Origin: Capillimicrobium parvum
Lineage (GTDB): Bacteria > Actinomycetota > Thermoleophilia > Solirubrobacterales > Solirubrobacteraceae
Assembly: GCF_021172045.1 (NCBI RefSeq)
Contig: NZ_CP087164.1
Location: 682,001-746,000 of the forward strand
Direction of reading: 5' to 3'
DNA length: 64,000 nt
Within the stretch, counting starts at the first letter, position 1, and each line of letters starts with the position of its first letter. A program made the position numbers and the translations under genes. Below the pieces are notes generated by a model. It saw only the letters and a program-made list of their open reading frames with translations, had not been told where the DNA came from and did no database searches. Below, in pieces: positions 1-64,000 of the stretch.

Positions 1-566
1 TCCTCCTGATGCGACTGGGTGACGACGTTGTATCCGTTGTTCTCCATCACGAAGACGACGGGCAGCTTCCACAGCGACGCGATGTTGAGCGTCTCGTGGA
101 AGGAGCCCTGCTTGGAGGCGCCGTCTCCGAAGAAGCTGAGGACGACGTCGCCGTCGCCGCGGATCTGCGCGGCGTAGGCGGCGCCGGCCGCGTGGGGGAT
201 GCCCTGTCCCACGATGCCCGACGTGCCGAGGAAGCCGCGGCTGACGTCGGTGAGGTGCATGGAGCCGCCGATGCCCTTGCAGATGCCGTCGGCGCGGCCG
301 TAGATCTCGGCCATGAGCGCCTTCGTGGGCGTGCCGAGCGTGATCGGGTAGCCGTGGCAGCGGTACGTCGTGAGGACCTGGTCTGATTCGCGCAGCGCTG
401 ACAGGGACCCCACGATCGACGCCTCGACGCCGTCGGCCAGGTGCGTGTGGCCGCGGATGACGCCGGGGTGCTCCTCGAAGGTGCGCTTCACGCGCTCCTC
501 GAACTCGCGGATGCGCACCATCTGCGTGAACATCCAGATCAGCCGGTCTCGGTCAAGCTGCGCCAT
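1..566 (-). CDS. TPP-dependent 2-oxo acid/acetoin dehydrogenase E1 alpha subunit (partial)
   Basis: N-terminal 188 residues of an E1 alpha chain; the rest lies left of the window. E1 alpha/beta pairs use thiamine diphosphate to decarboxylate a 2-oxo acid or cleave acetoin and pass the acyl group to a lipoyl E2. Visible family marks are the early RIREFEE helix, a YRCHGYP segment, GGSMHL, and the TPP/Mg motif starting GDGA (about residue 146) and ending ENN. Start ATG 566 lies two bases after the stop of the upstream isomerase gene, with AGAGGT as ribosome site, so the two are translationally coupled. The motif string is closest to acetoin-type E1 alpha (AcoA), but substrate cannot be fixed without the beta and E2 genes. 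Confidence 0.85.
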   Translation of the reverse strand, partial: MAQLDRDRLIWMFTQMVRIREFEERVKRTFEEHPGVIRGHTHLADGVEASIVGSLSALRESDQVLTTYRCHGYPITLGTPTKALMAEIYGRADGICKGIGGSMHLTDVSRGFLGTSGIVGQGIPHAAGAAYAAQIRGDGDVVLSFFGDGASKQGSFHETLNIASLWKLPVVFVMENNGYNVVTQSHQE

Positions 567-568
567 GG

Positions 569-1450
569 TCAGGCCACCTCTGCGCTGGATCCGCTGAATT
601 GGGCGGCGGTCGTCTCGTACGCCCGCCGGAAGATCTCGGGCATCGGGCGGTTGCGCAGGTCCTCGGAGAGCACCTCGACGCCCCAAGGGCCCGGGTAGCC
701 GATGTCGCGGCATACCTCGACGTAGCCGCGGATGTCGAACTCGCCCTCGCCTGGCAGCCGGCGGTGGTTGACGACCTCGTCGATCGGATCGTCCATGTCG
801 GCGAACCGGCCGTCGGACAGCTCGACCCAGCCGATCTGCTGCGCGGAGAAGCGGCGCAGGTCGCCGGGGGCGATGCCGAGCTTGCTCATGTGCCAGGTGT
901 CGACGGCCACCGCGCCGTTGCCGGCGCCCGCCGTCCCGAGGAGCGCGAGCGCGCTGTCGACGTCGTGCACGTTGACGTCGAAGGGCATGAACTCGTAGAC
1001 GATGCGCGCGTCCGTGCGGGTCGCGGCGTCGGCGCACAGCTCGGCGAAGCGCTCGGCCAGCTTGGCGGGCTCGCACGGCGTGCCGGGGATGTTGCCGACC
1101 TTGATGTGGTGCGGCCCGAGGACCTCCGCCGCGTCGAAGAGCAGGCGGCGGGTCGCGTCGGACGCGATGCGCCGCTCGTCGCCGGGATCCACGAACCAGT
1201 CCTGCAGGAACTCGAGCTCGAGCTGCGTGAGGCCGTGGTCGTCGAGCAGGGCCTTGAGGTCGCTCAGCGTGCGGGTCTCGAGGATGTGCTCGAGGTCGGC
1301 ATGCCAGAGGCCGATGCCGGCGAAACCGGCACGCTCCGCCTCCGCGCAGCGATCCGCGATGTCGAACAGGCTCCATTCACGGCCGGTGTGAACCTCGACC
1401 GGACCCGACAACGTCCAATACAAGCCGAGCAGCTCGGTGCGCTCGCCCAT
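569..1450 (-). CDS. Sugar phosphate isomerase/epimerase-like TIM-barrel protein
   Basis: 293 residues, typical of the xylose-isomerase-like TIM barrel / AP endonuclease 2 family, which binds a divalent metal and isomerises or epimerises sugars, inositol derivatives or keto acids. Barrel segments seen include GIGLWHADLE, LELEFLQDW, HIKVGN, IVYEFMPF, VAVDTWHM, WVELSDG and GVEVLSE; the conserved acidic and histidine positions (E of YEF, D and H of DTWH, E of VEVL) are suitable metal ligands. ATG 1450 has GGAGAGGAGG upstream. It is first in an operon with the E1 alpha gene and has its own promoter region at 1471-1538. Substrate unknown. Confidence 0.8.
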   Translation of the reverse strand: MGERTELLGLYWTLSGPVEVHTGREWSLFDIADRCAEAERAGFAGIGLWHADLEHILETRTLSDLKALLDDHGLTQLELEFLQDWFVDPGDERRIASDATRRLLFDAAEVLGPHHIKVGNIPGTPCEPAKLAERFAELCADAATRTDARIVYEFMPFDVNVHDVDSALALLGTAGAGNGAVAVDTWHMSKLGIAPGDLRRFSAQQIGWVELSDGRFADMDDPIDEVVNHRRLPGEGEFDIRGYVEVCRDIGYPGPWGVEVLSEDLRNRPMPEIFRRAYETTAAQFSGSSAEVA

Positions 1451-1470
1451 GCGACCTCCTCTCCGTCGAT

Positions 1471-1538
1471 GCTGACGGTACGGGGGGCGCGCCGTCGGGG
1501 CAGGTCTACGAGCGCTGGCTTTCTTGTCTTTTCGTGCG
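1471..1538 (-). promoter_or_regulatory. Activator-type promoter, copy 1 of a twin architecture
   Basis: On the minus strand a bipartite box reads CGCACG (1533-1538), six variable bases, then CAAGAAAGCCAGCGCT (1511-1526). Thirty bases later comes TACCGTCAGC (1471-1480), whose TACCGT is a TAnnnT -10 element. No good -35 hexamer is visible, as expected for an activator-dependent promoter. The same box, spacing and -10 occur at 6813-6876. Likely drives the isomerase/E1 alpha operon; the AraC regulator at 2314-3339 is the obvious candidate ligand (inference). Confidence 0.6.
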
Positions 1539-1549
1539 CGACGCCGGCG

Positions 1550-2317
1550 CTACCAGCCGGCCACGGATGCGGCGTCCACCGGCATCGCCACGCCGGTCAC
1601 GAACGACGCCTGATCCGAGCACAGCCAGACGACGGCGGCCGCCACCTCGGCGGGGTCGCCGGGGCGCGACATCGCCTGCGGCGAGAGGATCTCGGCCTGG
1701 CGGTCAGGGGGCAGCTCGGACATGAGCGGGGTCATGATCGCCCCCGGGCAGACGGCGTTGACGCGGATGCCGTCGTCGGCGTACTCGATGGCCGCGTTCT
1801 TCGTCAGGCCGAGGATGCCGTGCTTCGTCGCCGCGTAGGCGCCGAGCATGTGCACGCCGCGCAGGCCCGCGTTCGACGACGTGTTGACGATCGCGCCGCG
1901 CGCCGGCGGGTCGTTGGCCAGCATCGCCCGGATCTGGTGCTTCATGCCGAGGAACGTGCCGCGCAGGTTGACGGCGACGACGCGGTCGAAGTCCTCGTCG
2001 CTCGTCTCGGCCAACGGCGCGTGGACGCCGATGCCGGCGTTGTTGTGCGCGTAGTCGATGCGCCCCCAGCGCTGCACGACGCGCGCGACCAGCGCCTCGC
2101 CGTCCGCGGCCAGCGCGACGTCGCAGGCGGCGAACTCCGCATCGCCGCCGGCGGCGCGGATCATCGCTGCGGTCTCCTCGCCGGCGGCCCGCGCCGACTC
2201 GAGGTCGGCGACGAGGACGCCCGCGCCCTCCTCGCCGAAGCGCAGCGCGCAGGCGCGGCCGATGCCGCTCGCCGCGCCCGTGACGAGCCCGGCCCGGCCC
2301 TCCATCAGCCCGCTCAT
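1550..2317 (-). CDS. Short-chain dehydrogenase/reductase (SDR)
   Basis: 255 residues, the normal length of a classical SDR. Cofactor-binding TGAASGIG is at about residues 13-20, the NNAG motif follows in YAHNNAGIG, the catalytic serine is in NTSSNAG, and the YAATK active-site Tyr/Lys pair is present. The Asp in VADLES after beta-2 favours NAD(H). It ends with the usual SDR tail (FVTGVAMPVDA). ATG 2317 overlaps the AraC stop in an ATGA junction, so it is translated from the AraC transcript. Likely oxidises a secondary alcohol or sugar intermediate of the pathway encoded around it; substrate not determinable. Confidence 0.85.
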   Translation of the reverse strand: MSGLMEGRAGLVTGAASGIGRACALRFGEEGAGVLVADLESARAAGEETAAMIRAAGGDAEFAACDVALAADGEALVARVVQRWGRIDYAHNNAGIGVHAPLAETSDEDFDRVVAVNLRGTFLGMKHQIRAMLANDPPARGAIVNTSSNAGLRGVHMLGAYAATKHGILGLTKNAAIEYADDGIRVNAVCPGAIMTPLMSELPPDRQAEILSPQAMSRPGDPAEVAAAVVWLCSDQASFVTGVAMPVDAASVAGW

Positions 2318-3339
2318 GCGACGGCGGTGACGGCCGATCCGCGCACGTCGCTGGGGCTGACGCCGAACTCGCGCTTGAACACGCGCGAGAAGTGCGCGGC
2401 GTCGCGGAAGCCCCAGCGGAACGCGATCTCGGTGACCGACCCGCCGCTCGGCGCCTGCAGGTCCTCCATGCAGCGGGTCAGGCGCTCGTGGCGCACGAGG
2501 CCCGCGACCGACTCGTCGCAGTCCTCGAACACGGCGTGCAGCGCGCGCACCGAGATGGCGTGCGCCCGCGCGATCGACTCCGGCCCGAGGGCCGGGTCGC
2601 GCAGGTGCGAGTGCACGTAGCGGCGGATCTCGGCGCGCAGCGCGGCGCGCCGGGACTCGCGGCTCGTGGGCACGCCGGGCTCGACCGCGGCGCGCAGGAG
2701 CTCCAGCGCGGCGTCGGCGGCGGCGACGCCGGCCGGGGTGTCGAGCTCGGGCAGCTCGAGGGCGAGCGCGTTGAGATAGCGGACGAGCAGGCGCGCCGGC
2801 GCGCTGTCCCTCAGCGGCGGCAGGTCCTCGATCTCCTCGAAGCGCGGGCAGACCGCCAGGACCCGGTCGCGCGGGAAGAGGAGCGTGCGCTTCTGGAACG
2901 GCTCGACGACCTCGACCTCGACCGGCTGCCAGCCGTTCCAGATGATCATGTCCCCGGGGTGGAGCTCGATGGGCCCCTGGCCGGGAGCGCGGACCGCCTC
3001 GACGCCCTTGCGCAGCACCTGGAAGCCGACGACCGGCGTCGTCTGGTCGCCCACCAGGTCGTCGTCGCGGTGGCCGAGCCAGGGCGACGAGGCGCAGTCG
3101 ACGAGCGCGAGGCCGCCGAAACGGCGGCGCGTGACCGCCGCCGAGAAGTCCTCGGGGGTGTGCGACGTGGAGGACACGTCGAACCGCAGGTGCGTCGCCG
3201 CAAGGACGTCGGACCACTCGTCGAGCGCCGTGGGATCGGGCACGCCGCGGACCTGCCAGCGCTCCGCGTCGTGGGACGCGCCGCCGACCGGTGCAGCCGG
3301 TGCCTGCTCATGAACCAGCAGGGCCCACCTCTCCTCCAT
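2314..3339 (-). CDS. AraC-family transcriptional regulator
   Basis: 341 residues. The N-terminal ~210 residues resemble the AraC_binding_2 type sensor domain found in FeaR-like activators of amine and aromatic catabolism (GHRDDD, LHPGDMIIWNG segments). The C-terminal ~100 residues form a double helix-turn-helix, ending with the characteristic AFRWGFRDAAHFSRVFKREF segment and GVSP. A TAGCAT -10 lies at 3362-3367 on the minus strand and an inverted pair GAAACC/GGTTTC (3371-3376, 3390-3395) sits around the expected -35. It is co-transcribed with the SDR. Flanking catabolic units carry a shared promoter box, making local activation likely. Confidence 0.88.
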   Translation of the reverse strand: MEERWALLVHEQAPAAPVGGASHDAERWQVRGVPDPTALDEWSDVLAATHLRFDVSSTSHTPEDFSAAVTRRRFGGLALVDCASSPWLGHRDDDLVGDQTTPVVGFQVLRKGVEAVRAPGQGPIELHPGDMIIWNGWQPVEVEVVEPFQKRTLLFPRDRVLAVCPRFEEIEDLPPLRDSAPARLLVRYLNALALELPELDTPAGVAAADAALELLRAAVEPGVPTSRESRRAALRAEIRRYVHSHLRDPALGPESIARAHAISVRALHAVFEDCDESVAGLVRHERLTRCMEDLQAPSGGSVTEIAFRWGFRDAAHFSRVFKREFGVSPSDVRGSAVTAVA

Positions 3340-3426
3340 CCGGACCTTCAGACCGATTCCGATGCTAGCCGAAACCGGTGCGAATGTCAGGTTTCCGTTG
3401 ATCGGCGCCCGTCCCGGGCTCCGCGC

Positions 3427-4926
3427 TCAGAAGGGGAAGGCCCGCGCCCGGTCGCGCGCGGTGCGCCACTGCCACTCCGTCCACAGGTCGAGGCTGGCGA
3501 CCCCGCCGAAGCGGGCGCCGTTGCTCGACGCCCCGAAGCCGCCGAAGGGGGCCGGGGGTTCCTCGTTGACCGTCTGATCGTTGACGTGGACCATGCCCGC
3601 CTTCAGCCGGTCGGCCACGCGGGCCGCGCGGTCCGGTGAGCCCGACTGCACGGCGGCCGACAGCCCGTACTCGGTCGCGTTGGCCAGCGCGACCGCCTCA
3701 TCGTCGTCGGAGAACGGCACGACGGGCGCGACCGGGCCGCAGATCTCCTCCGCGAACGCGGGCATGCCCGGGATGACGTCGGCGAGCACCGTCGGCGGGA
3801 AGAACGGGCCGTCCGGCTTGCCGCCCGCCAGCGCCGCCGCGCCCTGCGCGATGCTCTCGTCGACGATCCGCTGCACGCGGTCGACCTGCCGCTGGTTGAT
3901 GATCGGGCCGAGCGCCACGTCCTCGGTCGCCGGGTTGCCGACGGCCAGCCGGCGGGCGCGGGCGACGAGCGCGTCGAGGTAAGCCTCGGTGATGCTCTCG
4001 TGCACGAGGTGGCGGCTCGCCGCCAGGCAGATCTGGCCCTGGTGCAGGAACGACGCCCAGGCCCCCGCGGACGCGGCGACGTCGACGTCGGCGTCGTCGA
4101 GGACGACGAACGCGCTGTTGCCGCCGAGCTCGAGCACGGTCCGCTTCAGCGTGCGCCCCGCCGCCTGACCCACCTCGCGCCCGGTGGCCGTGGAGCCCGT
4201 GAACGAGATCATCCGCACGTGCGGGTCCTCGGCCAGCGCCTGGCCGGCGTCGGCGCCGCCGGCGAACGCATGCAGGACGCCGTCGGGCAGGCCGGCCTCC
4301 TCGAGAAGGCGGGCGACGATCACGCCGCCGCTGACCGGCGTGTTCGGGTCGGCCTTGAGCACCACCGCGTTGCCGAGCGCGAGCGCGGGGGCGATCGAGC
4401 GCATCGCGAGGACGAGGGGGATGCTCCACGGGCAGATGACGCCGACGACGCCCACCGGCACGCGCCGGGCGGTGCTCGAGCGCCCGGGCGTCAGCGACGG
4501 CAGCACCAGGCCGAGCGGATGCGCGACGAGTGCTGCGGCCTGGTCGAGCTGGCCGACGGACGCGGTGATCTCCTGCGTCGCCCTGGCCGGGGTTGCGCCG
4601 GTCTCACGCACCACCCAGCCTTCGATCTCGGGACGGTGGCGTTCGAGCAGCCCGGCGGCGCGGCGGATGACGGCGACGCGCTCGACCAGCGGCGTCTCCG
4701 CCCACGCGCGCTGCGCCCGGGCGGCGACCGCGGTCGCCGCGGCCACGGTCGTCGCGTCCGCCGCGCCGGCGAGGCCGAGCACGTCGCCCGTCGCTGGCTC
4801 GACGACCTCGAGCGCCATCGGCGCGTCGACCCAGCCGCCGCTGAACACCCGCCCCATCCAGCGGCGCGGGTCGAGCAGGACGCCGGTCCGCTCGCTCGCG
4901 CGAGGCGGCTCGGTCGTGGCGCCCAT
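3427..4926 (-). CDS. Aldehyde dehydrogenase, benzaldehyde dehydrogenase-like
   Basis: 499 residues, a full-length NAD(P)-dependent ALDH. General-base Glu266 sits in LELGGN and nucleophile Cys300 in HQGQICLAA; the PWSIPL and FTGSTATGREVG cofactor segments are intact. The N-terminal block (WMGRVFSGGWVD) and overall order look like XylC-type benzaldehyde dehydrogenases, but aliphatic aldehydes remain possible. Start ATG 4926 follows the GMC oxidoreductase stop by ten bases, so alcohol oxidation (GMC) and aldehyde oxidation (this enzyme) are probably consecutive steps in one operon. Confidence 0.88.
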   Translation of the reverse strand: MGATTEPPRASERTGVLLDPRRWMGRVFSGGWVDAPMALEVVEPATGDVLGLAGAADATTVAAATAVAARAQRAWAETPLVERVAVIRRAAGLLERHRPEIEGWVVRETGATPARATQEITASVGQLDQAAALVAHPLGLVLPSLTPGRSSTARRVPVGVVGVICPWSIPLVLAMRSIAPALALGNAVVLKADPNTPVSGGVIVARLLEEAGLPDGVLHAFAGGADAGQALAEDPHVRMISFTGSTATGREVGQAAGRTLKRTVLELGGNSAFVVLDDADVDVAASAGAWASFLHQGQICLAASRHLVHESITEAYLDALVARARRLAVGNPATEDVALGPIINQRQVDRVQRIVDESIAQGAAALAGGKPDGPFFPPTVLADVIPGMPAFAEEICGPVAPVVPFSDDDEAVALANATEYGLSAAVQSGSPDRAARVADRLKAGMVHVNDQTVNEEPPAPFGGFGASSNGARFGGVASLDLWTEWQWRTARDRARAFPF

Positions 4927-4936
4927 CAGTCCGGGC

Positions 4937-6547
4937 TCACGCGGCGCCCGACGCCGCGGCGGCCCGGCGGCCCGCCCGGATGAGGTCGGCGGCCTTCTCG
5001 GCGATCATGATCGTGGGGGCGTTCGTGTTGCCGCGGGTGACCGACGGCATCACCGACGCGTCGACCACGCGCAGGCCCTCGACGCCGTAGACCCGCAGCT
5101 CTGGGTCGACGACCTGGCCCATCGCGCACGTGGACGTCGGGTGGTAGACGGTCTGGGCGACGCGCCGGACGAAGGCGAGGACGTCGTCGTCGGAGTCGGA
5201 GTCGGGCACGCGGAACGGCTCGCGCTCGATGGCCTTCAGCGGCGCCTGGCGCGCGATCTCCATGGCGATCCGGACGCCGGCGATCATGCTCTGCCGGTCC
5301 TCCTCGGTCGTCAGGTAGTTGTGCAGGATGCGCGGCTTGGAGTCCGGCAGCGGCGCGCGCAGCATGACCTTGCCGCGGCTGGTGGGCTTCGCGCCGAGCG
5401 GACCGAACGTGTAGGCGTGGTCGTGGGGCGGCGTGAGCCCCTCGTCGTAGAAGAGCGCGGGGGCGAAGTGGAACTGGATGTCGGGCGCGTCGAGCCCGGG
5501 CCGCGTGCGGACGAACGCGCCCGCCTCGGGGATGTTCGAGCTCAGCGGGCCGCGGCCCTCCTGCTCGAGGAGGGCGATGTTCTCCGGCGTCATCGCGGTC
5601 AGCAGCGACTCCTCGTCAGTGAGGAAGTTCAGCTGCGTCATGAGGTGGTCCTGCAGGTTCTCGCCGACGGGGAGATCCTCGCGCACGTCGATCTGCATGA
5701 GCTCGAGGTCGCCCGCGGGCCCGATCCCCGACAGCATCAGCAGCACGGGCGTCTGGTAGGCGCCCGCGCAGACGATCACCTCGCGCTCGGCGCGCACGAC
5801 GCTGACCCGGCCGAGCCGGGAGATCTCGACGCCCGCGGCCCGATCGCGCTCGAAGACGATCCGCAGCGCCAGCGCGTCGGTGATGACGTCGAGGTTCGGG
5901 CGCTCCATCGCCGGATGCAGGTAGGCCACCGCCGCGCTGCAGCGCAGGCCGCCTCGCTGCGTGAGCTGGAAGCGGCCCACGCCCTCCTGGCGCGCGCCGT
6001 TGAGGTCCGGGTTGTGCTCGTGGCCCGCCTCCACCGCGGCCTGGACCATCGTGTCGACGAGCGGGTGCATCGAGCGGCTCTCGGACACGCTCAGCGGGCC
6101 GCCGACGCCGTGGAAGGCGTCCTCGCCGCGCTCGTTGTCCTCCGCGCGCTTGAAGTACGGCAGGACGTCGTCGTAGCCCCAGCCCTCGCAGCCCTGCTCG
6201 GCCCACTCGTCGTAGTCGCGCCGGTTGCCGCGGATGTAGATCATCGCGTTGATCGAGCTCGAGCCGCCGAGGACGCGGCCGCGGGGGAGGTACAGGCGCC
6301 GGCCGCCGAGCCCGGGCTCGGGCTCGCCGTAGAGGTCCCAGTCGACGCTCGACTTGAACAGGGCGGGAAAGGCCATCGGCGTGTGGATCTCCGGGGCGCT
6401 GTCCGCGCCGCCGGCCTCGACGACCGCCACGCGGACGTCCGGGTCCTCCGTGAGCCGCGCGGCGAGCACGCAGCCCGCGGAGCCCGCGCCGACGATCACG
6501 TAGTCGTGGACCGGCCGCTCGGCCGGCTCAGAAGCCTCTGATGACAA
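4937..6547 (-). CDS. GMC-family FAD-dependent alcohol/choline oxidoreductase
   Basis: 536 residues, normal GMC length. The N-terminal dinucleotide fold VIVGAGSAGCVLAARL is at about 17-32, followed by the GMC signatures PRGRVLGGSSSINAMIY and GIGPAGDL. The active-site His is in YHPTSTCAMG (about 468) and the second catalytic position in TRGNTNAPT. Such enzymes (choline, polyethylene glycol and other alcohol dehydrogenases) oxidise a primary alcohol to the aldehyde with FAD. The only sensible start is TTG 6547, which overlaps the end of the alcohol dehydrogenase relic by 20 bases. Pairing with an ALDH and an AraC regulator recalls polymer- or aromatic-alcohol catabolic operons; the substrate is not known. 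Confidence 0.85.
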   Translation of the reverse strand: MSSEASEPAERPVHDYVIVGAGSAGCVLAARLTEDPDVRVAVVEAGGADSAPEIHTPMAFPALFKSSVDWDLYGEPEPGLGGRRLYLPRGRVLGGSSSINAMIYIRGNRRDYDEWAEQGCEGWGYDDVLPYFKRAEDNERGEDAFHGVGGPLSVSESRSMHPLVDTMVQAAVEAGHEHNPDLNGARQEGVGRFQLTQRGGLRCSAAVAYLHPAMERPNLDVITDALALRIVFERDRAAGVEISRLGRVSVVRAEREVIVCAGAYQTPVLLMLSGIGPAGDLELMQIDVREDLPVGENLQDHLMTQLNFLTDEESLLTAMTPENIALLEQEGRGPLSSNIPEAGAFVRTRPGLDAPDIQFHFAPALFYDEGLTPPHDHAYTFGPLGAKPTSRGKVMLRAPLPDSKPRILHNYLTTEEDRQSMIAGVRIAMEIARQAPLKAIEREPFRVPDSDSDDDVLAFVRRVAQTVYHPTSTCAMGQVVDPELRVYGVEGLRVVDASVMPSVTRGNTNAPTIMIAEKAADLIRAGRRAAAASGAA

Positions 6548-6805
6548 CCTTCATCACCTCGCTGGGGTTCTCGATGGCGAAGGCGAGCGCTTCGCCCGTC
6601 CGGTCCAGGGGGAACTCGTGGGGGCCCTGGATCACCGGCATGCGCACTCCGACGTACTCGAGGTGCCCCTCGACCAGGTGCAGGTCGGACCCGCAGAGGC
6701 CCACCACGTCGGGTCGCACCACGACCTCACCGGGGCCGGGGCCGCCGGTTCCGGCACGTCGCGGATGTCGACGGAGCCGATCGCCTGGGTCACCGCAGCT
6801 CTCAC
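6528..6805 (-). pseudogene. Zinc-type alcohol dehydrogenase relic (frameshift plus internal deletion)
   Basis: From GTG 6805 the reading frame gives MRAAVTQAIGSVDIRDVPEP, a normal start of a medium-chain zinc alcohol/polyol dehydrogenase. A one-base shift near 6735 then moves the homology to another frame, giving GPGEVVVRPDVVGLCGSDLH with the zinc-ligand Cys. After MPVIQG the text jumps directly to a C-terminal end (FPLDRTGEALAFA, then EVMKVVIRG), so most of the ~340-residue enzyme is missing. A TACCGT -10 lies seven bases before the GTG, so the relic still sits behind a live-looking promoter that probably now serves the GMC/ALDH genes. Confidence 0.8.
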
Positions 6806-6812
6806 TGAGCCG

Positions 6813-6876
6813 ACGGTAGACCCGCCGCGGCGCGCGAGCCAGTCCCCCAGCGCTGGCTTTCTTGCCGATACGTGCG
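6813..6876 (-). promoter_or_regulatory. Activator-type promoter, copy 2 of the twin architecture
   Basis: Minus-strand CGCACG (6871-6876), six variable bases, CAAGAAAGCCAGCGCT (6849-6864), then exactly the same 30-base gap as at 1471-1538 before TACCGTCGGC (6809-6818). The -10 TACCGT is 6813-6818. It lies seven bases before GTG 6805, so the transcript would be leaderless for the relic and carry the GMC and ALDH genes downstream. Sequence between the elements is not conserved, so the box and -10 are the constrained parts. Confidence 0.6.
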
Positions 6877-7105
6877 TCGGCCCACGAAGCCCGACCCACC
6901 CGGCGGGTCGAACACCACGAAGTGCCGCGGACGCCCGACCGCCGCGCCGCCGCTCGCCACGCTGACGCGGCGGTTCGCTCGCGACCCGAACGCGCGGCGA
7001 TTCCGCCCCCGGACCGTTCGGACAGGGCCGGTCCCGCCCGTTGGAAGGGGGAAGTCCAGCCGATCGGGAGGCGGCTCACCCCATGCGCGAGACGAGGATG
7101 GGCCG

Positions 7106-8782
7106 ATGAAGAGCAACCTCGAGATCGCGCAGGAAGCCGACCTCCAGCCCATCGACGACATCGCCTCGTCGCTCGGCCTCCTGCCCGAGGAGGTCGAGCC
7201 GTACGGCCGTTACAAGGCCAAGATCACCCTGAGCGTGCTCGAGCGCCTCTCCGACCGGCCGGAGGGCAAGGTCATCTGCGTCGCGGGCGTCACTCCGACG
7301 AAGGCGGGCGAGGGCAAGACGACGACGGCGGTCGGTCTGACCCAGGGCCTGGGGCACATCGGCAAGAACCCTGTGCTGTGCCTGCGCGAGCCGTCGCTGG
7401 GCCCGGTGTTCGGCATGAAGGGCGGGGCGGCCGGCGGTGGCTACACGCAGGTCGTGCCGATGGAGGATCTGAACCTCCACTTCACGGGCGACATCCACGC
7501 CATCAGCGCGGCGAACAACCTGCTGGCGGCGATGCTCGACGCGTCGATCCTGCACGGCAACGTGCACAAGATCGATGCGCTGCAGGTGTCGTGGCGGCGC
7601 GCCGTCGACATCAACGACCGCGCACTGCGCCAGATCACGATCGCTCAGGGGGGGCGGGCCAACGGCTACCCGCGCGAGACCGGGTTCGACATCACGGCCG
7701 CGTCGGAGGTCATGGCGATCACCGCGGTGGCCCGTGACCTGCAGGACCTGCGCCGGCGCCTCGGTGCCATCACCGTCGCCCACAGCTTCGACGGCGGCAA
7801 GCCGGTCACGGCCGAGGATCTGGGGGCGGCCGGCGCAATGGCGGTGCTGCTCAAGGACGCGATCAAGCCGAACCTGATCCAGACCCTCGAGGGGCAGCCG
7901 TGCCTGATGCACTGCGGCCCGTTCGCGAACATCGCCCACGGCAACTCGTCGCTGATCGCCGACCTGATGGGCATGCGCCTCGGCGACTACGTGATCACGG
8001 AGTCGGGCTTCGGCTCGGACATGGGCATGGAGAAGTTCTTCGACATCGTCTGCCGGGTGGGAGGGCTCGTCCCCAGTGCCGTCGTGGTCGTGTGCACGAT
8101 CCGTGCGCTCAAGCACCACGCGGGGCTCGAGGACCCCAACGCCGACCGGCCGCTGGCCCGCGCCGCGTTGGAGACGGGCGCGAACAACATGCGCCGGCAC
8201 ATCGCGATCGTCAAGGAGTTCGGCCTGCCGTGCGTGGTGGCGATCAACCGCCGCCCGGGCGACACGAACGAGGAGGTCGAGATCGCGCGCCGGCTGGCGC
8301 TCGAGTTCGGCGCGGACGGCGCCGAGGTCAACGAGGGCTACGAGCGCGGTGGCGAAGGGGCCGCCGCGCTTGCGCGGGCGGTCGTCGAGGCGGCCGAGAA
8401 GCCGTCGAACTTCGGCCTGATCTACCGCGACGAGGACCCGATCATCGACAAGATCTCGGCGGTCGCGCGGCGCGTCTACGGCGCGTCCGACGTGTACCTC
8501 TATCCCGAGGCGGAGAAGAAGGTCGCGCAGTACACGCGCGACGGCCTCGGCAACCTGCCGATCTGCATGGCCAAGACGCAGTACTCGCTCTCGGCCGATC
8601 CGCAGCTGCTCAACGCACCGGAGAACTTCACGCTGCCGGTGCGCGACATCCGTGCGTACACGGGCGCGGGGTGGCTCGTGCCGCTGTGCGGCGACATCAT
8701 GCAGATGCCCGGCCTCGGCAAGACGCCGGCGGCGTTCGACGTCGACCTCGAGGCGGACGGGCGGATCGTCGGGCTCTTCTAG
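7106..8782 (+). CDS. fhs: Formate--tetrahydrofolate ligase
   Basis: 558 residues, full length. It ligates formate to tetrahydrofolate with ATP, giving 10-formyl-THF; the reverse reaction releases formate and ATP from formyl-THF. The ATP loop TPTKAGEGKTTT is at 63-74, and family blocks LREPSLGPVFGMKGGAAGGG, FTGDIHAI and DIMQMPGLGKTP are intact. ATG 7106 was chosen over longer in-frame starts because homology begins at about this point and a GAGG lies just upstream. The next gene starts 11 bases after its stop and encodes a cyclodeaminase/cyclohydrolase-type protein, so the pair can interconvert formate, formyl-THF and methenyl-THF. Confidence 0.95.
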   Translation: MKSNLEIAQEADLQPIDDIASSLGLLPEEVEPYGRYKAKITLSVLERLSDRPEGKVICVAGVTPTKAGEGKTTTAVGLTQGLGHIGKNPVLCLREPSLGPVFGMKGGAAGGGYTQVVPMEDLNLHFTGDIHAISAANNLLAAMLDASILHGNVHKIDALQVSWRRAVDINDRALRQITIAQGGRANGYPRETGFDITAASEVMAITAVARDLQDLRRRLGAITVAHSFDGGKPVTAEDLGAAGAMAVLLKDAIKPNLIQTLEGQPCLMHCGPFANIAHGNSSLIADLMGMRLGDYVITESGFGSDMGMEKFFDIVCRVGGLVPSAVVVVCTIRALKHHAGLEDPNADRPLARAALETGANNMRRHIAIVKEFGLPCVVAINRRPGDTNEEVEIARRLALEFGADGAEVNEGYERGGEGAAALARAVVEAAEKPSNFGLIYRDEDPIIDKISAVARRVYGASDVYLYPEAEKKVAQYTRDGLGNLPICMAKTQYSLSADPQLLNAPENFTLPVRDIRAYTGAGWLVPLCGDIMQMPGLGKTPAAFDVDLEADGRIVGLF

Positions 8783-8793
8783 ATACTGCCGCG

Positions 8794-9348
8794 ATGGGCA
8801 GCGAGCAGCACACGTTCGGTGAGCTCCTCGAGGAGCTCGCGGCGCCGACCCCGTCGCCCGCGGCCGGCACCGCCTGCGCCTGGGCACTCGCGCTCGCCGC
8901 CGGCCTGGTCGAGCTGTCGGCCGGCGTGACGCTCGCGCGGGCCGACCTGGCCGGCGTCCATCCGCGGATGGAGGAGATCGTCGCGCGGGTGCGGGCGCGG
9001 CGCGCCGAGGCGCTCGAGCTGGGCGACGCGGACCGCTCGTCGTTCGGGCCGGTGCTCGAGGCGCAACGGCTGGCGGCCGACGACCCCGCCCGGCCGCAGC
9101 GGCTCGCCGACGCGCTCTCCGGTGCGGCGGAGACGCCGCTCGCGCTGGCGCGGGCGGCCGCGGAGGTCGCCGACCTCGCCGCCGAGGCCGCGCGGACGGG
9201 CAACCGGGCGGCGACGGGCGACGCGGCGGCCGCCGGGCTGCTCGCGCGCGCGGCCGGCACCGCGGCGGCGCGGATCGTCCTCATCAACCTGGCCCGGCAG
9301 CGCGACGACCCGCGCGTGGACGAGGCGCGCGCGCTGGCGGACCGGTGA
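8794..9348 (+). CDS. Cyclodeaminase/cyclohydrolase family protein (FTCD_C-like)
   Basis: 184 residues, all-helical. The N-terminal TFGELLEELAAPTPSPAAGT with the small-residue loop PAAGTA, followed by alternating Ala-rich helices, is typical of the formiminotransferase-cyclodeaminase C-terminal family (FchA type). In C1-metabolising bacteria such proteins next to fhs act as methenyl-THF cyclohydrolase. Immediately downstream of fhs, same strand, likely one operon. Low sequence complexity (Ala about one third) makes the subfamily assignment less secure than the family. Confidence 0.8.
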   Translation: MGSEQHTFGELLEELAAPTPSPAAGTACAWALALAAGLVELSAGVTLARADLAGVHPRMEEIVARVRARRAEALELGDADRSSFGPVLEAQRLAADDPARPQRLADALSGAAETPLALARAAAEVADLAAEAARTGNRAATGDAAAAGLLARAAGTAAARIVLINLARQRDDPRVDEARALADR

Positions 9349-9349
9349 C

Positions 9350-9651
9350 GTGAGCGCGGCCGCCGGGATCGTCCTGGCGGGCGGGCGGTCGTCGCGGATG
9401 GGGCGGACGAAGGCGTCGCTGCCGTGGGCGCAGACGACGCTGCTCGCGCACATGTGCGACGCGGCCGAGCTGGTCGCGGGCGGGCGGCTGCGTCCGGCCG
9501 ACCTCTACGCGCGCTGCCGGGTCCGGCGGCTCGACGAGGCCTGGCTGCTCGCGGACGGGGCGCTGGCCGCCGCGGACCCGGGCTCGACTCGCTCACCAGC
9601 GTCGACACGCCGGAGGCCTACGCGGCGGCGAGGGATATGTTGGCGCCGTGA
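9350..9651 (+). pseudogene. mobA-like molybdenum cofactor guanylyltransferase relic
   Basis: GTG 9350 starts AAGIVLAGGRSSRMGRTKAS, the nucleotide-binding start of MobA-type guanylyltransferases. After LLAHM the sequence jumps to what is normally the C-terminal third (AELVAGGRLRPADLYARC, LDEAWLLADGAL), so about half the enzyme including the metal-binding DMPF region is absent. A frameshift near 9590 then puts the final conserved LDSLTSVDTPEAYAAARD into another frame ending at 9651. The relic sits between C1 genes and the molybdenum formate dehydrogenase, where a mobA would make sense; a working copy must be elsewhere. Its end overlaps the next GTG start. Confidence 0.75.
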
Positions 9652-10661
9652 CCCGCTCGAGCGCCGTCCCCACCGTCGACGTCCACGCCCACGCGGTCAT
9701 CGGGCCGGCGTTCGGCCTGGCCCAGGAGCAGCCCGAGGCCCGCGCCGCGCAGGAGGTCGAGGCGGGCTGGTTCGGCGAGGCGTCCACGCGCGTCAACCAG
9801 CAGCAGATCCAGCGGCTCATCCCGCTGCTGACCGACCTCGGCGCGCGGCTGGAGGTCATGGACCGCAGCGGCGTCGACGTGCAGGTGGTCAGCCCGTCGC
9901 CGCAGCACTACCACGACTGGGCCGGCGCGCCGATGGCGCAGCGCCTGACGCGCATGGTCAACGAGGGCATGGCGGCGCTGTGCGCGCAGCGCCCGGAGCG
10001 GCTCGCCGGGCTGGGCACCGTGCCGCTGCACCACCCGGAGCTCGCCGTCGGCGAGCTCACGCACGCGGTCGAGGAGCTCGGGCTGAAGGGCGTCGAGATC
10101 GCCACGACGGCCGGCGGGCGCGAGATCGCCCATCCGGACTTCGAGGGCTTCTGGGCGCGCGCGGAGGAGCTGGGCGCCCTCGTCTTCATCCACCCGTGGG
10201 GCTGCACGCTCGGCCACCGGCTCGACGAGCACTACCTGGCGAACGTCGTCGGCAACCCGACCGAGACGACCGTGGCCCTGTCGCACATCATCTTCTCGGG
10301 GCTGCTCGACCGCCGCCCCGGCCTGCGCATCCTCGCCGCCCACGGCGGCGGCTATCTGCCGTTCTACATCGGGCGCTCGGATCATGCCTGGCAGCACCGG
10401 CCCGACTCGCAGACCCCGCGCGCGGCGCCCAGCGAGTACCTGCGCCGCCTGTACTTCGATGCGCTCGTCTACCAGCCGGCGGCGCTCGGCGCCCTCGTCG
10501 CCCAGGTCGGCGCCGATCGCGTCATGGTCGGCACCGACTATCCGTTCGACATGGGCATCGAGGACCCGCTCGACCGTCTGCGCGCCGCGGCGCTCGACGC
10601 CGGGCAGCGCGAGGCGATCCGTGGGGGCAACGCCGCCGCGCTCGGGCTCGTGCCGGGCTGA
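9648..10661 (+). CDS. Amidohydrolase_2 family protein (ACMSD-like decarboxylase/hydrolase)
   Basis: 337 residues. Metal-site motifs of the ACMSD/5-carboxyvanillate-decarboxylase clade are all present: VDVHAHAV near residue 10, FIHPWG, AAHGGGYLPFY with the HGGG histidine, and GTDYPFDMG with the terminal Asp. The family decarboxylates or hydrolyses aromatic and ring-cleavage acids with a mononuclear Zn or Mn. GTG 9648 is preceded at six bases by a TATGTT -10 (9636-9641), suggesting a leaderless transcript independent of fhs. Aromatic-acid decarboxylation is plausible given the catabolic cluster at 46-52 kb, but the substrate is unknown. Confidence 0.85.
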   Translation: MTRSSAVPTVDVHAHAVIGPAFGLAQEQPEARAAQEVEAGWFGEASTRVNQQQIQRLIPLLTDLGARLEVMDRSGVDVQVVSPSPQHYHDWAGAPMAQRLTRMVNEGMAALCAQRPERLAGLGTVPLHHPELAVGELTHAVEELGLKGVEIATTAGGREIAHPDFEGFWARAEELGALVFIHPWGCTLGHRLDEHYLANVVGNPTETTVALSHIIFSGLLDRRPGLRILAAHGGGYLPFYIGRSDHAWQHRPDSQTPRAAPSEYLRRLYFDALVYQPAALGALVAQVGADRVMVGTDYPFDMGIEDPLDRLRAAALDAGQREAIRGGNAAALGLVPG

Positions 10662-10665
10662 GCGA

Positions 10666-11592
10666 TCACACCACCACGGGTCCCAGCGTGACCGGCAGCC
10701 GCAGGCGCTCATCGAGCTCCCGCGGCTCGAACAGCGCCATGAGCTCTCGCACCACCGGCGAACGCTGCGCGTCGCGCGCCGTGACCATCCCGACCGTGTG
10801 CTCCACGACCGGGTCGACGAGCGGCAGCGCGCGCAGGTTCGGCGGCAGCGGGTTGACGGTCAGCCACGGGCCGGCGGTGATCGCCGCGAGCCCCGCGTGC
10901 GCGTGCGCGATGAGCGTGGATATCGAGTTCGTCAGGACCACGGTCCCCGGGGTCGCACCGGCCCGGGCGAAGGCGGCGTCGACGATCCGCCGGTGCTGCA
11001 TGTCCTCGGTGAGCAGGCACAGCGAGAGCGCCGCGGCGGCGGTCCAGGAGATCGTCGTCGCCCAGGCGGGCAGCATCTCGACCGGGCACACGAGGAAGTA
11101 GCGCTCGACCCACAGCTCTCGCGTGGCCACGTCGGCGAGCGGCTCGTTGTCGAGGTAGGTGAGCCCCGCGTCGATGTCGCCGCCGGCGAGCTGCTGGGCG
11201 ATCTCGCGCGAGCTCATCGAGATGTGCTGCACGCGCATGCGCGGATGGCGCTCGCGAAACCGGGTCGTGATGTGGGTCGTGGCCACCAGCGCCGTCGGAA
11301 TGACGCCGAGCCGCAGCGTGCCCTCCAGGCCGCTGCGCATGCGGTCGACCTCCTGCGCGAGCGACTGCACGTCGGCCAGGGCGCGGCGCGCCCACAGCAG
11401 CACCCGCTCGCCCTCCGCCGTGAAGCCCTCGAACCGGGTCCCGCGGCGCACGAGCGGCACGCCGAGCTCGCGCTCGAGGCTGCGGATCGCCGTCGACAGC
11501 GCCGGCTGGGAGACGTGGCAGGCCTGTGCGGCGCGGCCGAAATGCCGCTCGCGTTCGAGCGCGACCATGTATTCGAGTTGCCGGAGAAACAC
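10666..11592 (-). CDS. LysR-family transcriptional regulator
   Basis: 308 residues. The N-terminal winged helix (LRQLEYMVALERERHFGRAA, then SQPALSTAIRSLERELG) is followed by a periplasmic-binding-type effector domain from about residue 90 (LRLGVIPT, GDIDAGLTY). It is divergent from the formate dehydrogenase operon with an 88-base gap holding a LysR-type box at 11604-11622. LysR regulators in this position commonly control formate dehydrogenase genes. Ends at 10666, convergent with the amidohydrolase, five bases apart. Confidence 0.9.
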   Translation of the reverse strand: MFLRQLEYMVALERERHFGRAAQACHVSQPALSTAIRSLERELGVPLVRRGTRFEGFTAEGERVLLWARRALADVQSLAQEVDRMRSGLEGTLRLGVIPTALVATTHITTRFRERHPRMRVQHISMSSREIAQQLAGGDIDAGLTYLDNEPLADVATRELWVERYFLVCPVEMLPAWATTISWTAAAALSLCLLTEDMQHRRIVDAAFARAGATPGTVVLTNSISTLIAHAHAGLAAITAGPWLTVNPLPPNLRALPLVDPVVEHTVGMVTARDAQRSPVVRELMALFEPRELDERLRLPVTLGPVVV

Positions 11593-11603
11593 CCGACCCC
11601 CAA

Positions 11604-11622
11604 CGATAACTGCCAGCTATCG
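11604..11622. promoter_or_regulatory. Candidate LysR-type operator in the lysR/fdh divergent promoter
   Basis: CGATA (11604-11608) and TATCG (11618-11622) form a perfect inverted pair around nine bases. This includes the T-N11-A signature of LysR boxes (T11607, A11619). It is the only clear dyad in the 88-base divergent gap and lies 12 bases from the lysR start codon and 59 bases from the fdh start, a normal place for autoregulation and activation. Confidence 0.5.
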
Positions 11623-11680
11623 CCCGATCCAGCGGAACGCTTGGAGACCCGGTCCTGCCGCAGCCATCATCCCCCAACGG

Positions 11681-13336
11681 ATGTCAAAGAACCTCGTCGA
11701 GCTGATTCGCCGTCACCACGAGCTCGACGCTCCCACCGCGCTCGAGGTGCTCAAGGCTGCCGTGGACGACCACGGCGCGATCACCGACGATGATCGCCGC
11801 GTCGCCGCCGAGCGCTCCGGGCTTCCCGAGGCGACGGTCTACGGCGTCTCCACCTTCTACGACGACCTGCTGCACCCGCGCGGCAGGCGGCACGTCCGCG
11901 TCTGCACCGGCAGCGCCTGTTTCGCCACGACCGGCGACCGCCACGTGGACGAGCTGCGTGCCGGCTTCGGCCTCGAGCTCGGCGAGTGCAGCGACGACGG
12001 CGAGATCTCCCTCGCGGAGACCGTCTGCCTCGGCTTCTGCCACGCCGCTCCCGCCGTCCGCGACGGCGACGTCATCGACGCGGGCCCCGGCGTCGTGGAG
12101 CGCGTCCTCGCCGGCGCGACCGTCGCCGCCACCGAGCCCGACCCGGTCAGCACCCTCGACCGGCCCGTCCTCACCGAGCCCACCGACTGGTCCGGCCTGC
12201 GCCGCGCGCTCACCGAGTCGACCCCCGAGGGACTGCTCGAGGCGGTCAAGGCCGCTGACGTGCGCGGCCGCGGCGGCGCCGGCTTCCCCGCCGGCAACAA
12301 GTGGCAGTTCGCGCGCGCGGCCGCCGGCGACGAGAAGTTCATCGTCGCCAACGGCGACGAGGGCGACCCCGGCTCCTACATCGACAAGGTCCTCATGGAG
12401 GCCAACCCGGCGCTCCTGGTCGAGGGCATGGCGCTCGCCGGCTATGCGGTCGGCGCGCAGCACGGGTTCGTCCTCACCCGCTCCGAGTACCCGCGCTCCA
12501 AGCCCGCGCTGGAGGCCGCGGTCGAGGAGGCGCGCGCGGCCGGCCTGCTCGGCGAGGACGTCCTCGGCACCGGCTTCGACTTCGACATCACCATCGTCGA
12601 GGGCGCCGGCTCCTACGTCGTCGGCGAGGAGACCGCGCTGCTCGCCTGCCTGCAGGGGCTGCGCGGCACCGTCTCCGCCCGTCCGCCGTTCCCCGCCGAG
12701 CGCGGCGTGTTCGGCCTGCCGACGGTCGTCAACAACGTCGAGACGCTGTGCAACATCCCGTTCATCGCCCGCCACGGCGCCGACGCCTACCGCGATCTGA
12801 GCCCCGGCGCGACACCGGGCTCCAAGCTCGTCTGCTTCAACGAGCGCTTCGTCCGCCCCGGCGTCTACGAGGTGCGCTTCGGCACGACGATGCGCGAGCT
12901 GTGCGAGGACCTCGCCGGCGGCCTGCGCGACGGCCGCTCGATCAAGGCGCTGCAGATCGGCGGCCCGCTCGGCGGCATCCTGCCCGGCTGGAAGCTCGAC
13001 ACGCCGTTCGACTTCGCCGAGCTCGCCGCCGAGGGCTGCATGGTCGGCCACGGCGGCATCCTCGCCTTCGACGACCAGACGAACATGCGCGACGTCGCGC
13101 GCCACCTCCTGCACTTCGGCGCCGCCGAGAGCTGCGGCAAGTGCTTCCCGTGCCGGATCGGCCTGCGCCGTGCGCACGAGATGTTCTCGAACGGCGCGCC
13201 GGTGTCCCAGAGCAGCCTCGAGGCGCTGCTGGAGACGCTCGAGCTCGGCAGCCTCTGCGCCCACGGCGGCGGCATGCCCGCACCGATCCGCAGCCTGCTG
13301 ACCCACTTCCCCGACGAGCTGAGGCTGGCGGCATGA
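11681..13336 (+). CDS. NAD-dependent formate dehydrogenase, fused gamma/beta (NuoE-NuoF type) subunit
   Basis: 551 residues. Residues ~1-150 are a NuoE/FdsG-like [2Fe-2S] domain with CTGSAC and CLGFC supplying four cysteines. The rest is NuoF/FdsB-like: FMN/NADH binding GRGGAGFPAGNKW, NGDEGDPGSYID, GAGSYVVGEETALL, and the [4Fe-4S] ligands in ESCGKCFPC plus LCAHGGG. It passes electrons from the molybdenum subunit to NAD+. In Rhodobacter/Cupriavidus-type enzymes gamma and beta are separate chains; here they are one. The stop overlaps the next ATG (ATGA). ATG 11681 lacks a strong ribosome site. Confidence 0.92.
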   Translation: MSKNLVELIRRHHELDAPTALEVLKAAVDDHGAITDDDRRVAAERSGLPEATVYGVSTFYDDLLHPRGRRHVRVCTGSACFATTGDRHVDELRAGFGLELGECSDDGEISLAETVCLGFCHAAPAVRDGDVIDAGPGVVERVLAGATVAATEPDPVSTLDRPVLTEPTDWSGLRRALTESTPEGLLEAVKAADVRGRGGAGFPAGNKWQFARAAAGDEKFIVANGDEGDPGSYIDKVLMEANPALLVEGMALAGYAVGAQHGFVLTRSEYPRSKPALEAAVEEARAAGLLGEDVLGTGFDFDITIVEGAGSYVVGEETALLACLQGLRGTVSARPPFPAERGVFGLPTVVNNVETLCNIPFIARHGADAYRDLSPGATPGSKLVCFNERFVRPGVYEVRFGTTMRELCEDLAGGLRDGRSIKALQIGGPLGGILPGWKLDTPFDFAELAAEGCMVGHGGILAFDDQTNMRDVARHLLHFGAAESCGKCFPCRIGLRRAHEMFSNGAPVSQSSLEALLETLELGSLCAHGGGMPAPIRSLLTHFPDELRLAA

Positions 13337-13995
13337 AGACGGTCAGCCTCACCATCGACGGCGCCCCGGTCGAGGTCCCGGTCGGCACGACGATCCTCGA
13401 CGCGGCGCGCGGCCTCGGCACGCCCATCCCCACGCTCTGCTTCGACGACCGCCAGGACCCGTTCGGCGCCTGCCGCGTCTGCCTCGTCGGCGTCGAGGGC
13501 GCGCCCGGGCCGCTGCCCTCGTGCACCAGCCTCTGCCGCGACGGCATGGTCGTCGACACGCGCGACGAGACCGCCCGGCGCGTCGCGGGCGCGGTCGTCG
13601 AGCTCGTGCTGTCCGAGCTGCCGGTCGAGCCCGCCCCGCACACCGAGCTGGCCGGCGTCGCCCGCGACCTCGGCGTGACCGGGACCCGCTGGCCGGGCGC
13701 GCAGCACGAGCCGCGCCACGACGAGCGCCATCCGTACCTCGCCTTCCAGCACGAGCTGTGCATCTCGTGCGGGCGCTGCGTGCGGGCGTGCGACGAGGTC
13801 CAGGGCACGTTCGCGCTCACCGCCACCGGACGGGGCTTCGCCGCGAACATCGCCGCGGGCCTCGACCAGGGCTTCCGCGAGTCGGCCTGCGTGTCGTGCG
13901 GGGCCTGTGCGGATACCTGTCCTACCGATGCCATCACCGAGCTCACGCTGCTGGCCCTCGTCGAGCCCGAGCCAGAACCTCAGATCGTGAAGTGA
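13333..13995 (+). CDS. Formate dehydrogenase ferredoxin-like subunit (HoxU / FdsA N-terminal-like)
   Basis: 220 residues. An N-terminal [2Fe-2S] ferredoxin domain (TLCFDDRQDPFGACRVCLV plus a later Cys in PSCTS) is followed by two [4Fe-4S] motifs, CISCGRCVRAC and CVSCGACADTC. This is the electron-relay section that in many NAD-linked formate dehydrogenases forms the N-terminus of the catalytic subunit; here it is a separate protein. The His-ligated N5-type motif of NuoG is not seen. The gene overlaps the upstream stop and precedes the catalytic subunit by seven bases with GAGGAAG as ribosome site for the next gene. Confidence 0.88.
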   Translation: MKTVSLTIDGAPVEVPVGTTILDAARGLGTPIPTLCFDDRQDPFGACRVCLVGVEGAPGPLPSCTSLCRDGMVVDTRDETARRVAGAVVELVLSELPVEPAPHTELAGVARDLGVTGTRWPGAQHEPRHDERHPYLAFQHELCISCGRCVRACDEVQGTFALTATGRGFAANIAAGLDQGFRESACVSCGACADTCPTDAITELTLLALVEPEPEPQIVK

Positions 13996-14002
13996 GGAAG
14001 CC

Positions 14003-16090
14003 ATGATCGACCAGCGCTTCGACTCCACCGTCACCACCACCTGCGGCTACTGCGGCGTCGGCTGTCGCCTGGAGGCCCACACCCGCGACGGCCGCGTCGT
14101 CGCCATCAGCCCGGCGCTCGACGGCCCGGCGAACGAGGGGCACACCTGCCTGAAGGGCCGCTTCGCCCACCAGTTCGGCCGCCACCGCCAGCGCCTCACG
14201 ACCCCGCTCATCCGCGAAGGCGACGGCTTCCGCGAGGCGACGTGGGACGAGGCGCTGCGGCGGATCGTCTCCGAGCTGGAGCGCGTCAAGAGCGCCCACG
14301 GTCCCGACGCGATCGCGGGCCTGGCCTCGTCGCGCGCCACCAACGAGGACTGCTTCGCGATGCAGCGCCTCATGCGCGCCGCCATCGGCACGAACAACAT
14401 CGACAACTGCTCGCGCGTGTGCCACTCGCCGACCTCCTACGCGATGCGCCGGTCGCTGGGCATGTCGGGGGCGACCGGCTCCTTCGCCGACATCGACCAC
14501 GCGGACGCCGCCATCATCATCGGCGCCAACCCGACGGAGGCGCACCCCGTCGCGGGGGCGCGCATCAAGCAGGCGGCGCTGCGCGGCATGAAGCTCGTCA
14601 CCATCGACCCGCGCCGCATCGAGCTCGCCGACTACGGGGTCCTGCACCTCTCGCCGCGCGCGGGCACCAACGCGGCGGTGATGCTCGGGCTCCAGCACGT
14701 CGTCGCGCGCGACGGCTTCGTCGACCACGACTTCGTCGACCGGCGCACCGAGGGCTACGACGAGCTCGCCGAGCTGATCGCGCAGTACACGCCCGACGAG
14801 GTGCAGCGGATCACCGGCGTGCCCGCCGCGGACATCGAGGCGGCCGCCCACATCTACGCCGAGGCCGGCGAGGCCTGCGTCATCTGGGGCCTCGGGGTCA
14901 CCGAGCACAAGTACGGCTCGGAGGTCGTGCGCCTCATCTGCAACCTCGCGCTCATGACCGGCAAGGTCGGTCGCCCCGGTTCCGCCCTGCTGCCGATGCG
15001 CGGGCAGAACAACGTCCAGGGCTCCTCGGACGTCGGCGCGCTGCCGGACACCTACTCGGGCTACCGCCGGGTGGGCGACGAGGAGGTCGCCCGCAGCTTC
15101 GAAGCCAAGTGGGGCGTGCCGCTGTCGCGCGAGAAGGGCTACACGATCCCGCAGATGCTCGACGCGGCGGTCGACGGCCAGCTGAAGGCGATGTACATCT
15201 TCGGCGAGGACCCCGCGCAGACCGACCCGGACACGCACCACGTCGTGGCGGCGCTCGAGTCGCTCGACTTCCTCGTCTGTCAGGACATCTTCCAGACCGA
15301 GACGACGAAGTACGCCGACGTGATCCTGCCTGCGGCGACGTTCCTCGAGAAGGAGGGCACGTTCATCAACGCCGAGCGGCGCATCCAGCTCGTGGAGCCG
15401 GTCGTCGCCCCGCCCGGCGAGGCCAGGACGGACCTCGAGATCCTCACCACGGTGTCGCGCGCCCTGGGCCACGAGATGGGCTACACGTGCGCCGAGGACG
15501 TCATGGACGAGATCGCGGCGCTGACCCCCGACTTCGCCGGCGTGACCTACGAGCGGCTGGGCCGGTCGGGCCTGCAGTGGCCGGTCGCGCCGGACGGCAC
15601 CGACGCGCCGATCCTCTACGAGGAGGAGTTCACGCTTCCCGGCGGCAAGGCGCGGTTCGCGCCGCTGCCGTACCTGCCGCCCGGCAGCGAGGCGAGCGAC
15701 GAGTTCCCGCTCGTGCTGGTCACGGGCCGGCGCCTCATGCACTACAACGCCGGCACGATGACCCGGCGCACCGCCAACCTCGACCTGTTCCCGAGCGACG
15801 TGCTGGAGATCCATCCGGACGACGCCGAGCGGCTGTGGATCTCCGACGGCGACCTCGTCTCGGTGCGCAGCCCGGTGGGGCGGATCGAGATCGAGGCGCA
15901 GGTCACCGACTCGATCGAGCGCGGCCACGTCTTCACGGCGTTCCACTTCCCGGAGGTGCGGACGAACGTCCTGATCGGCCAGTCGGCGGACGTGAACACC
16001 TCCTGCCCCGAGTACAAGGTGATGGCGGTCGACGTGCGGCCGGTCCAGGAGGAGCCGTCGCGCATGCCCGCGCTCGCCGCCGGCGACTGA
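14003..16090 (+). CDS. Formate dehydrogenase catalytic (molybdopterin) subunit, cysteine type
   Basis: 695 residues, the length of a core FdhF-like enzyme without an electron-relay extension. The [4Fe-4S] motif CGYCGVGC is at 14-21 with the fourth Cys in CLKG. The Mo ligand is Cys140 in SRVCHSPT, encoded by TGC, with His141 following; E. coli FdhF has selenocysteine at exactly this position. MGD-binding blocks IIGANPTEAHP, TIDPRR, LMTGKVGRPG, MRGQNNVQG and the C-terminal TGRRLMHYNAGTMTRR are intact. It oxidises formate to CO2 and hands electrons through the two upstream subunits to NAD+. Needs bis-MGD, supplied by genes not in this window. Confidence 0.95.
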   Translation: MIDQRFDSTVTTTCGYCGVGCRLEAHTRDGRVVAISPALDGPANEGHTCLKGRFAHQFGRHRQRLTTPLIREGDGFREATWDEALRRIVSELERVKSAHGPDAIAGLASSRATNEDCFAMQRLMRAAIGTNNIDNCSRVCHSPTSYAMRRSLGMSGATGSFADIDHADAAIIIGANPTEAHPVAGARIKQAALRGMKLVTIDPRRIELADYGVLHLSPRAGTNAAVMLGLQHVVARDGFVDHDFVDRRTEGYDELAELIAQYTPDEVQRITGVPAADIEAAAHIYAEAGEACVIWGLGVTEHKYGSEVVRLICNLALMTGKVGRPGSALLPMRGQNNVQGSSDVGALPDTYSGYRRVGDEEVARSFEAKWGVPLSREKGYTIPQMLDAAVDGQLKAMYIFGEDPAQTDPDTHHVVAALESLDFLVCQDIFQTETTKYADVILPAATFLEKEGTFINAERRIQLVEPVVAPPGEARTDLEILTTVSRALGHEMGYTCAEDVMDEIAALTPDFAGVTYERLGRSGLQWPVAPDGTDAPILYEEEFTLPGGKARFAPLPYLPPGSEASDEFPLVLVTGRRLMHYNAGTMTRRTANLDLFPSDVLEIHPDDAERLWISDGDLVSVRSPVGRIEIEAQVTDSIERGHVFTAFHFPEVRTNVLIGQSADVNTSCPEYKVMAVDVRPVQEEPSRMPALAAGD

Positions 16091-16104
16091 GCCGAGGGGC
16101 GGGC

Positions 16105-16860
16105 ATGGACGAGCGCATGGTGGCCGTCGTCGAGCGCGACGGCACGCGCGACGAGGTCGCCGTCGAGGAGCCGCTGGAGATCCGCGTCGACGGCGCGGCG
16201 CTCACCGTCACGATGCGCACGCCCGGCCAGGACGAGGAGCTCGCGCTCGGCTTCCTGTACGGCGAGGGGCTGATCGACGGCCCGCGCCCCGCGGGGCTGA
16301 CCGAGGACCTCGCCAACAACGTCGTCGAGGTCTCCGGGCCGCTGCTGCGCGACCCGGGCGAGCGGCGGTTCTACACGACGTCGTCGTGCGGGGTGTGCGG
16401 CAAGGGCTCGCTCGAGGAGGTCGCGGTGTACGCGCCTCCGCTCGGTCCCGGGCCGGTCGTCGACCGCGACGTGCTGGCCGGCCTGCCGGACCGGCTGCGC
16501 CAGCCGACGTTCGAGCGCACGGGCGGCCTGCACGCGACCGGGCTGTTCACCGCGGACGGCGAGCTGGTGCTGGTGCGTGAGGACGTCGGGCGCCACAACG
16601 CGATGGACAAGGTCATCGGCCGGGCCTTGGTGGACGGCCGCGTGCCGCTGTCGTCGCATGTCCTGTGCGTGAGCGGGCGGCTATCGTTCGAGCTCGTGCA
16701 GAAGGCGGCCGTGGCCGGCGCGCCGATCCTCGTCGGCGTGGGCGCGCCGACGTCGCTGGCGATCGAGCTCGCCGCCGACCGCGGGCTGACGCTCGCGGGC
16801 TTCGCCCGGCGCGGGCACGTGAACGTCTACACGGGCGCCGAGCGGGTCGCGCTCGGCTGA
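16105..16860 (+). CDS. fdhD: Formate dehydrogenase accessory sulfurtransferase FdhD
   Basis: 251 residues. The sulfur-carrying CxxC pair is Cys95/Cys98 in TTSSCGVCGKGS. Other family blocks are DEELALGFLYGEG, TGGLHATGLF, REDVGRHNAMDKVIG and VSGRLSFELVQKA. FdhD takes sulfur from IscS and inserts it into the Mo cofactor of formate dehydrogenase, without which the enzyme is inactive. Starts 14 bases after the catalytic subunit with GAGGGG upstream, last gene of the operon. Convergent with the glycerate kinase. Confidence 0.95.
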   Translation: MDERMVAVVERDGTRDEVAVEEPLEIRVDGAALTVTMRTPGQDEELALGFLYGEGLIDGPRPAGLTEDLANNVVEVSGPLLRDPGERRFYTTSSCGVCGKGSLEEVAVYAPPLGPGPVVDRDVLAGLPDRLRQPTFERTGGLHATGLFTADGELVLVREDVGRHNAMDKVIGRALVDGRVPLSSHVLCVSGRLSFELVQKAAVAGAPILVGVGAPTSLAIELAADRGLTLAGFARRGHVNVYTGAERVALG

Positions 16861-16887
16861 GGCGCCCGGGGCGCACGCCGCGCCGTC

Positions 16888-18069
16888 CTACTCCTCGCTC
16901 TGGCCCTCTTCGCCGAGGTGGTGCGCGGCGGGATGGCGGCCCTCGGGGGAGGTGCCGGGCTTCGGGCGCGGGTCGGCGGCGCGGGCGGCGCGCTCGACCT
17001 CCTCGGTGGTCTGCTCGGGCGGCGGCGGCGCGTCGGCGTCGCCGAGGGTGGATCGCGGTTCGGTCATGGTCCTGGCGTGCCCGGATCGCGCGCGCTCCAT
17101 GCTCACCAGCGCGCGGCCGGCCGCCGCCATGTCCGCGGGCGTCGGCGCCAGCTGCACGGATGCGAGGCCGAGCTCCTGCGCCTCCGGCTCGTCGAGGTCG
17201 CTCGAGCCCACGATCGCGTGCAGCGGCACGCCGGCCGCCGCGCACCGCGCCGCGAGCTCGCCGACCGCCTTGCCCTCGAGCGTCTGGCGGTCCAGCCGGC
17301 CCTCGCCGGACACCACCGCGTCGGCGCGCGCCAGGCGCTCGCCGAAGCCGAGAGCGTCCAGCACCCACGGGGCGCCCGGGACCAGCGACGCGCCGAACGC
17401 GGCCCACAGGCCGCCGGCCAGGCCGCCCGCCGCGCCGGTCATCGGCACGCCGCGCGGGTCGCGCTCGAGCTCTGCCGCCTGCGCGTGCAGCCGCGCCGTC
17501 AGGCGCTCGACGGCGGAGGGGTCCGCGCCCTTCTGCGGCCCATAGACGATCGCGGCGCGCTCGAAGGGCGTCGTGACGTCGCAGGCCACGATCAGCTGGG
17601 CGCCGCGCAAGCCCCCGGCCGCCCGGACAGCGGCGACCGCGCCGACGCCGCCGTCCGTCGTGGCGCTCCCGCCCACGGTCACGACGACGCGCCGGGCTCC
17701 GCCGGAGACCGCCGCCGCGATGAGCTCCCCGGCGCCCGCCGTCGTCGCCGCCTCGGCGTCGCGCTCGCCGTGCGCGACCAGCCCGAGGCCCGAGGCGAGC
17801 GCCATCTCCACGATCGCGGTCGCCCCATCGTCGATCCAGCCCAGCGCCGCCGCCACCGGCCGCCCGAGCGGGTCGCGCACCGTGACCGGCTCGGTGCGGC
17901 CGTCCGCGGCGGCGACGAGGATCTCCATCGTCCCCTCGCCGCCGTCGGCGATCGGGCAGCGATCCGCCGTCGCCCCCGCCGCCTCGACGCCGCGCGCGAT
18001 CGCGTCGGCGACCTCCGCGCCCGAGTAGGTGCCCTTGAACGAGTCCGGGGCGACCAGGACCCGGCTCAA
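16888..18069 (-). CDS. Glycerate kinase (GlxK/GarK type) with an extra C-terminal tail
   Basis: 393 residues. Phosphorylates glycerate, feeding it into glycolysis. Family marks are VLVAPDSFKGTYSGAEVADA at the start, CPIADGGEGTMEIL, GLGLV, VVTVGGSATTDGGVG, GPQKGAD, GAAGGLAGGL and SGEGRLDRQTLEGK. The kinase homology appears to end around residue 325; about 70 further residues, rich in Pro, Glu, Ala and charged residues, run to a stop at 16888. Start TTG 18069 overlaps the exporter stop (TTGA) with an excellent AGAGGAGG site. The tail could instead be an in-frame small ORF from an internal ATG. Confidence 0.88.
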   Translation of the reverse strand: MSRVLVAPDSFKGTYSGAEVADAIARGVEAAGATADRCPIADGGEGTMEILVAAADGRTEPVTVRDPLGRPVAAALGWIDDGATAIVEMALASGLGLVAHGERDAEAATTAGAGELIAAAVSGGARRVVVTVGGSATTDGGVGAVAAVRAAGGLRGAQLIVACDVTTPFERAAIVYGPQKGADPSAVERLTARLHAQAAELERDPRGVPMTGAAGGLAGGLWAAFGASLVPGAPWVLDALGFGERLARADAVVSGEGRLDRQTLEGKAVGELAARCAAAGVPLHAIVGSSDLDEPEAQELGLASVQLAPTPADMAAAGRALVSMERARSGHARTMTEPRSTLGDADAPPPPEQTTEEVERAARAADPRPKPGTSPEGRHPAAHHLGEEGQSEE

Positions 18070-19535
18070 GCGACGGCCTCCTCTGCCATGCGCGCCTGGT
18101 CCATCGCCTCGTGCTCGTCGCGGGCGGCACGCCGTTCGACGAGCGTCAGGAGGATCGTCGGCGCGATTGCCAGCAGCGAGATGCCGATCACCCACAGATA
18201 GGTGTCGGCGAAGGCGGTCGCCTGCGCGCTCGCCGACCGGCCCGCGTCGTCGAGGTGGCCCTGCAGGATGACGGTGAGGACCGCCGTCCCGATCGACCCG
18301 CCCACGCGCTGCACGACGGTGAGCTGCGGGGTGGCGTCGCCGACCTGGTCGGGGCGCAGCACCGCGAAGGCCGCGGTCCACGCCGGCATCATGCACAGGC
18401 CGAGGCCGAAGCCGCGCAGGAACATCGCCGCGTTGATGAGCGCGTACGGCGTGTCGTCGGCGATCAGCGTGAACGGGATCGTGGCGACGAGCATCACGAC
18501 GGTCCCGACGAGCGCGGTCGGCCCGCCGCCGAACCGCTCGGTCGCCCGGCCCGCATAGTGCATCGCCAGCGCCGCGCCGATGCCCTGGGGGATCAGCAGC
18601 AGGCCCGTCTCCACGACGCTGTCGCCGCGGACGATCTGGAAGTAGAGCGGCATGAGGATCATCCCGCCGAACAGCGCCGCGCCCAGCGCGAACGTCGTCA
18701 GCGCGGCGGCGCTGAACGCGCGGTTGGCGTAGAGGCGCATGTCGAGCAGCGGGTGCTCGATGCGCAGCGCGCGCACCACGAAGACGGCGATGAGCGCCAG
18801 ACCGATCGCCAGCGGCACGAGGACGCTCGTGGCGGCGAGGCTCCCGGTGTGGCCGCTCTCCGCCAGCCCGTAGGTGACGCCGACGACGCCGACGCCGGCG
18901 AGGACGAAGCCGAGCACGTCGAGCGGGCCGGCGGTCTCCGGCGCCTCGCGGGGCAGCAGCCGCAGCGCGGCGACCACGGCGACCGCGCCGATCGGCACGT
19001 TGACGAAGAAGATCCACTGCCAGCCGGCGTGCTCGATCAGCAGCCCGCCGAGCGTCGGCCCGAGGACGGGGGCGAGGATCATCGGCACGCCGATCGCCGA
19101 CATCACGCGCGCGAGGTTCTTCGGCCCTGCGGCGCGCACGAGGATCATCTGGCCCACCGGCATCACCATGCCGCCGCCGAGGCCCTGCAGCACCCGGAAG
19201 CCGATGAGCGACCCGGCCGACCAGGCCAGGCCGCACAGCGCGGACCCGCCGATGAACACGACGAGCGCGATGAGGTACAGGCGTCGTGCGCCGATGCGCC
19301 GGGCCAGCCAACCGGTCAGCGGGATCGTCGCGCCGAGCGCGAGCAGGTACGCGGTGACGACCCACTGGATGTCGTCGAGCGACGTGCCGAGGTCCGTCGA
19401 CAGCGAGCGCAGCGCGACGTTGACGATCGTCGTGTCGAGGATGCTCATGATCGCCCCGAGCACGATCACGACCGCGATGCGGAAGACGTGCGGCTCCAGG
19501 CGGTTGGCGTCGGATCGGGAGCGCAGGCGCAGCAC
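18066..19535 (-). CDS. MFS drug exporter, DHA2 (EmrB/QacA) family
   Basis: 489 residues, consistent with a 14-helix proton-driven exporter. Helix 1 carries SILDTTIVNVALRSL (DHA2 motif), helix 4-5 loop GGGMVMPVGQMILVRA, and motif C-like GVPMILAPVLGPTLGGLL. GTG 19535 chosen because TACCGT sits eight bases upstream and homology starts just after. Overlaps the glycerate kinase start by four bases, so the two are co-transcribed although no functional link is obvious. Substrate unknown. Confidence 0.88.
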   Translation of the reverse strand: MLRLRSRSDANRLEPHVFRIAVVIVLGAIMSILDTTIVNVALRSLSTDLGTSLDDIQWVVTAYLLALGATIPLTGWLARRIGARRLYLIALVVFIGGSALCGLAWSAGSLIGFRVLQGLGGGMVMPVGQMILVRAAGPKNLARVMSAIGVPMILAPVLGPTLGGLLIEHAGWQWIFFVNVPIGAVAVVAALRLLPREAPETAGPLDVLGFVLAGVGVVGVTYGLAESGHTGSLAATSVLVPLAIGLALIAVFVVRALRIEHPLLDMRLYANRAFSAAALTTFALGAALFGGMILMPLYFQIVRGDSVVETGLLLIPQGIGAALAMHYAGRATERFGGGPTALVGTVVMLVATIPFTLIADDTPYALINAAMFLRGFGLGLCMMPAWTAAFAVLRPDQVGDATPQLTVVQRVGGSIGTAVLTVILQGHLDDAGRSASAQATAFADTYLWVIGISLLAIAPTILLTLVERRAARDEHEAMDQARMAEEAVA

Positions 19536-19643
19536 CGAGGGCGACGGTAGCGCGCGCCGTCGAGGCGATCCTCTGTGACGCTCGCCTGCGACGTGTCCGC
19601 GAGCTGCCGCCGAATTCGGCGAGGATGCCTGCGAGTGCCGCCC

Positions 19644-20171
19644 GTGAATCTGGATCGCTGGCTCGACGAGCCGTTGGTCTGTACGCGCCACCGGCGCGAA
19701 TCCCGGGTCGGCGAGCACGAGCTGTGGGCGGTCGCCGCGACGGTTCAATTGCGCGACTGCCGCATCCTGGGCCGGCTCATCCAGGCCCGGATCCCCGGGC
19801 TGCGGTCGAGCGAGACGTTCTACGAGCTGTTCGGAGGCAAGCCGTTCAACGTGCTTGACGAGGGTCCGACCTACCGGCTCTCGGGGCTGTGTGGGCGCAT
19901 CTGGACCGTGCGCGGGGACTTCGCGATGCTCGGCGCGCCCGCAGATTTCCTGACGTGGGACGTGCCGGGAACGGTGCGCGTGCTGTTCGCCAATTGGGCG
20001 GAGCCGACCGGGGACGGCGGCTCGGCGCTGGTGAGCGAGGTTCGAATCGGCGCCGTCGACCGCCGGGGGGCGTTGCGCGTACGCGCGCTTCAGCCCTTCA
20101 TATCCGCGTTCCAGGGACTTGTCGGCGCCGAGCCGCTGACCCTGGCCGTGCGCCGGGCGACGTCGCGCTGA
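19644..20171 (+). CDS. Hypothetical protein, possibly SRPBCC/DUF2867-like
   Basis: 175 residues from GTG 19644; an in-frame GTG at 19575 would add 23 residues rich in Arg and Cys that look non-coding. The body has alternating strands and a helix with a Leu/Phe core: ILGRLIQARIPGLRSSETFY, YRLSGLCGRIW, VRVLFANWAEP, ALVSEVRIGAVD and a C-terminal RALQPFISAFQGL helix. The pattern resembles START/SRPBCC-fold proteins annotated DUF2867, but no catalytic residue can be named. Convergent with the membrane protein at 20179, seven bases apart. No function inferred. Confidence 0.55.
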   Translation: MNLDRWLDEPLVCTRHRRESRVGEHELWAVAATVQLRDCRILGRLIQARIPGLRSSETFYELFGGKPFNVLDEGPTYRLSGLCGRIWTVRGDFAMLGAPADFLTWDVPGTVRVLFANWAEPTGDGGSALVSEVRIGAVDRRGALRVRALQPFISAFQGLVGAEPLTLAVRRATSR

Positions 20172-20178
20172 GCGCGGT

Positions 20179-20916
20179 TCACAGACGCGCGGCCAGTGCC
20201 CCGCTCGCGAGCAGCACAAGGGCGATCGCGCAGGCCCGCAGCGCGCCGTCCAGTGGCGCCGCGAGGCCGGCGGCATCCAGTTCGATCGTGGTGCCATCGG
20301 CGAGTTGCCGGGAGCCGCTGACCGCGACCGTACGGCGCCTCAGGTCGCGGACGGGCATGCTCAGCCGGCGCTGCACGACGCTCAGCATGAAGCACCCGGC
20401 CGCCACCAGCAGTCCCGCCGGACGGATCGCGAGCGCGTTGATCCAGTAGCCGGTGAGCGCCGGGAACGCACCCCAGGCGGCCGCGAACCAGAACGCCGAG
20501 TGAAAGCGCCCGCCGAAGAGCTCGAGGTTGTACGCAACGACGATGAACGCGCCGGCGACGACGAAGGGCACGAGGCCCACCGAGACCGTCACGACACCGG
20601 CGACGCCGATCGCGACGGCAGCGACCAGCGCGATGACGGCGAGAACGACGAGCATGCGTCCGGGCATGAGCGTGCCCAGAGGGCGCCCGCGCAGCTCGTC
20701 GAGCGCGTGCGCGCTCACACCGACGGCGAGGAAGAACGCCAGCAGGGTCGCCGCCACCCTCTCGCCATGGACCTCGGGCGCCGCCGCCGCGCCGAGGGCG
20801 ACGTAGCTGAGATGCCAGGCCGTGTAGGGCGGATGCAGGATGGTGACCAGGTCGCGCCATCCGCCTGGGCGCAGGGCATAGAAGGCCGAGCGCTCGAGCC
20901 GGTCAGCGGGCGTCAT
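20179..20916 (-). CDS. Integral membrane protein, UbiA-like
   Basis: 245 residues with about seven hydrophobic segments (for example AATLLAFFLAVGVSAHAL, MLVVLAVIALVAAVAIGVAG, VAGAFIVVAYNL). The segment ILHPPYTAWHLSYVALGAA and the following AHALDELRGRP resemble the first helices of UbiA-type prenyltransferases, but the Asp-rich NDxxD prenyl-diphosphate motifs are not seen, so enzymatic activity is doubtful. ATG 20916 lies inside the end of the upstream UbiE-like methyltransferase gene (14-base overlap), implying a joint role, perhaps in quinone or lipid metabolism. Confidence 0.6.
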   Translation of the reverse strand: MTPADRLERSAFYALRPGGWRDLVTILHPPYTAWHLSYVALGAAAAPEVHGERVAATLLAFFLAVGVSAHALDELRGRPLGTLMPGRMLVVLAVIALVAAVAIGVAGVVTVSVGLVPFVVAGAFIVVAYNLELFGGRFHSAFWFAAAWGAFPALTGYWINALAIRPAGLLVAAGCFMLSVVQRRLSMPVRDLRRRTVAVSGSRQLADGTTIELDAAGLAAPLDGALRACAIALVLLASGALAARL

Positions 20917-21664
20917 CGGATCGTGTGCCCCACATGACCACACCGCCGCCGAGGCTCATGCGGCGGACGGTCACCGAGCCGATGCCCGCCTCCGTCCAGA
21001 GCTGAGCGATCTGCTCGAGCGGGTGGCGCGCGTAGAAGTCGGGGATGCTGCGCGCGAGGAACCGGCCGGTCTCGAACCAGTCACGCGAGACGAGGCGGCC
21101 GAGCGCCGGCAGCCCGACGCGGACGTAGAAGGTCCACGCCGCGCGCCACAGCACGGAGGGCGGAACCGCGAATTCCAGCGAGGCGACGCGGCCACCCGGC
21201 CGCACGACGCGCGCGAGCTCCCGGAGCGTCGCCGCGGGATCATCGACGTAGCGCAGGAGATAGGTGAAGGTCAGGTGGTCGAAGTCGCCGTCGGCGAATG
21301 GCAGCCGCTCGGCCTCGCCGACGACGAGCGACACGCGTCGCCCGAGCGCTTCGTCGTCCCGCACCCGGGCCCGCGCCCGCTCGAGCATCGCCTCACTCTG
21401 GTCGAGCCCGACCACCGAGCATCCGTACCGGCGGACGAGCGCCTGGGCGACCAGCCCTGTCCCCGTCGCCACGTCGAGGACGCGCTGATCGGGCTGGGCG
21501 CCCACGGCGTCGACCATCGTCCGTCGCCATCGCGGGTCCTGCCCGAAGCTCAACGCAGCGGCCACCCGGTCGTAGTGGCGCGGAAGCCCGGCAAACAGCT
21601 CGAGCGCATGTCGTTTGCGCTCGCTGCCAACGCTCCTGGCCGGGCCGTCCATCGGCGCAAGCAT
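20903..21664 (-). CDS. UbiE/MenG-like class I methyltransferase
   Basis: 253 residues from ATG 21664 (ATG 21652 is an alternative). Methyltransferase motif I VLDVATGTGLVAQAL, motif post-I GLDQSEAMLERA, and the UbiE-specific LPFADGDFDHLTFTYLLRYV and VRPGGRVASLEF are present. The opening RHYDRVAAALSFGQDPRWRR matches the start of demethylmenaquinone/ubiquinone C-methyltransferases. Likely methylates a quinone precursor or related lipid with SAM. Co-transcribed with the membrane protein downstream. Two tandem 23-bp repeats lie just upstream. Confidence 0.8.
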   Translation of the reverse strand: MLAPMDGPARSVGSERKRHALELFAGLPRHYDRVAAALSFGQDPRWRRTMVDAVGAQPDQRVLDVATGTGLVAQALVRRYGCSVVGLDQSEAMLERARARVRDDEALGRRVSLVVGEAERLPFADGDFDHLTFTYLLRYVDDPAATLRELARVVRPGGRVASLEFAVPPSVLWRAAWTFYVRVGLPALGRLVSRDWFETGRFLARSIPDFYARHPLEQIAQLWTEAGIGSVTVRRMSLGGGVVMWGTRSDDAR

Positions 21665-21689
21665 CCCGCCCACGCGCCCGCGCGTGCAA

Positions 21690-21735
21690 GGTGACGAACC
21701 CTCCAGGACTCCGGTGACCAACCCTCCAGGACCCC
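21690..21735. repeat. Tandem 23-bp direct repeat upstream of the methyltransferase
   Basis: Two adjacent 23-bp units, 21690-21712 and 21713-21735, differ at only two positions. The shared core is AACCCTCCAGGAC preceded by GGTGAC. They end 26 bases before the methyltransferase start codon, exactly where a promoter is expected, and no TAnnnT -10 is visible between them and the gene. Tandem operator for an unknown regulator is the simplest reading. Confidence 0.5.
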
Positions 21736-21878
21736 GGATCGTGCCGCGGCCGCGCGATATCCGCAGAGCGATGTTCGCCCCGTGCGAGCGTGGCGCCGGA
21801 CAGGCTCGGCGGCTCACCTTCTTGATGGCCGAGGCGAGGCGGCTGCTGCGGGATCGGTTCCGCGACCTCTGCGGGGAG

Positions 21879-22220
21879 CTACCCGCCGATCGGCGCGTAC
21901 AGCGTCACCGGCGTCCCGTCCGGTCCTTCGACCAGGCAGCGGACCTCGTGCGGGCCCTCCTCCGGCGAGCCGACCGCAAGTCCCAGCTCTGCCGCCGCGG
22001 CCCGCGCCGCCTCGAGGTCGGCCACCTTCAGCATCAGCCCCGCCCTGTTGCTCGTGCGGTCGGTCCCGGCCAGTGCGATCCGCGCGCCCGCGACGTCGAA
22101 CTGCGCCCAGCGGTCTCCGTCGACGAAGGTCGGCTCCGCGCCGAGCAGGGCCTTCCACCCGCCGACCGCCGCGTGCAGGTCGTCGACCGGGATGACGGTG
22201 GCGATCTTCTGGACTTCCAT
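21879..22220 (-). CDS. VOC-superfamily (glyoxalase/bleomycin resistance-like) protein
   Basis: 113 residues forming one VOC beta-alpha-beta-beta-beta unit pair: KIATVIPVDDLHAAVGGWKA, WAQFDVAGARIALAG, LMLKVADLEAARAAAAELG, VRCLVEGPDGTPVTLYAP. Metal ligands typical of glyoxalase I are not evident: the strand-1 histidine is replaced (ATVIPV), so binding or resistance function is more likely than lyase. ATG 22220 has GGGAG nearby. Single-gene unit, divergent from the O-methyltransferase. Confidence 0.7.
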   Translation of the reverse strand: MEVQKIATVIPVDDLHAAVGGWKALLGAEPTFVDGDRWAQFDVAGARIALAGTDRTSNRAGLMLKVADLEAARAAAAELGLAVGSPEEGPHEVRCLVEGPDGTPVTLYAPIGG

Positions 22221-22285
22221 GTGAGTGCTCCCGGGATCAGGTGTTTCAGGGTTCGCGAAGCATGGCGCCTACGATGAGGCGCCGC

Positions 22286-22918
22286 ATGGACATCGTCGAT
22301 CCCCGCATCGAGGCCTACGCCGTCCAGCACACGTCGCCGCTCGACGAGGGCCTGGCCGCGGTGGCCGACGCGACCCGTGCGCAGACGCCGTCGCCGAACA
22401 TGATGAGCGGCGTCGTCGAGGCGCGGCTGCTGCAGGCGCTCGTCGTGGCGTCGCGCGCCACGCGCGTGCTGGAGATCGGCACGTTCACCGGCTTCGGCGC
22501 ACTGGCGATGGCCGGCGCCCTGGCCGAGGGCGGGAGCGTCACCACCATCGAGGCCGACCCGGACACTGCGGCGCTCGCCCGCCGCCACATCGACGCCGAC
22601 CCGCGCGGCGCTCGGGTCGACCTCCTCGAGGGCGACGCGCGCCGGCTGCTGCCCGGGCTCGACGGCCCGTTCGACGTCGTCTACGTCGACGCCTGGAAGC
22701 CGGACTACCCCGCGTACCTCGACCTCGTCCTGCCGCTCCTGGCGCCCCACGGCGTGATCGCGTTCGACAACACGCTGGGCAGCGGCCGGGTGCTCGACGC
22801 CGGCGACGACATGGCCGCCTTCAACGCGCGCGTCCAGGACGACCCGCGCGTGTGCAACGCGCTGCTGACGGTGGGCGACGGCGTCCTGCTCGTCTGGCAC
22901 GCGGCCACCGCCGGCTGA
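22286..22918 (+). CDS. SAM-dependent O-methyltransferase (CCoAOMT-like)
   Basis: 210 residues, normal for the caffeoyl-CoA/catechol O-methyltransferase family. VLEIGTFTGFGALAMA (motif I), VTTIEADPDTAALAR (post-I), FDVVYVDAWKPDYPAYLDL (metal-site Asp) and GVIAFDNTLGSG are all present. These enzymes methylate a phenolic hydroxyl using Mg2+ and SAM. ATG 22286 has GATGAGG seven bases upstream. Substrate unknown; aromatic catabolism elsewhere in the window makes a catechol plausible. Confidence 0.85.
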   Translation: MDIVDPRIEAYAVQHTSPLDEGLAAVADATRAQTPSPNMMSGVVEARLLQALVVASRATRVLEIGTFTGFGALAMAGALAEGGSVTTIEADPDTAALARRHIDADPRGARVDLLEGDARRLLPGLDGPFDVVYVDAWKPDYPAYLDLVLPLLAPHGVIAFDNTLGSGRVLDAGDDMAAFNARVQDDPRVCNALLTVGDGVLLVWHAATAG

Positions 22919-23067
22919 CCGACCGCTCCGACACCGACCCCGCCACGGCATGGCCGCCATCGACCCACGGATCGACCCTCGCGGCGCGCGCTGGGAGAAG
23001 CGCGTCCACGGGCCGGTGATCGCCGCGGCATCGCCCTTGGCGCCCTGACGGCCCGCACGCGGCGGCC

Positions 23068-23110
23068 GCGGCAAGCGAGCGGCAAGCAGGCCTGAGGGCG
23101 CGGCAAGCGA
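23068..23110. repeat. Three helically phased CGGCAAGC direct repeats
   Basis: CGGCAAGC occurs at 23069, 23080 and 23101, at steps of 11 and 21 bases, that is one and two helical turns. The array lies 23-64 bases upstream of the FAD oxidase start codon in a 214-base gap with no other recognisable feature. This spacing is typical of side-by-side protein binding on one DNA face. Confidence 0.4.
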
Positions 23111-23132
23111 TCGGCAGGGGGCGATCGCGACA

Positions 23133-24524
23133 GTGCCCGCCATGACCTCCATGACGCTCCTCTCCCTCCCCGTCGAGGCGCTGCGCGACGCGATCACCGG
23201 CCACGTCTCCGCACCGGGCGACCCTGACTTCGACGACGCCCGCCGGGCCTGGAACCTCGCCGTCGACCAGCGGCCCGCCGCGGTCGCGATCCCGCGCACC
23301 GCGGACGACGTCGTCGAGATCGTCCGCTTCGCCAACGCGCACGACCTGTACGTCGCGCCGCAGGCGTCGGGCCACAACGTCTCGCCGATCGCATCGCTGC
23401 AGGACACCATCCTCCTCCGCACCCACGAGCTGCGCGGCGTCGAGATCGACCCGGTCGCCAAGCGCGCCCGCGTCGCCGCCGGCACGGAATGGAAGGAGGT
23501 CGTCGGACCCGCCTCCGAGTACGGCCTCGCCGCATTGTCGGGCTCGTCGCCCCAGATCAACGTCGTCGGCTACACGCTGGGCGGCGGCGTCGGCTGGCTC
23601 GGGCGCAAGTACGGGCTGGCCGCCAACAGCGTGCTGGCGATCGAGGTCGTCACCGCCGACGGCCAGCTGCGCCGCATCGACGCCGACCACGACCCCGACC
23701 TCTTCTGGGCGCTGCGCGGCGGCGGCGGCAACTTCGGTGTCGTGACCGCGATCGAGTTCGCGCTGCACGACGTCGGCCCGCTCGTCGCCGGGCTGATGCT
23801 GTGGCCCGCCGAGCGCGCGCCCGAGGTGCTGCATGCCTGGCACGAGCTGACGCAGACCGCGCCGGACGAGCTGACCACGTCGATGCGGCTCCTGAACGTG
23901 CCCGACGACCCCGCGCTCCCCGAGGCCCTGCGCGGGGGTTCGTTCATCGCGATCGACGGCGCGTTCGCCGGCGACGAGGCGGCGGCGACCGCGGTGCTCG
24001 CGCCGCTGCGGGCGCTGGAGCCGATGATGGACGGCTGGGTCCCGGTGGCGCCGGGCGCCCTGAGCTACGTCCACATGGACCCCGAGGACGCGATGCCGAC
24101 GTACGGCGGCACGCAGATGCTCGGCGAGCTGCCGTCCGAGGCGATCGACGAGTTCCTCGCGCTCGCCGGGCCGGGCAGCGGCTCCCCGCTGCTCATGGCC
24201 GAGCTGCGCCACGTCGGCGGCGCCCTGGCCCGCCCGCACGCCGGTCACGGGGCGACGGGCACGTTCGACGGCGAGTACCTCATGTACCTGGGCGGCGTTC
24301 CCATCGACGCGGACGTCGCGACGGCGGGCCGCGCCCACATCGAGCGGGTACGGTCGGCGATGGCGCGCTGGTCGACCGGGCGCGAATACCTGAACTTCGT
24401 CGAGGAGCCGGTCGACGCCTCGACGATGTTCTCGCCCGAGGCCTACCCCCGCCTGCGCACCATCCGTGCCGAGTTCGACCCGGACGAGCGGTTCGTGGCC
24501 AACCACCGCATCCCGCCCGCCTGA
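23133..24524 (+). CDS. FAD-linked oxidase (PCMH / berberine-bridge family)
   Basis: 463 residues. The FAD domain starts AWNLAVDQRPAAVAIPRTADD, with ASGHNVSP in the place of the RSGGHS histidine loop and GYTLGGGVGWLGRKYGLAA as pyrophosphate loop. The C-terminal BBE tail YLNFVEEP and later FDPDERFVANHRI place the protein in the berberine-bridge-like oxidoreductases. The usual Cys of bicovalent flavins is not obvious; His (SGHN) may still carry FAD. GTG 23133 is preferred over ATG 23142 because of the GGGGG tract ten bases before. Substrate unknown; sugars or alkaloid-like molecules in the family. Confidence 0.85.
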   Translation: MPAMTSMTLLSLPVEALRDAITGHVSAPGDPDFDDARRAWNLAVDQRPAAVAIPRTADDVVEIVRFANAHDLYVAPQASGHNVSPIASLQDTILLRTHELRGVEIDPVAKRARVAAGTEWKEVVGPASEYGLAALSGSSPQINVVGYTLGGGVGWLGRKYGLAANSVLAIEVVTADGQLRRIDADHDPDLFWALRGGGGNFGVVTAIEFALHDVGPLVAGLMLWPAERAPEVLHAWHELTQTAPDELTTSMRLLNVPDDPALPEALRGGSFIAIDGAFAGDEAAATAVLAPLRALEPMMDGWVPVAPGALSYVHMDPEDAMPTYGGTQMLGELPSEAIDEFLALAGPGSGSPLLMAELRHVGGALARPHAGHGATGTFDGEYLMYLGGVPIDADVATAGRAHIERVRSAMARWSTGREYLNFVEEPVDASTMFSPEAYPRLRTIRAEFDPDERFVANHRIPPA

Positions 24525-24540
24525 CCGCCGGCGGACGACG

Positions 24541-26037
24541 CTACCCCGACCCGGGGTCGAACCTCCGCAGGCGCCGGAAGGCCGGAGCAAGCGCGTCGTA
24601 GAGGGAGACGAACACGGGCTGCAGCTCGGCGTAGGCCTCGGCGGCCTCGGCGCCGGGCTGCAGCTCCTCGTCGATCGCGACGAGGTCGGCGGCGCGCTCG
24701 ATGCTGTCGATCAGCCCGAGTGCCTCCATGCCGAGCAGCGCGGCGCCGAAGCCGGAGCCCTGGTGGCCGGCCGGGAAGCCGACCGGCATGCCGAGCACGT
24801 CGGTGAGGATCTGGCGCCACAGGTCGCTGCGGGCGAAGCCGCCGGTCGCCCGCAGCTCGCGAACCTCGAAGCCGGCGTCGCGCACCGAGGCGAGCACGAG
24901 GCCGAGCTGCTGGCAGACCCCCTCGACGGCGGCCCGGATGAGATGGCCGCGATGGTGGCCGCGGGTCAGCCCGACGTATGCGCCGCGCGGCAGCGCGCTC
25001 CAATGCGGCGCCCGCTCGCTGAGGAGGTACGGCAGCATGATCAGCCCCTCGCTGCCCGCGGGCACCTCGGCCGCCAGCGCCAGCAGCTGCGCCTCGGCGT
25101 GCTCGCCGAGGTCCGGCGCCAGCGCCTCGCCGGCCCACCGCAGCACGACGCCCCCGTTGTTGATCGCTCCGCCGACCGCCCACCGGCCCGGGGTCAGCGC
25201 GTAGCAGAAGAGGCGGCCGGCGGGGTCCACGCGCGGGTCCTCGACCATGACCCGCAGCGCACCGCTCGTGCCGATGGAGCAGGCGGCGACCCCGGGCCGC
25301 ACCGCGCCGACGCCGAGGTTGGCGAGCGGGCCGTCGCCGGCGCCCGCGATCACCGGCACGCCGGCGGGCAGGCCGAGGTCGGTCGCGGTCAGCGCAAAGC
25401 ACTGCTTCGCGGGCACGAGCGTCGCGAGCTGCCCGGCGCGCACCCCCGCGATCTGAAGCGCCTCGGGATCCCAGTCCAGCGTCCGCGACGCCATGAGGCC
25501 GGTGCCCGACGCCACCGAGTGGTCGAGCGCCCACTCGCCCGCCAGGCGCCGCAGCACGAGCTCCTTGACACCGACCCAGCGGCGCGCCGCGGCACACACC
25601 GCCGGCTCGTGCTCGCGCAGCCAGACGAGCTTGGGCAGCGGCGCCATCGGATGCAGCGGCGTGCCGGTCCGCGCGTGCAGCTCGGGGTGCTCGGCCTTCA
25701 GCCGCTCGGCCTGGCTGGCGGCGCGCGTGTCGGCCCACGTGATGAGCGGGGTCAGCGGACGGTCGTGCGCGTCGAGCGCGAGCAGCGAGTGCATCGCGGA
25801 GCTCAATGCGATGCCGCACACCTGCGCCCCCGCCGCCTGCGCCGAGGCCGCCGCCTGGCGGATGGCGGCCACGGTCGCCTCGATCACGAGCCCGGGGTCC
25901 TGCACCGCATGGCCGTGCGCGGGCTCGTCGAGCGGGTAGCGCGCCTCGCCCCCGCCGTGCTCGCCGCCGCGCACGTCGAACGCGGTCGCCTTGGCGCTCG
26001 TGGTCCCGAGGTCGACACCGAGGACGACCTGGGTCAT
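24541..26037 (-). CDS. gntK: Gluconokinase, FGGY family
   Basis: 498 residues. ATP-binding GVDLGTTSAKATAFD opens the protein. The sugar-site blocks SSAMHSLLALD, ITWADTRA and GTPLHPMAPLPKL are the diagnostic sequence of Bacillus-type GntK rather than xylulokinase. Domain II has GAGDGPLANLGVGA, CSIGTSGALR and ATGGFARSDLWRQILTD. It phosphorylates gluconate to 6-phosphogluconate. ATG 26037 was chosen at the start of the conserved fold; a longer version would add 14 non-homologous residues. Convergent with the FAD oxidase. No gluconate permease or dehydrogenase adjoins it. Confidence 0.82.
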   Translation of the reverse strand: MTQVVLGVDLGTTSAKATAFDVRGGEHGGGEARYPLDEPAHGHAVQDPGLVIEATVAAIRQAAASAQAAGAQVCGIALSSAMHSLLALDAHDRPLTPLITWADTRAASQAERLKAEHPELHARTGTPLHPMAPLPKLVWLREHEPAVCAAARRWVGVKELVLRRLAGEWALDHSVASGTGLMASRTLDWDPEALQIAGVRAGQLATLVPAKQCFALTATDLGLPAGVPVIAGAGDGPLANLGVGAVRPGVAACSIGTSGALRVMVEDPRVDPAGRLFCYALTPGRWAVGGAINNGGVVLRWAGEALAPDLGEHAEAQLLALAAEVPAGSEGLIMLPYLLSERAPHWSALPRGAYVGLTRGHHRGHLIRAAVEGVCQQLGLVLASVRDAGFEVRELRATGGFARSDLWRQILTDVLGMPVGFPAGHQGSGFGAALLGMEALGLIDSIERAADLVAIDEELQPGAEAAEAYAELQPVFVSLYDALAPAFRRLRRFDPGSG

Positions 26038-26102
26038 GAGACGACACGCAGCGGCGGCATGGTCGCGAGTGTCGCGCATCGCGCTCCACTACTCTCGCTG
26101 CC

Positions 26103-27095
26103 GTGCGCCCCCGCGACGATCAGCATCCCGCCCGGCGCGTGCGCATCCTCGGCGCCGGCGGCACGATCGCCATGACGGGGGAGTCGGCGCAGCCCGCGCT
26201 GGACGCGGAGGCGCTCGTGGCCGCGATCCCGCTGCTGGGCGATCGCGACGGGCTCGACGCCCGGACCGTCGTCAACGTGCCCAGCGCGCACCTGACGCTG
26301 GCGGACGCCCTGCTGATCTGCCGCGAGGCGCGCGACGCGGCCCGGCGCGGCGTGGGCGTCGTCGTCACCCACGGCACCGACGCGCTCGAGGAGACGGCGA
26401 TGCTCTGCGACGTCGTCCACGACGCCGAGGCGCCGATCGTCTTCACCGGCGCGATCCGGCCCGCCAGCGCCCCGGGCGCCGACGGTCCGGCCAACCTGCT
26501 CGACGCGGTCTCCGTCGCGGCCAGCGAGGAGGCGGCGGGCATGGGCGTGCTCGTCGTGTTCGGCGGCGAGATCCACCACGCGCGCTGCGCCCGCAAGACC
26601 GACACGACGTCGCTGACCGCGTTCTCCTCCCCGCAGACCGGCCCGCTGGGCCGCGTCACCGAAGGTCACCCGACCTTCTGGTCGAAGCTGCCGCGCAACC
26701 CGCCGCTGGACCCGCCCGACCTCGACCGCCGCGTGCTCGTCGTGCCGACCGGAGCCGGCGACGACGGCACGCTCGCCCGCGCCGCGCTGTCGACGGAGCC
26801 CGACGGGGTCGTCATCGGCACGCTCGGCGCCGGGCATCTCGCGGTCGAGCTGCTCGAGCTGTGGGGCGAGGCGGCCGAGCGGATTCCCGTGGTCGCCTAC
26901 TGCCGCCCCGAGCGCGGCGTGGTGCTCACCGGCACGTACGGCTATGCCGGCTCGGAGCGCGACCTCCGCGGCACGAACATCATCCCGGCGGGGTTCCTGT
27001 CTCCGCAGGCGGCGCGGATGAAGCTGCTGGCCTGCGTGGCGTCCGGCCTCTCGATCGACGAGGTCCGCTGGGCGTTTCGCCAGGACGACGGCTGA
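26103..27095 (+). CDS. Asparaginase (type I/II, AnsA-like)
   Basis: 330 residues. Both catalytic triads of L-asparaginases are visible: Thr21 in GAGGTIAM, and Thr92-Asp93 in VVTHGTDALEET with Lys165 in ARKTDTTS. The C-terminal domain contains GVVIGTLGAGH and VVLTGTYGYAGSERDL. No signal peptide, so cytoplasmic. GTG 26103 lies seven bases after a TACTCT -10, indicating a leaderless message. Divergent from gntK. Confidence 0.88.
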   Translation: MRPRDDQHPARRVRILGAGGTIAMTGESAQPALDAEALVAAIPLLGDRDGLDARTVVNVPSAHLTLADALLICREARDAARRGVGVVVTHGTDALEETAMLCDVVHDAEAPIVFTGAIRPASAPGADGPANLLDAVSVAASEEAAGMGVLVVFGGEIHHARCARKTDTTSLTAFSSPQTGPLGRVTEGHPTFWSKLPRNPPLDPPDLDRRVLVVPTGAGDDGTLARAALSTEPDGVVIGTLGAGHLAVELLELWGEAAERIPVVAYCRPERGVVLTGTYGYAGSERDLRGTNIIPAGFLSPQAARMKLLACVASGLSIDEVRWAFRQDDG

Positions 27096-27132
27096 ACCGC
27101 CGCGCCGGCGTGGCCGGGCGTACCCTCGAGAC

Positions 27133-27543
27133 ATGCCCACCGCCTTCGTCCACACCTGCCTGCGGGTCCTGGACCCGGACGCCTCGCTGCGCTTCTACGA
27201 GCTGCTCGGCTTCGAGCGCCGCGGCCGGCTGAACTTCGACACCGCCCACAACCTCTACCTCGGGCTGCCCGGCGGCCCGGACGTGCTCGAGCTCACGGTC
27301 AACGACGGGCGGACGGACCCCTACGACCTCGGCGACGGCTACAACCACATGGCGATCGTCGTCGACGATCTCGACCACACCGTCGCCCGCCTCGAGGAGG
27401 CCGGCCACCTGCCGGAGCGCGCGCCGTATCACCCCGGCGGCAACGAGCAGCTGCCGCGCATCTGCTTCTACGCCGACCCCGACGGCTACCGCATCGAGCT
27501 CATCGACCGGCGCTTCGACACGCCGCAGGACCCGGACCGGTGA
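27133..27543 (+). CDS. Glyoxalase I-like VOC protein
   Basis: 136 residues, single-chain glyoxalase I layout: HTCLRVLDPDASLRFYELLG, NLYLGLPGGPDVLELTVN, YNHMAIVVDDLDHTVARLEE, CFYADPDGYRIELID. The four metal positions (H7, E in VLELT, H in YNHMA, E in RIELI) are in place, so lactoylglutathione-lyase-type activity is structurally supported, though actinobacteria use other thiols. TACCCT -10 six bases before ATG 27133 implies a leaderless message. The stop overlaps the aldo-keto reductase start (GTGA). Confidence 0.85.
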   Translation: MPTAFVHTCLRVLDPDASLRFYELLGFERRGRLNFDTAHNLYLGLPGGPDVLELTVNDGRTDPYDLGDGYNHMAIVVDDLDHTVARLEEAGHLPERAPYHPGGNEQLPRICFYADPDGYRIELIDRRFDTPQDPDR

Positions 27544-28565
27544 CCTGGGCCGCCGACCCCGACCGCTATGACGAGATGGCGTACCGCCGGTGCGGGCGGT
27601 CGGGCCTGAAGCTGCCGGCGATCTCGCTCGGCCTCTGGCACAACTTCGGCGACGACCGACCGCTCGAGGACCAGCGGGCGATCCTGCGCACGGCGTTCGA
27701 CCGCGGGATCACGCACTTCGACCTGGCCAACAACTACGGCCCGCCGTACGGGTCGGCCGAGACGAACTTCGGCCGCCATCTGCGCGACGACTTCGGCCCC
27801 TACCGCGACGAGCTGATCATCTCGACGAAGGCCGGCTACGACATGTGGCCCGGTCCCTATGGCGAGTGGGGCTCGCGCAAGTACCTGCTCGCCTCGCTCA
27901 ACCAGTCGCTGACGCGGATGGGCCTCGAGTACGTGGACGTCTTCTACTCGCACCGCTTCGATCCCGACACGCCGCTGGAGGAGACGTGCGGGGCGCTGGA
28001 CACCGCGGTGCGGGCGGGCAAGGCGCTCTACGCCGGCATCTCCTCGTACTCCGGTGAGCGCACCGCCGAGGCCGCGGCGATCCTGCGCGACCTCGGCACG
28101 CCGCTGCTCATCCACCAGCCCTCGTACTCGCTGCTGAACCGCTGGATCGAGACGGACCTGCTCGACGTCCTGGCGCGCGAGGGCGCGGGGTGCATCGTCT
28201 TCTCGCCGCTGGCTCAGGGGATGCTCACGGACAAGTACCTCGACGGCATTCCCGAGGGCTCGCGGGTGACGCGCTCGCCCTACCTGTCGCTCGATCTCCT
28301 GCGCGAGGAGACGCTCGCCCACGTGCGCGAGCTCAACGCCATCGCACGCCGGCGCGGGCAGACCCTCGCGCAGATGGCGGTCGCGTGGACGCTGCGCGAC
28401 CCGCGCGTCACGTCGTCGCTCGTGGGGGCCAGCAGCGTGCGCCAGCTCGAGGACACGCTCGGCGCGCTGGACGGGCCAGCGTTCAGCGAGGAGGAGCTCG
28501 CCGAGATCGATCGCCACGCGGTCGACTCCGGCATCAACCTCTGGGCGCGGTCGAGCGACGTGTGA
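27540..28565 (+). CDS. Aldo/keto reductase, YghZ (L-glyceraldehyde-3-phosphate reductase)-like
   Basis: 341 residues. Barrel and catalytic elements are FDRGITHFDLANNYGPPYGS (Asp and Tyr), ISTKAGYDMWPGPYGEWGS (Lys plus the YghZ-specific loop), VDVFYSHRFDPDTPLEET (His) and the NADPH segment SSLVGASSVRQLEDTL. YghZ-type enzymes reduce L-glyceraldehyde 3-phosphate and methylglyoxal. Overlap with a glyoxalase gene makes methylglyoxal/reactive aldehyde detoxification a coherent role for the pair. Confidence 0.88.
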   Translation: MTWAADPDRYDEMAYRRCGRSGLKLPAISLGLWHNFGDDRPLEDQRAILRTAFDRGITHFDLANNYGPPYGSAETNFGRHLRDDFGPYRDELIISTKAGYDMWPGPYGEWGSRKYLLASLNQSLTRMGLEYVDVFYSHRFDPDTPLEETCGALDTAVRAGKALYAGISSYSGERTAEAAAILRDLGTPLLIHQPSYSLLNRWIETDLLDVLAREGAGCIVFSPLAQGMLTDKYLDGIPEGSRVTRSPYLSLDLLREETLAHVRELNAIARRRGQTLAQMAVAWTLRDPRVTSSLVGASSVRQLEDTLGALDGPAFSEEELAEIDRHAVDSGINLWARSSDV

Positions 28566-28582
28566 CCTGATCGCGCCGGCGT

Positions 28583-28613
28583 GGCGCGCCGGGGCGTATT
28601 CGCCCGGCGCGCC
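28583..28613. terminator. Hairpin between convergent akr and sod genes
   Basis: GGCGCGCCGGGGCG (28583-28596), loop TATT, then CGCCCGGCGCGCC (28601-28613): a 13-pair stem with one unpaired G. It lies between the aldo-keto reductase stop and the superoxide dismutase stop, so it can serve both strands. No T tract follows on either side, as is common in high-GC actinobacteria. Confidence 0.6.
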
Positions 28614-28633
28614 GACGGGTCAGCGGTGGTCGC

Positions 28634-29239
<606 letters not shown>

Positions 29240-29268
29240 AGGGGGTCTCCCTTTCGTCGCTTGGTTTC

Positions 29269-29284
29269 GCAAGCTACCACTTGC
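29269..29284. promoter_or_regulatory. Dyad operator between sod and the Fe-S regulator
   Basis: GCAAG (29269-29273), six bases, CTTGC (29280-29284). On the minus strand it covers the presumed sod -10 TAGCTT. On the plus strand it directly precedes the -10 TATCCT (29286-29291) of the regulator gene, whose GTG follows seven bases later. A single bound protein could block both promoters. Confidence 0.5.
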
Positions 29285-29298
29285 TTATCCTGTGCGGT

Positions 29299-29934
29299 GT
29301 GGACGTCGTGTTGCCGGACCTTCCGCCCGCGCGGCGGGCGATCCTGATCGCGCTGCGCAAGCGGGGCGAGGCGCGCGCCGACGACCTCGCGGAGCTGCTC
29401 GGAATCACCGCCAGCGCCGCGCGCCAGCAGCTCGCGCCGCTCAGCGCGGCGGGGCTGCTCGAGCATCGCGACGTGCGCGCGGGACCCGGCCGGCCGCGCC
29501 GCGTGTACCGGCTCTCGTCGGCGGCCGACGCCCTCTTCCCGAAGGCCTACGGCGAGCTGACCACGGAGCTGCTCGACCATGTCGGCGCTGAGGATCCGGC
29601 CCTGCTGGAGCGGGCGTTCGAGGCGCGCCGGCGCACGCGCGTCGCGCAGGCCGCGACAAGGCTGGAGGGCCGCGGCTTCGAGGGCCGGGTCCGCGAGCTC
29701 GCACGCATCCTCGACGAGGCCGGCTACCTCGCCGAGGCGACGCCGCTCCCGGACGGCGGCTACCGGCTGGCCGAGCACAACTGCGCGATCCTCGCCGTCG
29801 CCCGGCGCCACGGCCACGCGTGCACGTCGGAGCTGGGCTTCCTGCAGGAGGTGCTGCCCGACGCCGACGTGCGCCGCGTCGCGCACATCGTGAGCGGTTC
29901 TACCGCCTGCGTGTACGAGGTTCGGCCACGCTAA
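29299..29934 (+). CDS. SufR-like winged-helix regulator with cysteine cluster
   Basis: 211 residues. The N-terminal winged helix (RRAILIALRKRGEARADDLA, then GITASAARQQLAPL, and the wing GPGRPRRVYRL) is typical of the ArsR/DeoR-like SufR group. The C-terminal domain has Cys162, Cys175 and Cys204 in EHNCAILAVARRHGHAC and GSTACVYEV, the CX12C...C layout expected for a [4Fe-4S] ligand set. It would sense iron-sulfur or oxidative status. Leaderless GTG 29299 behind TATCCT. Divergent position next to sod suggests control of superoxide defence rather than the suf operon, which is not in the window. Confidence 0.8.
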   Translation: MDVVLPDLPPARRAILIALRKRGEARADDLAELLGITASAARQQLAPLSAAGLLEHRDVRAGPGRPRRVYRLSSAADALFPKAYGELTTELLDHVGAEDPALLERAFEARRRTRVAQAATRLEGRGFEGRVRELARILDEAGYLAEATPLPDGGYRLAEHNCAILAVARRHGHACTSELGFLQEVLPDADVRRVAHIVSGSTACVYEVRPR

Positions 29935-29993
29935 GGCAACTTGCAGTGCGAAGGGCCTGTAAGACCTCTGATGCCGCAGGTAGCGTTGCGGAC

Positions 29994-30350
29994 GTGGACG
30001 AGAGCTCCGACCCCGACCTGCAGATCGCCATCACCCGCGACGGCGGCGTCACGGTCGCCGCAGTGCGCGGCGAGCTCGACGCCGCCAGCACGCCGCAGCT
30101 GCCGGCGCGGCTCGCCGGGGAGCCCACGGACCGCGGCCTCGTGCTCGACCTGCTCGAGTGCGACTTCGTCGACTCCACCGGCCTGCACGCGATCATCGAC
30201 GCCCGCGCGGCGGTCGAAGGCGCGGGCGCCCGGTTCGCGCTCGTCTGCCACGCGGACGGCCCCGTCGCTCGCGTGATCGAGGTCGCGCTGCCCGGCATGC
30301 TCGAGACCTACGGCCGTCGCGACGCCGCGATCGCCGCGGTGGCGGGTTAG
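29994..30350 (+). CDS. STAS-domain anti-sigma factor antagonist
   Basis: 118 residues, one STAS domain: VTVAAVRGELDAASTPQLPA, LVLDLLECDFVDSTGLHAII, then ARFALVCHADGPVARVIEV. Ser61 in the DSTGL motif is the site phosphorylated by anti-sigma kinases in SpoIIAA/RsbV relatives. No partner kinase or sigma factor is adjacent. GTG 29994 lies seven bases after TAGCGT (29981-29986), pointing to a leaderless message. Confidence 0.85.
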   Translation: MDESSDPDLQIAITRDGGVTVAAVRGELDAASTPQLPARLAGEPTDRGLVLDLLECDFVDSTGLHAIIDARAAVEGAGARFALVCHADGPVARVIEVALPGMLETYGRRDAAIAAVAG

Positions 30351-30388
30351 CGGCCGCGGCCGCGGGCGTCCCTATGCTGCCGGGCCTC

Positions 30389-31303
30389 ATGCTCCGCACC
30401 GTTCTGCCGTCCCTCATCGCCGCCCTCGCTCTCGCCGCCCCGTCCGCCGCCGGCGCCCAGGCGCCCACGTCGGTTCCCGTCCAGACCGTCGCCGTCAACG
30501 GCGCCACGCTCGGCTACCGCGTCCTGAACCCCGACGCGAAGGGCCGCCCGCTGGTGCTCATCTGCGGCTACGGCTTCACGATGTCGGAGTGGGACCCGTC
30601 GTTCGTCGAGCGCCTCGCCCAGGGACGCACGGTCGTGCTGTTCGACAACCGCGGGATCGGGACGTCGAGCGGCCCGGTCAAGGGCCTGACGATCCAGACC
30701 ATGGCCGACGACACCGCCGGCCTCATCCGGGCGCTGAAGCTCGGGCGCCCGGACGTGCTCGGCTGGTCGATGGGCGGCTACGTCGCCCAGGAGCTCGCGC
30801 TCGATTCGCCGCGCCTGGTGCGCCGGCTGATCCTGGCCTCGACCGACCCCGGCTCGCCGCGGGCCAAGGAGCCGAGCTCGAACGTCGTGGCGACGCTGAC
30901 GAACCCGGACCTCACGCCGAGCGACCTGCTGCCGGTGCTGTTCCCGAGCGATCAGCAGGCGGCCGGCCAGGCGTGGCTGGCGGCGGTGGGCGCGCAGCCG
31001 AACCTCACCGCGGCGGACTTCAACACCCCCGGCGACACGATGAACGAGCAGGAGCTCGCCAACGCCCAGCGCTGGTACGGGCGCGGTCAGGGGACCTACG
31101 CGCGGCTGCCGAAGCTGCGGGCGCGCACGCTCATCGGGTACGGCACGCAGGACGTGATCGTGCCGCCCGGCAATGCGAAGCTCCTCGCCCGCCGGATCCC
31201 GCACCGGACGCTGATGCGGGTGCCTGATGCCGGCCACGCGTTCCTCTTCCAGCAGCCGGCGGCCAAGGCCGCGGCGTTCGACCGCTTCCTGGATCGCCGA
31301 TGA
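30389..31303 (+). CDS. Secreted alpha/beta hydrolase
   Basis: 304 residues. Signal peptide MLRTVLPSLIAALALAAPSA followed by AGAQA suggests export. Hydrolase core: LVLICGYGFTMSEWD (oxyanion), LFDNRGIGTSS, nucleophile elbow GWSMGGYVAQ, acid Asp in GTQDVIVPP and His in DAGHAFLFQ. ATG 30389 rather than 30374, because a TATGCT -10 at 30373-30378 places the transcript start at about the second ATG. It overlaps the following lipoprotein gene (ATGA), suggesting both work outside the membrane. Substrate unknown. Confidence 0.85.
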   Translation: MLRTVLPSLIAALALAAPSAAGAQAPTSVPVQTVAVNGATLGYRVLNPDAKGRPLVLICGYGFTMSEWDPSFVERLAQGRTVVLFDNRGIGTSSGPVKGLTIQTMADDTAGLIRALKLGRPDVLGWSMGGYVAQELALDSPRLVRRLILASTDPGSPRAKEPSSNVVATLTNPDLTPSDLLPVLFPSDQQAAGQAWLAAVGAQPNLTAADFNTPGDTMNEQELANAQRWYGRGQGTYARLPKLRARTLIGYGTQDVIVPPGNAKLLARRIPHRTLMRVPDAGHAFLFQQPAAKAAAFDRFLDRR

Positions 31304-31788
31304 CGGCGGCCGTCGCCGTCAGGCGCCCGGCCGCCGGCCTCGCGGCGGTCCTCACCGCGGTCCTGCTCGCGCTGGCCGGCTGTGGCGGCGACGAGTCCGT
31401 CAAGGAGGGCAACGCCTACGTCGCCAAGGTCAACAAGGCGCAGACGACGTTCGCGCAGACCATCCGGCGCATCAACCGCCAGGTCACGGCGAAATCGACC
31501 GCCGCCCAGGACCGCGCGACGCTGGGCGACTACATCAAGGCGGTCGACGGGGTCGTGGCCCGCCTGCGGGCGATCAAGCCGCCCGAGGGCGTCGCACCGC
31601 TGCACCAGCGGCTGGTGAGGAGCATCGACCACTACGGGCGCGAGGTGGAATCGGCGGCGAACTCGCTCGAGGATCCCACCGCGGACCGCCTGCTGGAGGC
31701 GCAGCAGACGCTCCTGGACGCCACGGAGACCGTGACGCGCCAGATCAACGGCACGATCGCCGACATCAACACGAAGCTGCGCAGCTGA
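31300..31788 (+). CDS. Putative lipoprotein
   Basis: 162 residues. Lipobox LAGC (Cys28) follows a hydrophobic segment AAGLAAVLTAVLLALAGC. The mature part is helical and charged with regular hydrophobic spacing (YVAKVNKAQTTFAQTIRRIN; LLEAQQTLLDATETVTRQIN), suggesting a coiled-coil bundle on the outer face of the membrane. Translationally coupled to the secreted hydrolase. No known family recognised. Confidence 0.75.
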   Translation: MTAAVAVRRPAAGLAAVLTAVLLALAGCGGDESVKEGNAYVAKVNKAQTTFAQTIRRINRQVTAKSTAAQDRATLGDYIKAVDGVVARLRAIKPPEGVAPLHQRLVRSIDHYGREVESAANSLEDPTADRLLEAQQTLLDATETVTRQINGTIADINTKLRS

Positions 31789-31792
31789 CGCG

Positions 31793-32434
31793 TCAGGACA
31801 GCCGCGCCGACGGCGGCGATCCGGCGCCGAACACCTCGTCGAGGACCTCATGCGTGGTCCGCATGCCCAGCTGGTCGCGCAGCCGGCGGTCGACGTCCAT
31901 CCGCGACGCGCCGGCGACGGCCATCTCGACCGCGATCAGCTTCGCCGTGGCGGCGAGCGCCTCGGGCGGCTCGCCGGCGTCCGCGGACGGGTGATCAGAC
32001 GGCGCGGGCGGCCGGGGGCGCGCGCGCAGCGGGGTGTCGGCCGGCGGCGCCGTGACGGCGGGCGGCGGCGGGGCCGCGGGGGGTGGCGGCGGCGCGCTGC
32101 GACCGGCGGCGTCGACGCGCCGGGTGAGCTCGTCGAGCGTGACCGACAGCTCGTCCAGCCGCCGGCGGGCGGCCTCCGCGGCGTGCATGACCTGGTCGAC
32201 GATCGCCAGCAGCTGCCCCGGCGCCGTGGCCGGAATCGGTGCGCTCTGCACCGATCGCGACCAGTCCTGACGCGGCGCCTGCGGTTTGGGCGGTGGCGGC
32301 GCGGTGCCGGGCGGATCTGCCGCGGGCGGGGCGGCGGCCGGCTGCCCGCCTCGGGGCGGCGCGGACTCTGCGGCGGCCGCGCGCTCGGCCGCCTCGAGGA
32401 TCGCGCGCGCCCGCATCGACAGATCCTCGGTCAC
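31793..32434 (-). CDS. Hypothetical Pro/Ala-rich protein with helical C-terminal module
   Basis: 213 residues. Residues ~25-55 and ~110-150 are Pro/Ala-rich linkers. Between them lies a predicted coiled coil (GQLLAIVDQVMHAAEAARRR, LDELSVTLDELTRRVD). The last ~50 residues (LAATAKLIAVEMAVAGASRM, DVDRRLRDQLGM) are compact and helical. GTG 32434 is six bases after a TAGCAT -10. It overlaps the end of the deacetylase-like gene? No: that gene ends at 32431 on the same strand, giving a four-base overlap upstream of this start. Scaffold or regulatory role possible; unrecognised. Confidence 0.65.
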   Translation of the reverse strand: MTEDLSMRARAILEAAERAAAAESAPPRGGQPAAAPPAADPPGTAPPPPKPQAPRQDWSRSVQSAPIPATAPGQLLAIVDQVMHAAEAARRRLDELSVTLDELTRRVDAAGRSAPPPPPAAPPPPAVTAPPADTPLRARPRPPAPSDHPSADAGEPPEALAATAKLIAVEMAVAGASRMDVDRRLRDQLGMRTTHEVLDEVFGAGSPPSARLS

Positions 32435-33453
32435 GGCTCGATGCTACCCCGGCTGAACCGCACGGCCTCCAGGAAGACCTCCCAGTCCGTGGACAGCGGC
32501 GCCATCCTCCCGGAGAGCTCGGCGAGGTCTTCGAGGCCCGCATCGGTCTCCCGGCCCCAGTCCAGGACGACCGGCACCCACAGCGCCGCCCCGAGCTCCT
32601 CGAGGCGCCGCACGGCCGCGAGCACCTCGGCCGCGGTGCCGTGCAGCGGGGAGTACGCCGGCATCCACACCGCCTCCCCGCGCCACAGCGGGCCGTCGTG
32701 GTAGCCGAAGGTGCCGACGCTCTCCCGCCGTCCGCCGATCACGCTGTAGCGCTTGGCGAGCTCGGGCCACTGCCGCCACCCGAAGCGCCCCCATGGCGGC
32801 ACGAGCACGTCGGGCCGGATCGCCGCGGCGGCGAGCTCCTCGGCGGCGAGGTCCAGCCGCTCGGCCAGCGCCTCGTTGCGCAGCCCCGCGAGCTCGCTGC
32901 GCCGCCGCGCGGCACCGCGCCGCGTCCGGTGGTCGAGCCCGCCCGCTCCGAACGCCACGCCGTCGCGGCGCAGCTCGGCAAGCTGCTCGAGCTCCCCGTC
33001 GTCCAGCGGGCGCCAGTCCTGACCGCGCGGGTCCAGCGGCCGGCGCGAGACCCGCGGGGCCACCGGGGTGAGGTAGTTCACCCCGGCCGACGCGAGGACG
33101 TCGTGGACGGAGCGGAAGCGCTCGGTGCCGTAGCGGCCAGGTTCGTCGGCGGCCAGCGGGTGCGGGAACGCGTCGACGCGGACGACGAGGCGGGGCGGCC
33201 CGGAGGCGGCGTCGCCCAGCACCGTCCGGCGCGCGCGCATCATCTGCTCAACGGTCTCGGTCTCGTAGCGGAGCGCGCCGCGGCGCATGAGCGAGCCCTG
33301 GTAGCGGCGGCTGAGCGCGGACGGCACCCGCTTGGATTGGGCGGCCGCCCGCACCTCCGCGCGGGCGAGGTCGGCCATCCGCACGGTTCCCGTCTCGAGC
33401 TCGGGGGCGAACAGCAGCCGCCGGCTGCGCTCGCTGTCCTGGTCGGCGGCCAT
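32431..33453 (-). CDS. DUF2334-like polysaccharide deacetylase-fold protein
   Basis: 340 residues. RLVVRVDAFPHP is in the position of the NodB-like catalytic Asp motif, followed by RFRSVHDVLASAGVNYLTPV, and LAELRRDGVAFGAGGLDHR where deacetylases carry HG..H. The pattern fits DUF2334 proteins of the polysaccharide deacetylase superfamily, but the metal histidines are only partly recognisable, so activity is uncertain. No signal peptide. In-frame start ATG 33453 is 19 bases from the divergent start at 33473 and shares an overlapping -10 with it. Confidence 0.65.
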   Translation of the reverse strand: MAADQDSERSRRLLFAPELETGTVRMADLARAEVRAAAQSKRVPSALSRRYQGSLMRRGALRYETETVEQMMRARRTVLGDAASGPPRLVVRVDAFPHPLAADEPGRYGTERFRSVHDVLASAGVNYLTPVAPRVSRRPLDPRGQDWRPLDDGELEQLAELRRDGVAFGAGGLDHRTRRGAARRRSELAGLRNEALAERLDLAAEELAAAAIRPDVLVPPWGRFGWRQWPELAKRYSVIGGRRESVGTFGYHDGPLWRGEAVWMPAYSPLHGTAAEVLAAVRRLEELGAALWVPVVLDWGRETDAGLEDLAELSGRMAPLSTDWEVFLEAVRFSRGSIEP

Positions 33454-33458
33454 CGCCC

Positions 33459-33465
33459 TATTGTG
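33459..33465. promoter_or_regulatory. Overlapping divergent -10 elements (bidirectional promoter)
   Basis: Plus strand TATTGT (33459-33464) lies eight bases before GTG 33473. Minus strand CACAAT (33460-33465) lies six bases before ATG 33453. The two -10 elements are essentially the same bases read in both directions, and both transcripts would be leaderless. Confidence 0.45.
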
Positions 33466-33472
33466 GAGGGCC

Positions 33473-33562
33473 GTGTCGCCGTTCTGGATCTACACGCAGG
33501 TCGCGATCGTGATCTTCGTGATCGCGGGCATCGTCATCGGCGCGGTCAAGCTGCTCACGTGA
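33473..33562 (+). CDS. 29-residue single-pass membrane peptide
   Basis: GTG 33473 to TGA 33562 encodes 29 residues with one hydrophobic helix, YTQVAIVIFVIAGIVIGAVK. It has its own -10 (TATTGT) and its stop overlaps the next GTG start (GTGA), so it is likely translated and coupled to the exported protein downstream. Too short for homology; the tight promoter and overlap are the evidence for a real gene. Confidence 0.5.
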   Translation: MSPFWIYTQVAIVIFVIAGIVIGAVKLLT

Positions 33563-34059
33563 GGGCCACCTTCGCGGTCGTGGCGATGGCGCTGCTCGCC
33601 GTCGTCGCCGTCGCGGATGCTCGGGCGGCCCAGCCGCGCGTCGTCGCCGCGTACGCGTACTTCCATCCGGCCGGCGGCAAGCTGGCCAAGCGCATGCTGG
33701 GCACCGTGGAGCTCGTGTTTCGCACCAGCCGGCGCATCGGCTACACGACGTCCGGGCAGCTCGAGATGGGGACCAGCATCGGCGGCCAGGCGGCGGTCGC
33801 CTACACGATCTCCCGCCGCGATCGCTGCTACGGGTCCGCCGCGGTGGTCGAGCGCGACGGCACCATCTCGGCAGCACCCGGCCGCAACACGCCGGTGGCG
33901 CTGGGGTGGCCGGTACGGGTGCACATCGGCTCGAACGTGGAGTGGCTCGACCGCCGGTTCGTCATCGGGCCGGAGCGGGGCACCTCGCGCTGGGGCCGCG
34001 CGCTGGGCTGCCGGCCCGAGCGCCGGCCCTCGCACCAGGGGGCCCACCAGCAGAGCTAG
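33559..34059 (+). CDS. Hypothetical exported protein
   Basis: 166 residues. N-terminal signal peptide VRATFAVVAMALLAVVAVAD with ARA-A cleavage. The mature part is beta-rich and basic (VVAAYAYFHPAGGKLAKRML, TVELVFRTSRRIGYTTSGQL) with two Cys (DRCYGS and LGCRP) that may form a disulfide. No family recognised. Overlaps the small membrane peptide upstream by four bases and the PHP-domain gene downstream by four bases (convergent). Confidence 0.6.
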   Translation: MRATFAVVAMALLAVVAVADARAAQPRVVAAYAYFHPAGGKLAKRMLGTVELVFRTSRRIGYTTSGQLEMGTSIGGQAAVAYTISRRDRCYGSAAVVERDGTISAAPGRNTPVALGWPVRVHIGSNVEWLDRRFVIGPERGTSRWGRALGCRPERRPSHQGAHQQS

Positions 34060-34778
34060 GCCGCGCGGAGCCCGGCGGGCAGTTGACGCTCGCCCACGAG
34101 CGCCGCCGGCACGTCGCGCGTCAGCCACTCGGCGCGATCGCCGAAGCCCGCCGCGTCGATCTCCGCCCGCAGGCCCGGAGCCCGGCGGGTGGTGTCGTGG
34201 GCATCGGACGCGACGACGTGGACGAGCCCGCGGTGGACGAAGTCGCGCGCGACGCGCTGGACCGGCGCGCCGAAGCGGCCGACGAGCGCGCCGGCCGTGA
34301 CCTGCACCAGCGCGCCGGCGGCGACGAGCCCCGTCAGCACGGCGGGGTCGCCCTGGAACGCCGGGCTGCGCTCCGGATGGGCGATGAGCAGGCGGTGGCC
34401 GCGGCGCTGGAGGCGGCGGAAGTCGGCGGCGGTGTCCTCGCCGGCGCGCAGCGGCGCCTCGACGAGCTTCCACGGGCCGCCGGCGAGCGCCAGGGCGTCG
34501 AGGGCCGGGTCGTCGAGCTCGACCGCGCGGGCCAGGCCGATCTCGGCCCCCCGCGAGACGCGCAGCGGGATCGCCTCGGCGGCGAGCGCCAGTTCGAGCT
34601 CCGCGACCGCCAGCGCGATGCCCGGCGCGTCGTTCGGCATCGAGCACGTGACGTGGGGCGTCGCGACCACGCGGCGCACCCCTGCGTCGGCGTGGGCGCG
34701 GGCCATCGCGAGGGAGGCGTCGAGGTCGGCGGGCCCGTCGTCGAGTCCGGCCAGGATGTGGCAGTGCAGGTCGATCAC
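34056..34778 (-). CDS. PHP-domain phosphatase, CpsB/YwqE-like
   Basis: 240 residues. Metal-binding PHP motifs are IDLHCHILAGLDDGP at the start, VVATPHVT, the Glu of SRGAEIGLA, LLIAHPERSPAF and ASDAHDTTRR. This is the set of bacterial tyrosine phosphatases that dephosphorylate polysaccharide-synthesis kinases, though no capsule genes adjoin. GTG 34778. The divergent UspA promoter TATGAT (34786-34791) overlaps its upstream region. Confidence 0.82.
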   Translation of the reverse strand: MIDLHCHILAGLDDGPADLDASLAMARAHADAGVRRVVATPHVTCSMPNDAPGIALAVAELELALAAEAIPLRVSRGAEIGLARAVELDDPALDALALAGGPWKLVEAPLRAGEDTAADFRRLQRRGHRLLIAHPERSPAFQGDPAVLTGLVAAGALVQVTAGALVGRFGAPVQRVARDFVHRGLVHVVASDAHDTTRRAPGLRAEIDAAGFGDRAEWLTRDVPAALVGERQLPAGLRAA

Positions 34779-34828
34779 GCGTCTATATGATCGCCGCGTC
34801 CTGGCGCAACCGTAGGGAGAGGATCGCG

Positions 34829-35272
34829 ATGTTCAGGTCGATCGTGGTGGGCACCGACGGTTCGGAGACCGCTTCGGAGGCGGTGCGCCAGGCGGTGGAG
34901 CTGGCCAAGCAGATCGGGGCGCGCATCCAGCTCGTCAGCGCGTACGAGCCGGTGTCGCGGGCGCGGCTGCGCGACGAGAAGAGCGAGACCCCCGCCGACC
35001 TGCAGTGGATGGTCAACCCGCGCGAGGACGTCGACGCGACGCTCGCCGAGGCGTCGGAGACGGTCCAGGGCGCCGGCGTCGACGTGGAGACGTACGCGCG
35101 CCAGGGCGACCCGGCCGACGCGATCCTCGACGTCGCCGAGGAGAGCGGCGCGGACCTCATCGTGGTCGGCAACAAGGGCATGACCGGCGCCAAGCGCTTC
35201 CTGCTCGGCTCGGTGCCCAACAAGGTCAGCCACCACGCGCCCTGCTCGGTGCTGATCATCCGGACGACGTAG
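34829..35272 (+). CDS. Universal stress protein, UspA family
   Basis: 147 residues. SIVVGTDGSETASEAVRQAV opens the Rossmann-like fold. The ATP-binding signature G-2x-G-9x-G(S/T) is met by VVGNKGMTGAKRFLLGSVPN, followed by HHAPCSVLIIR. It therefore belongs to the ATP-binding branch. TATGAT at 34786-34791 is a good -10; the message has a leader with AGGGAGAGGA before ATG 34829. The end overlaps the subtilase gene end by 17 bases. Confidence 0.92.
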   Translation: MFRSIVVGTDGSETASEAVRQAVELAKQIGARIQLVSAYEPVSRARLRDEKSETPADLQWMVNPREDVDATLAEASETVQGAGVDVETYARQGDPADAILDVAEESGADLIVVGNKGMTGAKRFLLGSVPNKVSHHAPCSVLIIRTT

Positions 35273-36488
35273 CCGGGTCGGCAGCCGCGGGCGGAGGGGA
35301 TGGCGCGGGCGGCGGCGCAGGGGGCGCAGGCGGCGCGGTCGCCGCGTTGGCGTTGATGAGCCCTGCGCCATAGTGACGGTCCACTCCGGGCGCGCCGAGG
35401 TCGCGCGCCGTGGCCTTCAGCCGGGCCTCGATCGCGTCCGGCGTCGGATTCGCGCCCAGCACGCCGCTGGCGATGATCAGCGCGGCGACGCCGGACACGT
35501 GCGGCACCGCCATCGACGTGCCCTCGTAGCCGGAGGGCAGGCCGAACGTGCGCGGGCTGCGGCCGACGAACGTCATCTGGTAGATGTCGCGGCCCGGCGG
35601 GTCGAGCGGCCGGCAGTTCGGGTCGCCCGGCAGGTCGGCGTCCGCGCCGCCGCCCGGCGCGACGATGTCCAGGCCCGGGCCCTCGTTGGAGAAGTCCGAG
35701 ATGCACCCGTGCTCGGTCGTCGCCCCGACCGAGACGACGTGCGCCGCCCGGGCCGGGTAGGCGATCGAGGTGCCCGCCTCGTTGCCGGACGCCCCGACGA
35801 TGAAGACGCCCTTGCGGTGCGCGTAGCGGATCGCGGCGAGCAGGCGGGGGATCTCCTTGGCGCGGACCTCGGTGCCGAACTCGAGCGACAGGTTGATGAT
35901 GGCGGCGCCGTGGTCGGCGGCGTAGCGGACGCCGCGCGCGATCTCGCGGGCGTCGCCTTCGCCGTTGGCGTCGAGCACGCGGACGGGCATGATCACCGCG
36001 TTGTAGGCGATGCCCACGAGGGCGATGGCGTTGTTCGTCCGTTCGGCGATCGTGCTGGCGACGTGCGTGCCGTGGCCGTTGTGATCCTCGGGATAGCGAT
36101 CGTCGTCGACGAAGTCGTAGCCGCGCGTGAAGCGCGTGCCGACCAGGTCCGGCGAGATGCGGTAGCGGCCGCGGTTCGCGTAGGCGACGCCGGTGTCGAG
36201 CACCGCGACGACCACGTTGTCGGCGCCCGGGTGGCCCGCCGCGGCGACGTTCTGCCAGGCGCCCGGGGCGTCGATGCCGAAGCCGGCGCCGAGGAAGTTC
36301 CACTGCAGCTCCTGCCAGCCGCCCGGGACGTTGGTGCGGCCGGGGTCGTTCGGCGTCGCGACGAGCGGCGTGGTGGGCTCCTGGGCGATGTGCGCGACCG
36401 GGCCGCGGGCCGTGGCCGGCGCGGCGAGGCCGAGCGCGACGGCGAGGGCGGCGAGGAGCGGGAGGGCGGCGGTGCGCAGACGAGGCAT
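35256..36488 (-). CDS. Secreted subtilisin-like (S8) serine protease
   Basis: 410 residues. Signal peptide PLLAALAVALGLAAPATA. Catalytic Asp98 in VAVLDTGVAY, His139 in HNGHGTHVAS, oxyanion Asn in VGASGNEAG and Ser325 in EGTSMAVPHVSG. The C-terminal ~25 residues are a Pro/Ala stretch ([15 protein letters not shown]) likely spanning the wall. No separate propeptide domain or wall-anchor motif is visible; mycosin-like length without the C-terminal helix. Released or wall-associated protease. Confidence 0.9.
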   Translation of the reverse strand: MPRLRTAALPLLAALAVALGLAAPATARGPVAHIAQEPTTPLVATPNDPGRTNVPGGWQELQWNFLGAGFGIDAPGAWQNVAAAGHPGADNVVVAVLDTGVAYANRGRYRISPDLVGTRFTRGYDFVDDDRYPEDHNGHGTHVASTIAERTNNAIALVGIAYNAVIMPVRVLDANGEGDAREIARGVRYAADHGAAIINLSLEFGTEVRAKEIPRLLAAIRYAHRKGVFIVGASGNEAGTSIAYPARAAHVVSVGATTEHGCISDFSNEGPGLDIVAPGGGADADLPGDPNCRPLDPPGRDIYQMTFVGRSPRTFGLPSGYEGTSMAVPHVSGVAALIIASGVLGANPTPDAIEARLKATARDLGAPGVDRHYGAGLINANAATAPPAPPAPPPAPSPPPAAADPATSSG

Positions 36489-36501
36489 GATGGCGGGGCA
36501 G

Positions 36502-36975
36502 ATGATGGCTGACCGCTTCTTCGCGAAGGACGATCACTTCATGGGCCTCGCCCTGCGCGAGGCCCGACGGGCACTCCAACACGACGACGTGCCGATCGGC
36601 GCGGTGGTCGTGCACGACGGCGAGATCATCGGCGCTGGGCACAACGAACGCGAGCTGCGCCAGGACCCGACCGCGCACGCGGAGGTGCTGGCGCTGCGGG
36701 AGGCCGCGCGGGCGGTCGGCTCGTGGCGGGTGCTCGACTCTGTGCTGTACGTGACGCTCGAGCCGTGCGCGATGTGCGCAGGGGCGATCGTCCTGGCCCG
36801 CGTGCCGCGGGTCGTCTACGGCTGCACCGATCCGAAGGCCGGGGCGGCGGGCTCCGTGCTCGACGTGCTCGGCGAGCCGCGGCTCAACCACCGGCCGGTC
36901 GTCTCCGGCGGCCTGCGTGCCGACGAGTGCGCGACGGTCCTGCGCGAGTTCTTCGCCGACCGGCGTGGTCGCTGA
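36502..36975 (+). CDS. tadA: tRNA-specific adenosine-34 deaminase TadA
   Basis: 157 residues. Zinc ligands His59 (TAHAEVLAL, with Glu61 as proton shuttle), Cys89 and Cys92 (LEPCAMCAGA). VPIGAVVVHDGEIIGAGHN and the C-terminal FFADRR are TadA-specific. It deaminates A34 of tRNA-Arg(ACG) to inosine. ATG 36502 was selected; in-frame ATGs at 36487/36490 would overlap the divergent protease start codon. Confidence 0.92.
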   Translation: MMADRFFAKDDHFMGLALREARRALQHDDVPIGAVVVHDGEIIGAGHNERELRQDPTAHAEVLALREAARAVGSWRVLDSVLYVTLEPCAMCAGAIVLARVPRVVYGCTDPKAGAAGSVLDVLGEPRLNHRPVVSGGLRADECATVLREFFADRRGR

Positions 36976-37027
36976 ACCGGCGCGGCTGGTCCGCCGCGGG
37001 CCGATCGTGCGGCATACGATGGCGCCC

Positions 37028-37255
37028 ATGTTCACCTCGATCGTCCTTCGCGTGCTGGCGTTCGCCGCGTTCGCCGGCTTCGGCATCGCCTGGGCGGCGA
37101 CCCACGACGAGAGCCTGGCGATCATGTGGGTCGTGTCGTTCGCCGCGATCGTCCTGCTCACGGTCTGGGACGCGATCCCGCAGGAGGACCGCGCGGTGCT
37201 CGGATCCTGGGAGCGCGTCCCGGGCTTCTCGAAGAACCCGGACGACTATCGCTGA
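37028..37255 (+). CDS. Small two-helix membrane protein
   Basis: 75 residues with two hydrophobic helices (IVLRVLAFAAFAGFGIAWAA; LAIMWVVSFAAIVLLTVWDA) and a charged tail ending WERVPGFSKNPDDYR. TACGAT (37015-37020) lies seven bases before ATG 37028, giving a leaderless message separate from tadA. No family recognised. Confidence 0.6.
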   Translation: MFTSIVLRVLAFAAFAGFGIAWAATHDESLAIMWVVSFAAIVLLTVWDAIPQEDRAVLGSWERVPGFSKNPDDYR

Positions 37256-37263
37256 GCGCGGCG

Positions 37264-37289
37264 CCGGCGGCGGGCGAACCCGCCGCCGG
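37264..37289 (+). terminator. Strong GC hairpin after the small membrane protein
   Basis: CCGGCGGCGGG (37264-37274), loop CGAA, CCCGCCGCCGG (37279-37289): a perfect 11-pair stem nine bases after the stop at 37255. No T tract. Placed between convergent genes, likely a terminator for the plus-strand unit. Confidence 0.6.
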
Positions 37290-37300
37290 GTCCGGTCCTG

Positions 37301-37371
37301 GGAGTCTGTTGATCTTCATCCGGCGCCGCGGACGCGTTCGCTCGCGCGGCGGGGGAGGTTCAACAGGCTCC
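37301..37371. repeat. Dispersed inverted-repeat element, copy 1
   Basis: Ends are GGAGTCTGTTGA (37301-37312) and TCAACAGGCTCC (37360-37371), complementary except one T-G pair. A 15-base left block (37303-37317) and a 26-base right block (37341-37366) are identical to copy 2 at 58347-58389. Copy 1 has 23 bases between the blocks, copy 2 has two. Lies between convergent genes and touches the dodecin stop codon. Confidence 0.65.
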
Positions 37372-37580
37372 TAGTGCTCGTACTTGAACGAGATGTCGAG
37401 CCGCACGCGGTAGCTCACGACGCCGCCCTCGTCGATCGTCAGGTCCTGGCGCACGACCTCCGCGATCCGCAGGTCGCGCACCGTCTGGCTGGCCGTCTCG
37501 ACCGCCGAGCGGGCCGCCGCCTCCCACGACTCGCTGCTCACGCCGATGACCTCGGTGACGCGGTAGACGCTGTCGGCCAT
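37371..37580 (-). CDS. Dodecin family flavin-binding protein
   Basis: 69 residues, the exact size of dodecins. SVYRVTEVIGVSSESWEAAA, AVETASQTVRDLRIAEVVRQ and SYRVRLDISFKYE give the beta-alpha-beta-beta fold. The aromatic in the strand facing the flavin is not Trp as in halophilic dodecins except W at SESWEA. Twelve subunits form a hollow flavin store. ATG 37580 has AAGGAGG upstream. The stop lies inside the right end of the dispersed repeat. Confidence 0.9.
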   Translation of the reverse strand: MADSVYRVTEVIGVSSESWEAAARSAVETASQTVRDLRIAEVVRQDLTIDEGGVVSYRVRLDISFKYEH

Positions 37581-37630
37581 GCTGCCTCCTTGGGACAGGG
37601 TGGGACGGACGTCGCGAGTGTCCCACATCG

Positions 37631-39364
37631 TCAGCGCAGGCGGACGGCGGGCGCCCCCGGGGTGTCGAAGGTCACGTCGGCGTTCAGGCGCCCGCCGACG
37701 TGGACGCGCGGAGTACGGCCCAGGGTGCCGGAGACGGGCGCGCCGCGGATGAGCTCGTCACGGTGCAGGACGAGCGCGCCCCGGCCGCGGCGCTCGATCC
37801 ACCCGCCGCGCAGGCCGCCGAACCGACGGCTGGTGCCGGCGGCCGAGGTGGCGTCGGCGATCGTCAACCGTGCGACGCGCCGCGCCAGGGCCCGCCGCGA
37901 GCCGGTCATGTCGCCCAGGCGGCGCGGGACGGCGAGCGCCTCGGGCCGCGGATTGCCGACGCAGGGGCGCACGAGCGGCCGGTCGCGGAAGAAGCGGCGC
38001 ACGATGCGGGCGGTGCAGCGGACGCCGGTCACGACGCTGTGGCCGGCGTGGGGGACGACGACCAGCTGGGCGGTGGACGATCGCGCCGCTTCCTCGCGGG
38101 CCCCTGGCACCGGGGTGGACATGTCCCAGGCGCCGTTGAGGAGGAGCGTGGGCACGGCGGGCAGCGGGCCGGGCTCCGGCGGCGGCGCGACCGTCGTGGC
38201 CGGCCAGCGCTCGCACGTGTCGGCGAGGCCGTTGTGCGCGGACGTGAACCGGTCGAACGGCGCGAAGCTCGAGGCGGGGAGCGGATCGAGGGTGGCGCTC
38301 ACCGACGCCGCGCGCGTCGCCGGATCGCTCGCCGGACCGCCCCACGGGGTGGCGAGGTCCGCGCACAGCGTCGCGGTATGCAGGCCCCAGCTGAGCTCTT
38401 GCGCGGGTACGGCGGGGTTCGCGCGGCGGGCCAGCTTGACGAGGCGCAGCAGCAGGTCCGGATCGCCGTCGTTCGCCTGCGCCAGCGCGGCGGGCGCGAA
38501 CGCGAAGAGGTCCGGGCGGAAGCTCGTCCAGGTCGTCGCGACGTCGAAGAGGCCCGGTCCGTCGACGGAGATCCGAGTCCGCGTGCGCGGGCCCGTGCGC
38601 ACCGCGCCGGAGAGGGGCCGCTCGTTGGCCCGGCGGACGACCGCGGCCAGGTCCGCGACCGGGTCCGAGGTGATCCGCCGGCACGCGCCCGCGGCGCACA
38701 GGGCGCGCAGGTCGTGGCCCGCCCGCCGCAGGCTGTCGCGCACGAAGATGTCGACGTCCTGCTGCGGGACCACCGAGTCGAGCACCAGCCGGCTGACGCG
38801 GTCGGGGTGCGCGCGGGCGTAGCGCTCGGCCAGGTAGGTCCCGTACGAGACGCCGAGGACGTCGACTCGGTCGGCGCCCAGCGCGGCCCGCACGGCCTCC
38901 AGGTCCTCCACCGAGTCGGTGGTCGAGTAGAACGCCCGGGCCGCGCCGAGGCGCGCACCGCACGCTTCGACGGTACCGGGCGGCGGGACGGTGAAGTCGG
39001 TCAGGGCCAGCCGCTGCAACGACGGGCAGCGCACGGCGGTCGCGCCCGTCCCGCGCTGGTCGAAGACGGCGACCCGGCGTCCGGTCATCGGACCCAGGAA
39101 CCCCGCCAACACCGGCCCGACGCCGACCATGCCCTGGCCGGGGCCGCCGCCGAGCGCGATGAGGATCGGGCCTCGGCCGCGCTCCACGAGCACCGGCAGC
39201 GCCAGCGTGCCCGGCGTGGCGCCGGAGCGGTCGAGCGGCACCGTCACCGACAGGCAGCGAAAGGTCGCGGGACAGCGCTCGCCCGCCGCACGGGCAGGCG
39301 CCACCGACCACGCGAAGACCGCCACCACCAGCGCGACTCCGACTGCCCATGACCGCCGACCCAT
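37631..39364 (-). CDS. Secreted alpha/beta hydrolase, tripeptidyl aminopeptidase (TAP)-like
   Basis: 577 residues. Signal peptide VGVALVVAVFAWSVAPARA. Oxyanion loop LGGGPGQG, VFDQRGTGATA, nucleophile Ser173 in GVSYGTYLAERYA, acid Asp in LNGAWDMSTPV and His in PHAGHSVV, the arrangement of the S33 prolyl/tripeptidyl aminopeptidases. About 100 extra C-terminal residues form a beta-rich module after the hydrolase fold. TACCGT seven bases before ATG 39364 suggests a leaderless message despite secretion. Confidence 0.88.
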   Translation of the reverse strand: MGRRSWAVGVALVVAVFAWSVAPARAAGERCPATFRCLSVTVPLDRSGATPGTLALPVLVERGRGPILIALGGGPGQGMVGVGPVLAGFLGPMTGRRVAVFDQRGTGATAVRCPSLQRLALTDFTVPPPGTVEACGARLGAARAFYSTTDSVEDLEAVRAALGADRVDVLGVSYGTYLAERYARAHPDRVSRLVLDSVVPQQDVDIFVRDSLRRAGHDLRALCAAGACRRITSDPVADLAAVVRRANERPLSGAVRTGPRTRTRISVDGPGLFDVATTWTSFRPDLFAFAPAALAQANDGDPDLLLRLVKLARRANPAVPAQELSWGLHTATLCADLATPWGGPASDPATRAASVSATLDPLPASSFAPFDRFTSAHNGLADTCERWPATTVAPPPEPGPLPAVPTLLLNGAWDMSTPVPGAREEAARSSTAQLVVVPHAGHSVVTGVRCTARIVRRFFRDRPLVRPCVGNPRPEALAVPRRLGDMTGSRRALARRVARLTIADATSAAGTSRRFGGLRGGWIERRGRGALVLHRDELIRGAPVSGTLGRTPRVHVGGRLNADVTFDTPGAPAVRLR

Positions 39365-39414
39365 CGCCGGGACGGTACCCGCCGAGGCGGTTGGCTACCG
39401 TGTATGCGCCTCAC

Positions 39415-39504
39415 GGAGGGGTGCCGGAGTGGTTGAACGGGGCGGTCTCGAAAACCGTTGTGCGGGTAACCCCTGTACCGAGGGTTCGAATCCCTCCCCC
39501 TCCG
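39415..39504 (+). tRNA. tRNA-Ser(CGA)
   Basis: 90 nt class II tRNA. Acceptor GGAGGGG pairs with CCCCTCC (39497-39503), discriminator G39504. Anticodon loop CTCGAAA with CGA at 39449-39451, reading UCG. Long variable arm. T arm GAGGG TTCGAAT CCCTC at 39480-39496. CCA is not encoded. Confidence 0.95.
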
Positions 39505-39517
39505 CCTACGAGACGCG

Positions 39518-39544
39518 CGAAACGCCCTGAACAAGGGCGTTTCG
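39518..39544 (+). terminator. Rho-independent terminator of tRNA-Ser(CGA)
   Basis: CGAAACGCCCT (39518-39528), loop GAACA, AGGGCGTTTCG (39534-39544): perfect 11-pair stem 14 bases after the tRNA, followed by TCAGTTTCT. The only terminator in the window with a partly T-rich tail. Confidence 0.85.
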
Positions 39545-39624
39545 TCAGTTTCTGGGCGCCTATCGGCGCGAGGATGCCCAGGCGGTCAGGCAGCAGTTGC
39601 GTTGACGGATGACTGCTCGTGCCG

Positions 39625-39891
39625 CTATTTGCCCGAGATCGGCGGGTGGCGCGCGCAGCGGTCGATCGCCTCCTGGCGGCCGACGAGCAGCCCAGCCTGC
39701 GGGCCGCCGAGGAGCTTGTCGGCGGAGAACGCCACGAGATCGGCGCCGGCGCGCACCGAGCGGCGCACCGGCGGTTCGCCGGCCAGCTGCGGCAGGTCCT
39801 CGGCGAGGGCGCCGGAGCCGACGTCGTCGACGACCGCCACGCCCAGGTTGCAGAGCTCCTCGATGGCGGCCTCCCAAGCCGCACCGTCGCG
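39625..39891 (-). pseudogene. selA relic (L-seryl-tRNA(Sec) selenium transferase fragment)
   Basis: One open stretch of about 89 codons between stops reads ...EELCNLGVAVVDDVGSGAL, then PPVRRSVRAGADLVAFSADK, then LLGGPQAGLLVGRQEAIDR. This is the PLP-lysine region of SelA (SADKLLGGPQAG). No start codon precedes the homology; it runs from a TAG at 39892-39894 into a premature stop at 39625, so both the first ~270 and last ~120 residues of a normal SelA are missing. No selB, selD or tRNA-Sec is in the window. Confidence 0.85.
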
Positions 39892-39931
39892 CTATCGACG
39901 CGGCGCTCCGCGCTCACTACCGTCCGCGTCC

Positions 39932-40354
39932 ATGTCCAATGCCGAGACGAACAAGGCGCTCGTCGAGCGCTTCCGGGTCGAGTGGCTCAACAACCACGAC
40001 CTGGAGGCCTTCCACGATGTCTGCCACGCGGACATCGCATTCCACTGGGGCGTGATGGGCGACGGGCAGGGAATCGACGGCCTCCGGGCGCTCGAGGAGC
40101 GAGCCCGCGCGGGCTTTCCCGACCTCGCCGTCCACTCCGATTGGCTCGACGCCGGCGAGCAACACGTCGTGCGGCGCTCGCGTGTGACCGGCACCCACAA
40201 GGGCGAGTGGTTCGGCGTCCCGCCGACGGGACGCGCTTGCGAATGGACCTGCATGGAGGCCTATCGGATCGTCGACGGCAGGATCGCCGAACAGTGGCTC
40301 AACGAGGACTGGGCATTCGTGCTTCAGCAGATCGGAGGCCTGCCGGCGGCGTGA
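39932..40354 (+). CDS. SnoaL-like polyketide cyclase/ester cyclase family protein
   Basis: 140 residues. NKALVERFRVEWLNNHDLEA, FHDVCHADIAFHWGVMGDGQ, GIDGLRALEERARAGFPDL and AYRIVDGRIAEQWLNEDW follow the NTF2-like SnoaL order with the conserved His/Asp core. TACCGT (39918-39923) lies eight bases before ATG 39932 (leaderless). Function cannot be assigned beyond small-molecule binding or isomerisation. Confidence 0.82.
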   Translation: MSNAETNKALVERFRVEWLNNHDLEAFHDVCHADIAFHWGVMGDGQGIDGLRALEERARAGFPDLAVHSDWLDAGEQHVVRRSRVTGTHKGEWFGVPPTGRACEWTCMEAYRIVDGRIAEQWLNEDWAFVLQQIGGLPAA

Positions 40355-40573
40355 GCGGGCGCCGGCCGCCCCAGGCCGACGGCGTGCCTCAACAGCACGA
40401 CGACACGGTCGTCTCCAGCGACCGCCACATCTACGTCGCCACGTGTGCGGCCCCAGGGGCTATCGCCCGCGGCGGATCGTCCTGGCCTCCAGCGCAAGCC
40501 ACGCTGTCACGACCGCAGCTCGGCGGCGCGCGCTACTGGCGCGGGGCGACCGACGCCGCCGCGCGCCGGGCGA

Positions 40574-41044
40574 TCAGCCGACGAGGTGGAACTCGAAGGA
40601 GTACTTCGTTCCGTTCTCCAGCGAGTGCAGCTTCATGAAGCCGCGTGCGTTGCGGTAACGGCCGGTCCCACCCGTGACGGCCAGCGTGCTGTCGCCGGCG
40701 TCGAGGAACGGACCTTCGACCGTGATCTGGCCGTCGGCGAGGAGCGTCGTCCAGTTGCACTCAAACGAGGTGCCGACCACGACGCGGATGCAGAAGCCCT
40801 GGTCCGTGCCGACTTTGCGCGCGTCGGTGCGGTCGAAGACCTCGTTGGCGAACGTCAGGATGTCGCCGGCGCTGTCGCCCGCGGCGCCCGTATCCGTCGT
40901 GGCGTCGGTGGTGGCATGCTCGATCACGGTGAGCACGCGTCCCTGCTTCTTGCCGCCCCGTCCGCCTGCCGCCCATACGGCGACCGGGGCCGCCAGTGCC
41001 ACGGTGAGGGCCAGCGACACAACCATCAAAGCAGCCCGTCTCAT
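40574..41044 (-). CDS. Secreted allene-oxide-cyclase/dirigent-like barrel protein
   Basis: 156 residues. Signal peptide AALMVVSLALTVALAAPVAVWA. Mature part: FANEVFDRTDARKVGTDQG, then two Cys (GFCIRVVV, FECNWT) ten residues apart that may pair, LADGQITVEGPF and VTGGTGRYRNARGFMKLHS. This Cys pair / LxDG / GTGRY order matches the AOC-barrel-like secreted proteins of actinobacteria. ATG 41044 has AGGAGG. A second member is at 56766-57233. Confidence 0.78.
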   Translation of the reverse strand: MRRAALMVVSLALTVALAAPVAVWAAGGRGGKKQGRVLTVIEHATTDATTDTGAAGDSAGDILTFANEVFDRTDARKVGTDQGFCIRVVVGTSFECNWTTLLADGQITVEGPFLDAGDSTLAVTGGTGRYRNARGFMKLHSLENGTKYSFEFHLVG

Positions 41045-42161
41045 GACGTGCCTCCTCGATCGGGTACCTGCGTGTCGTACCAGTTGGATGGGCCGCCGTC
41101 GAGGCCTTGGCCGCGCTGCTCGCCAGGGATCCATCCATGCCAGGCGCTCCCGCGCGCTCGCCGCGGCGTCGGACCTCGAGGGCACGATCACCGCCAACGC
41201 CGAGTTCGGCAGCGTGCGGTTCGGTTTCGCTCGAACACCCGAAACGGCTTTGAAGACCGGACGGGCCACCGGGCGCCGTCGCCCCCCGGGCAGTTCGTCA
41301 CCGGGACCGCGACTACCCGAAGCCCTACCCTGCCGAGCATGGCTCCGAGCGAAGTCGCTGCAAACGAAGCACATTTGCAAGCCGCTTGATCTGCCTCGAA
41401 AACCGCGCGACGAACTGCAATCGTCGACCGCCGCCTTGCAGCGGCTCAGTGGCTGACGCGACCAGGCGCCGCGCTGAGGCCCGTCGCGTCTCCCGGCTCG
41501 GGCAGCAGCAGCGCGACGGTGAAGGACGAGGCGGCCGCGAGATCGACGTCGAAGACCACGGTCGACGCCGCCGCGGGCACCGCGACAGGCACGTAGTCGA
41601 TGGCCAACGGAGCGACGTGTCCCCGGCGGTCGTCACCGGCGGCGAGCGGCCAGGCGTCGCGTTTCTCGAGCCGCTCGTGCTCCAGACGAAACGGCTCGTC
41701 GGCGAACTCCGCGAATTCCGCGGTGAGGGTCGCCAGAGCGAACCGCACCGGCCGCTGGAGCACAGCTGACGGCAGCTACGACGGCCAGTGCCGAGACGAT
41801 CACGCGTCGACTGACGCGATCAGCTGCAGAGGCCCACGCGCGAATCGCACACGGCAGCGGCTGCTGCGAGTGCGAACCGACCCGAGCATGCCATCGCCGG
41901 TCGTGGCGGCCCCGCGGGAAGGTGATCCGCTCCAATGGCTCCCGCGGTCTGAGATTGAAGGCGGCAAGCGCGTATTGCGTACCCGACAGGTGGCACACTC
42001 GCGGGCGCAGCTTCAGCAGCGGGCCTTTGAGGTCCGCCGACGAGAGAGGCCGGTGCTCAGCCGTTGTCGTTCTGGTGGTGCCGCGGATCCAAACTCTGGG
42101 CGGAGCGGTGATGTCGCAATTCCGCTAGACGTCCGCCGCCCCATGGGTCACGCTGGCAGGC
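41045..42161. other. 1.1-kb stretch without a recognised intact gene
   Basis: Apart from the doubtful secreted ORF at 41446-41803 no frame shows a recognised family. GC falls slightly and several frames are broken, unlike neighbouring genes. The AGGAGG of the barrel-protein gene lies at its left end; the start of the Ada-AlkA fusion at its right. Might be decayed coding DNA. Confidence 0.4.
41446..41803 (-). pseudogene. Possible frameshifted lipoprotein/secreted protein
   Basis: From GTG 41803 the frame reads VIVSALAVVAAVSCAPAAGA, a signal with a lipobox-like AVSC. Around 41745-41760 the plausible coding text continues in another frame as VRFALATLTAEFAEFADEPF and on to a stop at 41446 with acidic, strand-like VAVPAAASTVVFDVDLAAAS. 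Either a recent one-base indel or chance. No family recognised. Confidence 0.35.
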
Positions 42162-43646
42162 GTGACCGAGGACTTCGACCGCTGCTACCGGGCCATCCGC
42201 TCGCGCGATCCGCGCTTCGACGGCTGGTTCATCACCGCGGTCACGTCGACCGGGATCTACTGCCGCCCGAGCTGCCCCGCGATGACCCCGAAGCGGGAGA
42301 ACGTGCGCTTCTACCCGTCGGCGGCGGCCGCCCAGCAGGCCGGCTTCCGGGCGTGCAAGCGCTGCCGCCCGGACGCTGCGCCGGGCTCGCCGGAGTGGGA
42401 CGGGCGGGCGGACGTCGTCGCGCGGGCCATGCGCATGATCGCCGACGGCGTCGTCGACCGTGACGGCGTCCCCGGCCTCGCGGCGCAGCTCGGCTACAGC
42501 GTGCGCCAGCTCCAGCGGCTGCTGCTCGCCGAGGTCGGCGCGGGGCCGATCGCGGTCGCCCGCGCCCAGCGCGCCCAGACCGCACGGGTGCTGATCGAGA
42601 CCACGGCGCTGTCGATGACCGACGTCGCGTTCGCCTCCGGCTTCGCCAGCATCCGCCAGTTCAACGACACGGTACGGGCGGTCTTCGCGTCGTCGCCCAC
42701 CGATCTGCGCCGCAGGGCCGCCGCGCGCGACGGCACGACGCCCGCGCCCGGGGCGATCGCCGTGCGGCTGCCGTTTCGCCGGCCGCTGTGCCCGGACAAC
42801 CTCTTCGGCCATCTCGCCGCGACCGCGGTGCCCGGCGTCGAGGAGGTCCGCGGCGCGACCTATCGCCGTACGCTGCGGCTGACCCACGGCGCGGGGATCG
42901 TGGAGCTCACGCCGGCCGCCGACCATGTGGCGTGCCGCCTGATGCTCGCCGACCTGCGCGACCTCGCCGCGGCGATCTCGCGCTCGCGCTGGCTGCTCGA
43001 CCTCGATGCCGACCCGGTCGCCGTCGACGAGCAGCTCGCGACCGACCCGGCGCTCGCGCCGATCGTGCGCGCCGCGCCCGGCCGCCGGGTACCGCGCTGC
43101 GCCGACGGTCCCGAGCTCGCCGTGCGGGCGGTCCTGGGCCAGCAGATCTCGACCGCCGCGGCGCGGACCTACGCCGCGCGGCTCGTTACCGCGATCGGCG
43201 AGCCGGTGGAGGACCGCGGCGGCGGGCTGACGCACCTCTTCCCGGCCCCCGAGGCATTGCGCGAGGTGCCCGTCGCGATGCCGGCGAGCCGGCGGCGCAC
43301 CCTGGCGGCGCTCCTCGACGCGCTGGCCGGCGGGCGCCTCGATCTCGGCCCCGGCTGCGACCGCGAGGCCGCGCTCGACACGCTCGGCCGGCTGCCCGGC
43401 TTCGGCCCGTGGACGATCGGCACGATCGCGATGCGCGCGCTCGGCGATCCCGACGCGTTCGTCGCCGGCGATCTCGGCGTGCGGCGGGCCGCCGAGGCCC
43501 TCGGGCTGCCGGCCACCCCCGGCGCCCTCACCGCCCGCTCGGCCGCGTGGCGGCCATGGCGCGCGTACGCCGTGCAGTACCTGTGGTCGACCGGCGATCA
43601 CGAGATCAACCGCTGGCCGGCCACATCGATCCAAGAGGCCGCATGA
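42162..43646 (+). CDS. Ada-AlkA fusion: DNA-methylation-responsive regulator and 3-methyladenine glycosylase
   Basis: 494 residues. N-terminal Ada zinc domain with Cys34, Cys38, Cys65, Cys68 ([13 protein letters not shown]); Cys34 would accept a methyl group from DNA phosphotriesters. Next an AraC-type helix-turn-helix ([35 protein letters not shown]). The C-terminal half is Alk[11 protein letters not shown], helix-hairpin-helix [17 protein letters not shown] and catalytic Asp437 in AGDLGVRR. It senses alkylation and excises alkylated bases. GTG 42162; ATGA overlap with ogt. Confidence 0.93.
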
Positions 43647-44158
43647 CCCAGATGACGACGGCGACGATCGACAGCCCGATCGGGCCGCTGAGCCTGACCG
43701 CCCGCGACGGGGCGCTGACGCACGTGCACATGCACGAGCAGCGCCACGCCGCGGCGCCGGCGCCCGACGCGCTGCGCGACGACGCCGCGTTCCCGGAGGC
43801 GGTGCGCCAGTTCGCCGAGTACTTCGCGGGCGAGCGGACCGCGTTCGACCTGGCGCTCGCGCCCGGGGGGACGCCGTTCCAGCTGCGGGTCTGGGAGGCG
43901 CTGCGGGAGATCCCCTACGGCGAGACGATCAGCTACGGCGAGCTCGCCCGCCGGGTCGGCAGCCCCGGCGCGTTCCGGGCCGTCGGCCTGGCGAACGGCC
44001 GCAATCCGCTGGCGATCGTCGTCCCCTGCCACCGGGTGATCGGCGCCGACGGCGGGCTCACGGGCTATGGCGGCGGGCTGGAACGCAAGCGCTGGCTGCT
44101 GGCGCACGAGGCCGCGCACCGGCCGGCGCCGGTGGACGGGCAGCTCCAGCTGCAGTGA
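43643..44158 (+). CDS. ogt: Methylated-DNA--protein-cysteine S-methyltransferase
   Basis: 171 residues. Acceptor Cys129 in [10 protein letters not shown], with the arginine finger and HTH in [20 protein letters not shown]. It removes methyl from O6-methylguanine by suicidal transfer. Overlaps the Ada-AlkA stop by four bases, so the alkylation sensor controls its own partner repair enzyme. Confidence 0.94.
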
Positions 44159-44306
44159 GCCTCATCCAGGTGCGCACCGAGGCGTCCGTCGTGGCACTCG
44201 CAGCGGGTCTCGAGGCGCGGGTCCTGATCACGCTCGGCCGGCGCCGCTTCGGCGCGGTGCGCCCGTCACACGTCGACGCATTCGAGATCCTGCCTTCAGG
44301 GTCGGC

Positions 44307-45134
44307 TCAGTCGAGGAAGATGTCGGTCTGCAGCGCGCTCGGGTCGTCGCCGTACCCGTAGCCCGACAGGTCGGTGATGCCCTCCTCGGCGAGCACCTCG
44401 TCGTCGATGTAGAAGTTGCCGCTCGCCTGGCGGCTGTCGCGCATGAGGATCGCGTGCGCGGCGTCGGCCATGATCTCCGGCTTGCGCGAGCGGGCCATGG
44501 CCGCGTCGCCGCCGAGCAGGTTCTGGACCGCGGCGGTGGCGATGAGCGTCCGCGGCCACAGCGAGTTGACCGCGATCCCGTCGCCTCGCAGCTCCTCGGC
44601 CAGCCCAAGCGTTGTGAGGCTCATCCCGTACTTCGCCATCGTGTAGGCGAGGCTCGCGCCCGCCCACCGCGGGTTGAGGTTGATCGGCGGCGACAGGGTG
44701 AGGATGTGCGCGTTGCTTGCCTTGCGCAGATGCGGCAGCGCGAGCTTCGACAGCAGATACGTGCCGCGCGCGTTGATGTCCTGCATGAGGTCATAGCGCT
44801 TCATGTCCATCTCGGACGTGTTGCGCAGGTCGATCGCGCTGGCGTTGTTGACGACCACGTCGATGCCGCCGAACGTCTCTGCGGTCTGCGCGACCGCCGC
44901 GGCGACGGACTCGTCGTCGCGCACGTCGCCGACGATCGGGAGCGCCTTGCCGCCGGCCTGCTCGATCTCCTCGGCGGCGGTGAAGACGGTGCCCTCGAGC
45001 TTGGGGTGCGGCTCGGCCGTCTTGGCCAGCAGCGCGACGTTGGCGCCGTCGCGGGCGGCGCGCAGGGCGATCGCCAGCCCGATGCCGCGGCTGCCGCCGC
45101 TCATGATCAGCGTCTTGCCTGAGAGGTCGCTCAT
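44307..45134 (-). CDS. SDR family oxidoreductase, HSDL2-like
   Basis: 275 residues. Starts LSGKTLIMSGGSRGIGLAIA (cofactor GGSRGIG), then VVVNNASAIDL, LTLSPPINLNP and YTMAKYGMS with the catalytic Tyr/Lys. The SPP in place of SSS and the PINLNPRW signature are typical of the hydroxysteroid-dehydrogenase-like-2 clade. Catalytic Ser is therefore probably the one in TLSPP. TACGCT lies six bases before ATG 45134 (leaderless). Substrate unknown, perhaps acyl-CoA or sterol-like. Confidence 0.85.
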   Translation of the reverse strand: MSDLSGKTLIMSGGSRGIGLAIALRAARDGANVALLAKTAEPHPKLEGTVFTAAEEIEQAGGKALPIVGDVRDDESVAAAVAQTAETFGGIDVVVNNASAIDLRNTSEMDMKRYDLMQDINARGTYLLSKLALPHLRKASNAHILTLSPPINLNPRWAGASLAYTMAKYGMSLTTLGLAEELRGDGIAVNSLWPRTLIATAAVQNLLGGDAAMARSRKPEIMADAAHAILMRDSRQASGNFYIDDEVLAEEGITDLSGYGYGDDPSALQTDIFLD

Positions 45135-45195
45135 CGCGCGAGCGTATTGGTCGGTCTGGCCCGCCGTCGCTGGCGGCTGTGTCACCGTTTGGAGG

Positions 45196-45816
45196 ATGCC
45201 CGGCCGCAACCGCGTCACGCCGATGGGCGACATCGTGGCGATCCCGCTGCACGGCGCCTGGACCGGCAACCGCGGCCGCTTGCACCGCGAGCGCGAGATC
45301 GTCCGCTTCCATGCCGGGGACCTGTGGATCACGTGCGCGCTGGAGTTCAAGGACCGCCGCAACGAGCAGTGGCGCCCGGACGGCTTCACCTGGCTGTACT
45401 TCTACGACGAGGCGGTGGCGTTCGCCGCCGGCCACCGGCCCTGTGGCGAGTGCCGCCGTGCCGCCTACGTGAACTACCAGCAGGCTTGGGCCGACGGCCT
45501 CGGCGGCGCGTTGCCCGGCGCGCCGGAGATGAACCGCCGCCTGCACGGCGAGCGGATCGTGCGCGGGACACACCGCCGCCGCCTGCACGAGCTGGCGTGG
45601 CCGGAGCTGCCTGACGGCACGTTCGTCCGGGCCGGTGATCGCGCCGCGCTCGTCCGCGGCGCCGAGCTCGTCGAGTGGACGACCGAGGGCTACGGCGCGC
45701 GCCGCCGGCGTCCGCGGCAGGGGACCGCCACCGTGATCACCCCGCCCGCGAGCGTCGCCGTGCTGCGCGCCGGCTACCCAATTCAGGTCGACCAATCCGC
45801 ACGCGGGCTCCGATAA
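45196..45816 (+). CDS. Hypothetical protein with Ada-like CxxC turn
   Basis: 206 residues. A central YFYDEAVAFAAGHRPCGECR recalls the AAxAAGxRPCxxCRP turn of Ada zinc domains, but only this one Cys pair is present, so a complete Cys4 site is not formed. The rest (IVRFHAGDLWITCALEFKD, RLHELAWPELPDGTFVRAGD) suggests a small beta-rich enzyme. ATG 45196 has GGAGG immediately upstream. Lies near but not within the alkylation-repair unit. Unrecognised. Confidence 0.55.
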   Translation: MPGRNRVTPMGDIVAIPLHGAWTGNRGRLHREREIVRFHAGDLWITCALEFKDRRNEQWRPDGFTWLYFYDEAVAFAAGHRPCGECRRAAYVNYQQAWADGLGGALPGAPEMNRRLHGERIVRGTHRRRLHELAWPELPDGTFVRAGDRAALVRGAELVEWTTEGYGARRRRPRQGTATVITPPASVAVLRAGYPIQVDQSARGLR

Positions 45817-45847
45817 GGTCCCGTCGTGGACATGATTGTCAACAATC
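45814..45847 (+). promoter_or_regulatory. Leaderless promoter and internal operator of the GntR gene
   Basis: -10 TAAGGT (45814-45819) ends six bases before GTG 45826. A perfect 14-bp dyad GATTGT-CA-ACAATC covers 45834-45847, that is about codons 3 to 8. The xTTGT..ACAAx form suits a FadR/FCD-type GntR dimer. Binding would block transcription at about +9 to +22. Confidence 0.55.
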
Positions 45848-46470
45848 GTGACGACGACGGCTACGTCCGCCTGCGCGACGAGATCGTCACCGGTCGCCTT
45901 CAGCCCAACGAGCGCCTGGTCGAGCTCGACCTCAGCGAGCGCCTCGGGGTCGGCCGCGCCGCGATCCGCACCGCGCTCGTCCGGCTCGAGTCCGAGGGCC
46001 TCGTCGAGCGCGAGCGCCACCGCGGCGCGAAGGTGCGCCTCGTCGACGAGCACGAGGCGGTCGAGATCCTCGAGGCGCGCGCCATGCTCGAGGGGCTGGC
46101 CGCGCGGCACGCCGCCCGCCGCGCGACGCCCGAGGACGTCGCCGGGCTGCGCGAGATCCTCGCCGGGATGCGGACGCGGCTCGACGCCGGCGACCTGCTC
46201 GGCGCTTCGGACCAGAACGCCGTCCTGCACCGCCGCATCCTGCAGATCAGCGGCCACGCCACCGCGCAGCGGCTGATCTCGACCATGCGCTCGCAGCTCG
46301 TGCGCTTCCAGTTCCGCACCATCCTCGTGCCCGGCCGGCCCGAGCGGTCGTTCGCCGAGCACACGGCGATCGTCGGCGCGCTGGAGGCCGGCGACGGCGA
46401 TGCCGCCGAGGCGGCCATGCGCCTCCACCTGTCCCACGTCGCCCAGACCCTGTCCGCCTCACCCGAGTAG
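45826..46470 (+). CDS. GntR-family regulator with FCD effector domain
   Basis: 214 residues. Winged helix: YVRLRDEIVTGRLQPNERLV, ELDLSERLGVGRAAIRTALV. The helical FCD domain follows with ARAMLEGLAARHAARRATPE and the metal/effector histidines in VLHRRILQISGH, then HTAIVGALEAGD and HLSHVAQ. FCD regulators usually respond to organic acids such as ring-cleavage products. First gene of the 45.8-51.6 kb operon; the next gene starts 13 bases later with AGAGGAGAG. Confidence 0.9.
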   Translation: MDMIVNNRDDDGYVRLRDEIVTGRLQPNERLVELDLSERLGVGRAAIRTALVRLESEGLVERERHRGAKVRLVDEHEAVEILEARAMLEGLAARHAARRATPEDVAGLREILAGMRTRLDAGDLLGASDQNAVLHRRILQISGHATAQRLISTMRSQLVRFQFRTILVPGRPERSFAEHTAIVGALEAGDGDAAEAAMRLHLSHVAQTLSASPE

Positions 46471-46483
46471 AGGAGAGCCCAGC

Positions 46484-47608
46484 ATGCCCGCCCGCACCAC
46501 GCCGCCGTTCCGCGCCGACCACGTCGGCAGCCTGCTGCGTCCGAAGTGGCTGCTGCAGGCGCGCGACGACCACAAGGCCGGGCGCATCGACGACGACGAG
46601 CTGCGGGGCAAGGAGGGCGAGGCGATCCTGGAGGCGATCGCCATGCAGCGCGACGTAGGCCTACTGAGCGCCACCGACGGCGAGTTCCGCCGCACGTCGT
46701 GGCACATGGACTTCATCTACTCGCTCGCCGGCGTCTCGCAGGTCGAGGGCGAGTCGATCCACGTGCAGTTCCGCAACGAGGAGGGCGAGTACGACTACGC
46801 GCCCCCGGCGATGCACGTCGACGGGCGCATCGGCCTGCGCGAGACGATCTTCGGCGACGCGTTCCGCTTCCTGCGCGACAACGTCGACGAGCGCATCATG
46901 CCGAAGCTGACGATCCCCTCGCCGTCGATGGTCCACTACCGCGGCGGCAACTCGTCGATCGACCAGTCCGTGTACCCGGACGTCGAGCAGTTCTGGAGCG
47001 ACCTGGCCAGCGCCTACCACGACGAGATGCAGGCCGTCTACGACCTCGGCTGTCGCTACCTGCAGCTCGACGACACGTCGCTGGCCTACGTCAACGACCC
47101 GAAGCAGCGCGAGCACATCGCCGAGATCGGCGGGGATCCCGAGCACCTGCATGAGCAGTACATCGCGAACTTCAACCGCGCGATCGAGGGCCGTCCGGAC
47201 GACCTCACGATCACGACGCACCTGTGCCGCGGCAACAACCAGTCGATGTGGGCCGCGGAGGGCGGCTACGACTTCGTCGCGGAGGCGCTGTTCGGCGACC
47301 TCAACGTCGACGGCTACTTCCTCGAGTTCGACGACGAGCGCTCCGGCGGCTTCGAGCCGCTGCGCTTCGTGCCCAAGGGCAAGGTCGTCGTGCTCGGCCT
47401 GGTGACGACCAAGCGCCCCGAGCTGGAGGACAAGGACATGCTCAAGCGGCGCATCGAGGCGGCGTCGAAGTTCGTGGACCTCGACCAGCTGTGCCTGTCG
47501 CCGCAGTGCGGGTTCTCGAGCACGTGGGAGGGCAACAAGCTCACGCACGACGACCAGAGGGCCAAGCTCGCGCTGATCGTCGAGACCGCGGCCGAGGTCT
47601 GGGGCTGA
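46484..47608 (+). CDS. MetE C-terminal-like (cobalamin-independent methionine synthase family) protein
   Basis: 374 residues, one TIM-barrel unit like YxjG-type proteins rather than the ~750-residue MetE. FRADHVGSLLRP opens the barrel; SATDGEFRRTSWHMDFIYSL and YLQLDDTSLAY are substrate loops. Zinc ligands are His246-x-Cys248 (THLCRG) and Cys342 (LSPQCGFSS), the H-x-C ... C set of MetE. The family transfers methyl groups to a zinc-bound thiol; several members act in catabolic operons on unknown donors. Here it heads a ring-cleavage operon, so methyl transfer from a methoxylated substrate is conceivable but unproven. Confidence 0.85.
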   Translation: MPARTTPPFRADHVGSLLRPKWLLQARDDHKAGRIDDDELRGKEGEAILEAIAMQRDVGLLSATDGEFRRTSWHMDFIYSLAGVSQVEGESIHVQFRNEEGEYDYAPPAMHVDGRIGLRETIFGDAFRFLRDNVDERIMPKLTIPSPSMVHYRGGNSSIDQSVYPDVEQFWSDLASAYHDEMQAVYDLGCRYLQLDDTSLAYVNDPKQREHIAEIGGDPEHLHEQYIANFNRAIEGRPDDLTITTHLCRGNNQSMWAAEGGYDFVAEALFGDLNVDGYFLEFDDERSGGFEPLRFVPKGKVVVLGLVTTKRPELEDKDMLKRRIEAASKFVDLDQLCLSPQCGFSSTWEGNKLTHDDQRAKLALIVETAAEVWG

Positions 47609-47609
47609 G

Positions 47610-48365
47610 GTGACCGTCGTCGGCATCCTCGGCCTGGGCGAGGCCGGCGGGCTGATCGCGGCCGACCTGCGCGCGGCGGGAGCGACGGTGCGCGGCTACG
47701 ACCCGCTGCCCGCGACCCGACCGGACGCGGGCAGCGAGGCCGAGGCGGCGGCGGGGGCCGACGTCGTGCTGAGCCTGACGACCGCGGCGCATGCGCGGGA
47801 GGCCGCCGAGGCGGCCGCCGGCGCGCTGCGGCCCGGCCAGCTCTACGCCGACCTCAACACCTCGGGCGCCGCGCTCAAGCAGGAGCTCGCGACGCTCGTG
47901 GCGCCGACCGGCGCCGCGTTCGCCGACGTGGCGCTCATGGCGCCGGTGCCGGACCACGGGCTGCGCACGCCGGCGCTCGCGTCCGGGCCCGGTGCCGAAG
48001 CGTTCTCGGCCGCGCTCGGGGCGCTCGGCATGCCGGTCGAGACGGTGGGCGCGCGGCCGGGCGACGCCGCCCAGCGCAAGCTGCTGCGCAGCGTCCTGTG
48101 GAAGGGGATGGCGGCGGTCGTCACCGAGGCGCTCGCCGCCGCGCGCGCCGCGGGCGAGGAGGCGTGGATGCGCGAGCAGATCGTCTCGGTCTTCGAGTCG
48201 GCCGACGGCGCGCTCGCCGCGCACATGGAGACGGGCAGCATCCGGCACGCGCAGCGCCGGATGCGCGAGATGGAGGAAGCGGCGGCGATGCTCGATGAGC
48301 TCGGCGTCCGACCGCGCGTGGCCGAGGCGGCCGCCGCCTGGCTGCAGGAGCTGCAACGTGGCTGA
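47610..48365 (+). CDS. NAD(P)-binding 6-phosphogluconate-dehydrogenase-like protein (DUF1932 C-terminus)
   Basis: 251 residues. Rossmann start VGILGLGEAGGLIAADL, then GADVVLSLTTAAHA and YADLNTSGAALKQ as in beta-hydroxyacid dehydrogenases, with the C-terminal helical domain of the DUF1932 type (AQRKLLRSVLWKGMAAVVTE, Lys in catalytic position). It could oxidise a hydroxy acid or cyclic hemiacetal. GTG 47610 follows the MetE-like stop by one base; overlaps the next gene by eight bases. Confidence 0.82.
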   Translation: MTVVGILGLGEAGGLIAADLRAAGATVRGYDPLPATRPDAGSEAEAAAGADVVLSLTTAAHAREAAEAAAGALRPGQLYADLNTSGAALKQELATLVAPTGAAFADVALMAPVPDHGLRTPALASGPGAEAFSAALGALGMPVETVGARPGDAAQRKLLRSVLWKGMAAVVTEALAAARAAGEEAWMREQIVSVFESADGALAAHMETGSIRHAQRRMREMEEAAAMLDELGVRPRVAEAAAAWLQELQRG

Positions 48366-49284
48366 TCACCCGGAGCCCAGCGACCGCGCGCGTGAGCTGG
48401 TGCGCGGCGCGGTCGACTACCACGTCCACATCGCGCCGGACTTCGTCGACCGGCGCATCACCGACGTCGGCCTGGCCCGCCGCTGTCTGGAGACCGGGCA
48501 GGCCGGGTTCGGCCTGAAGTCGCACTACACGTCGACCGCCGAGCGCGCCCAGGTCGTCGCCGAGGCGGTGCCGGGCGTCACGGTGCTCGGGACCATCACC
48601 CTGAACCGCAGCATCGGCGGGCTCAACCCGCTCGCGGTGGAGATCGCGGCGCGGGAGGGGGCGCGCGTCGTGTGGTTTCCGACGGTCTCCTCGGTCAACG
48701 AGCAGCACGAGGTGCTGAAGGCAGATCCGAACGGCAAGGTGCCGGTCTGGGTGCGCTTCGAGCTGTCGCTGCGCGAGGCCGGGCTGGCGTGCGAGCCGGT
48801 GCCGGTGGTCGACGGGGCGGGCGCTCTGCTGCCGGAGGCGCGCGAGGTGCTCGGCGTCATCGCCCGCCACGAGATGGTCCTGTGCACCGGCCACCTCTCG
48901 CGCGACGAGATCTTCACGCTCGTCGACGGGGCGGTCGAGGCGGGCGTGCGCCAGATCGTCGTCACGCACCCGGAGTTCCCATCGCAGAACGTGTCGGCCG
49001 CCGACCAGGTCGCGCTGGCCGAGCGCGGCGCGCTGCTCGAGCGCTGCTTCACGACGACGTACACGGGCAAGGCGCCGTGGGAGCGCTTCTTCGAGGCGAC
49101 CCGCGCGGTCGGCGCCGAGCGCACGCTGTGGTCGACCGACCTCGGCCAGAGGTTCAACCCGCCGGTCGAGGACGGCATGGCCCTGATGGCCGACCGCTTC
49201 CTCGAGGCCGGCTTCAGCGACGAGGAGGTCGCGACGATGGCGGTCACCAACACGCGGCGGATCGCGGGACTGGAGGCGCTCTGA
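48358..49284 (+). CDS. DUF6282-like metal-dependent hydrolase of the amidohydrolase fold
   Basis: 308 residues. VDYHVHIAPDFVDRRITD carries the HxH metal motif near residue 23, GFGLKSHYTST has a Lys/His pair, VLCTGHLSRDEIF and VVTHPEFPSQNVS give further His ligands, and LWSTDLGQRFNPP the terminal Asp. The order is that of amidohydrolases, and matches proteins annotated DUF6282. In this operon it occupies the place of a lactonase (LigI-like) step. GTG 48358. Confidence 0.78.
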   Translation: MADHPEPSDRARELVRGAVDYHVHIAPDFVDRRITDVGLARRCLETGQAGFGLKSHYTSTAERAQVVAEAVPGVTVLGTITLNRSIGGLNPLAVEIAAREGARVVWFPTVSSVNEQHEVLKADPNGKVPVWVRFELSLREAGLACEPVPVVDGAGALLPEAREVLGVIARHEMVLCTGHLSRDEIFTLVDGAVEAGVRQIVVTHPEFPSQNVSAADQVALAERGALLERCFTTTYTGKAPWERFFEATRAVGAERTLWSTDLGQRFNPPVEDGMALMADRFLEAGFSDEEVATMAVTNTRRIAGLEAL

Positions 49285-49997
49285 TGGCCCGTCGCATCCA
49301 GGTCATCGGCGCCCACTCGGCGGACTTCGTCTGGCGCGCCGGCGGGGCGATCGCGGCGTGCACCGCGGCCGGCGGCGAGGCCGAGGTCATCGCGCTGTCC
49401 TACGGCGAACGCGGGGAGTCCGGCGAGCTGTGGAAGCAGGAGGGGCAGACGGTCGAGAACGTCAAGGAGATCCGCCACGGCGAGGCCGAGCGCGCCGCGG
49501 ACCATCTCGGCGCGAGCCTCCGCTGCCTCGACATGGGCGACTACCCGCTGCAGGTCGACGGCGACCGGCTGCTGGAGATCGCCGAGGTCATCCGCGCGTT
49601 CGCGCCCGACGTCCTCGTCACCCACACCGACACCGACCCGTTCAACCCGGACCATCCGATCGCGTACGGCGCGGTCGACCGGGCGCGCGGGCTCGCCGCG
49701 GGCGCCGGGGTCCGCAGCGCGTTCGCCACGATCAGGCCGCCCGCGCTGTTCCTGTTCGAGCCCCATCAGCCCGAGCTGTGCAACTTCACGCCGACGACGT
49801 TCGTCGACATCACCGCGGTCTTCGAGCGCAAGCAGGCGGCGATGGCCGAGATGCAGGCGCAGAGGTACCTGCAGACCTACTACGCCGAGCGCGCCGGCCA
49901 CCGCGCCAACCACGCGCGCCGCGCGTCCGGTGACCAGGACGTGCGCCAGGCCGAGGCGTTCCAGCGGGTGATCCCGCAGGTGGTGAGCGAGCTGTGA
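49284..49997 (+). CDS. PIG-L family protein, 4-oxalomesaconate hydratase (GalB)-like
   Basis: 237 residues. Zinc motif GAHSADFVWRAGGAIA near the start, then ALSYGERGESGELWKQEGQT, TDTDPFNPDHPIAYGAV with the third ligand, and FEPHQPELCNFTPTTFVDI. The AHxADFVWRAGG and SYGERGES strings are those of GalB-type 4-oxalomesaconate hydratases of gallate/protocatechuate catabolism, not of GlcNAc-PI or mycothiol deacetylases. It would add water to give 4-carboxy-4-hydroxy-2-oxoadipate. Starts on the stop of the hydrolase gene (TGATG). Confidence 0.82.
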   Translation: MARRIQVIGAHSADFVWRAGGAIAACTAAGGEAEVIALSYGERGESGELWKQEGQTVENVKEIRHGEAERAADHLGASLRCLDMGDYPLQVDGDRLLEIAEVIRAFAPDVLVTHTDTDPFNPDHPIAYGAVDRARGLAAGAGVRSAFATIRPPALFLFEPHQPELCNFTPTTFVDITAVFERKQAAMAEMQAQRYLQTYYAERAGHRANHARRASGDQDVRQAEAFQRVIPQVVSEL

Positions 49998-50049
49998 TGC
50001 CCTGCGGGCACTCACACACTGCGGCAACGACCCTGCGGGAGGTCTCATC

Positions 50050-50682
50050 GTGAGCAGCGACACGATCACGGAGCTCGCCCGGCTCGGCTCGGCCACCGTC
50101 TACGAGGCGGGCGGGCGGCGCGGCTACGTCGACCTCGACCTGCACCAGATCGTCCCCGGCTCCCGCGCCGCCGGGCCGGCGCGGACGGTGCGCTGCGGGC
50201 AGGGCGACAACCTGATGGTGCACGCCGCGATGGCCGCGCTGGCGCCCGGCGACGTGCTCGTGCTCACGATGCCCGAGCCGGCGCCGGTCGCGCTCGTCGG
50301 CGACCTGCTCGCCACGCAGGCTCAGGTCCGCGGCGCGGCCGCGGTGCTCGTCGATGCCGCGGTGCGCGACGTCGAGGAGCTGCGCGAGATGGGCCTCCCG
50401 ATCTGGGCGCGGTGGGTGCGCGTCCACGGTGCGGCGAAGGACGTCTCGGGCGCGCTCGACGTGCCGGTCGCCGTCGGCGGGGCGACGATCCGTCCCGGCG
50501 ACGTGCTCGTGCTCGACGCCGACGGCGTCGCGGTGGTCGAGGCCGAGCGCGTCGACGAGGTGCTCGCGGCCTCGCAGGAGCGCGAGCGCAAGGAGGCGGT
50601 CAAGCGCGCCAAGCTGCAGGCGGGCGCCCTGTCCTACGAGCTCGACGGTCTGCGCGAGCGGGTGGAGGGAGCGGCCCCATGA
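50050..50682 (+). CDS. RraA/LigK-like 4-carboxy-4-hydroxy-2-oxoadipate aldolase
   Basis: 210 residues, the RraA-fold HMG/CHA aldolase family. GDLLATQAQVRGAAAVLVDA with Asp102, and Arg106-Asp107 in AAVRDVEE, are the pyruvate/metal-binding positions; CGQGDNLMVHAAMAAL and GDVLVLDADGVAVV complete the fold. LigK/GalC/ProA enzymes split CHA into pyruvate and oxaloacetate. Directly downstream of the GalB-like hydratase, which makes the CHA reading stronger than RNase E inhibitor (RraA). GTG 50050; ATGA overlap with the dioxygenase. Confidence 0.85.
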   Translation: MSSDTITELARLGSATVYEAGGRRGYVDLDLHQIVPGSRAAGPARTVRCGQGDNLMVHAAMAALAPGDVLVLTMPEPAPVALVGDLLATQAQVRGAAAVLVDAAVRDVEELREMGLPIWARWVRVHGAAKDVSGALDVPVAVGGATIRPGDVLVLDADGVAVVEAERVDEVLAASQERERKEAVKRAKLQAGALSYELDGLRERVEGAAP

Positions 50683-51620
50683 TGGACATCGCCCACCTGG
50701 GCCCGGCGGAGCTGCTGACGCCGGCGTTCGACGAGAGCCTGCGGTTCTTCGTCGACGTGATGGGGATGGAGGTCGAGGCGCAGCAGGGCGGCTCGGCGTA
50801 CCTGCGCGCGTGGGGCGACTACCAGCGCCACTCGCTCAAGCTCACCGCCTCGGAGACGTCGGGGCTGGCGGTGCTCGGCCTGCGGGCCAGCAGCCCCGAG
50901 GCGCTCGAGCGCCGCGTCGCGCTGGTCGAGGCGACCGGGCTCGGCGCGGGCTGGCACGACGGCGACGTCGGGCGCGGGCCGTCCTACCGCTTCCGCGACC
51001 CGGACGGCCACGCCTTCGACCTCTACTACGAGACCGAGCGCTACTCGCCGCCCGAGCACCTGCGGCCGTCGCTGAAGAACCAGCCGCAGCGCTACACCGG
51101 CCGCGGCTGCGCGGTCAAGCGCCTCGACCACTGCAACGTGCTGGCGGAGGACGTGCGCGCGAACCGCATGTTCGCGACCGAGGCCCTCGGCTACCGCCTC
51201 TACGAGCGCATCGAGCTCGACGACGGCACGGAGGCCGGTGCGTGGATGAGCGTGACGATCGCCGCCCACGAGCTGATCTACACCGCCGACGCGTACGGCG
51301 CCCGCGGCCGTCTGCACCACCTCGCGTTCTGGGTGGACACGCGCGAGGAGTGCCTGCGCGCCGCCGACATCTTCCTCGACAACGACGTCCACATCGAGGC
51401 GGCCCCGTCGAAGCACGCGATCGCGCAGGGGTTCTTCCTCTACGGCTACGAGCCGGGCGGCAACCGCATCGAGGTGACCACCGGCGGCTACCTGCAGTAC
51501 GACCCCGACCCGGTCACGGTCGTGTGGACCGAGGAGGAGCGGCGGCTCGGGCAGGCCTGGCGGGTCAAGACGGTCGAGACGTTCCACACGTACGGCACGC
51601 CGCCGGTCGCCGGCACCTAG
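50679..51620 (+). CDS. Type I extradiol dioxygenase (catechol 2,3-dioxygenase-like VOC)
   Basis: 313 residues, two VOC modules. Fe ligands His151 (RLDHCNVLA), His213 or 214 (RLHHLAFWV) and Glu265 (NRIEVTTGG) sit at the positions of the classical catechol 2,3-dioxygenases. FRDPDGHAFDLYYETERY and FFLYGYEPGGNRIEV are typical. It cleaves a catechol-type ring next to a hydroxyl. Last gene of the operon, coupled to the aldolase by ATGA, and the apparent entry enzyme of the pathway encoded by the four genes before it. Confidence 0.9.
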   Translation: MMDIAHLGPAELLTPAFDESLRFFVDVMGMEVEAQQGGSAYLRAWGDYQRHSLKLTASETSGLAVLGLRASSPEALERRVALVEATGLGAGWHDGDVGRGPSYRFRDPDGHAFDLYYETERYSPPEHLRPSLKNQPQRYTGRGCAVKRLDHCNVLAEDVRANRMFATEALGYRLYERIELDDGTEAGAWMSVTIAAHELIYTADAYGARGRLHHLAFWVDTREECLRAADIFLDNDVHIEAAPSKHAIAQGFFLYGYEPGGNRIEVTTGGYLQYDPDPVTVVWTEEERRLGQAWRVKTVETFHTYGTPPVAGT

Positions 51621-51904
51621 GACTGGCTGGTCGAGGCGGGCGGCAGCTGGGTCTGGCTCGGGGTCTGGCTCGGGGCCTGCGCCGACGACGCGTCGCCGCT
51701 CGACGTGCTCGTGTCGCCGCTGGTCTGCGCGGGCGAGGCCGTGCTCGGCGAGGCCAGCGACTCGCCGCTGCGCACGGTGGCGTAGACGACGCCCCACAGC
51801 GCGATGAACACGGCGACGCTCAGGGCGACGACGACGCGGCGCACGCGGCGCACGCGGGCGCGGCGGTCAGGCGGGGTAGGAGGTGAAGATGCGCTCGGGG
51901 GCAC
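51617..51904 (-). CDS. Small membrane-anchored Ser/Thr/Pro-rich protein
   Basis: 95 residues from GTG 51904. A basic cytoplasmic start (DRRARVRRVRR) precedes one transmembrane helix VVVALSVAVFIALWGVVYAT and an outside region of Ser, Thr, Gln and Pro (TSGDTSTSSGDASSAQAPSQ). Overlaps the ferric-reductase-like gene end by 38 bases and the dioxygenase end by four. Co-transcribed with the flavin-related genes; the Ser/Thr-rich arm is a possible attachment site or wall spacer. No family recognised. Confidence 0.6.
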   Translation of the reverse strand: MPPSASSPPTPPDRRARVRRVRRVVVALSVAVFIALWGVVYATVRSGESLASPSTASPAQTSGDTSTSSGDASSAQAPSQTPSQTQLPPASTSQS

Positions 51905-52484
51905 GGATGGGCTCCTTCGTTCGATCGACGGGACGGGGGGCGGGCAGCGGCGGGGACGACCGCCGGCGGGTCATGCGGACCGCCAGCAGGCCGCCGGCCG
52001 GCCCGACGACGAGCGCGACCATGACCAGGAACCACGCGCGCCCGGCGTCGCTGCCCTCGCCGAGCGAGTGGACGACGCCCAGCACCCAGGCGAGCGCGGT
52101 GAAACGGTGCAGGCTGCGCCAGCGGGCGGTGCCGATCCGCCGCCGCGCGTAGTAGGACAGGCCGAGCAGCGCCAGTGCCCAGGCGCCGACGATCCCCGCC
52201 GCGGTCCACCAGCGGTGGTAGTTGGAGTGCAGCGGGATCGCGATGTCGGCGAGCGACGGGCGCAGGTAGCTGTCACCGAGCAGCGAGAGGCCGTGGACGG
52301 CGAGCGCGACGAGCGTCGCCAGCGACAGGACCTCGTGCAGCGAGCGCAGGTCCTGCGCGCGGCGGCCCCGGATCAGGCGGCCGCCCATGAGCAGCCCGGC
52401 GGACACGGCGAGGCTGGCGAGCAGCAGCGCGGTGATGCCCGCGGCGCGGCTCGTGATCCAGAAGAGGTGGTGGTCGGCGGTCAT
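51867..52484 (-). CDS. Ferric reductase-like transmembrane protein (MsrQ/YedZ-like)
   Basis: 205 residues with about six hydrophobic helices: WITSRAAGITALLLASLAVS, HEVLSLATLVALAVHGLSLL, WWTAAGIVGAWALALLGLSY, SLHRFTALAWVLGVVHSLG. Heme-ligand His candidates are in RSLHEVL, VALAVHGL, WRSLHRF and GVVHSLG, the paired spacing of ferric-reductase heme b domains. No flavin or NADPH domain is attached. ATG 52484 overlaps the apbE stop, so this heme protein is made with an FMN transferase. Confidence 0.8.
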   Translation of the reverse strand: MTADHHLFWITSRAAGITALLLASLAVSAGLLMGGRLIRGRRAQDLRSLHEVLSLATLVALAVHGLSLLGDSYLRPSLADIAIPLHSNYHRWWTAAGIVGAWALALLGLSYYARRRIGTARWRSLHRFTALAWVLGVVHSLGEGSDAGRAWFLVMVALVVGPAGGLLAVRMTRRRSSPPLPAPRPVDRTKEPIRAPERIFTSYPA

Positions 52485-53398
52485 CGCGCCACCAGGTGGG
52501 GCCGGCCGTCGGCGGTCACGAACAGCCCGCCGTCGGGCAGGTGCTCCGCCGCGTGGTCGGGCCCGGCGAGCAGCGCCGCCTTGGCCCGGACCTCGGCCAC
52601 GACGCCGCGGTCGGCGAGCGCCGTCACCTGCACGATGCCGGTGTCGGCCGGCGCGCCCGTCCGCGGGTCGACGAGGTGGTGGCCGCCGGCCCAGCGCCGG
52701 CGGGTCACGCCGCTCGTCGCCACGGCACCGCGGGCGAGGTGGAAGCGGTGCACGACGCGCTCGTCGTCGAACGGGTCGCCGACGTCGACGGGCCGCAGCA
52801 GGCCGGCGGCGCCGCCGAGGCGCAGGTCGCCCGCGCAGTCGACGGCCCACGAGGCGCAGCGCGCGAGGGTGCCGGCCATGCGGTCGGCGGCCAGGCCCTT
52901 GCCGAGCCCGCCGCTGTCGAGCCGGACCCCGGCCGGCCGCACGACCTCGTCGCCGCGCACGCCGACCAGCCGCCACTCGCCGGGCAGCGGCGAGGCGGGG
53001 CGGTCGCGGCGCAGGCGCTCGACGCGGGCGGGGTCGAAGTGCTCGCGGTAGCCGGCCGCCTCGACCGCGGCGAGGCACGTCGCGTCGACGAGCCCGCCGG
53101 ACGCGTCGCCCGCCCAGCGCACAGCGGCGGCGAAGGTCCGCAGGAGATCGCTCGCCGGCACCGCGCCGCGCGGGTCGGCGTTCAGGCGCGACAGCTCGCT
53201 GCCGGGCTCGAAGCGGGTCAGGCGCCGGTGGGCGTCCTCGGCGATCGCGCGGGCGCCGGCCAGCGCGCAGGCGACGGCGAGGCGGTCGTCGCCGCCGGCG
53301 GACACGCCGACCGTCGTGCCGAAGCACGCGAAGCGGCGGCGCTGCTCGGCGATGGTCGCCGGCGCCGCGGCCCGGCTGACGGTGGCTGACGTGGACAT
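52481..53398 (-). CDS. apbE: FAD:protein FMN transferase (ApbE family)
   Basis: 305 residues. ACFGTTVGVSA, LTRFEPGSELSRLNADPRGA, and RLDSGGLGKGLAADRMAGTL (the ApbE D-x-GG-x-KG flavin motif), then GAVATSGVTRR and HHLVDPRTGAPAD. It transfers FMN from FAD onto Thr/Ser of extracytoplasmic redox proteins. No lipobox or signal is seen, so the protein may act inside or the start may be further upstream. Operon with the heme membrane protein and a Ser/Thr-rich anchored protein. Confidence 0.88.
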   Translation of the reverse strand: MSTSATVSRAAAPATIAEQRRRFACFGTTVGVSAGGDDRLAVACALAGARAIAEDAHRRLTRFEPGSELSRLNADPRGAVPASDLLRTFAAAVRWAGDASGGLVDATCLAAVEAAGYREHFDPARVERLRRDRPASPLPGEWRLVGVRGDEVVRPAGVRLDSGGLGKGLAADRMAGTLARCASWAVDCAGDLRLGGAAGLLRPVDVGDPFDDERVVHRFHLARGAVATSGVTRRRWAGGHHLVDPRTGAPADTGIVQVTALADRGVVAEVRAKAALLAGPDHAAEHLPDGGLFVTADGRPHLVAR

Positions 53399-53514
53399 GC
53401 CAGACAGGCTGCGCCCGCACGCTCAACAGAGCATGTGGCGACCCTGGGAGATTGCTGGGCGTCGCATCCGACCTCCGACATGCGCCGGCGCCGGCACGCC
53501 GCGCGCCTGGGCGT

Positions 53515-55011
53515 CTACGCGGACTGCCGCGACGGCTCTTCCGGGCTCGGCTGCTGGGTGCGCAGCGGGCGCTCCTCGAGCATCAGCGCGCAGGCGACCC
53601 CGGCCACGGCGATGATCGCGGTGACCAGGAAGACGGGCTGCAGCGCGGACGCGAGCGCGTCGTGCGTGCGCTCGCTCAGCTCGGGGGCCACGCGGCCGCC
53701 CTGCAGAAGCCGGTTCGTGTCGACGCGCAGCGCCGCGTTGCCCAGCCGGTCGGTGAGCTCGGCCGCGAGCCGGTTGCTCAGCAGCGCGCCGAGCCCGGCC
53801 ACCGCGAGGCTGCCCGCGAGCGAGCGGAAGAAGACGAGCGCCGCCGTGGCGGTCCCGAGCTGGGGGACGGGGACCGCGTTCTGCGTCGCCACCACGTAGG
53901 CCTGGACGCTCAGCCCCATGCCGATGCCCGCGATGGTGAGGAAGACGACGGCGAGGGCGTGGCTCGTGTCGCTGTCGAGCTGCGTCAGGAGGCTGACGCC
54001 GGCCAGGACGCAGATGGCGCCGGCGATCGGGAACGGCTTGTAGCGGCCCGTCCGCGACATCGCGTTGCCGGTCAGGGACGCCGCGGTGACCCACCCGACC
54101 GAGAACCCCATCAGCACGAGCCCGGAGATCGTCGCCGAGTCGCCGAGCACGCCCTGCAGGTAGACGGGGACGTAGATCGACACCGAGAACAGGACCGCGC
54201 CGAACACCGCGTTCGCGCCCGTGGACACGGCGAACACGCGGTTGCGAAACAGGGAGAGCGGCAGGATCGGCTCCGACGCGCGGTGCTCGATCGCCAGGAA
54301 CAGGCCCACCCCGGCGATGCCCGCGATCGCCGCGCCGACGACCTCCGGCGACCCCCACGGGTACGTCGTCCCGCCCCACACCGACGCGAGCAGGATGCAC
54401 GTGATCGCCACGCCGAGCACGATCGCGCCGGCGTAGTCGATCTTGTGCTCCCGGCGCTGCTGCGGCACGTGCATCGTCCGCACGACGACGACGAGCGCCA
54501 ACAGGCCCAGCGGCAGGTTGATGAGGAAGATCCAGCGCCAGGAGACGACGTCGGTGAGCGCGCCGCCGACCAGCGGCCCGGCGACCGCGGCGATGCCCCA
54601 CATGCTCGTGAGGTAGCCCTGGTAGCGGGGGCGCTCGCGGGGCGGGAACAGATCGGCGATCGTCGTCTGGGCCAGGGGGATCAGGCCCCCGGCGCCGAGC
54701 CCCTGCAGCGCCCGGAACGCGATCAGCTGGCCCATGGTCTGGGCCAGGCCGCACAGCAGCGAGCCGACGATGAAGAGGGAGATCGCGATGACGAACAGCC
54801 GGCGGCGGCCGTAGAGGTCCGACAGCTTGCCGTACAGCGGGATCGTCACCGTCGAGGCCACGAGGTACGCGGAGACGACCCACGACAGGTGGTTGAAGCC
54901 CTCGAGGTCCGTGACGATGCGCGGCAGCGCGGTGGCGACGATCGTCTGGTCCAGCGCCGCGAGGAGCGTGGCCAGCATGATCGCCCCGAAGGTGACCGCT
55001 CGACCCTTCAC
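53515..55011 (-). CDS. MFS drug exporter, DHA2 (EmrB/QacA) family
   Basis: 498 residues, 14-helix type. Helix 1 LAALDQTIVATALPRIVTDL, motif A GKLSDLYGRRRLFV, GLGAGGLIPLAQTTIADLFP, and motif C SMWGIAAVAGPLVGGAL. GTG 55011 is placed by a TACTCT -10 seven bases upstream and by the start of homology. Independent of the ring-cleavage operon. Substrate unknown. Confidence 0.92.
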   Translation of the reverse strand: MKGRAVTFGAIMLATLLAALDQTIVATALPRIVTDLEGFNHLSWVVSAYLVASTVTIPLYGKLSDLYGRRRLFVIAISLFIVGSLLCGLAQTMGQLIAFRALQGLGAGGLIPLAQTTIADLFPPRERPRYQGYLTSMWGIAAVAGPLVGGALTDVVSWRWIFLINLPLGLLALVVVVRTMHVPQQRREHKIDYAGAIVLGVAITCILLASVWGGTTYPWGSPEVVGAAIAGIAGVGLFLAIEHRASEPILPLSLFRNRVFAVSTGANAVFGAVLFSVSIYVPVYLQGVLGDSATISGLVLMGFSVGWVTAASLTGNAMSRTGRYKPFPIAGAICVLAGVSLLTQLDSDTSHALAVVFLTIAGIGMGLSVQAYVVATQNAVPVPQLGTATAALVFFRSLAGSLAVAGLGALLSNRLAAELTDRLGNAALRVDTNRLLQGGRVAPELSERTHDALASALQPVFLVTAIIAVAGVACALMLEERPLRTQQPSPEEPSRQSA

Positions 55012-55096
55012 CGATCCGAGAGTATGGCGCCGCGTGGTGGGTAGCACACCCAGCCCCGCGGCTGAGACCACGCCCGCGAGTCCCTAAGCTCGCCCG

Positions 55097-55285
55097 GTGG
55101 GCGACGACGAGCTGACCACCGAACAGCTGAAGGCGATCCAGGCCGACCGCGCTTCGTCCGAGGACGCCGAGGCGCAAGAGGCCGAGATGGAGAGCGACGA
55201 GCGCGTCCACCGCCGGCGGGCCGACAAGGCCGCCTATCTACGCGACAAGCTGGCCGAGCAGGCCGAGAGCGACCTGGAGGGGTAG
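55097..55285 (+). CDS. Small acidic helical protein
   Basis: 62 residues, about a third Asp/Glu, predicted helical (TTEQLKAIQADRASSEDAEA, RADKAAYLRDKLAEQAESD). TAAGCT (55085-55090) lies six bases before GTG 55097, a leaderless start. The next gene begins five bases after the stop, with GGAG as ribosome site, so it is co-transcribed with the M29 aminopeptidase. No family recognised. Confidence 0.6.
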   Translation: MGDDELTTEQLKAIQADRASSEDAEAQEAEMESDERVHRRRADKAAYLRDKLAEQAESDLEG

Positions 55286-55290
55286 CGGAG

Positions 55291-56490
55291 ATGGACGATG
55301 GGATGCTGGAGCGCCTCGCCGACCTGATCGTCGGCGTGGGCGCCAACGTGCAGCCGGGTCAGGTCGTGGCTGTGGGCAGCGAGCCCGGCAAGGAGGCACT
55401 GACCCGCGCGATCGTGCGGTCCGCGTACCGCCACGGCGCGAAGTTCGTCGACGTGTCCGTCTGGGACCTGCACGTCAAGAAGGCGCGCATCGAGCTCTCG
55501 CGCGAGGAGGACCTCGACTTCGTGCCGCCGTGGTTCGGCCAGCGCATGCTCGCGCTCGGCGACATGCGCGGTGTGCGCATCGCCCTCAGCGGCCCGGTCG
55601 AGCCGACCCTGTTCGCGGGCCTGCCGCCCGAGCGCCTCGGCAGGGACCAGCTGCCGTTCGTCCCCGAGGCGATGAAGGTCGTCAACGACCGCACGGTCAA
55701 CTGGTGCGTGGCGCCCTGCCCGACCGAGAAGTGGGCGAGCTTCGTTCACCGCGACCTCGAGCCCGCCGAGGCGCTCGCGCGCCTCGAGGAGCAGCTCGTG
55801 CACATCATGCGCCTCGACGAGGCCGACCCCGCCGAGGCGTGGCGCTCCCGCGTCGCCGCCATCGCGAGCGCGGCCGAGCGCCTCGACGAGCGCGGCTTCG
55901 ACGCGATCCGGTTCCGCGGCGAGGGCACCGACCTGCGGGTCGGCCTGCTGCCGTCGTCCACATGGACCGGCGGCGCGATGGACACGGTCGGGGGCATCTC
56001 GCACATCGCCAACCTCCCGACCGAGGAGGTCTTCACCGCGCCCGACCCGCAGCGGGTCGACGGCGAGGTCCGCGCCACGAAGCCGCTCGTGCTCGGCGGG
56101 ACCACGATCGAGGGGCTGCGCGTGCGCTTCGAGGGCGGGCGCGCGGTGGCGATCACGGCTGACACCGGCGGCGACGTTCTGGAGGCGATGACCCGCCGCG
56201 ACGAGGGTGCCGCCCGCCTCGGCGAGCTGGCGCTCGTCGACCGCGAGGGCCGCATCGGCCCCATGGACACGGTGTTCTACGACACGCTGCTCGACGAGAA
56301 CGCCGCGAGCCACATCGCGCTCGGCGCCGCCTACGAGCTCACCGTGCGCGACGAGGCCGACATCGACCGCATCAACCGCAGCGACATCCACATCGACTTC
56401 ATGATCGGCTCGCCGGAGATCGAGGTCGACGGGCTGGAGGCCGACGGCAACGCGGTCCCGGTGCTGCGCGAGGGGGTCTGGCAGATCTGA
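55291..56490 (+). CDS. M29 family aminopeptidase (AmpS-like)
   Basis: 399 residues, the usual length. Dinuclear-metal ligands are Glu of FRGEGTDLRVGL, Glu/Glu in LPTEEVFTAPD, His in SHIALGAAYE, and His/Asp in DIHIDFMIGS. The N-terminal substrate domain contains VQPGQVVAVGSEPGKEALTR. Removes N-terminal residues from peptides in the cytoplasm. Homology is intact over the full length. Confidence 0.93.
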   Translation: MDDGMLERLADLIVGVGANVQPGQVVAVGSEPGKEALTRAIVRSAYRHGAKFVDVSVWDLHVKKARIELSREEDLDFVPPWFGQRMLALGDMRGVRIALSGPVEPTLFAGLPPERLGRDQLPFVPEAMKVVNDRTVNWCVAPCPTEKWASFVHRDLEPAEALARLEEQLVHIMRLDEADPAEAWRSRVAAIASAAERLDERGFDAIRFRGEGTDLRVGLLPSSTWTGGAMDTVGGISHIANLPTEEVFTAPDPQRVDGEVRATKPLVLGGTTIEGLRVRFEGGRAVAITADTGGDVLEAMTRRDEGAARLGELALVDREGRIGPMDTVFYDTLLDENAASHIALGAAYELTVRDEADIDRINRSDIHIDFMIGSPEIEVDGLEADGNAVPVLREGVWQI

Positions 56491-56535
56491 TCCGAAGCGA
56501 ACCCTCGCTACGCTCTTTCGCGGCCGCGAGGCCCT

Positions 56536-56625
56536 GGAGAGGTGCCGGAGCGGTTGAACGGGCGGCACTGGAAATGCCGTGACGGGGGTCAACCTCGTCC
56601 GAGGGTTCGAATCCCTCCCTCTCCG
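56536..56625 (+). tRNA. tRNA-Ser(GGA)
   Basis: 90 nt class II tRNA. Acceptor GGAGAGG pairs with CCTCTCC (56618-56624), discriminator G56625. Anticodon loop CTGGAAA with GGA at 56570-56572. Long variable arm and T arm GAGGG TTCGAAT CCCTC at 56601-56617. CCA not encoded. Shares the D-arm text GGTGCCGGAG with tRNA-Ser(CGA). Confidence 0.95.
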
Positions 56626-56765
56626 CTGGCCCTCCCTGCTGCGGTGGGCCCAGCAGGCGCCCTCCCGCAGGACGACCGTCTGCGCCGCCCGCACCCGGCG
56701 CCGCCGCCTGGTGCACGGGCCACGGCGCTCTGGGAAGGATCCGCGGATGCGGCGCGGAGGTCAGC

Positions 56766-57233
56766 TCAGTAGCGAATCGTCAATTCCGAGTTGTCGGTGT
56801 TCCCGACGTTGTGGCTGGTGATGGACGTCACATGGCTGTAGCGGCCGATGCCGAACAGCCCGGTCGTGATGACCGAATCCTGAGCTTGCAGATCGAGCGG
56901 GAAGTTGGTCCCGTAGACGACGCCGTCGCGCAGCACGATGTCCGCGTTGCAGCGAGCGTGGGCGTTGACGTCGAGGATCGTGCAGACGATGTGGTCGTAG
57001 CCGAACACTGCCCTGGCGTGATGCGTGGCCGTACCCCTGTACAGGTGGTCGCCGCCCACGAAGTAGGCTCCCGGCCCAGGCGCCCCCGTCAGCGGGTTGC
57101 CGTTGGCGTCGAACGGGCCGCCCACCTGCGGGATCGGCTTGGAGAACAGGCGCAGCGTCTTGGCGCTGGCGACCGCAGGCATCGCCGTCAACGAGGCTGC
57201 GGATATGGCGAGTACGGCAAGGGACTTCTTCAC
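56766..57233 (-). CDS. Secreted allene-oxide-cyclase/dirigent-like barrel protein, second member
   Basis: 155 residues. Signal peptide SLAVLAISAASLTAMPAVAS with ASA-K cleavage. Mature part: GDHLYRGTATHHARAVFGYD, two Cys (IVCTIL, ARCNAD) eleven residues apart, LRDGVVYGTNFP and IGRYSHVTSITSHNVG. The Cys-pair / LxDG / GxGRY order matches the protein at 40574-41044, though identity is low. GTG 57233 with GAGGAGGG upstream. Role unknown. Confidence 0.72.
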   Translation of the reverse strand: MKKSLAVLAISAASLTAMPAVASAKTLRLFSKPIPQVGGPFDANGNPLTGAPGPGAYFVGGDHLYRGTATHHARAVFGYDHIVCTILDVNAHARCNADIVLRDGVVYGTNFPLDLQAQDSVITTGLFGIGRYSHVTSITSHNVGNTDNSELTIRY

Positions 57234-57398
57234 GGCTACCCTCCTCAGGGTCGGTGAATGAGGAACCTGGCTGCCGGGATGCTCGACTTCGGGCTCGCTT
57301 GCCCGATCAGCGCGACAATACGCCGCAATCCCGGTCGAAGGCAAGCTGAGGTTTCAGGCGGCGTGGCGGCGAGCGGGGCGACCCCCGTTCCGTGCTCC

Positions 57399-57518
57399 GC
57401 CGGCTTCCCATCGGGATCTCGACCCACCGGGATCTCGCCCGAGGAGGTCATTCCCACGGCCGGCTTCCCATCGGGATCTCGACCCACCGGGATCTCGCCC
57501 GAGGAGGCCGTTCCCACC
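57399..57518. repeat. Two tandem 60-bp repeats with nested decamers
   Basis: Units 57399-57458 and 57459-57518 differ at three positions. Each contains CGGGATCTCG twice, 16 bases apart (57412, 57428, 57472, 57488). It lies in the 383-base gap between the divergent barrel-protein gene and the carbonic anhydrase gene. Open on the minus strand as a 20-residue repeat, but with no gene-like context. Confidence 0.75.
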
Positions 57519-57616
57519 GTGGGACGAGGGCGAGGACGACGCGACGCAGTGGCGCGCGTCCAGGGGATCTGGCAGGATCGTCGCCCTCGACAGCCCGTAT
57601 GCAAGGAGGCAGACGC

Positions 57617-58345
57617 GTGGCACCATCGGACGGGACGCTCTCGCGGCGTGGATTCATCGGCGGCGTCGGTGCCGCGGCGGCAGTCGGCGCGGGGCTCGGT
57701 GGTCTCGGCGGGCTCGCGGTGCCCGCGTACGCCGGTGCCGCGAACGAGGAGCCGTCAACCCCCGACGGGGCGCTGGCGGCGCTCATCGAGGGCAACCGCC
57801 GGTATCGCACCGGCAGATGGACCCGACGGGACTACTCGCCGGTTGGCGAGGAGCGCGCCAGCAAGCAGGCGCCGTTCGCCGCGATCCTGGCCTGCGCCGA
57901 CTCGCGTGTGTCCCCGCCTCTGATCTTCGACGTCGAGCGCGGGAACCTCTTCGCCGCGCACGTGGCGGGCAACAGCATCGACGACGGCTCGGCGGGGAGC
58001 CTGGAATATGCGGTCGCGGTGCTGTCCGTGCCGCTGGTCATGGTGCTCGGCCACACCGACTGTGGCGCGGTGAAGTCGGCGATGGACGTCGTCTCCGGCA
58101 AGGCATCCTTTCCGAGCGAGACGTTCGGGTCGATCGGCGCCGTCGTCGACCCTGTCGTGCCCGCGGTCCAGAGCGTCCCTGAGCCGGAGCGCTCGCTCGA
58201 CCACTGCATCGTCGCCAACGCGCGCGTGCAGGCCCACGCGCTCTCGATCCGCGGCCCGGTCCTGCCGCCCGCGATCCGCTCGGGGGCGCTGCGGATCGTC
58301 TCCGCGGTCTACCAGATCGCCTCGGGCCGGGTCGTGCTCGTCTAG
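57617..58345 (+). CDS. Tat-exported beta-carbonic anhydrase
   Basis: 242 residues. Twin-arginine signal SRRGFIGGVGAAAAVGAGLG, with AYA-G cleavage near residue 39. Zinc site: Cys93 in ACADSRVSP with the Asp95/Arg97 dyad, His146 and Cys149 in LGHTDCGAV. Hydrates CO2 outside the membrane, and Tat export means it folds with zinc before crossing. GTG 57617 follows AAGGAGG. Upstream 60-bp repeats and downstream copy 2 of the dispersed repeat frame it. Confidence 0.9.
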   Translation: MAPSDGTLSRRGFIGGVGAAAAVGAGLGGLGGLAVPAYAGAANEEPSTPDGALAALIEGNRRYRTGRWTRRDYSPVGEERASKQAPFAAILACADSRVSPPLIFDVERGNLFAAHVAGNSIDDGSAGSLEYAVAVLSVPLVMVLGHTDCGAVKSAMDVVSGKASFPSETFGSIGAVVDPVVPAVQSVPEPERSLDHCIVANARVQAHALSIRGPVLPPAIRSGALRIVSAVYQIASGRVVLV

Positions 58346-58346
58346 C

Positions 58347-58389
58347 AGTCTGTTGATCTTCCTCTCGCGCGGCGGGGGAGGTTCAACAG
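58347..58389. repeat. Dispersed inverted-repeat element, copy 2
   Basis: Left block 58347-58361 and right block 58364-58389 are identical to those of copy 1 at 37301-37371, but only two bases separate them. Terminal arms CTGTTGA (58350-58356) and TCAACAG (58383-58389). Begins one base after the carbonic anhydrase stop codon. Confidence 0.65.
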
Positions 58390-58400
58390 CTCGTAGCGCG

Positions 58401-58420
58401 CCGGTCCTGGTCAGGACCGG
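58401..58420. promoter_or_regulatory. Perfect 20-bp palindrome
   Basis: CCGGTCCTG (58401-58409), GT, CAGGACCGG (58412-58420). Lies 11 bases after the dispersed repeat and about 145 bases before the likely start of the membrane protein. Could be an operator or the stem of a short-loop structure; the two-base centre argues for protein binding. Confidence 0.45.
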
Positions 58421-58565
58421 GGCCACACAGACGTATGAGACACACGTGTCGCCAGGAGACGGACCCCGACAGGATGTCCAGAGGTCCCGGCCCCTGGCGC
58501 CACCCATCGGGGTCGCGACCGCCGGCGCGGCCGGCGCCCCGGAACCGCCGCCTCGTCGCGGCGGC

Positions 58566-59846
58566 GTGGTCGAGCATGACAGCTGCGGGCTGGTCCGCGT
58601 GCTGGCCATCCGCTGCGTCGCGCAGTCGGACCTGCGCCGGGTGGCCGCCATCGGCGGGGCCGGCATCGCCGCGCTCGGGCTGATCGGCCTCGTCGCGTTC
58701 CGCCGCCCCGGCATCGACATGCTCCAGTCGCTCGATCTGCGCGGCATGCGCCTGACCGTGCCCTCGCTCGTGTCGGGCGGACTACTGTTGGCAGCTGCGG
58801 CGATGTGCCTGCTGCTCGATACGCCTGCGCACACCGCCGAATCTGCTGAGCGGCGCATCGCTCCGTGGCTGCTCGCCCTGCTCGGCGTCGGCGAGATCGG
58901 GCGCCTGCACGAGCGCGCCGCCGGCGTGACCGGCAGTGCGGCGGTGTGGGCAGCGGTCGCGCTGGTGGCGGGCGTCGCGGCCTGCGAGGTGGTGGCGGTG
59001 TTCGCGCGCGGATCGGCGCGATACCTCCTCGCCGCCGGCGCGACGGCGTGGGCCGCTGCGCACGTGGCGAGCGCCCGGGCCTCGCACCCGGCGTGGCTCG
59101 ACCTCGCGGGCCAGTTCCTCGACATCGTCGCCGCCGCGCTCATCGCGATGGCGCTGCTCATCGTCGCCAGGCGCGATCTGCGGCTGGGCCCCGCGCAGAC
59201 CTGGGCGCGCAGCCGCTCGATCGCGGGGCTGCGCGTGCTCGCGAGCCTTGAGCCCCGGCGGGTCGCGGTCGTGCTCACCAGCTGCAGCGCCGCGCTCCTC
59301 GTCATGGGGTGGCTCGTGGAGGTCCAGCACGTCCCGCTTCAGGTGTTCGACCCGCGTGGCGAGCTCGGCCTCCCCGCGTGGTTCGACGTCACGATGCTCC
59401 TGAGCGCCGCCGGCCTCGTGCTGCTGCTGGGCCATCTCGGCGACGGCCGCCGCTGGCGCCTGTGGATGGCGGCGGTGTTCGCGACGCTGGCGATCGACGA
59501 GCTCATCTCCGTGCACGAGACGGTCGGGGGGCGCCTGGGCCTGGCCGGCGAGGGACAGCTCGTGTTCGCACCGCTGATCGTGGTCGCGTTCGCCGCGTGG
59601 CTGATGACCTTGCGGCGGATCTGGCCGATACCGGCGGCGCGCGCGCTGTTCATCGGCGGCGCGATCGTGTGGGTGACCTCACAGGCGATCGACGTCTACT
59701 ACGGCGGCCTGCGGCCGGAGACGACGATCTCGGTGGTGATCGAGGACGTGCTCGAGGGCTGGGGCTCGGCGTTGTTCCTCCTGTCGCTCCTGCTGGCGGT
59801 CCAGGCGGCCATGACCGCGCCGTCCGGTGACGCGGCGGTTCAGTAG
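58566..59846 (+). CDS. Multi-helix membrane protein of unknown function
   Basis: 426 residues from GTG 58566; the true start is uncertain because the open frame extends upstream without homology. About ten hydrophobic helices (VAAIGGAGIAALGLIGLVAF, LVSGGLLLAAAAMCLLLD, AAVWAAVALVAGVAACEVVA, DVTMLLSAAGLVLLLGHLG). A conserved-looking polar stretch DELISVHETVGGRLG between helices could be a ligand site. No transporter or enzyme family recognised. Ends overlapping the DsrE-like gene by seven bases (convergent). Confidence 0.65.
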   Translation: MVEHDSCGLVRVLAIRCVAQSDLRRVAAIGGAGIAALGLIGLVAFRRPGIDMLQSLDLRGMRLTVPSLVSGGLLLAAAAMCLLLDTPAHTAESAERRIAPWLLALLGVGEIGRLHERAAGVTGSAAVWAAVALVAGVAACEVVAVFARGSARYLLAAGATAWAAAHVASARASHPAWLDLAGQFLDIVAAALIAMALLIVARRDLRLGPAQTWARSRSIAGLRVLASLEPRRVAVVLTSCSAALLVMGWLVEVQHVPLQVFDPRGELGLPAWFDVTMLLSAAGLVLLLGHLGDGRRWRLWMAAVFATLAIDELISVHETVGGRLGLAGEGQLVFAPLIVVAFAAWLMTLRRIWPIPAARALFIGGAIVWVTSQAIDVYYGGLRPETTISVVIEDVLEGWGSALFLLSLLLAVQAAMTAPSGDAAVQ

Positions 59847-60205
59847 CTGAAGACCGTCGCCGGCTCGTCGCCGATCCATTCCCACAGCGGCGTGGCACCG
59901 GCGATGCGCGCGTTGGCGGCGAACTCGGTGCCGTCGAGGCCGCGTGCGGTCACGCAGATCGGGCAGACGAGCAGTTCACCTCCCCCGTCGGCGTACTGCT
60001 CGAACAGCCGCTCGATCGGCGGGCAACCCTCGCAGGGTGAGCCCGCGGCCTTGCCGGGGACTGCGAGGTGCACGGCGTCCTTGGTGAGGAACATCGCGAC
60101 CTGCTTGCCCCGCGCGGTGGCGGCGCCCCCGACGAGGAACGCGATCATCACGCGCTCGGCGTCCTCGAGTCCGGTCGCGAGGTTGATGACGACCTTGCTG
60201 CTCAT
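59840..60205 (-). CDS. DsrE-family protein
   Basis: 121 residues. VVINLATGLEDAERVMIAFL, GKQVAMFLTKDAVHLAVPG and a C-terminal GATPLWEWIGDEPATVFSY fit DsrE/YchN. Cysteines occur as SPCEGCP and VCPICVT, the latter at the family's reactive-Cys region, so sulfur relay or thiol chemistry is possible. AAAGGAC precedes ATG 60205. Confidence 0.82.
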   Translation of the reverse strand: MSSKVVINLATGLEDAERVMIAFLVGGAATARGKQVAMFLTKDAVHLAVPGKAAGSPCEGCPPIERLFEQYADGGGELLVCPICVTARGLDGTEFAANARIAGATPLWEWIGDEPATVFSY

Positions 60206-60389
60206 CGTTGCGGTCCTTTCCGCGCCGGCAGCGGGATGCTGGTGACGCTGTTCCTCTCGGTGTCGCAGGTGACGTCCACGCCCGACCGCGCGCCCGTCGG
60301 GCTCTGTCTACACCGCCGCGAGGAGGCTGTCCACCGCCCGCTGGTCCTCGATGCGACGTCGTTCCGAACGCGTCGAGTAGCGTGGGCCC

Positions 60390-60809
60390 ATGTCCGTAGA
60401 TGGATGCACGAACGAGAACATCCCGCGCGACGCGGCGAACGAGCTGCGGGTGCGCGACGTGATGGTGCGCCGTCCCAAGGCGCTGCCGGCGGACGCCGGC
60501 GTCGGCGAGCTGCGCGCGCTGTTCGCCAATCCGCACGTGCGGACGGCGCTGCTCGTCGACGGCGACCGGTTCGCTGGAACGGTCGAGCGCGATGCCGTGC
60601 CCGCGGACGTGGCGGACGGGGTGCCGGCGCGGGAGCTCGCCCGCCGCGACGTCGCGACGATCGGGCCGGACGAGCCGATGTCCGCGGCGCTGGCCCGCAT
60701 GGACGCCGGCGGCGACCGCCGGCTCGTCGTCCTCGATCCCGATGGCGTCACGCTGCGCGGCCTGCTGTGCCTGACGAAGGACCGCGCCGGCTTCTGTCAG
60801 AGCGGCTGA
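60390..60809 (+). CDS. Two-CBS-domain protein
   Basis: 139 residues forming one Bateman pair: VRDVMVRRPKALPADAGVGE, LFANPHVRTALLVDGDRFAG, ARRDVATIGPDEPMSAALAR, RRLVVLDPDGVTLRGLLCL. Such stand-alone pairs bind adenine nucleotides. TAGCGT six bases before ATG 60390 (leaderless). No fused effector domain. Confidence 0.85.
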   Translation: MSVDGCTNENIPRDAANELRVRDVMVRRPKALPADAGVGELRALFANPHVRTALLVDGDRFAGTVERDAVPADVADGVPARELARRDVATIGPDEPMSAALARMDAGGDRRLVVLDPDGVTLRGLLCLTKDRAGFCQSG

Positions 60810-60829
60810 GCGCGGCGCCGGCGGCGCTC
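60808..60829. terminator. Hairpin between CBS protein and histidine kinase genes
   Basis: GAGCGC (60808-60813) and GCGCTC (60824-60829) around a GC-rich loop, starting inside the CBS stop codon and lying between convergent genes. Weak; no T tract. Confidence 0.35.
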
Positions 60830-60860
60830 GACGGGGCCGCCACGCCTCGATGAGCACCCG

Positions 60861-61964
60861 TCAGTCCGGAAGGGTGAAGCAGAACTCGCTGCCGCCGCCG
60901 TCGGCCGCCTCGACCCAGATGTGGCCGCCGTGCGCCTCGATCACCCGCCGGCACACCGCCAGTCCGATCCCCGTCCCGTCGGCGTCGGAGCGCCCGCGCG
61001 AGAACATGTCGAAGATCCGGCCGCCCTGGTCGGGGTCGACGCCGACGCCGTTGTCGCGCACGACCACGACCCACTCGGCGTGGCGGCGGCGGGCGAGGAT
61101 CTCGACGCGGGGCGGCTCCTCGCCGCGGAACTTCACCGCGTTGCCGACGAGGTTCTGCAGCACGCGGCGCAGCTGACGCGGGTCGCCCTCGACCTCGGGC
61201 AGGTCGCCGATCTCGAGCGTGGCCGCGGCCTGCTCGAAGCGCGGCCCGAGGTCCTCGCCGACCTGCGCGACAAGGCCGCCGAGATCCACCGGCTCGCTGC
61301 GCAGCTCGCCGGCCCGCGCGTACTCGAGCACGCCGTCGATGAGCTCGTGGGCACGCTCCGCGCTCGCGCGCAGAAGCCCGAGCACCTCCGGTGCGGGCGG
61401 CTCGTCCGTGCGCCGCTCAAGCAGTCCGACCAGATGCCCGATGGCGGTGACCGGCTCGCGCAGGTCGTGCGCCACGAGGTCGGCGAAGTTGCGCAGCTCG
61501 GCCTCCGTCCGGCGCTGCTCCGTCACGTCGGTCATCACGATCAGCAGGCCGTCGCCGAGGCGCGCCACGCGCTGGATGAAGGTCCCGAGCATGTAGCCGT
61601 CGCCGAACGGCGTGTCGTAGACGATCTCGCGGATCGACGGACGGCCGGTCTCGCAGACCGACACGTACTCGCGAAACGCGCCGCCGTCGCCGCGCATCCG
61701 CGGCAGCGCCGCGAGCAGCGTGTAGCGGTCGCGCGTCGCCGCGGGCAGCCGGAACCGGCGCAGCATCACCGGGTTTCCGTAGCCGAGCGCGAAGTCCGCG
61801 ATGCGCCCGTCGCCGTCACGCAACGGCCACAGGACGCCGACCGCGTCCGGGAAGCCCTCCAGCAGGCCGCGGAACCCGGCGGCGCCCCGCACGCCGAGGA
61901 GCGCCTCCAGCCTCGGGTCCGCGCCCCACCGCTCTACCTCGATGTGGGAGACACGCTCGACCAC
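60861..61964 (-). CDS. PAS-type sensor histidine kinase
   Basis: 367 residues, no membrane helix. Residues ~25-150 form a PAS-like domain (FPDAVGVLWPLRDGDGRIAD to LLIVMTDVTEQR). The phospho-acceptor is His166 in LVAHDLREPVTAIGHL. The N box is LQNLVGNAVKFRGEE, G boxes DNGVGVDPDQGGRIFDMF and GTGIGLAVCRRVIEAHGG. Bacteriophytochrome-like kinase core. No response regulator adjoins, so it is an orphan. GTG 61964 follows a TATCCT -10 by six bases. Confidence 0.9.
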   Translation of the reverse strand: MVERVSHIEVERWGADPRLEALLGVRGAAGFRGLLEGFPDAVGVLWPLRDGDGRIADFALGYGNPVMLRRFRLPAATRDRYTLLAALPRMRGDGGAFREYVSVCETGRPSIREIVYDTPFGDGYMLGTFIQRVARLGDGLLIVMTDVTEQRRTEAELRNFADLVAHDLREPVTAIGHLVGLLERRTDEPPAPEVLGLLRASAERAHELIDGVLEYARAGELRSEPVDLGGLVAQVGEDLGPRFEQAAATLEIGDLPEVEGDPRQLRRVLQNLVGNAVKFRGEEPPRVEILARRRHAEWVVVVRDNGVGVDPDQGGRIFDMFSRGRSDADGTGIGLAVCRRVIEAHGGHIWVEAADGGGSEFCFTLPD

Positions 61965-62131
61965 CGTCTCAGGATAGAGCGACGCCCGAGGCGCTCGCCA
62001 CACCGGTCATTGTCGTCATCGGAACGCCGAGTCGCTCCCGTTCATCTGCTTCCGAGTAGGCCTGTCCGCGATCGCGGCTCCAGGATCTGCTCCGCCGTGC
62101 TGTCAACCCTGATGCGCAGGAGAGGAAGGTC

Positions 62132-63634
62132 ATGACGACCGAGTCAACGGAGCGGATCCCGCTGCTCCCGGACGTGCAGCGGTTCGTCGATCGCAGCCAC
62201 CGGCTGCTCATCGATGGAGCCTGGGTCGACAGCGCGTCCGGGCAGACGTTCGAGAGCGTCGACCCGTCGACGGGCGAGCGGCTGGCGACGGTCGCGTTCG
62301 CCGGGGAGCGCGACGTCGACCGTGCCGTCGACGCCGCGCGACGGAGCCTCTCGGGCCCGTGGGGGGCGATCGGCCCGGCCGATCGGGAGCGGATCCTCCA
62401 TCGCCTCGCGGACCTGATGGAGGAGCACGCCGACGAGCTCGCCCAGCTGGAGTCGCTGGACAACGGCAAGCCGCTGGCGTTCGCACGGCTCGTCGACGTC
62501 GACCTCTCCATCAGTCACTTCCGGTACTACGCGGGCTGGCCCCGCAAGATCGCCGGTCAGGTCCTTCCCGTGTCGGTGCCGGACATGCACTGCCACACCC
62601 GGCTGGAGCCGGTGGGCGTCTGCGCGCAGATCGTGCCGTGGAACTTCCCGCTGCTCATGGCCGCGTGGAAGGTGGCGCCCGCGCTGGCTGCGGGTTGCGC
62701 GGTGATCCTCAAGCCCGCCGAGCAGACGCCGCTGACCGCGCTGCGGCTGGGCGAGCTCGCCCTCGAGGCCGGCGTCCCGGCGGGCGTGCTCAACGTGCTT
62801 TCCGGCGACGGGACCACGGGCGCCGCGCTCGTCCGGCACCTCGACGTCGACAAGATCGCGTTCACCGGCTCGACCGAGGTCGGGCGCGAGATCGGCGCGA
62901 TCGCCGGACGCAACCTCAAGCGGGTCACCCTCGAGCTCGGCGGCAAGTCGCCGAACGTGATCCTGCCCGACGCGGACCCGGCAGCGGCGACGCGCGGCGC
63001 GTTCGAGGCGATCTACTTCAACTCGGGGCAGAGCTGCACGGCCGGCTCCCGGCTCTTCGTCCAGCGCGACCAGTACGACGATGTGGTCAGCGCGCTGGCC
63101 GACACGGCGCGCGCGACCGTTCCCGGTCCCGGGCTGGCTCCGGACACCTTCCTGGGTCCGGTGATCTCCGAAGGGCAGCGCGCCCGCGTGCTGGAGTACG
63201 TCAACGCCGGCACGGCCGAGGGAGCGGAGCTGGTCGCGGGCGGCAGTGCGGTCTCCGGTCCGGGCTACTTCGTCGAGCCGACGGTCTTCAGCGCCACCTC
63301 GGACGACCTGACGATCGCTCGCGAGGAGATCTTCGGACCCGTCGTCGTCGCCCTGCCCTACGACGATCTCGACGAGGTCATCGAGCGCGCCAACGCCACG
63401 CGGTACGGGTTGGCGGCCGGCATCTGGACCACCGACCTGCGCGCCGCGCACCGGTTCGCCGACAAGGTCCGGGCCGGATCCATCTACATCAACTGCTGGC
63501 AGCCGAGCGACGCCGCCGCGCCCTTCGGCGGCGTCAAGGACTCGGGCGTCGGCCGCGAGCACGGCTACGAAGGGCTCTCGCAGTACCTGGAGAGCAAGAC
63601 CGTCTGGACCAATCTGGGAGCGGACAATGCCTGA
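62132..63634 (+). CDS. NAD(P)-dependent aldehyde dehydrogenase (betaine/aminoaldehyde type)
   Basis: 500 residues. General base Glu268 (TLELGGKSPN) and nucleophile Cys302 (NSGQSCTAGS) at the canonical ALDH positions; QIVPWNFPLLMAAWK and FTGSTEVGREIG bind the cofactor. AGGAGAGGAAG precedes ATG 62132. Overlaps the amine oxidase gene by eight bases; an amine oxidase makes an aldehyde that this enzyme would oxidise, so the pair probably degrades an amine such as a polyamine. Confidence 0.92.
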   Translation: MTTESTERIPLLPDVQRFVDRSHRLLIDGAWVDSASGQTFESVDPSTGERLATVAFAGERDVDRAVDAARRSLSGPWGAIGPADRERILHRLADLMEEHADELAQLESLDNGKPLAFARLVDVDLSISHFRYYAGWPRKIAGQVLPVSVPDMHCHTRLEPVGVCAQIVPWNFPLLMAAWKVAPALAAGCAVILKPAEQTPLTALRLGELALEAGVPAGVLNVLSGDGTTGAALVRHLDVDKIAFTGSTEVGREIGAIAGRNLKRVTLELGGKSPNVILPDADPAAATRGAFEAIYFNSGQSCTAGSRLFVQRDQYDDVVSALADTARATVPGPGLAPDTFLGPVISEGQRARVLEYVNAGTAEGAELVAGGSAVSGPGYFVEPTVFSATSDDLTIAREEIFGPVVVALPYDDLDEVIERANATRYGLAAGIWTTDLRAAHRFADKVRAGSIYINCWQPSDAAAPFGGVKDSGVGREHGYEGLSQYLESKTVWTNLGADNA

Positions 63635-64000
63635 CATCGATGTCGTCGTGGTCGGCGCGGGCTTCGCGGGGCTCGTCGCCGCGCGTGAGCTGTCGTCGCA
63701 CGGCGTCGAGGTGATGGTCCTCGAGGGGCGCGATCGCGCAGGCGGGCGAACCTGGGTGGACGAGCGGCTCGGCACCGAGCTGGAGCTGGGCGGGACGTGG
63801 GTGCACTGGCTGCAGCCGCACGTGTGGGCCGAGATCAACCGCTACCGCGAGCCGGTGCAGATGACCGGCACGGCGGTGGGGGTCGAGATGAGCTGGCTCG
63901 TGGACGGCGACGTGCGCACCGGCTCGGCCGAGGCCGCCGGATCGCTGGTGGACGAGGCGCTGCGCCGAGTCTTCGAGGGCAGCCGCGACCACTTCCCCAC
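63627..64000 (+). CDS. Flavin-containing monoamine oxidase (partial)
   Basis: First 124 residues; the gene runs off the window. VVVVGAGFAGLVAARELSSH and VMVLEGRDRAGGRTWVDERL are the FAD dinucleotide fold and GGRT motif of the amine oxidase family, followed by LELGGTWVHWLQPHVW. Oxidises an amine to an aldehyde with release of ammonia and H2O2. Coupled to the upstream aldehyde dehydrogenase. Confidence 0.88.
   Translation, partial: MPDIDVVVVGAGFAGLVAARELSSHGVEVMVLEGRDRAGGRTWVDERLGTELELGGTWVHWLQPHVWAEINRYREPVQMTGTAVGVEMSWLVDGDVRTGSAEAAGSLVDEALRRVFEGSRDHFP

What the first reader, a model, noticed from the sequence alone, without database searches (positions are those of the whole stretch)
46484..47608. 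MetE-like single-barrel protein heading a ring-cleavage operon: candidate demethylase or methyl carrier
The zinc set His246-x-Cys248 ... Cys342 is kept, so thiol methylation chemistry is possible, but the N-terminal MetE half is absent. Placed first in an aromatic operon, it may take a methyl group from a methoxylated ring (as THF-dependent demethylases do with other folds). The C1 block at 7-17 kb could oxidise that carbon through THF to formate and CO2.
Basis: inference. Interest (0 to 1): 0.6.

Follow-up and report, generated by a model that had tools for sequence, protein, structure and literature searches.

The report
Zinc methyltransferase in lignin-aromatic operons
A half-size relative of the methionine-making enzyme MetE sits in soil bacteria among genes that break open lignin-derived rings, often where no known enzyme removes the ring's methoxy group, so it may be an overlooked demethylase; this is a prediction and has not been tested at the bench.

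Summary
Window 46484-47608 encodes a 374-aa, one-barrel MetE-like protein (NCBIfam NF005085; nearest solved relative Listeria YxjG, 1ypx). All four zinc ligands (H246, C248, E281, C342) and the three MetE homocysteine-binding residues (S16, E67, D196) are kept in essentially all 126 relatives compared. It follows a GntR gene and starts a compact six-gene run: DUF1932, DUF6282, 4-oxalomesaconate hydratase (GalB type), LigK-type aldolase, extradiol dioxygenase. The link to aromatics goes well beyond this window. 27 of 126 relatives lie within 7.5 kb of protocatechuate/4-hydroxybenzoate or gallate-type genes, against 0 of 40 control stretches; five sit 18-55 bp behind pobA. In 232 genomes of the order, 36 of 41 with the gene also have PcaH (14 of 191 without it; p about 2e-25), and 23 of those 36 lack both VanA and a LigM-like protein. 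Best explanation: an oxygen- and corrinoid-independent aryl-O-demethylase that moves the methoxy methyl to a zinc-bound thiol (vanillate to protocatechuate, or syringate/3-O-methylgallate to gallate). Linkage is shown; the reaction, substrate and acceptor are inferred. The main rival is a methyl-handling methionine synthase. I found no report of such an enzyme.

The parts
45826..46470 (+). GntR/FCD transcriptional regulator, likely controls the operon
   Evidence: PF07729 and PF00392; a related GntR gene also adjoins the MetE-like or ring-cleavage genes in L039, L065, L074, L077, L101, L102, L105
46484..47608 (+). MetE-like single-barrel zinc methyltransferase, candidate aryl-O-demethylase (374 aa)
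   Evidence: NF005085 441.9 bits against cut-off 313; 1ypx E 2e-100; AF2 model pLDDT 85, Z 39.1 to 1ypx, 33.0 to 3rpd, 31.8 to T. maritima MetE
47610..48365 (+). DUF1932 / 6-phosphogluconate-dehydrogenase-like NAD(P) oxidoreductase; suggested analogue of LigC (inference)
   Evidence: PF09130, PF03446; next to the MetE-like gene in L039/L203 and L204, and in the same cluster in L065, L070, L074, L101, L102, L105, L115
48364..49284 (+). DUF6282 family protein (start uncertain); suggested lactonase analogue of LigI (inference)
   Evidence: PF19799 214.7 bits; conserved in the module DUF6282-PIGL-RraA-VOC in L077/L217 and L222; no solved relative
49284..49997 (+). PIG-L family 4-oxalomesaconate hydratase (GalB type)
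   Evidence: PF02585; 5cgz 4-oxalmesaconate hydratase E 8e-57
50050..50682 (+). 4-carboxy-4-hydroxy-2-oxoadipate aldolase (LigK/GalC type, RraA-like fold)
   Evidence: NF006731 195.6 bits against cut-off 179
50679..51620 (+). VOC-type extradiol ring-cleavage dioxygenase (catechol 2,3-dioxygenase-like)
   Evidence: PF00903; TIGR03211 316 bits, just under cut-off 320; 9wgj E 6e-114

Best explanation
The protein is a zinc-dependent, cobalamin- and oxygen-independent methyltransferase with the MetE catalytic barrel that removes the methyl group of a methoxylated aromatic acid (vanillate to protocatechuate, or syringate/3-O-methylgallate towards gallate). The zinc (H246, C248, E281, C342) holds and activates a thiol acceptor; the kept S16/E67/D196 triad suggests homocysteine or a similar amino-thiol. 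The thiolate attacks the aryl methyl ether and leaves the catechol-type product for the ring-cleavage dioxygenase of the same operon. Shown here: fold, zinc and homocysteine-site conservation, operon structure, conserved linkage to two different ring-cleavage routes, and presence in genomes lacking VanA and LigM-like proteins. Inferred: substrate, direct methyl transfer, identity of the acceptor, and how the methylated thiol is turned over.
For: (1) Neighbours: 27 of 126 distinct MetE-like loci carry PobA/PcaHG/PcaB/PcaD or OMA-tautomerase/LigK/PIG-L genes within 7.5 kb, against 0 of 40 control stretches from the same genomes (p 3e-4). In L091, L113, L114, L115 and L118 the gene starts 18-55 bp behind pobA, with an aldehyde dehydrogenase gene before pobA in L113, L114 and L118. 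(2) The neighbours belong to two ring-cleavage routes (protocatechuate 3,4 and gallate/4,5 type) that switch at least three times on the tree, so the shared step is upstream of ring cleavage, where demethylation lies. (3) Profile: of 232 genomes of the order, 41 have the gene and 50 have PcaH; 36 have both (odds ratio 91, p 2e-25), a stronger link to PcaH than that of VanA or the LigM-like protein. (4) 23 of those 36 have neither VanA_C nor a LigM-like protein. (5) Zinc and homocysteine-site residues are universal, while the stretch holding MetE's folate-side Trp is replaced by PSPSMVHYRGG.
Against: No biochemical test exists. About four fifths of the relatives have no such neighbour in the DNA held (many contigs are short), including most of the nearest orthologues (74-78%). 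If homocysteine is the acceptor, methionine would form far beyond biosynthetic need at catabolic flux; a recycling route is not evident. The own genome also has a LigM-like THF-dependent demethylase candidate at 3807208-3808563, so vanillate may not need this enzyme there. Cytochrome P450 demethylases were not surveyed. The genome profile is not corrected for phylogeny, and gene-rich generalist genomes could inflate it.
Confidence: 0.5

Rival explanations
1. It is a folate-independent or low-folate methionine synthase (core-MetE type) that takes up the methyl group freed by another demethylase, so it handles C1 units rather than attacking the ring.
For: All MetE zinc and homocysteine residues are kept; core methionine synthases with the same domain are known (PMC7857596). 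The own genome has no full-length MetE and has a LigM-like demethylase candidate in a second aromatic hub with distant MetE-like paralogues. LigM-like proteins and the MetE-like gene co-occur in the order (11 of 15) and share a locus in L186/L189.
Against: 23 of the 36 genomes with the gene and PcaH have neither VanA nor a LigM-like protein, so there would be no known supplier of the methyl. In the pobA operons no demethylase gene is next to it. No corrinoid protein or MesX-like partner was recognised beside it.
Confidence: 0.25
2. It is a thiol alkyl- or aryl-transferase of another kind (as epoxyalkane:coenzyme M transferase is within the wider MetE fold), for example making or splitting a thioether of a ring-cleavage intermediate or quinone.
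For: The zinc-thiolate chemistry of the fold is not limited to methyl groups (established knowledge of XecA-type enzymes); the gene lies with ring-cleavage genes rather than methionine genes.
Against: The homocysteine-site triad is universal, which argues for an amino-thiol and methyl-type chemistry. The gene goes with two chemically different ring-cleavage routes, which suits a step before ring opening.
Confidence: 0.12
3. Ordinary methionine synthase or orphan paralogue of a large family that is only incidentally near aromatic genes (14-17 PF01717-like hits in this genome).
For: The family is strongly expanded in this genome. Many loci have unrelated neighbours, and distant relatives in Klebsiella, Roseinatronobacter, Providencia and Priestia are not in aromatic operons.
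Against: 27/126 against 0/40 for neighbours and the genome-wide link with PcaH are not expected by chance.
Confidence: 0.13

Closest known systems
YxjG-type MetE-like proteins (NCBIfam NF005085; Listeria 1ypx)
   Same: 48% identity over the structural alignment, Z 39, same zinc and homocysteine-site residues, same HxCRGN and SPQCGF motifs
   Different: Aligned segments next to the active site differ: S72 and L200 are Trp in 1ypx, M75 is Phe, Y79 is Glu (alignment). No function reported for 1ypx was found, and aromatic operon context was not seen in the Bacillota relative looked at
Cobalamin-independent methionine synthase MetE (T. maritima, E. coli)
   Same: C-terminal catalytic barrel, zinc ligands, homocysteine-site residues; Z 31.8
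   Different: No N-terminal barrel; the segment holding MetE's folate-side Trp is replaced; about 17% identity
Core methionine synthases MesA-MesD (PMC7857596)
   Same: One barrel, zinc and homocysteine residues; MesD 3rpd Z 33.0
   Different: Different subfamily (24% identity to 3rpd); no MesX or corrinoid partner recognised beside it; linked to ring-cleavage genes
LigM / DesA THF-dependent aryl-O-demethylases
   Same: Proposed reaction: oxygen-independent O-demethylation of vanillate, syringate or 3-O-methylgallate
   Different: LigM/DesA have the GcvT fold and a THF acceptor; this protein has the MetE fold and a zinc-thiolate site. A separate LigM-like protein is in the same genome
VanAB and GcoAB-type oxidative O-demethylases
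   Same: Fill the same step of lignin-monomer catabolism
   Different: Rieske or P450 oxygenases; VanA_C is absent from the own genome and rare in the order

Membership tests
NCBIfam NF005085 (PRK06520, YxjG-like MetE subfamily) | Score over the curated cut-off over the whole length | tested here: met
   441.9 bits against 313, residues 4-373
MetE catalytic barrel (PF01717) | Zn ligands His-x-Cys, Glu, Cys | tested here: met
   H246, C248, E281 in 126/126; C342 in 125 with one gap
MetE catalytic barrel (PF01717) | Homocysteine-binding Ser, Glu, Asp (E. coli S433, E484, D599) | tested here: met
   S16, E67, D196 in 126/126; correspondence from the alignment with 1xpg and PMC7857596
Full MetE (EC 2.1.1.14) | N-terminal barrel (PF08267) for methyl-THF, fused or split | tested here: not met
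   Only PF01717 is hit; the upstream gene is GntR
Core methionine synthase MesA-MesD | Methionine formation from homocysteine without methyl-THF | not testable with these tools
   Needs enzyme assay
MesD | Partner MesX beside it | not tested
   No MesX profile was run; none of the neighbours named looks like one
Aryl-O-demethylase (function) | Linkage to genes consuming the demethylated product | tested here: met
Aryl-O-demethylase (function) | Methyl transfer from a methoxylated arene | not testable with these tools
   Needs enzyme assay
LigM/DesA (GCV_T fold) | GcvT domain PF01571 | tested here: not met
   No PF01571 hit to the protein; AF2 model is a MetE/UROD barrel
VanA Rieske O-demethylase | Rieske and VanA_C domains | tested here: not met
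   VanA_C absent from the own genome
Epoxyalkane:CoM transferase | Sequence subfamily and CoM-binding residues | not tested
   No solved or held reference was compared

The most novel reading that the evidence does not exclude
A new class of aryl-O-demethylase: single-protein, zinc-thiolate, needing neither oxygen, THF-binding GcvT fold nor corrinoid, used by many soil Actinomycetota (Solirubrobacterales, Rubrobacter, Streptosporangiales, Actinomadura) for methoxylated lignin monomers, feeding either protocatechuate 3,4-cleavage or a gallate-type route assembled from unusual enzymes (DUF1932, DUF6282, PIG-L, VOC).
Probability: 0.42. Interest if true: 0.82.

Novelty: new variant of a known kind. 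Interest (0 to 1): 0.62.

Why it matters
O-demethylation is a bottleneck step in lignin use, and lignin-assimilating Solirubrobacterales have been reported without a Rieske demethylase, their demethylation being ascribed to DesA-like proteins (PMC9296663). If this family does it, a group of proteins annotated as methionine synthase is misnamed, the missing step in many soil Actinomycetota is found, and a small oxygen-independent enzyme becomes available for lignin upgrading. It would also extend what the MetE zinc-thiolate site can demethylate.

Tried and rejected
Split MetE: rejected, no PF08267 partner in the operon. Loss of zinc site in relatives: not seen. LigM/DesA gene inside the C1 block at 7-17 kb: none found. 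First scan of the C1 block used wrong-strand ORFs and gave nothing useful. Plasmid-borne relatives (Klebsiella next to urea ABC genes, Roseinatronobacter, Providencia, Priestia) gave no aromatic context and are more distant, 43-47%. Distance test on ten long contigs was mixed: four genomes within 12 kb of pobA/pcaH, three over 1 Mb away. Paper searches found no report of a MetE-like O-demethylase, but the library holds open-licence papers only. A choline/betaine methyl-donor reading was considered because a choline-dehydrogenase-like GMC gene adjoins the MetE-like gene in one Solirubrobacterales branch; it does not explain the pobA, pca and gallate-type operons.

Full report
What is there. Window 46484-47608 (+) is a genuine gene of 374 codons with a ribosome-binding site and strong codon bias. 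It starts 13 bp after a GntR/FCD regulator gene; DUF1932 starts one base after its stop, DUF6282 and PIG-L overlap their predecessors, the aldolase follows 52 bp later and overlaps the dioxygenase. This reads as one transcription unit. The window lies in a 5.95-Mb one-contig genome; relatives by name are Solirubrobacterales, Conexibacter, Rubrobacter and Streptosporangiales.

What family. The protein scores 441.9 bits to NCBIfam NF005085 (cut-off 313) and hits only PF01717 in Pfam. The nearest solved structure is 1ypx, Listeria YxjG (E 2e-100). An AlphaFold2 model (26 sequences, pLDDT 85, pTM 0.88) aligns to 1ypx with Z 39.1 and rmsd 1.8 over 315 residues, to MesD 3rpd with Z 33.0, to T. maritima MetE with zinc and homocysteine with Z 31.8, then to uroporphyrinogen decarboxylases near Z 20-21. 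So the fold is the MetE catalytic barrel alone.

Active site. Zinc ligands H246, C248, E281 are invariant in 126 aligned relatives and C342 in 125 with one gap; S16, E67 and D196, which align with the MetE residues that hold homocysteine, are invariant too. The MetE segment with its folate-side Trp is replaced by PSPSMVHYRGG (the role of that Trp is from general knowledge). Against 1ypx, two Trp beside the active-site strands become S72 and L200, and M75 and Y79 replace Phe and Glu; S72, M75, Y79 and L200 are invariant in 26 aligned relatives. That these enlarge a second-substrate pocket is inference.

The operon. PIG-L matches solved 4-oxalomesaconate hydratase 5cgz (E 8e-57); the RraA-like protein passes the 4-carboxy-4-hydroxy-2-oxoadipate aldolase model; the VOC protein is catechol-2,3-dioxygenase-like, just under the cut-off. 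In L070, L074, L101, L102 and L105 a closely similar set (PIG-L was not seen in L074) occurs with an oxalomesaconate tautomerase (NF033377 over cut-off for L070) instead of DUF6282, and the MetE-like gene is in the cluster. L077/L217 and L222 carry the DUF6282-PIGL-RraA-VOC module a few kb from a MetE-like gene. A reading that fits is: demethylation by the MetE-like protein, extradiol cleavage by VOC, oxidation by DUF1932, lactone opening by DUF6282, hydration by PIG-L, aldol cleavage by the RraA-like protein, i.e. a protocatechuate-4,5 or gallate-type route. The roles of DUF1932 and DUF6282 are guesses.

Neighbourhood test. An unbiased clustering of ORFs within 7.5 kb of 123 loci put ALDH, PobA, branched-chain ABC, PcaR/PobR-type IclR, VOC, PcaF, PcaI, PcaHG, PIG-L, LigK, DUF1932, OMA tautomerase, PcaB and PcaD among the commonest neighbours (names or, for PcaF, PcaI and PcaB, by reading the sequence). 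27 of 126 loci carry at least one of seven ring-pathway families, 0 of 40 control stretches of 19.9 kb from ten of the same genomes do. On the tree the two pathway labels need four changes, three forced by starred branches.

Genome profile test. In 232 genomes of the order, MetE-like (E <= 1e-140) is in 41, PcaH in 50, both in 36; Fisher p 2e-25. VanA_C is in 10 and a LigM-like protein in 15; their links to PcaH are weaker. 23 of the 36 have neither. Of 67 genomes with the gene, drawn from order and phylum, 61 have PcaH and 60 PobA. Relatedness is not corrected for, but genera g8, g9, g14 and g28 show the two genes together in some species and both absent in others.

Against a simple story. 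The own genome has a LigM-like protein at 3807208-3808563 (LigM 5x1i E 4e-51) beside a Rieske oxygenase and near further, distant MetE-like paralogues and an HpaB-like hydroxylase. LigM-like and MetE-like genes co-occur more than expected. So a role in passing on methyl groups is a live rival. If homocysteine were the only acceptor, catabolic flux would make surplus methionine; I see no recycling route. Most close orthologues (74-78%) are not in aromatic operons.

C1 block. Formate-THF ligase (6872-8782), FTCD_C, formate dehydrogenase (14003-16090) and FdhD are real, but no LigM-like gene is there and the block sits beside a choline-dehydrogenase-like gene (583.5 bits, below cut-off 605), so choline or betaine is as likely a C1 source.

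Literature. Price et al. describe four core methionine synthase families; YxjG is not named there (PMC7857596). PMC9296663 reports lignin-assimilating Solirubrobacterales and Rubrobacter without Rieske demethylase in the key genome and proposes DesA-like enzymes; L076 here, whose isolate name is HOT.MB2.74, appears to be the Rubrobacter MAG MB2.74 of that study and carries the MetE-like gene. No report of a MetE-like demethylase was found.

Verdict.

Noticed in passing
G000:C1:3796000-3836000 (L120, L121, L276): Second aromatic hub in the own genome: LigM-like protein, Rieske ring hydroxylase, molybdenum hydroxylase, HpaB-like hydroxylase and at least four distant MetE-like paralogues.
   Followed up: partly
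whole genome G000: 14-17 PF01717/MetE-like genes or fragments in one genome and no full-length MetE, an unusual expansion.
   Followed up: partly
window 47610-49284: DUF1932 and DUF6282 proteins recur with oxalomesaconate-pathway genes and may be unrecognised dehydrogenase and lactonase steps.
   Followed up: partly
window 4937-6547; L077, L103, L117, L199, L219, L220: A choline-dehydrogenase-like GMC oxidoreductase 73-75% identical to the window's own lies beside MetE-like genes in one Solirubrobacterales branch.
   Followed up: partly
window 42162-44158: By sequence, an Ada/AlkA-like fusion gene followed by a methylated-DNA cysteine methyltransferase gene, i.e. alkylation repair, 2 kb upstream of the methyl-chemistry operon; not scanned with profiles.
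   Followed up: no
L084:9305-9982 and L100:5092-5808: Short MetE-like ORFs directly upstream of the full MetE-like gene, possible duplicate or decayed copies.
   Followed up: no
L186, L189: LigM-like, MetE-like, PIG-L, LigK and GntR genes within about 17 kb in two genomes of another family.
   Followed up: partly
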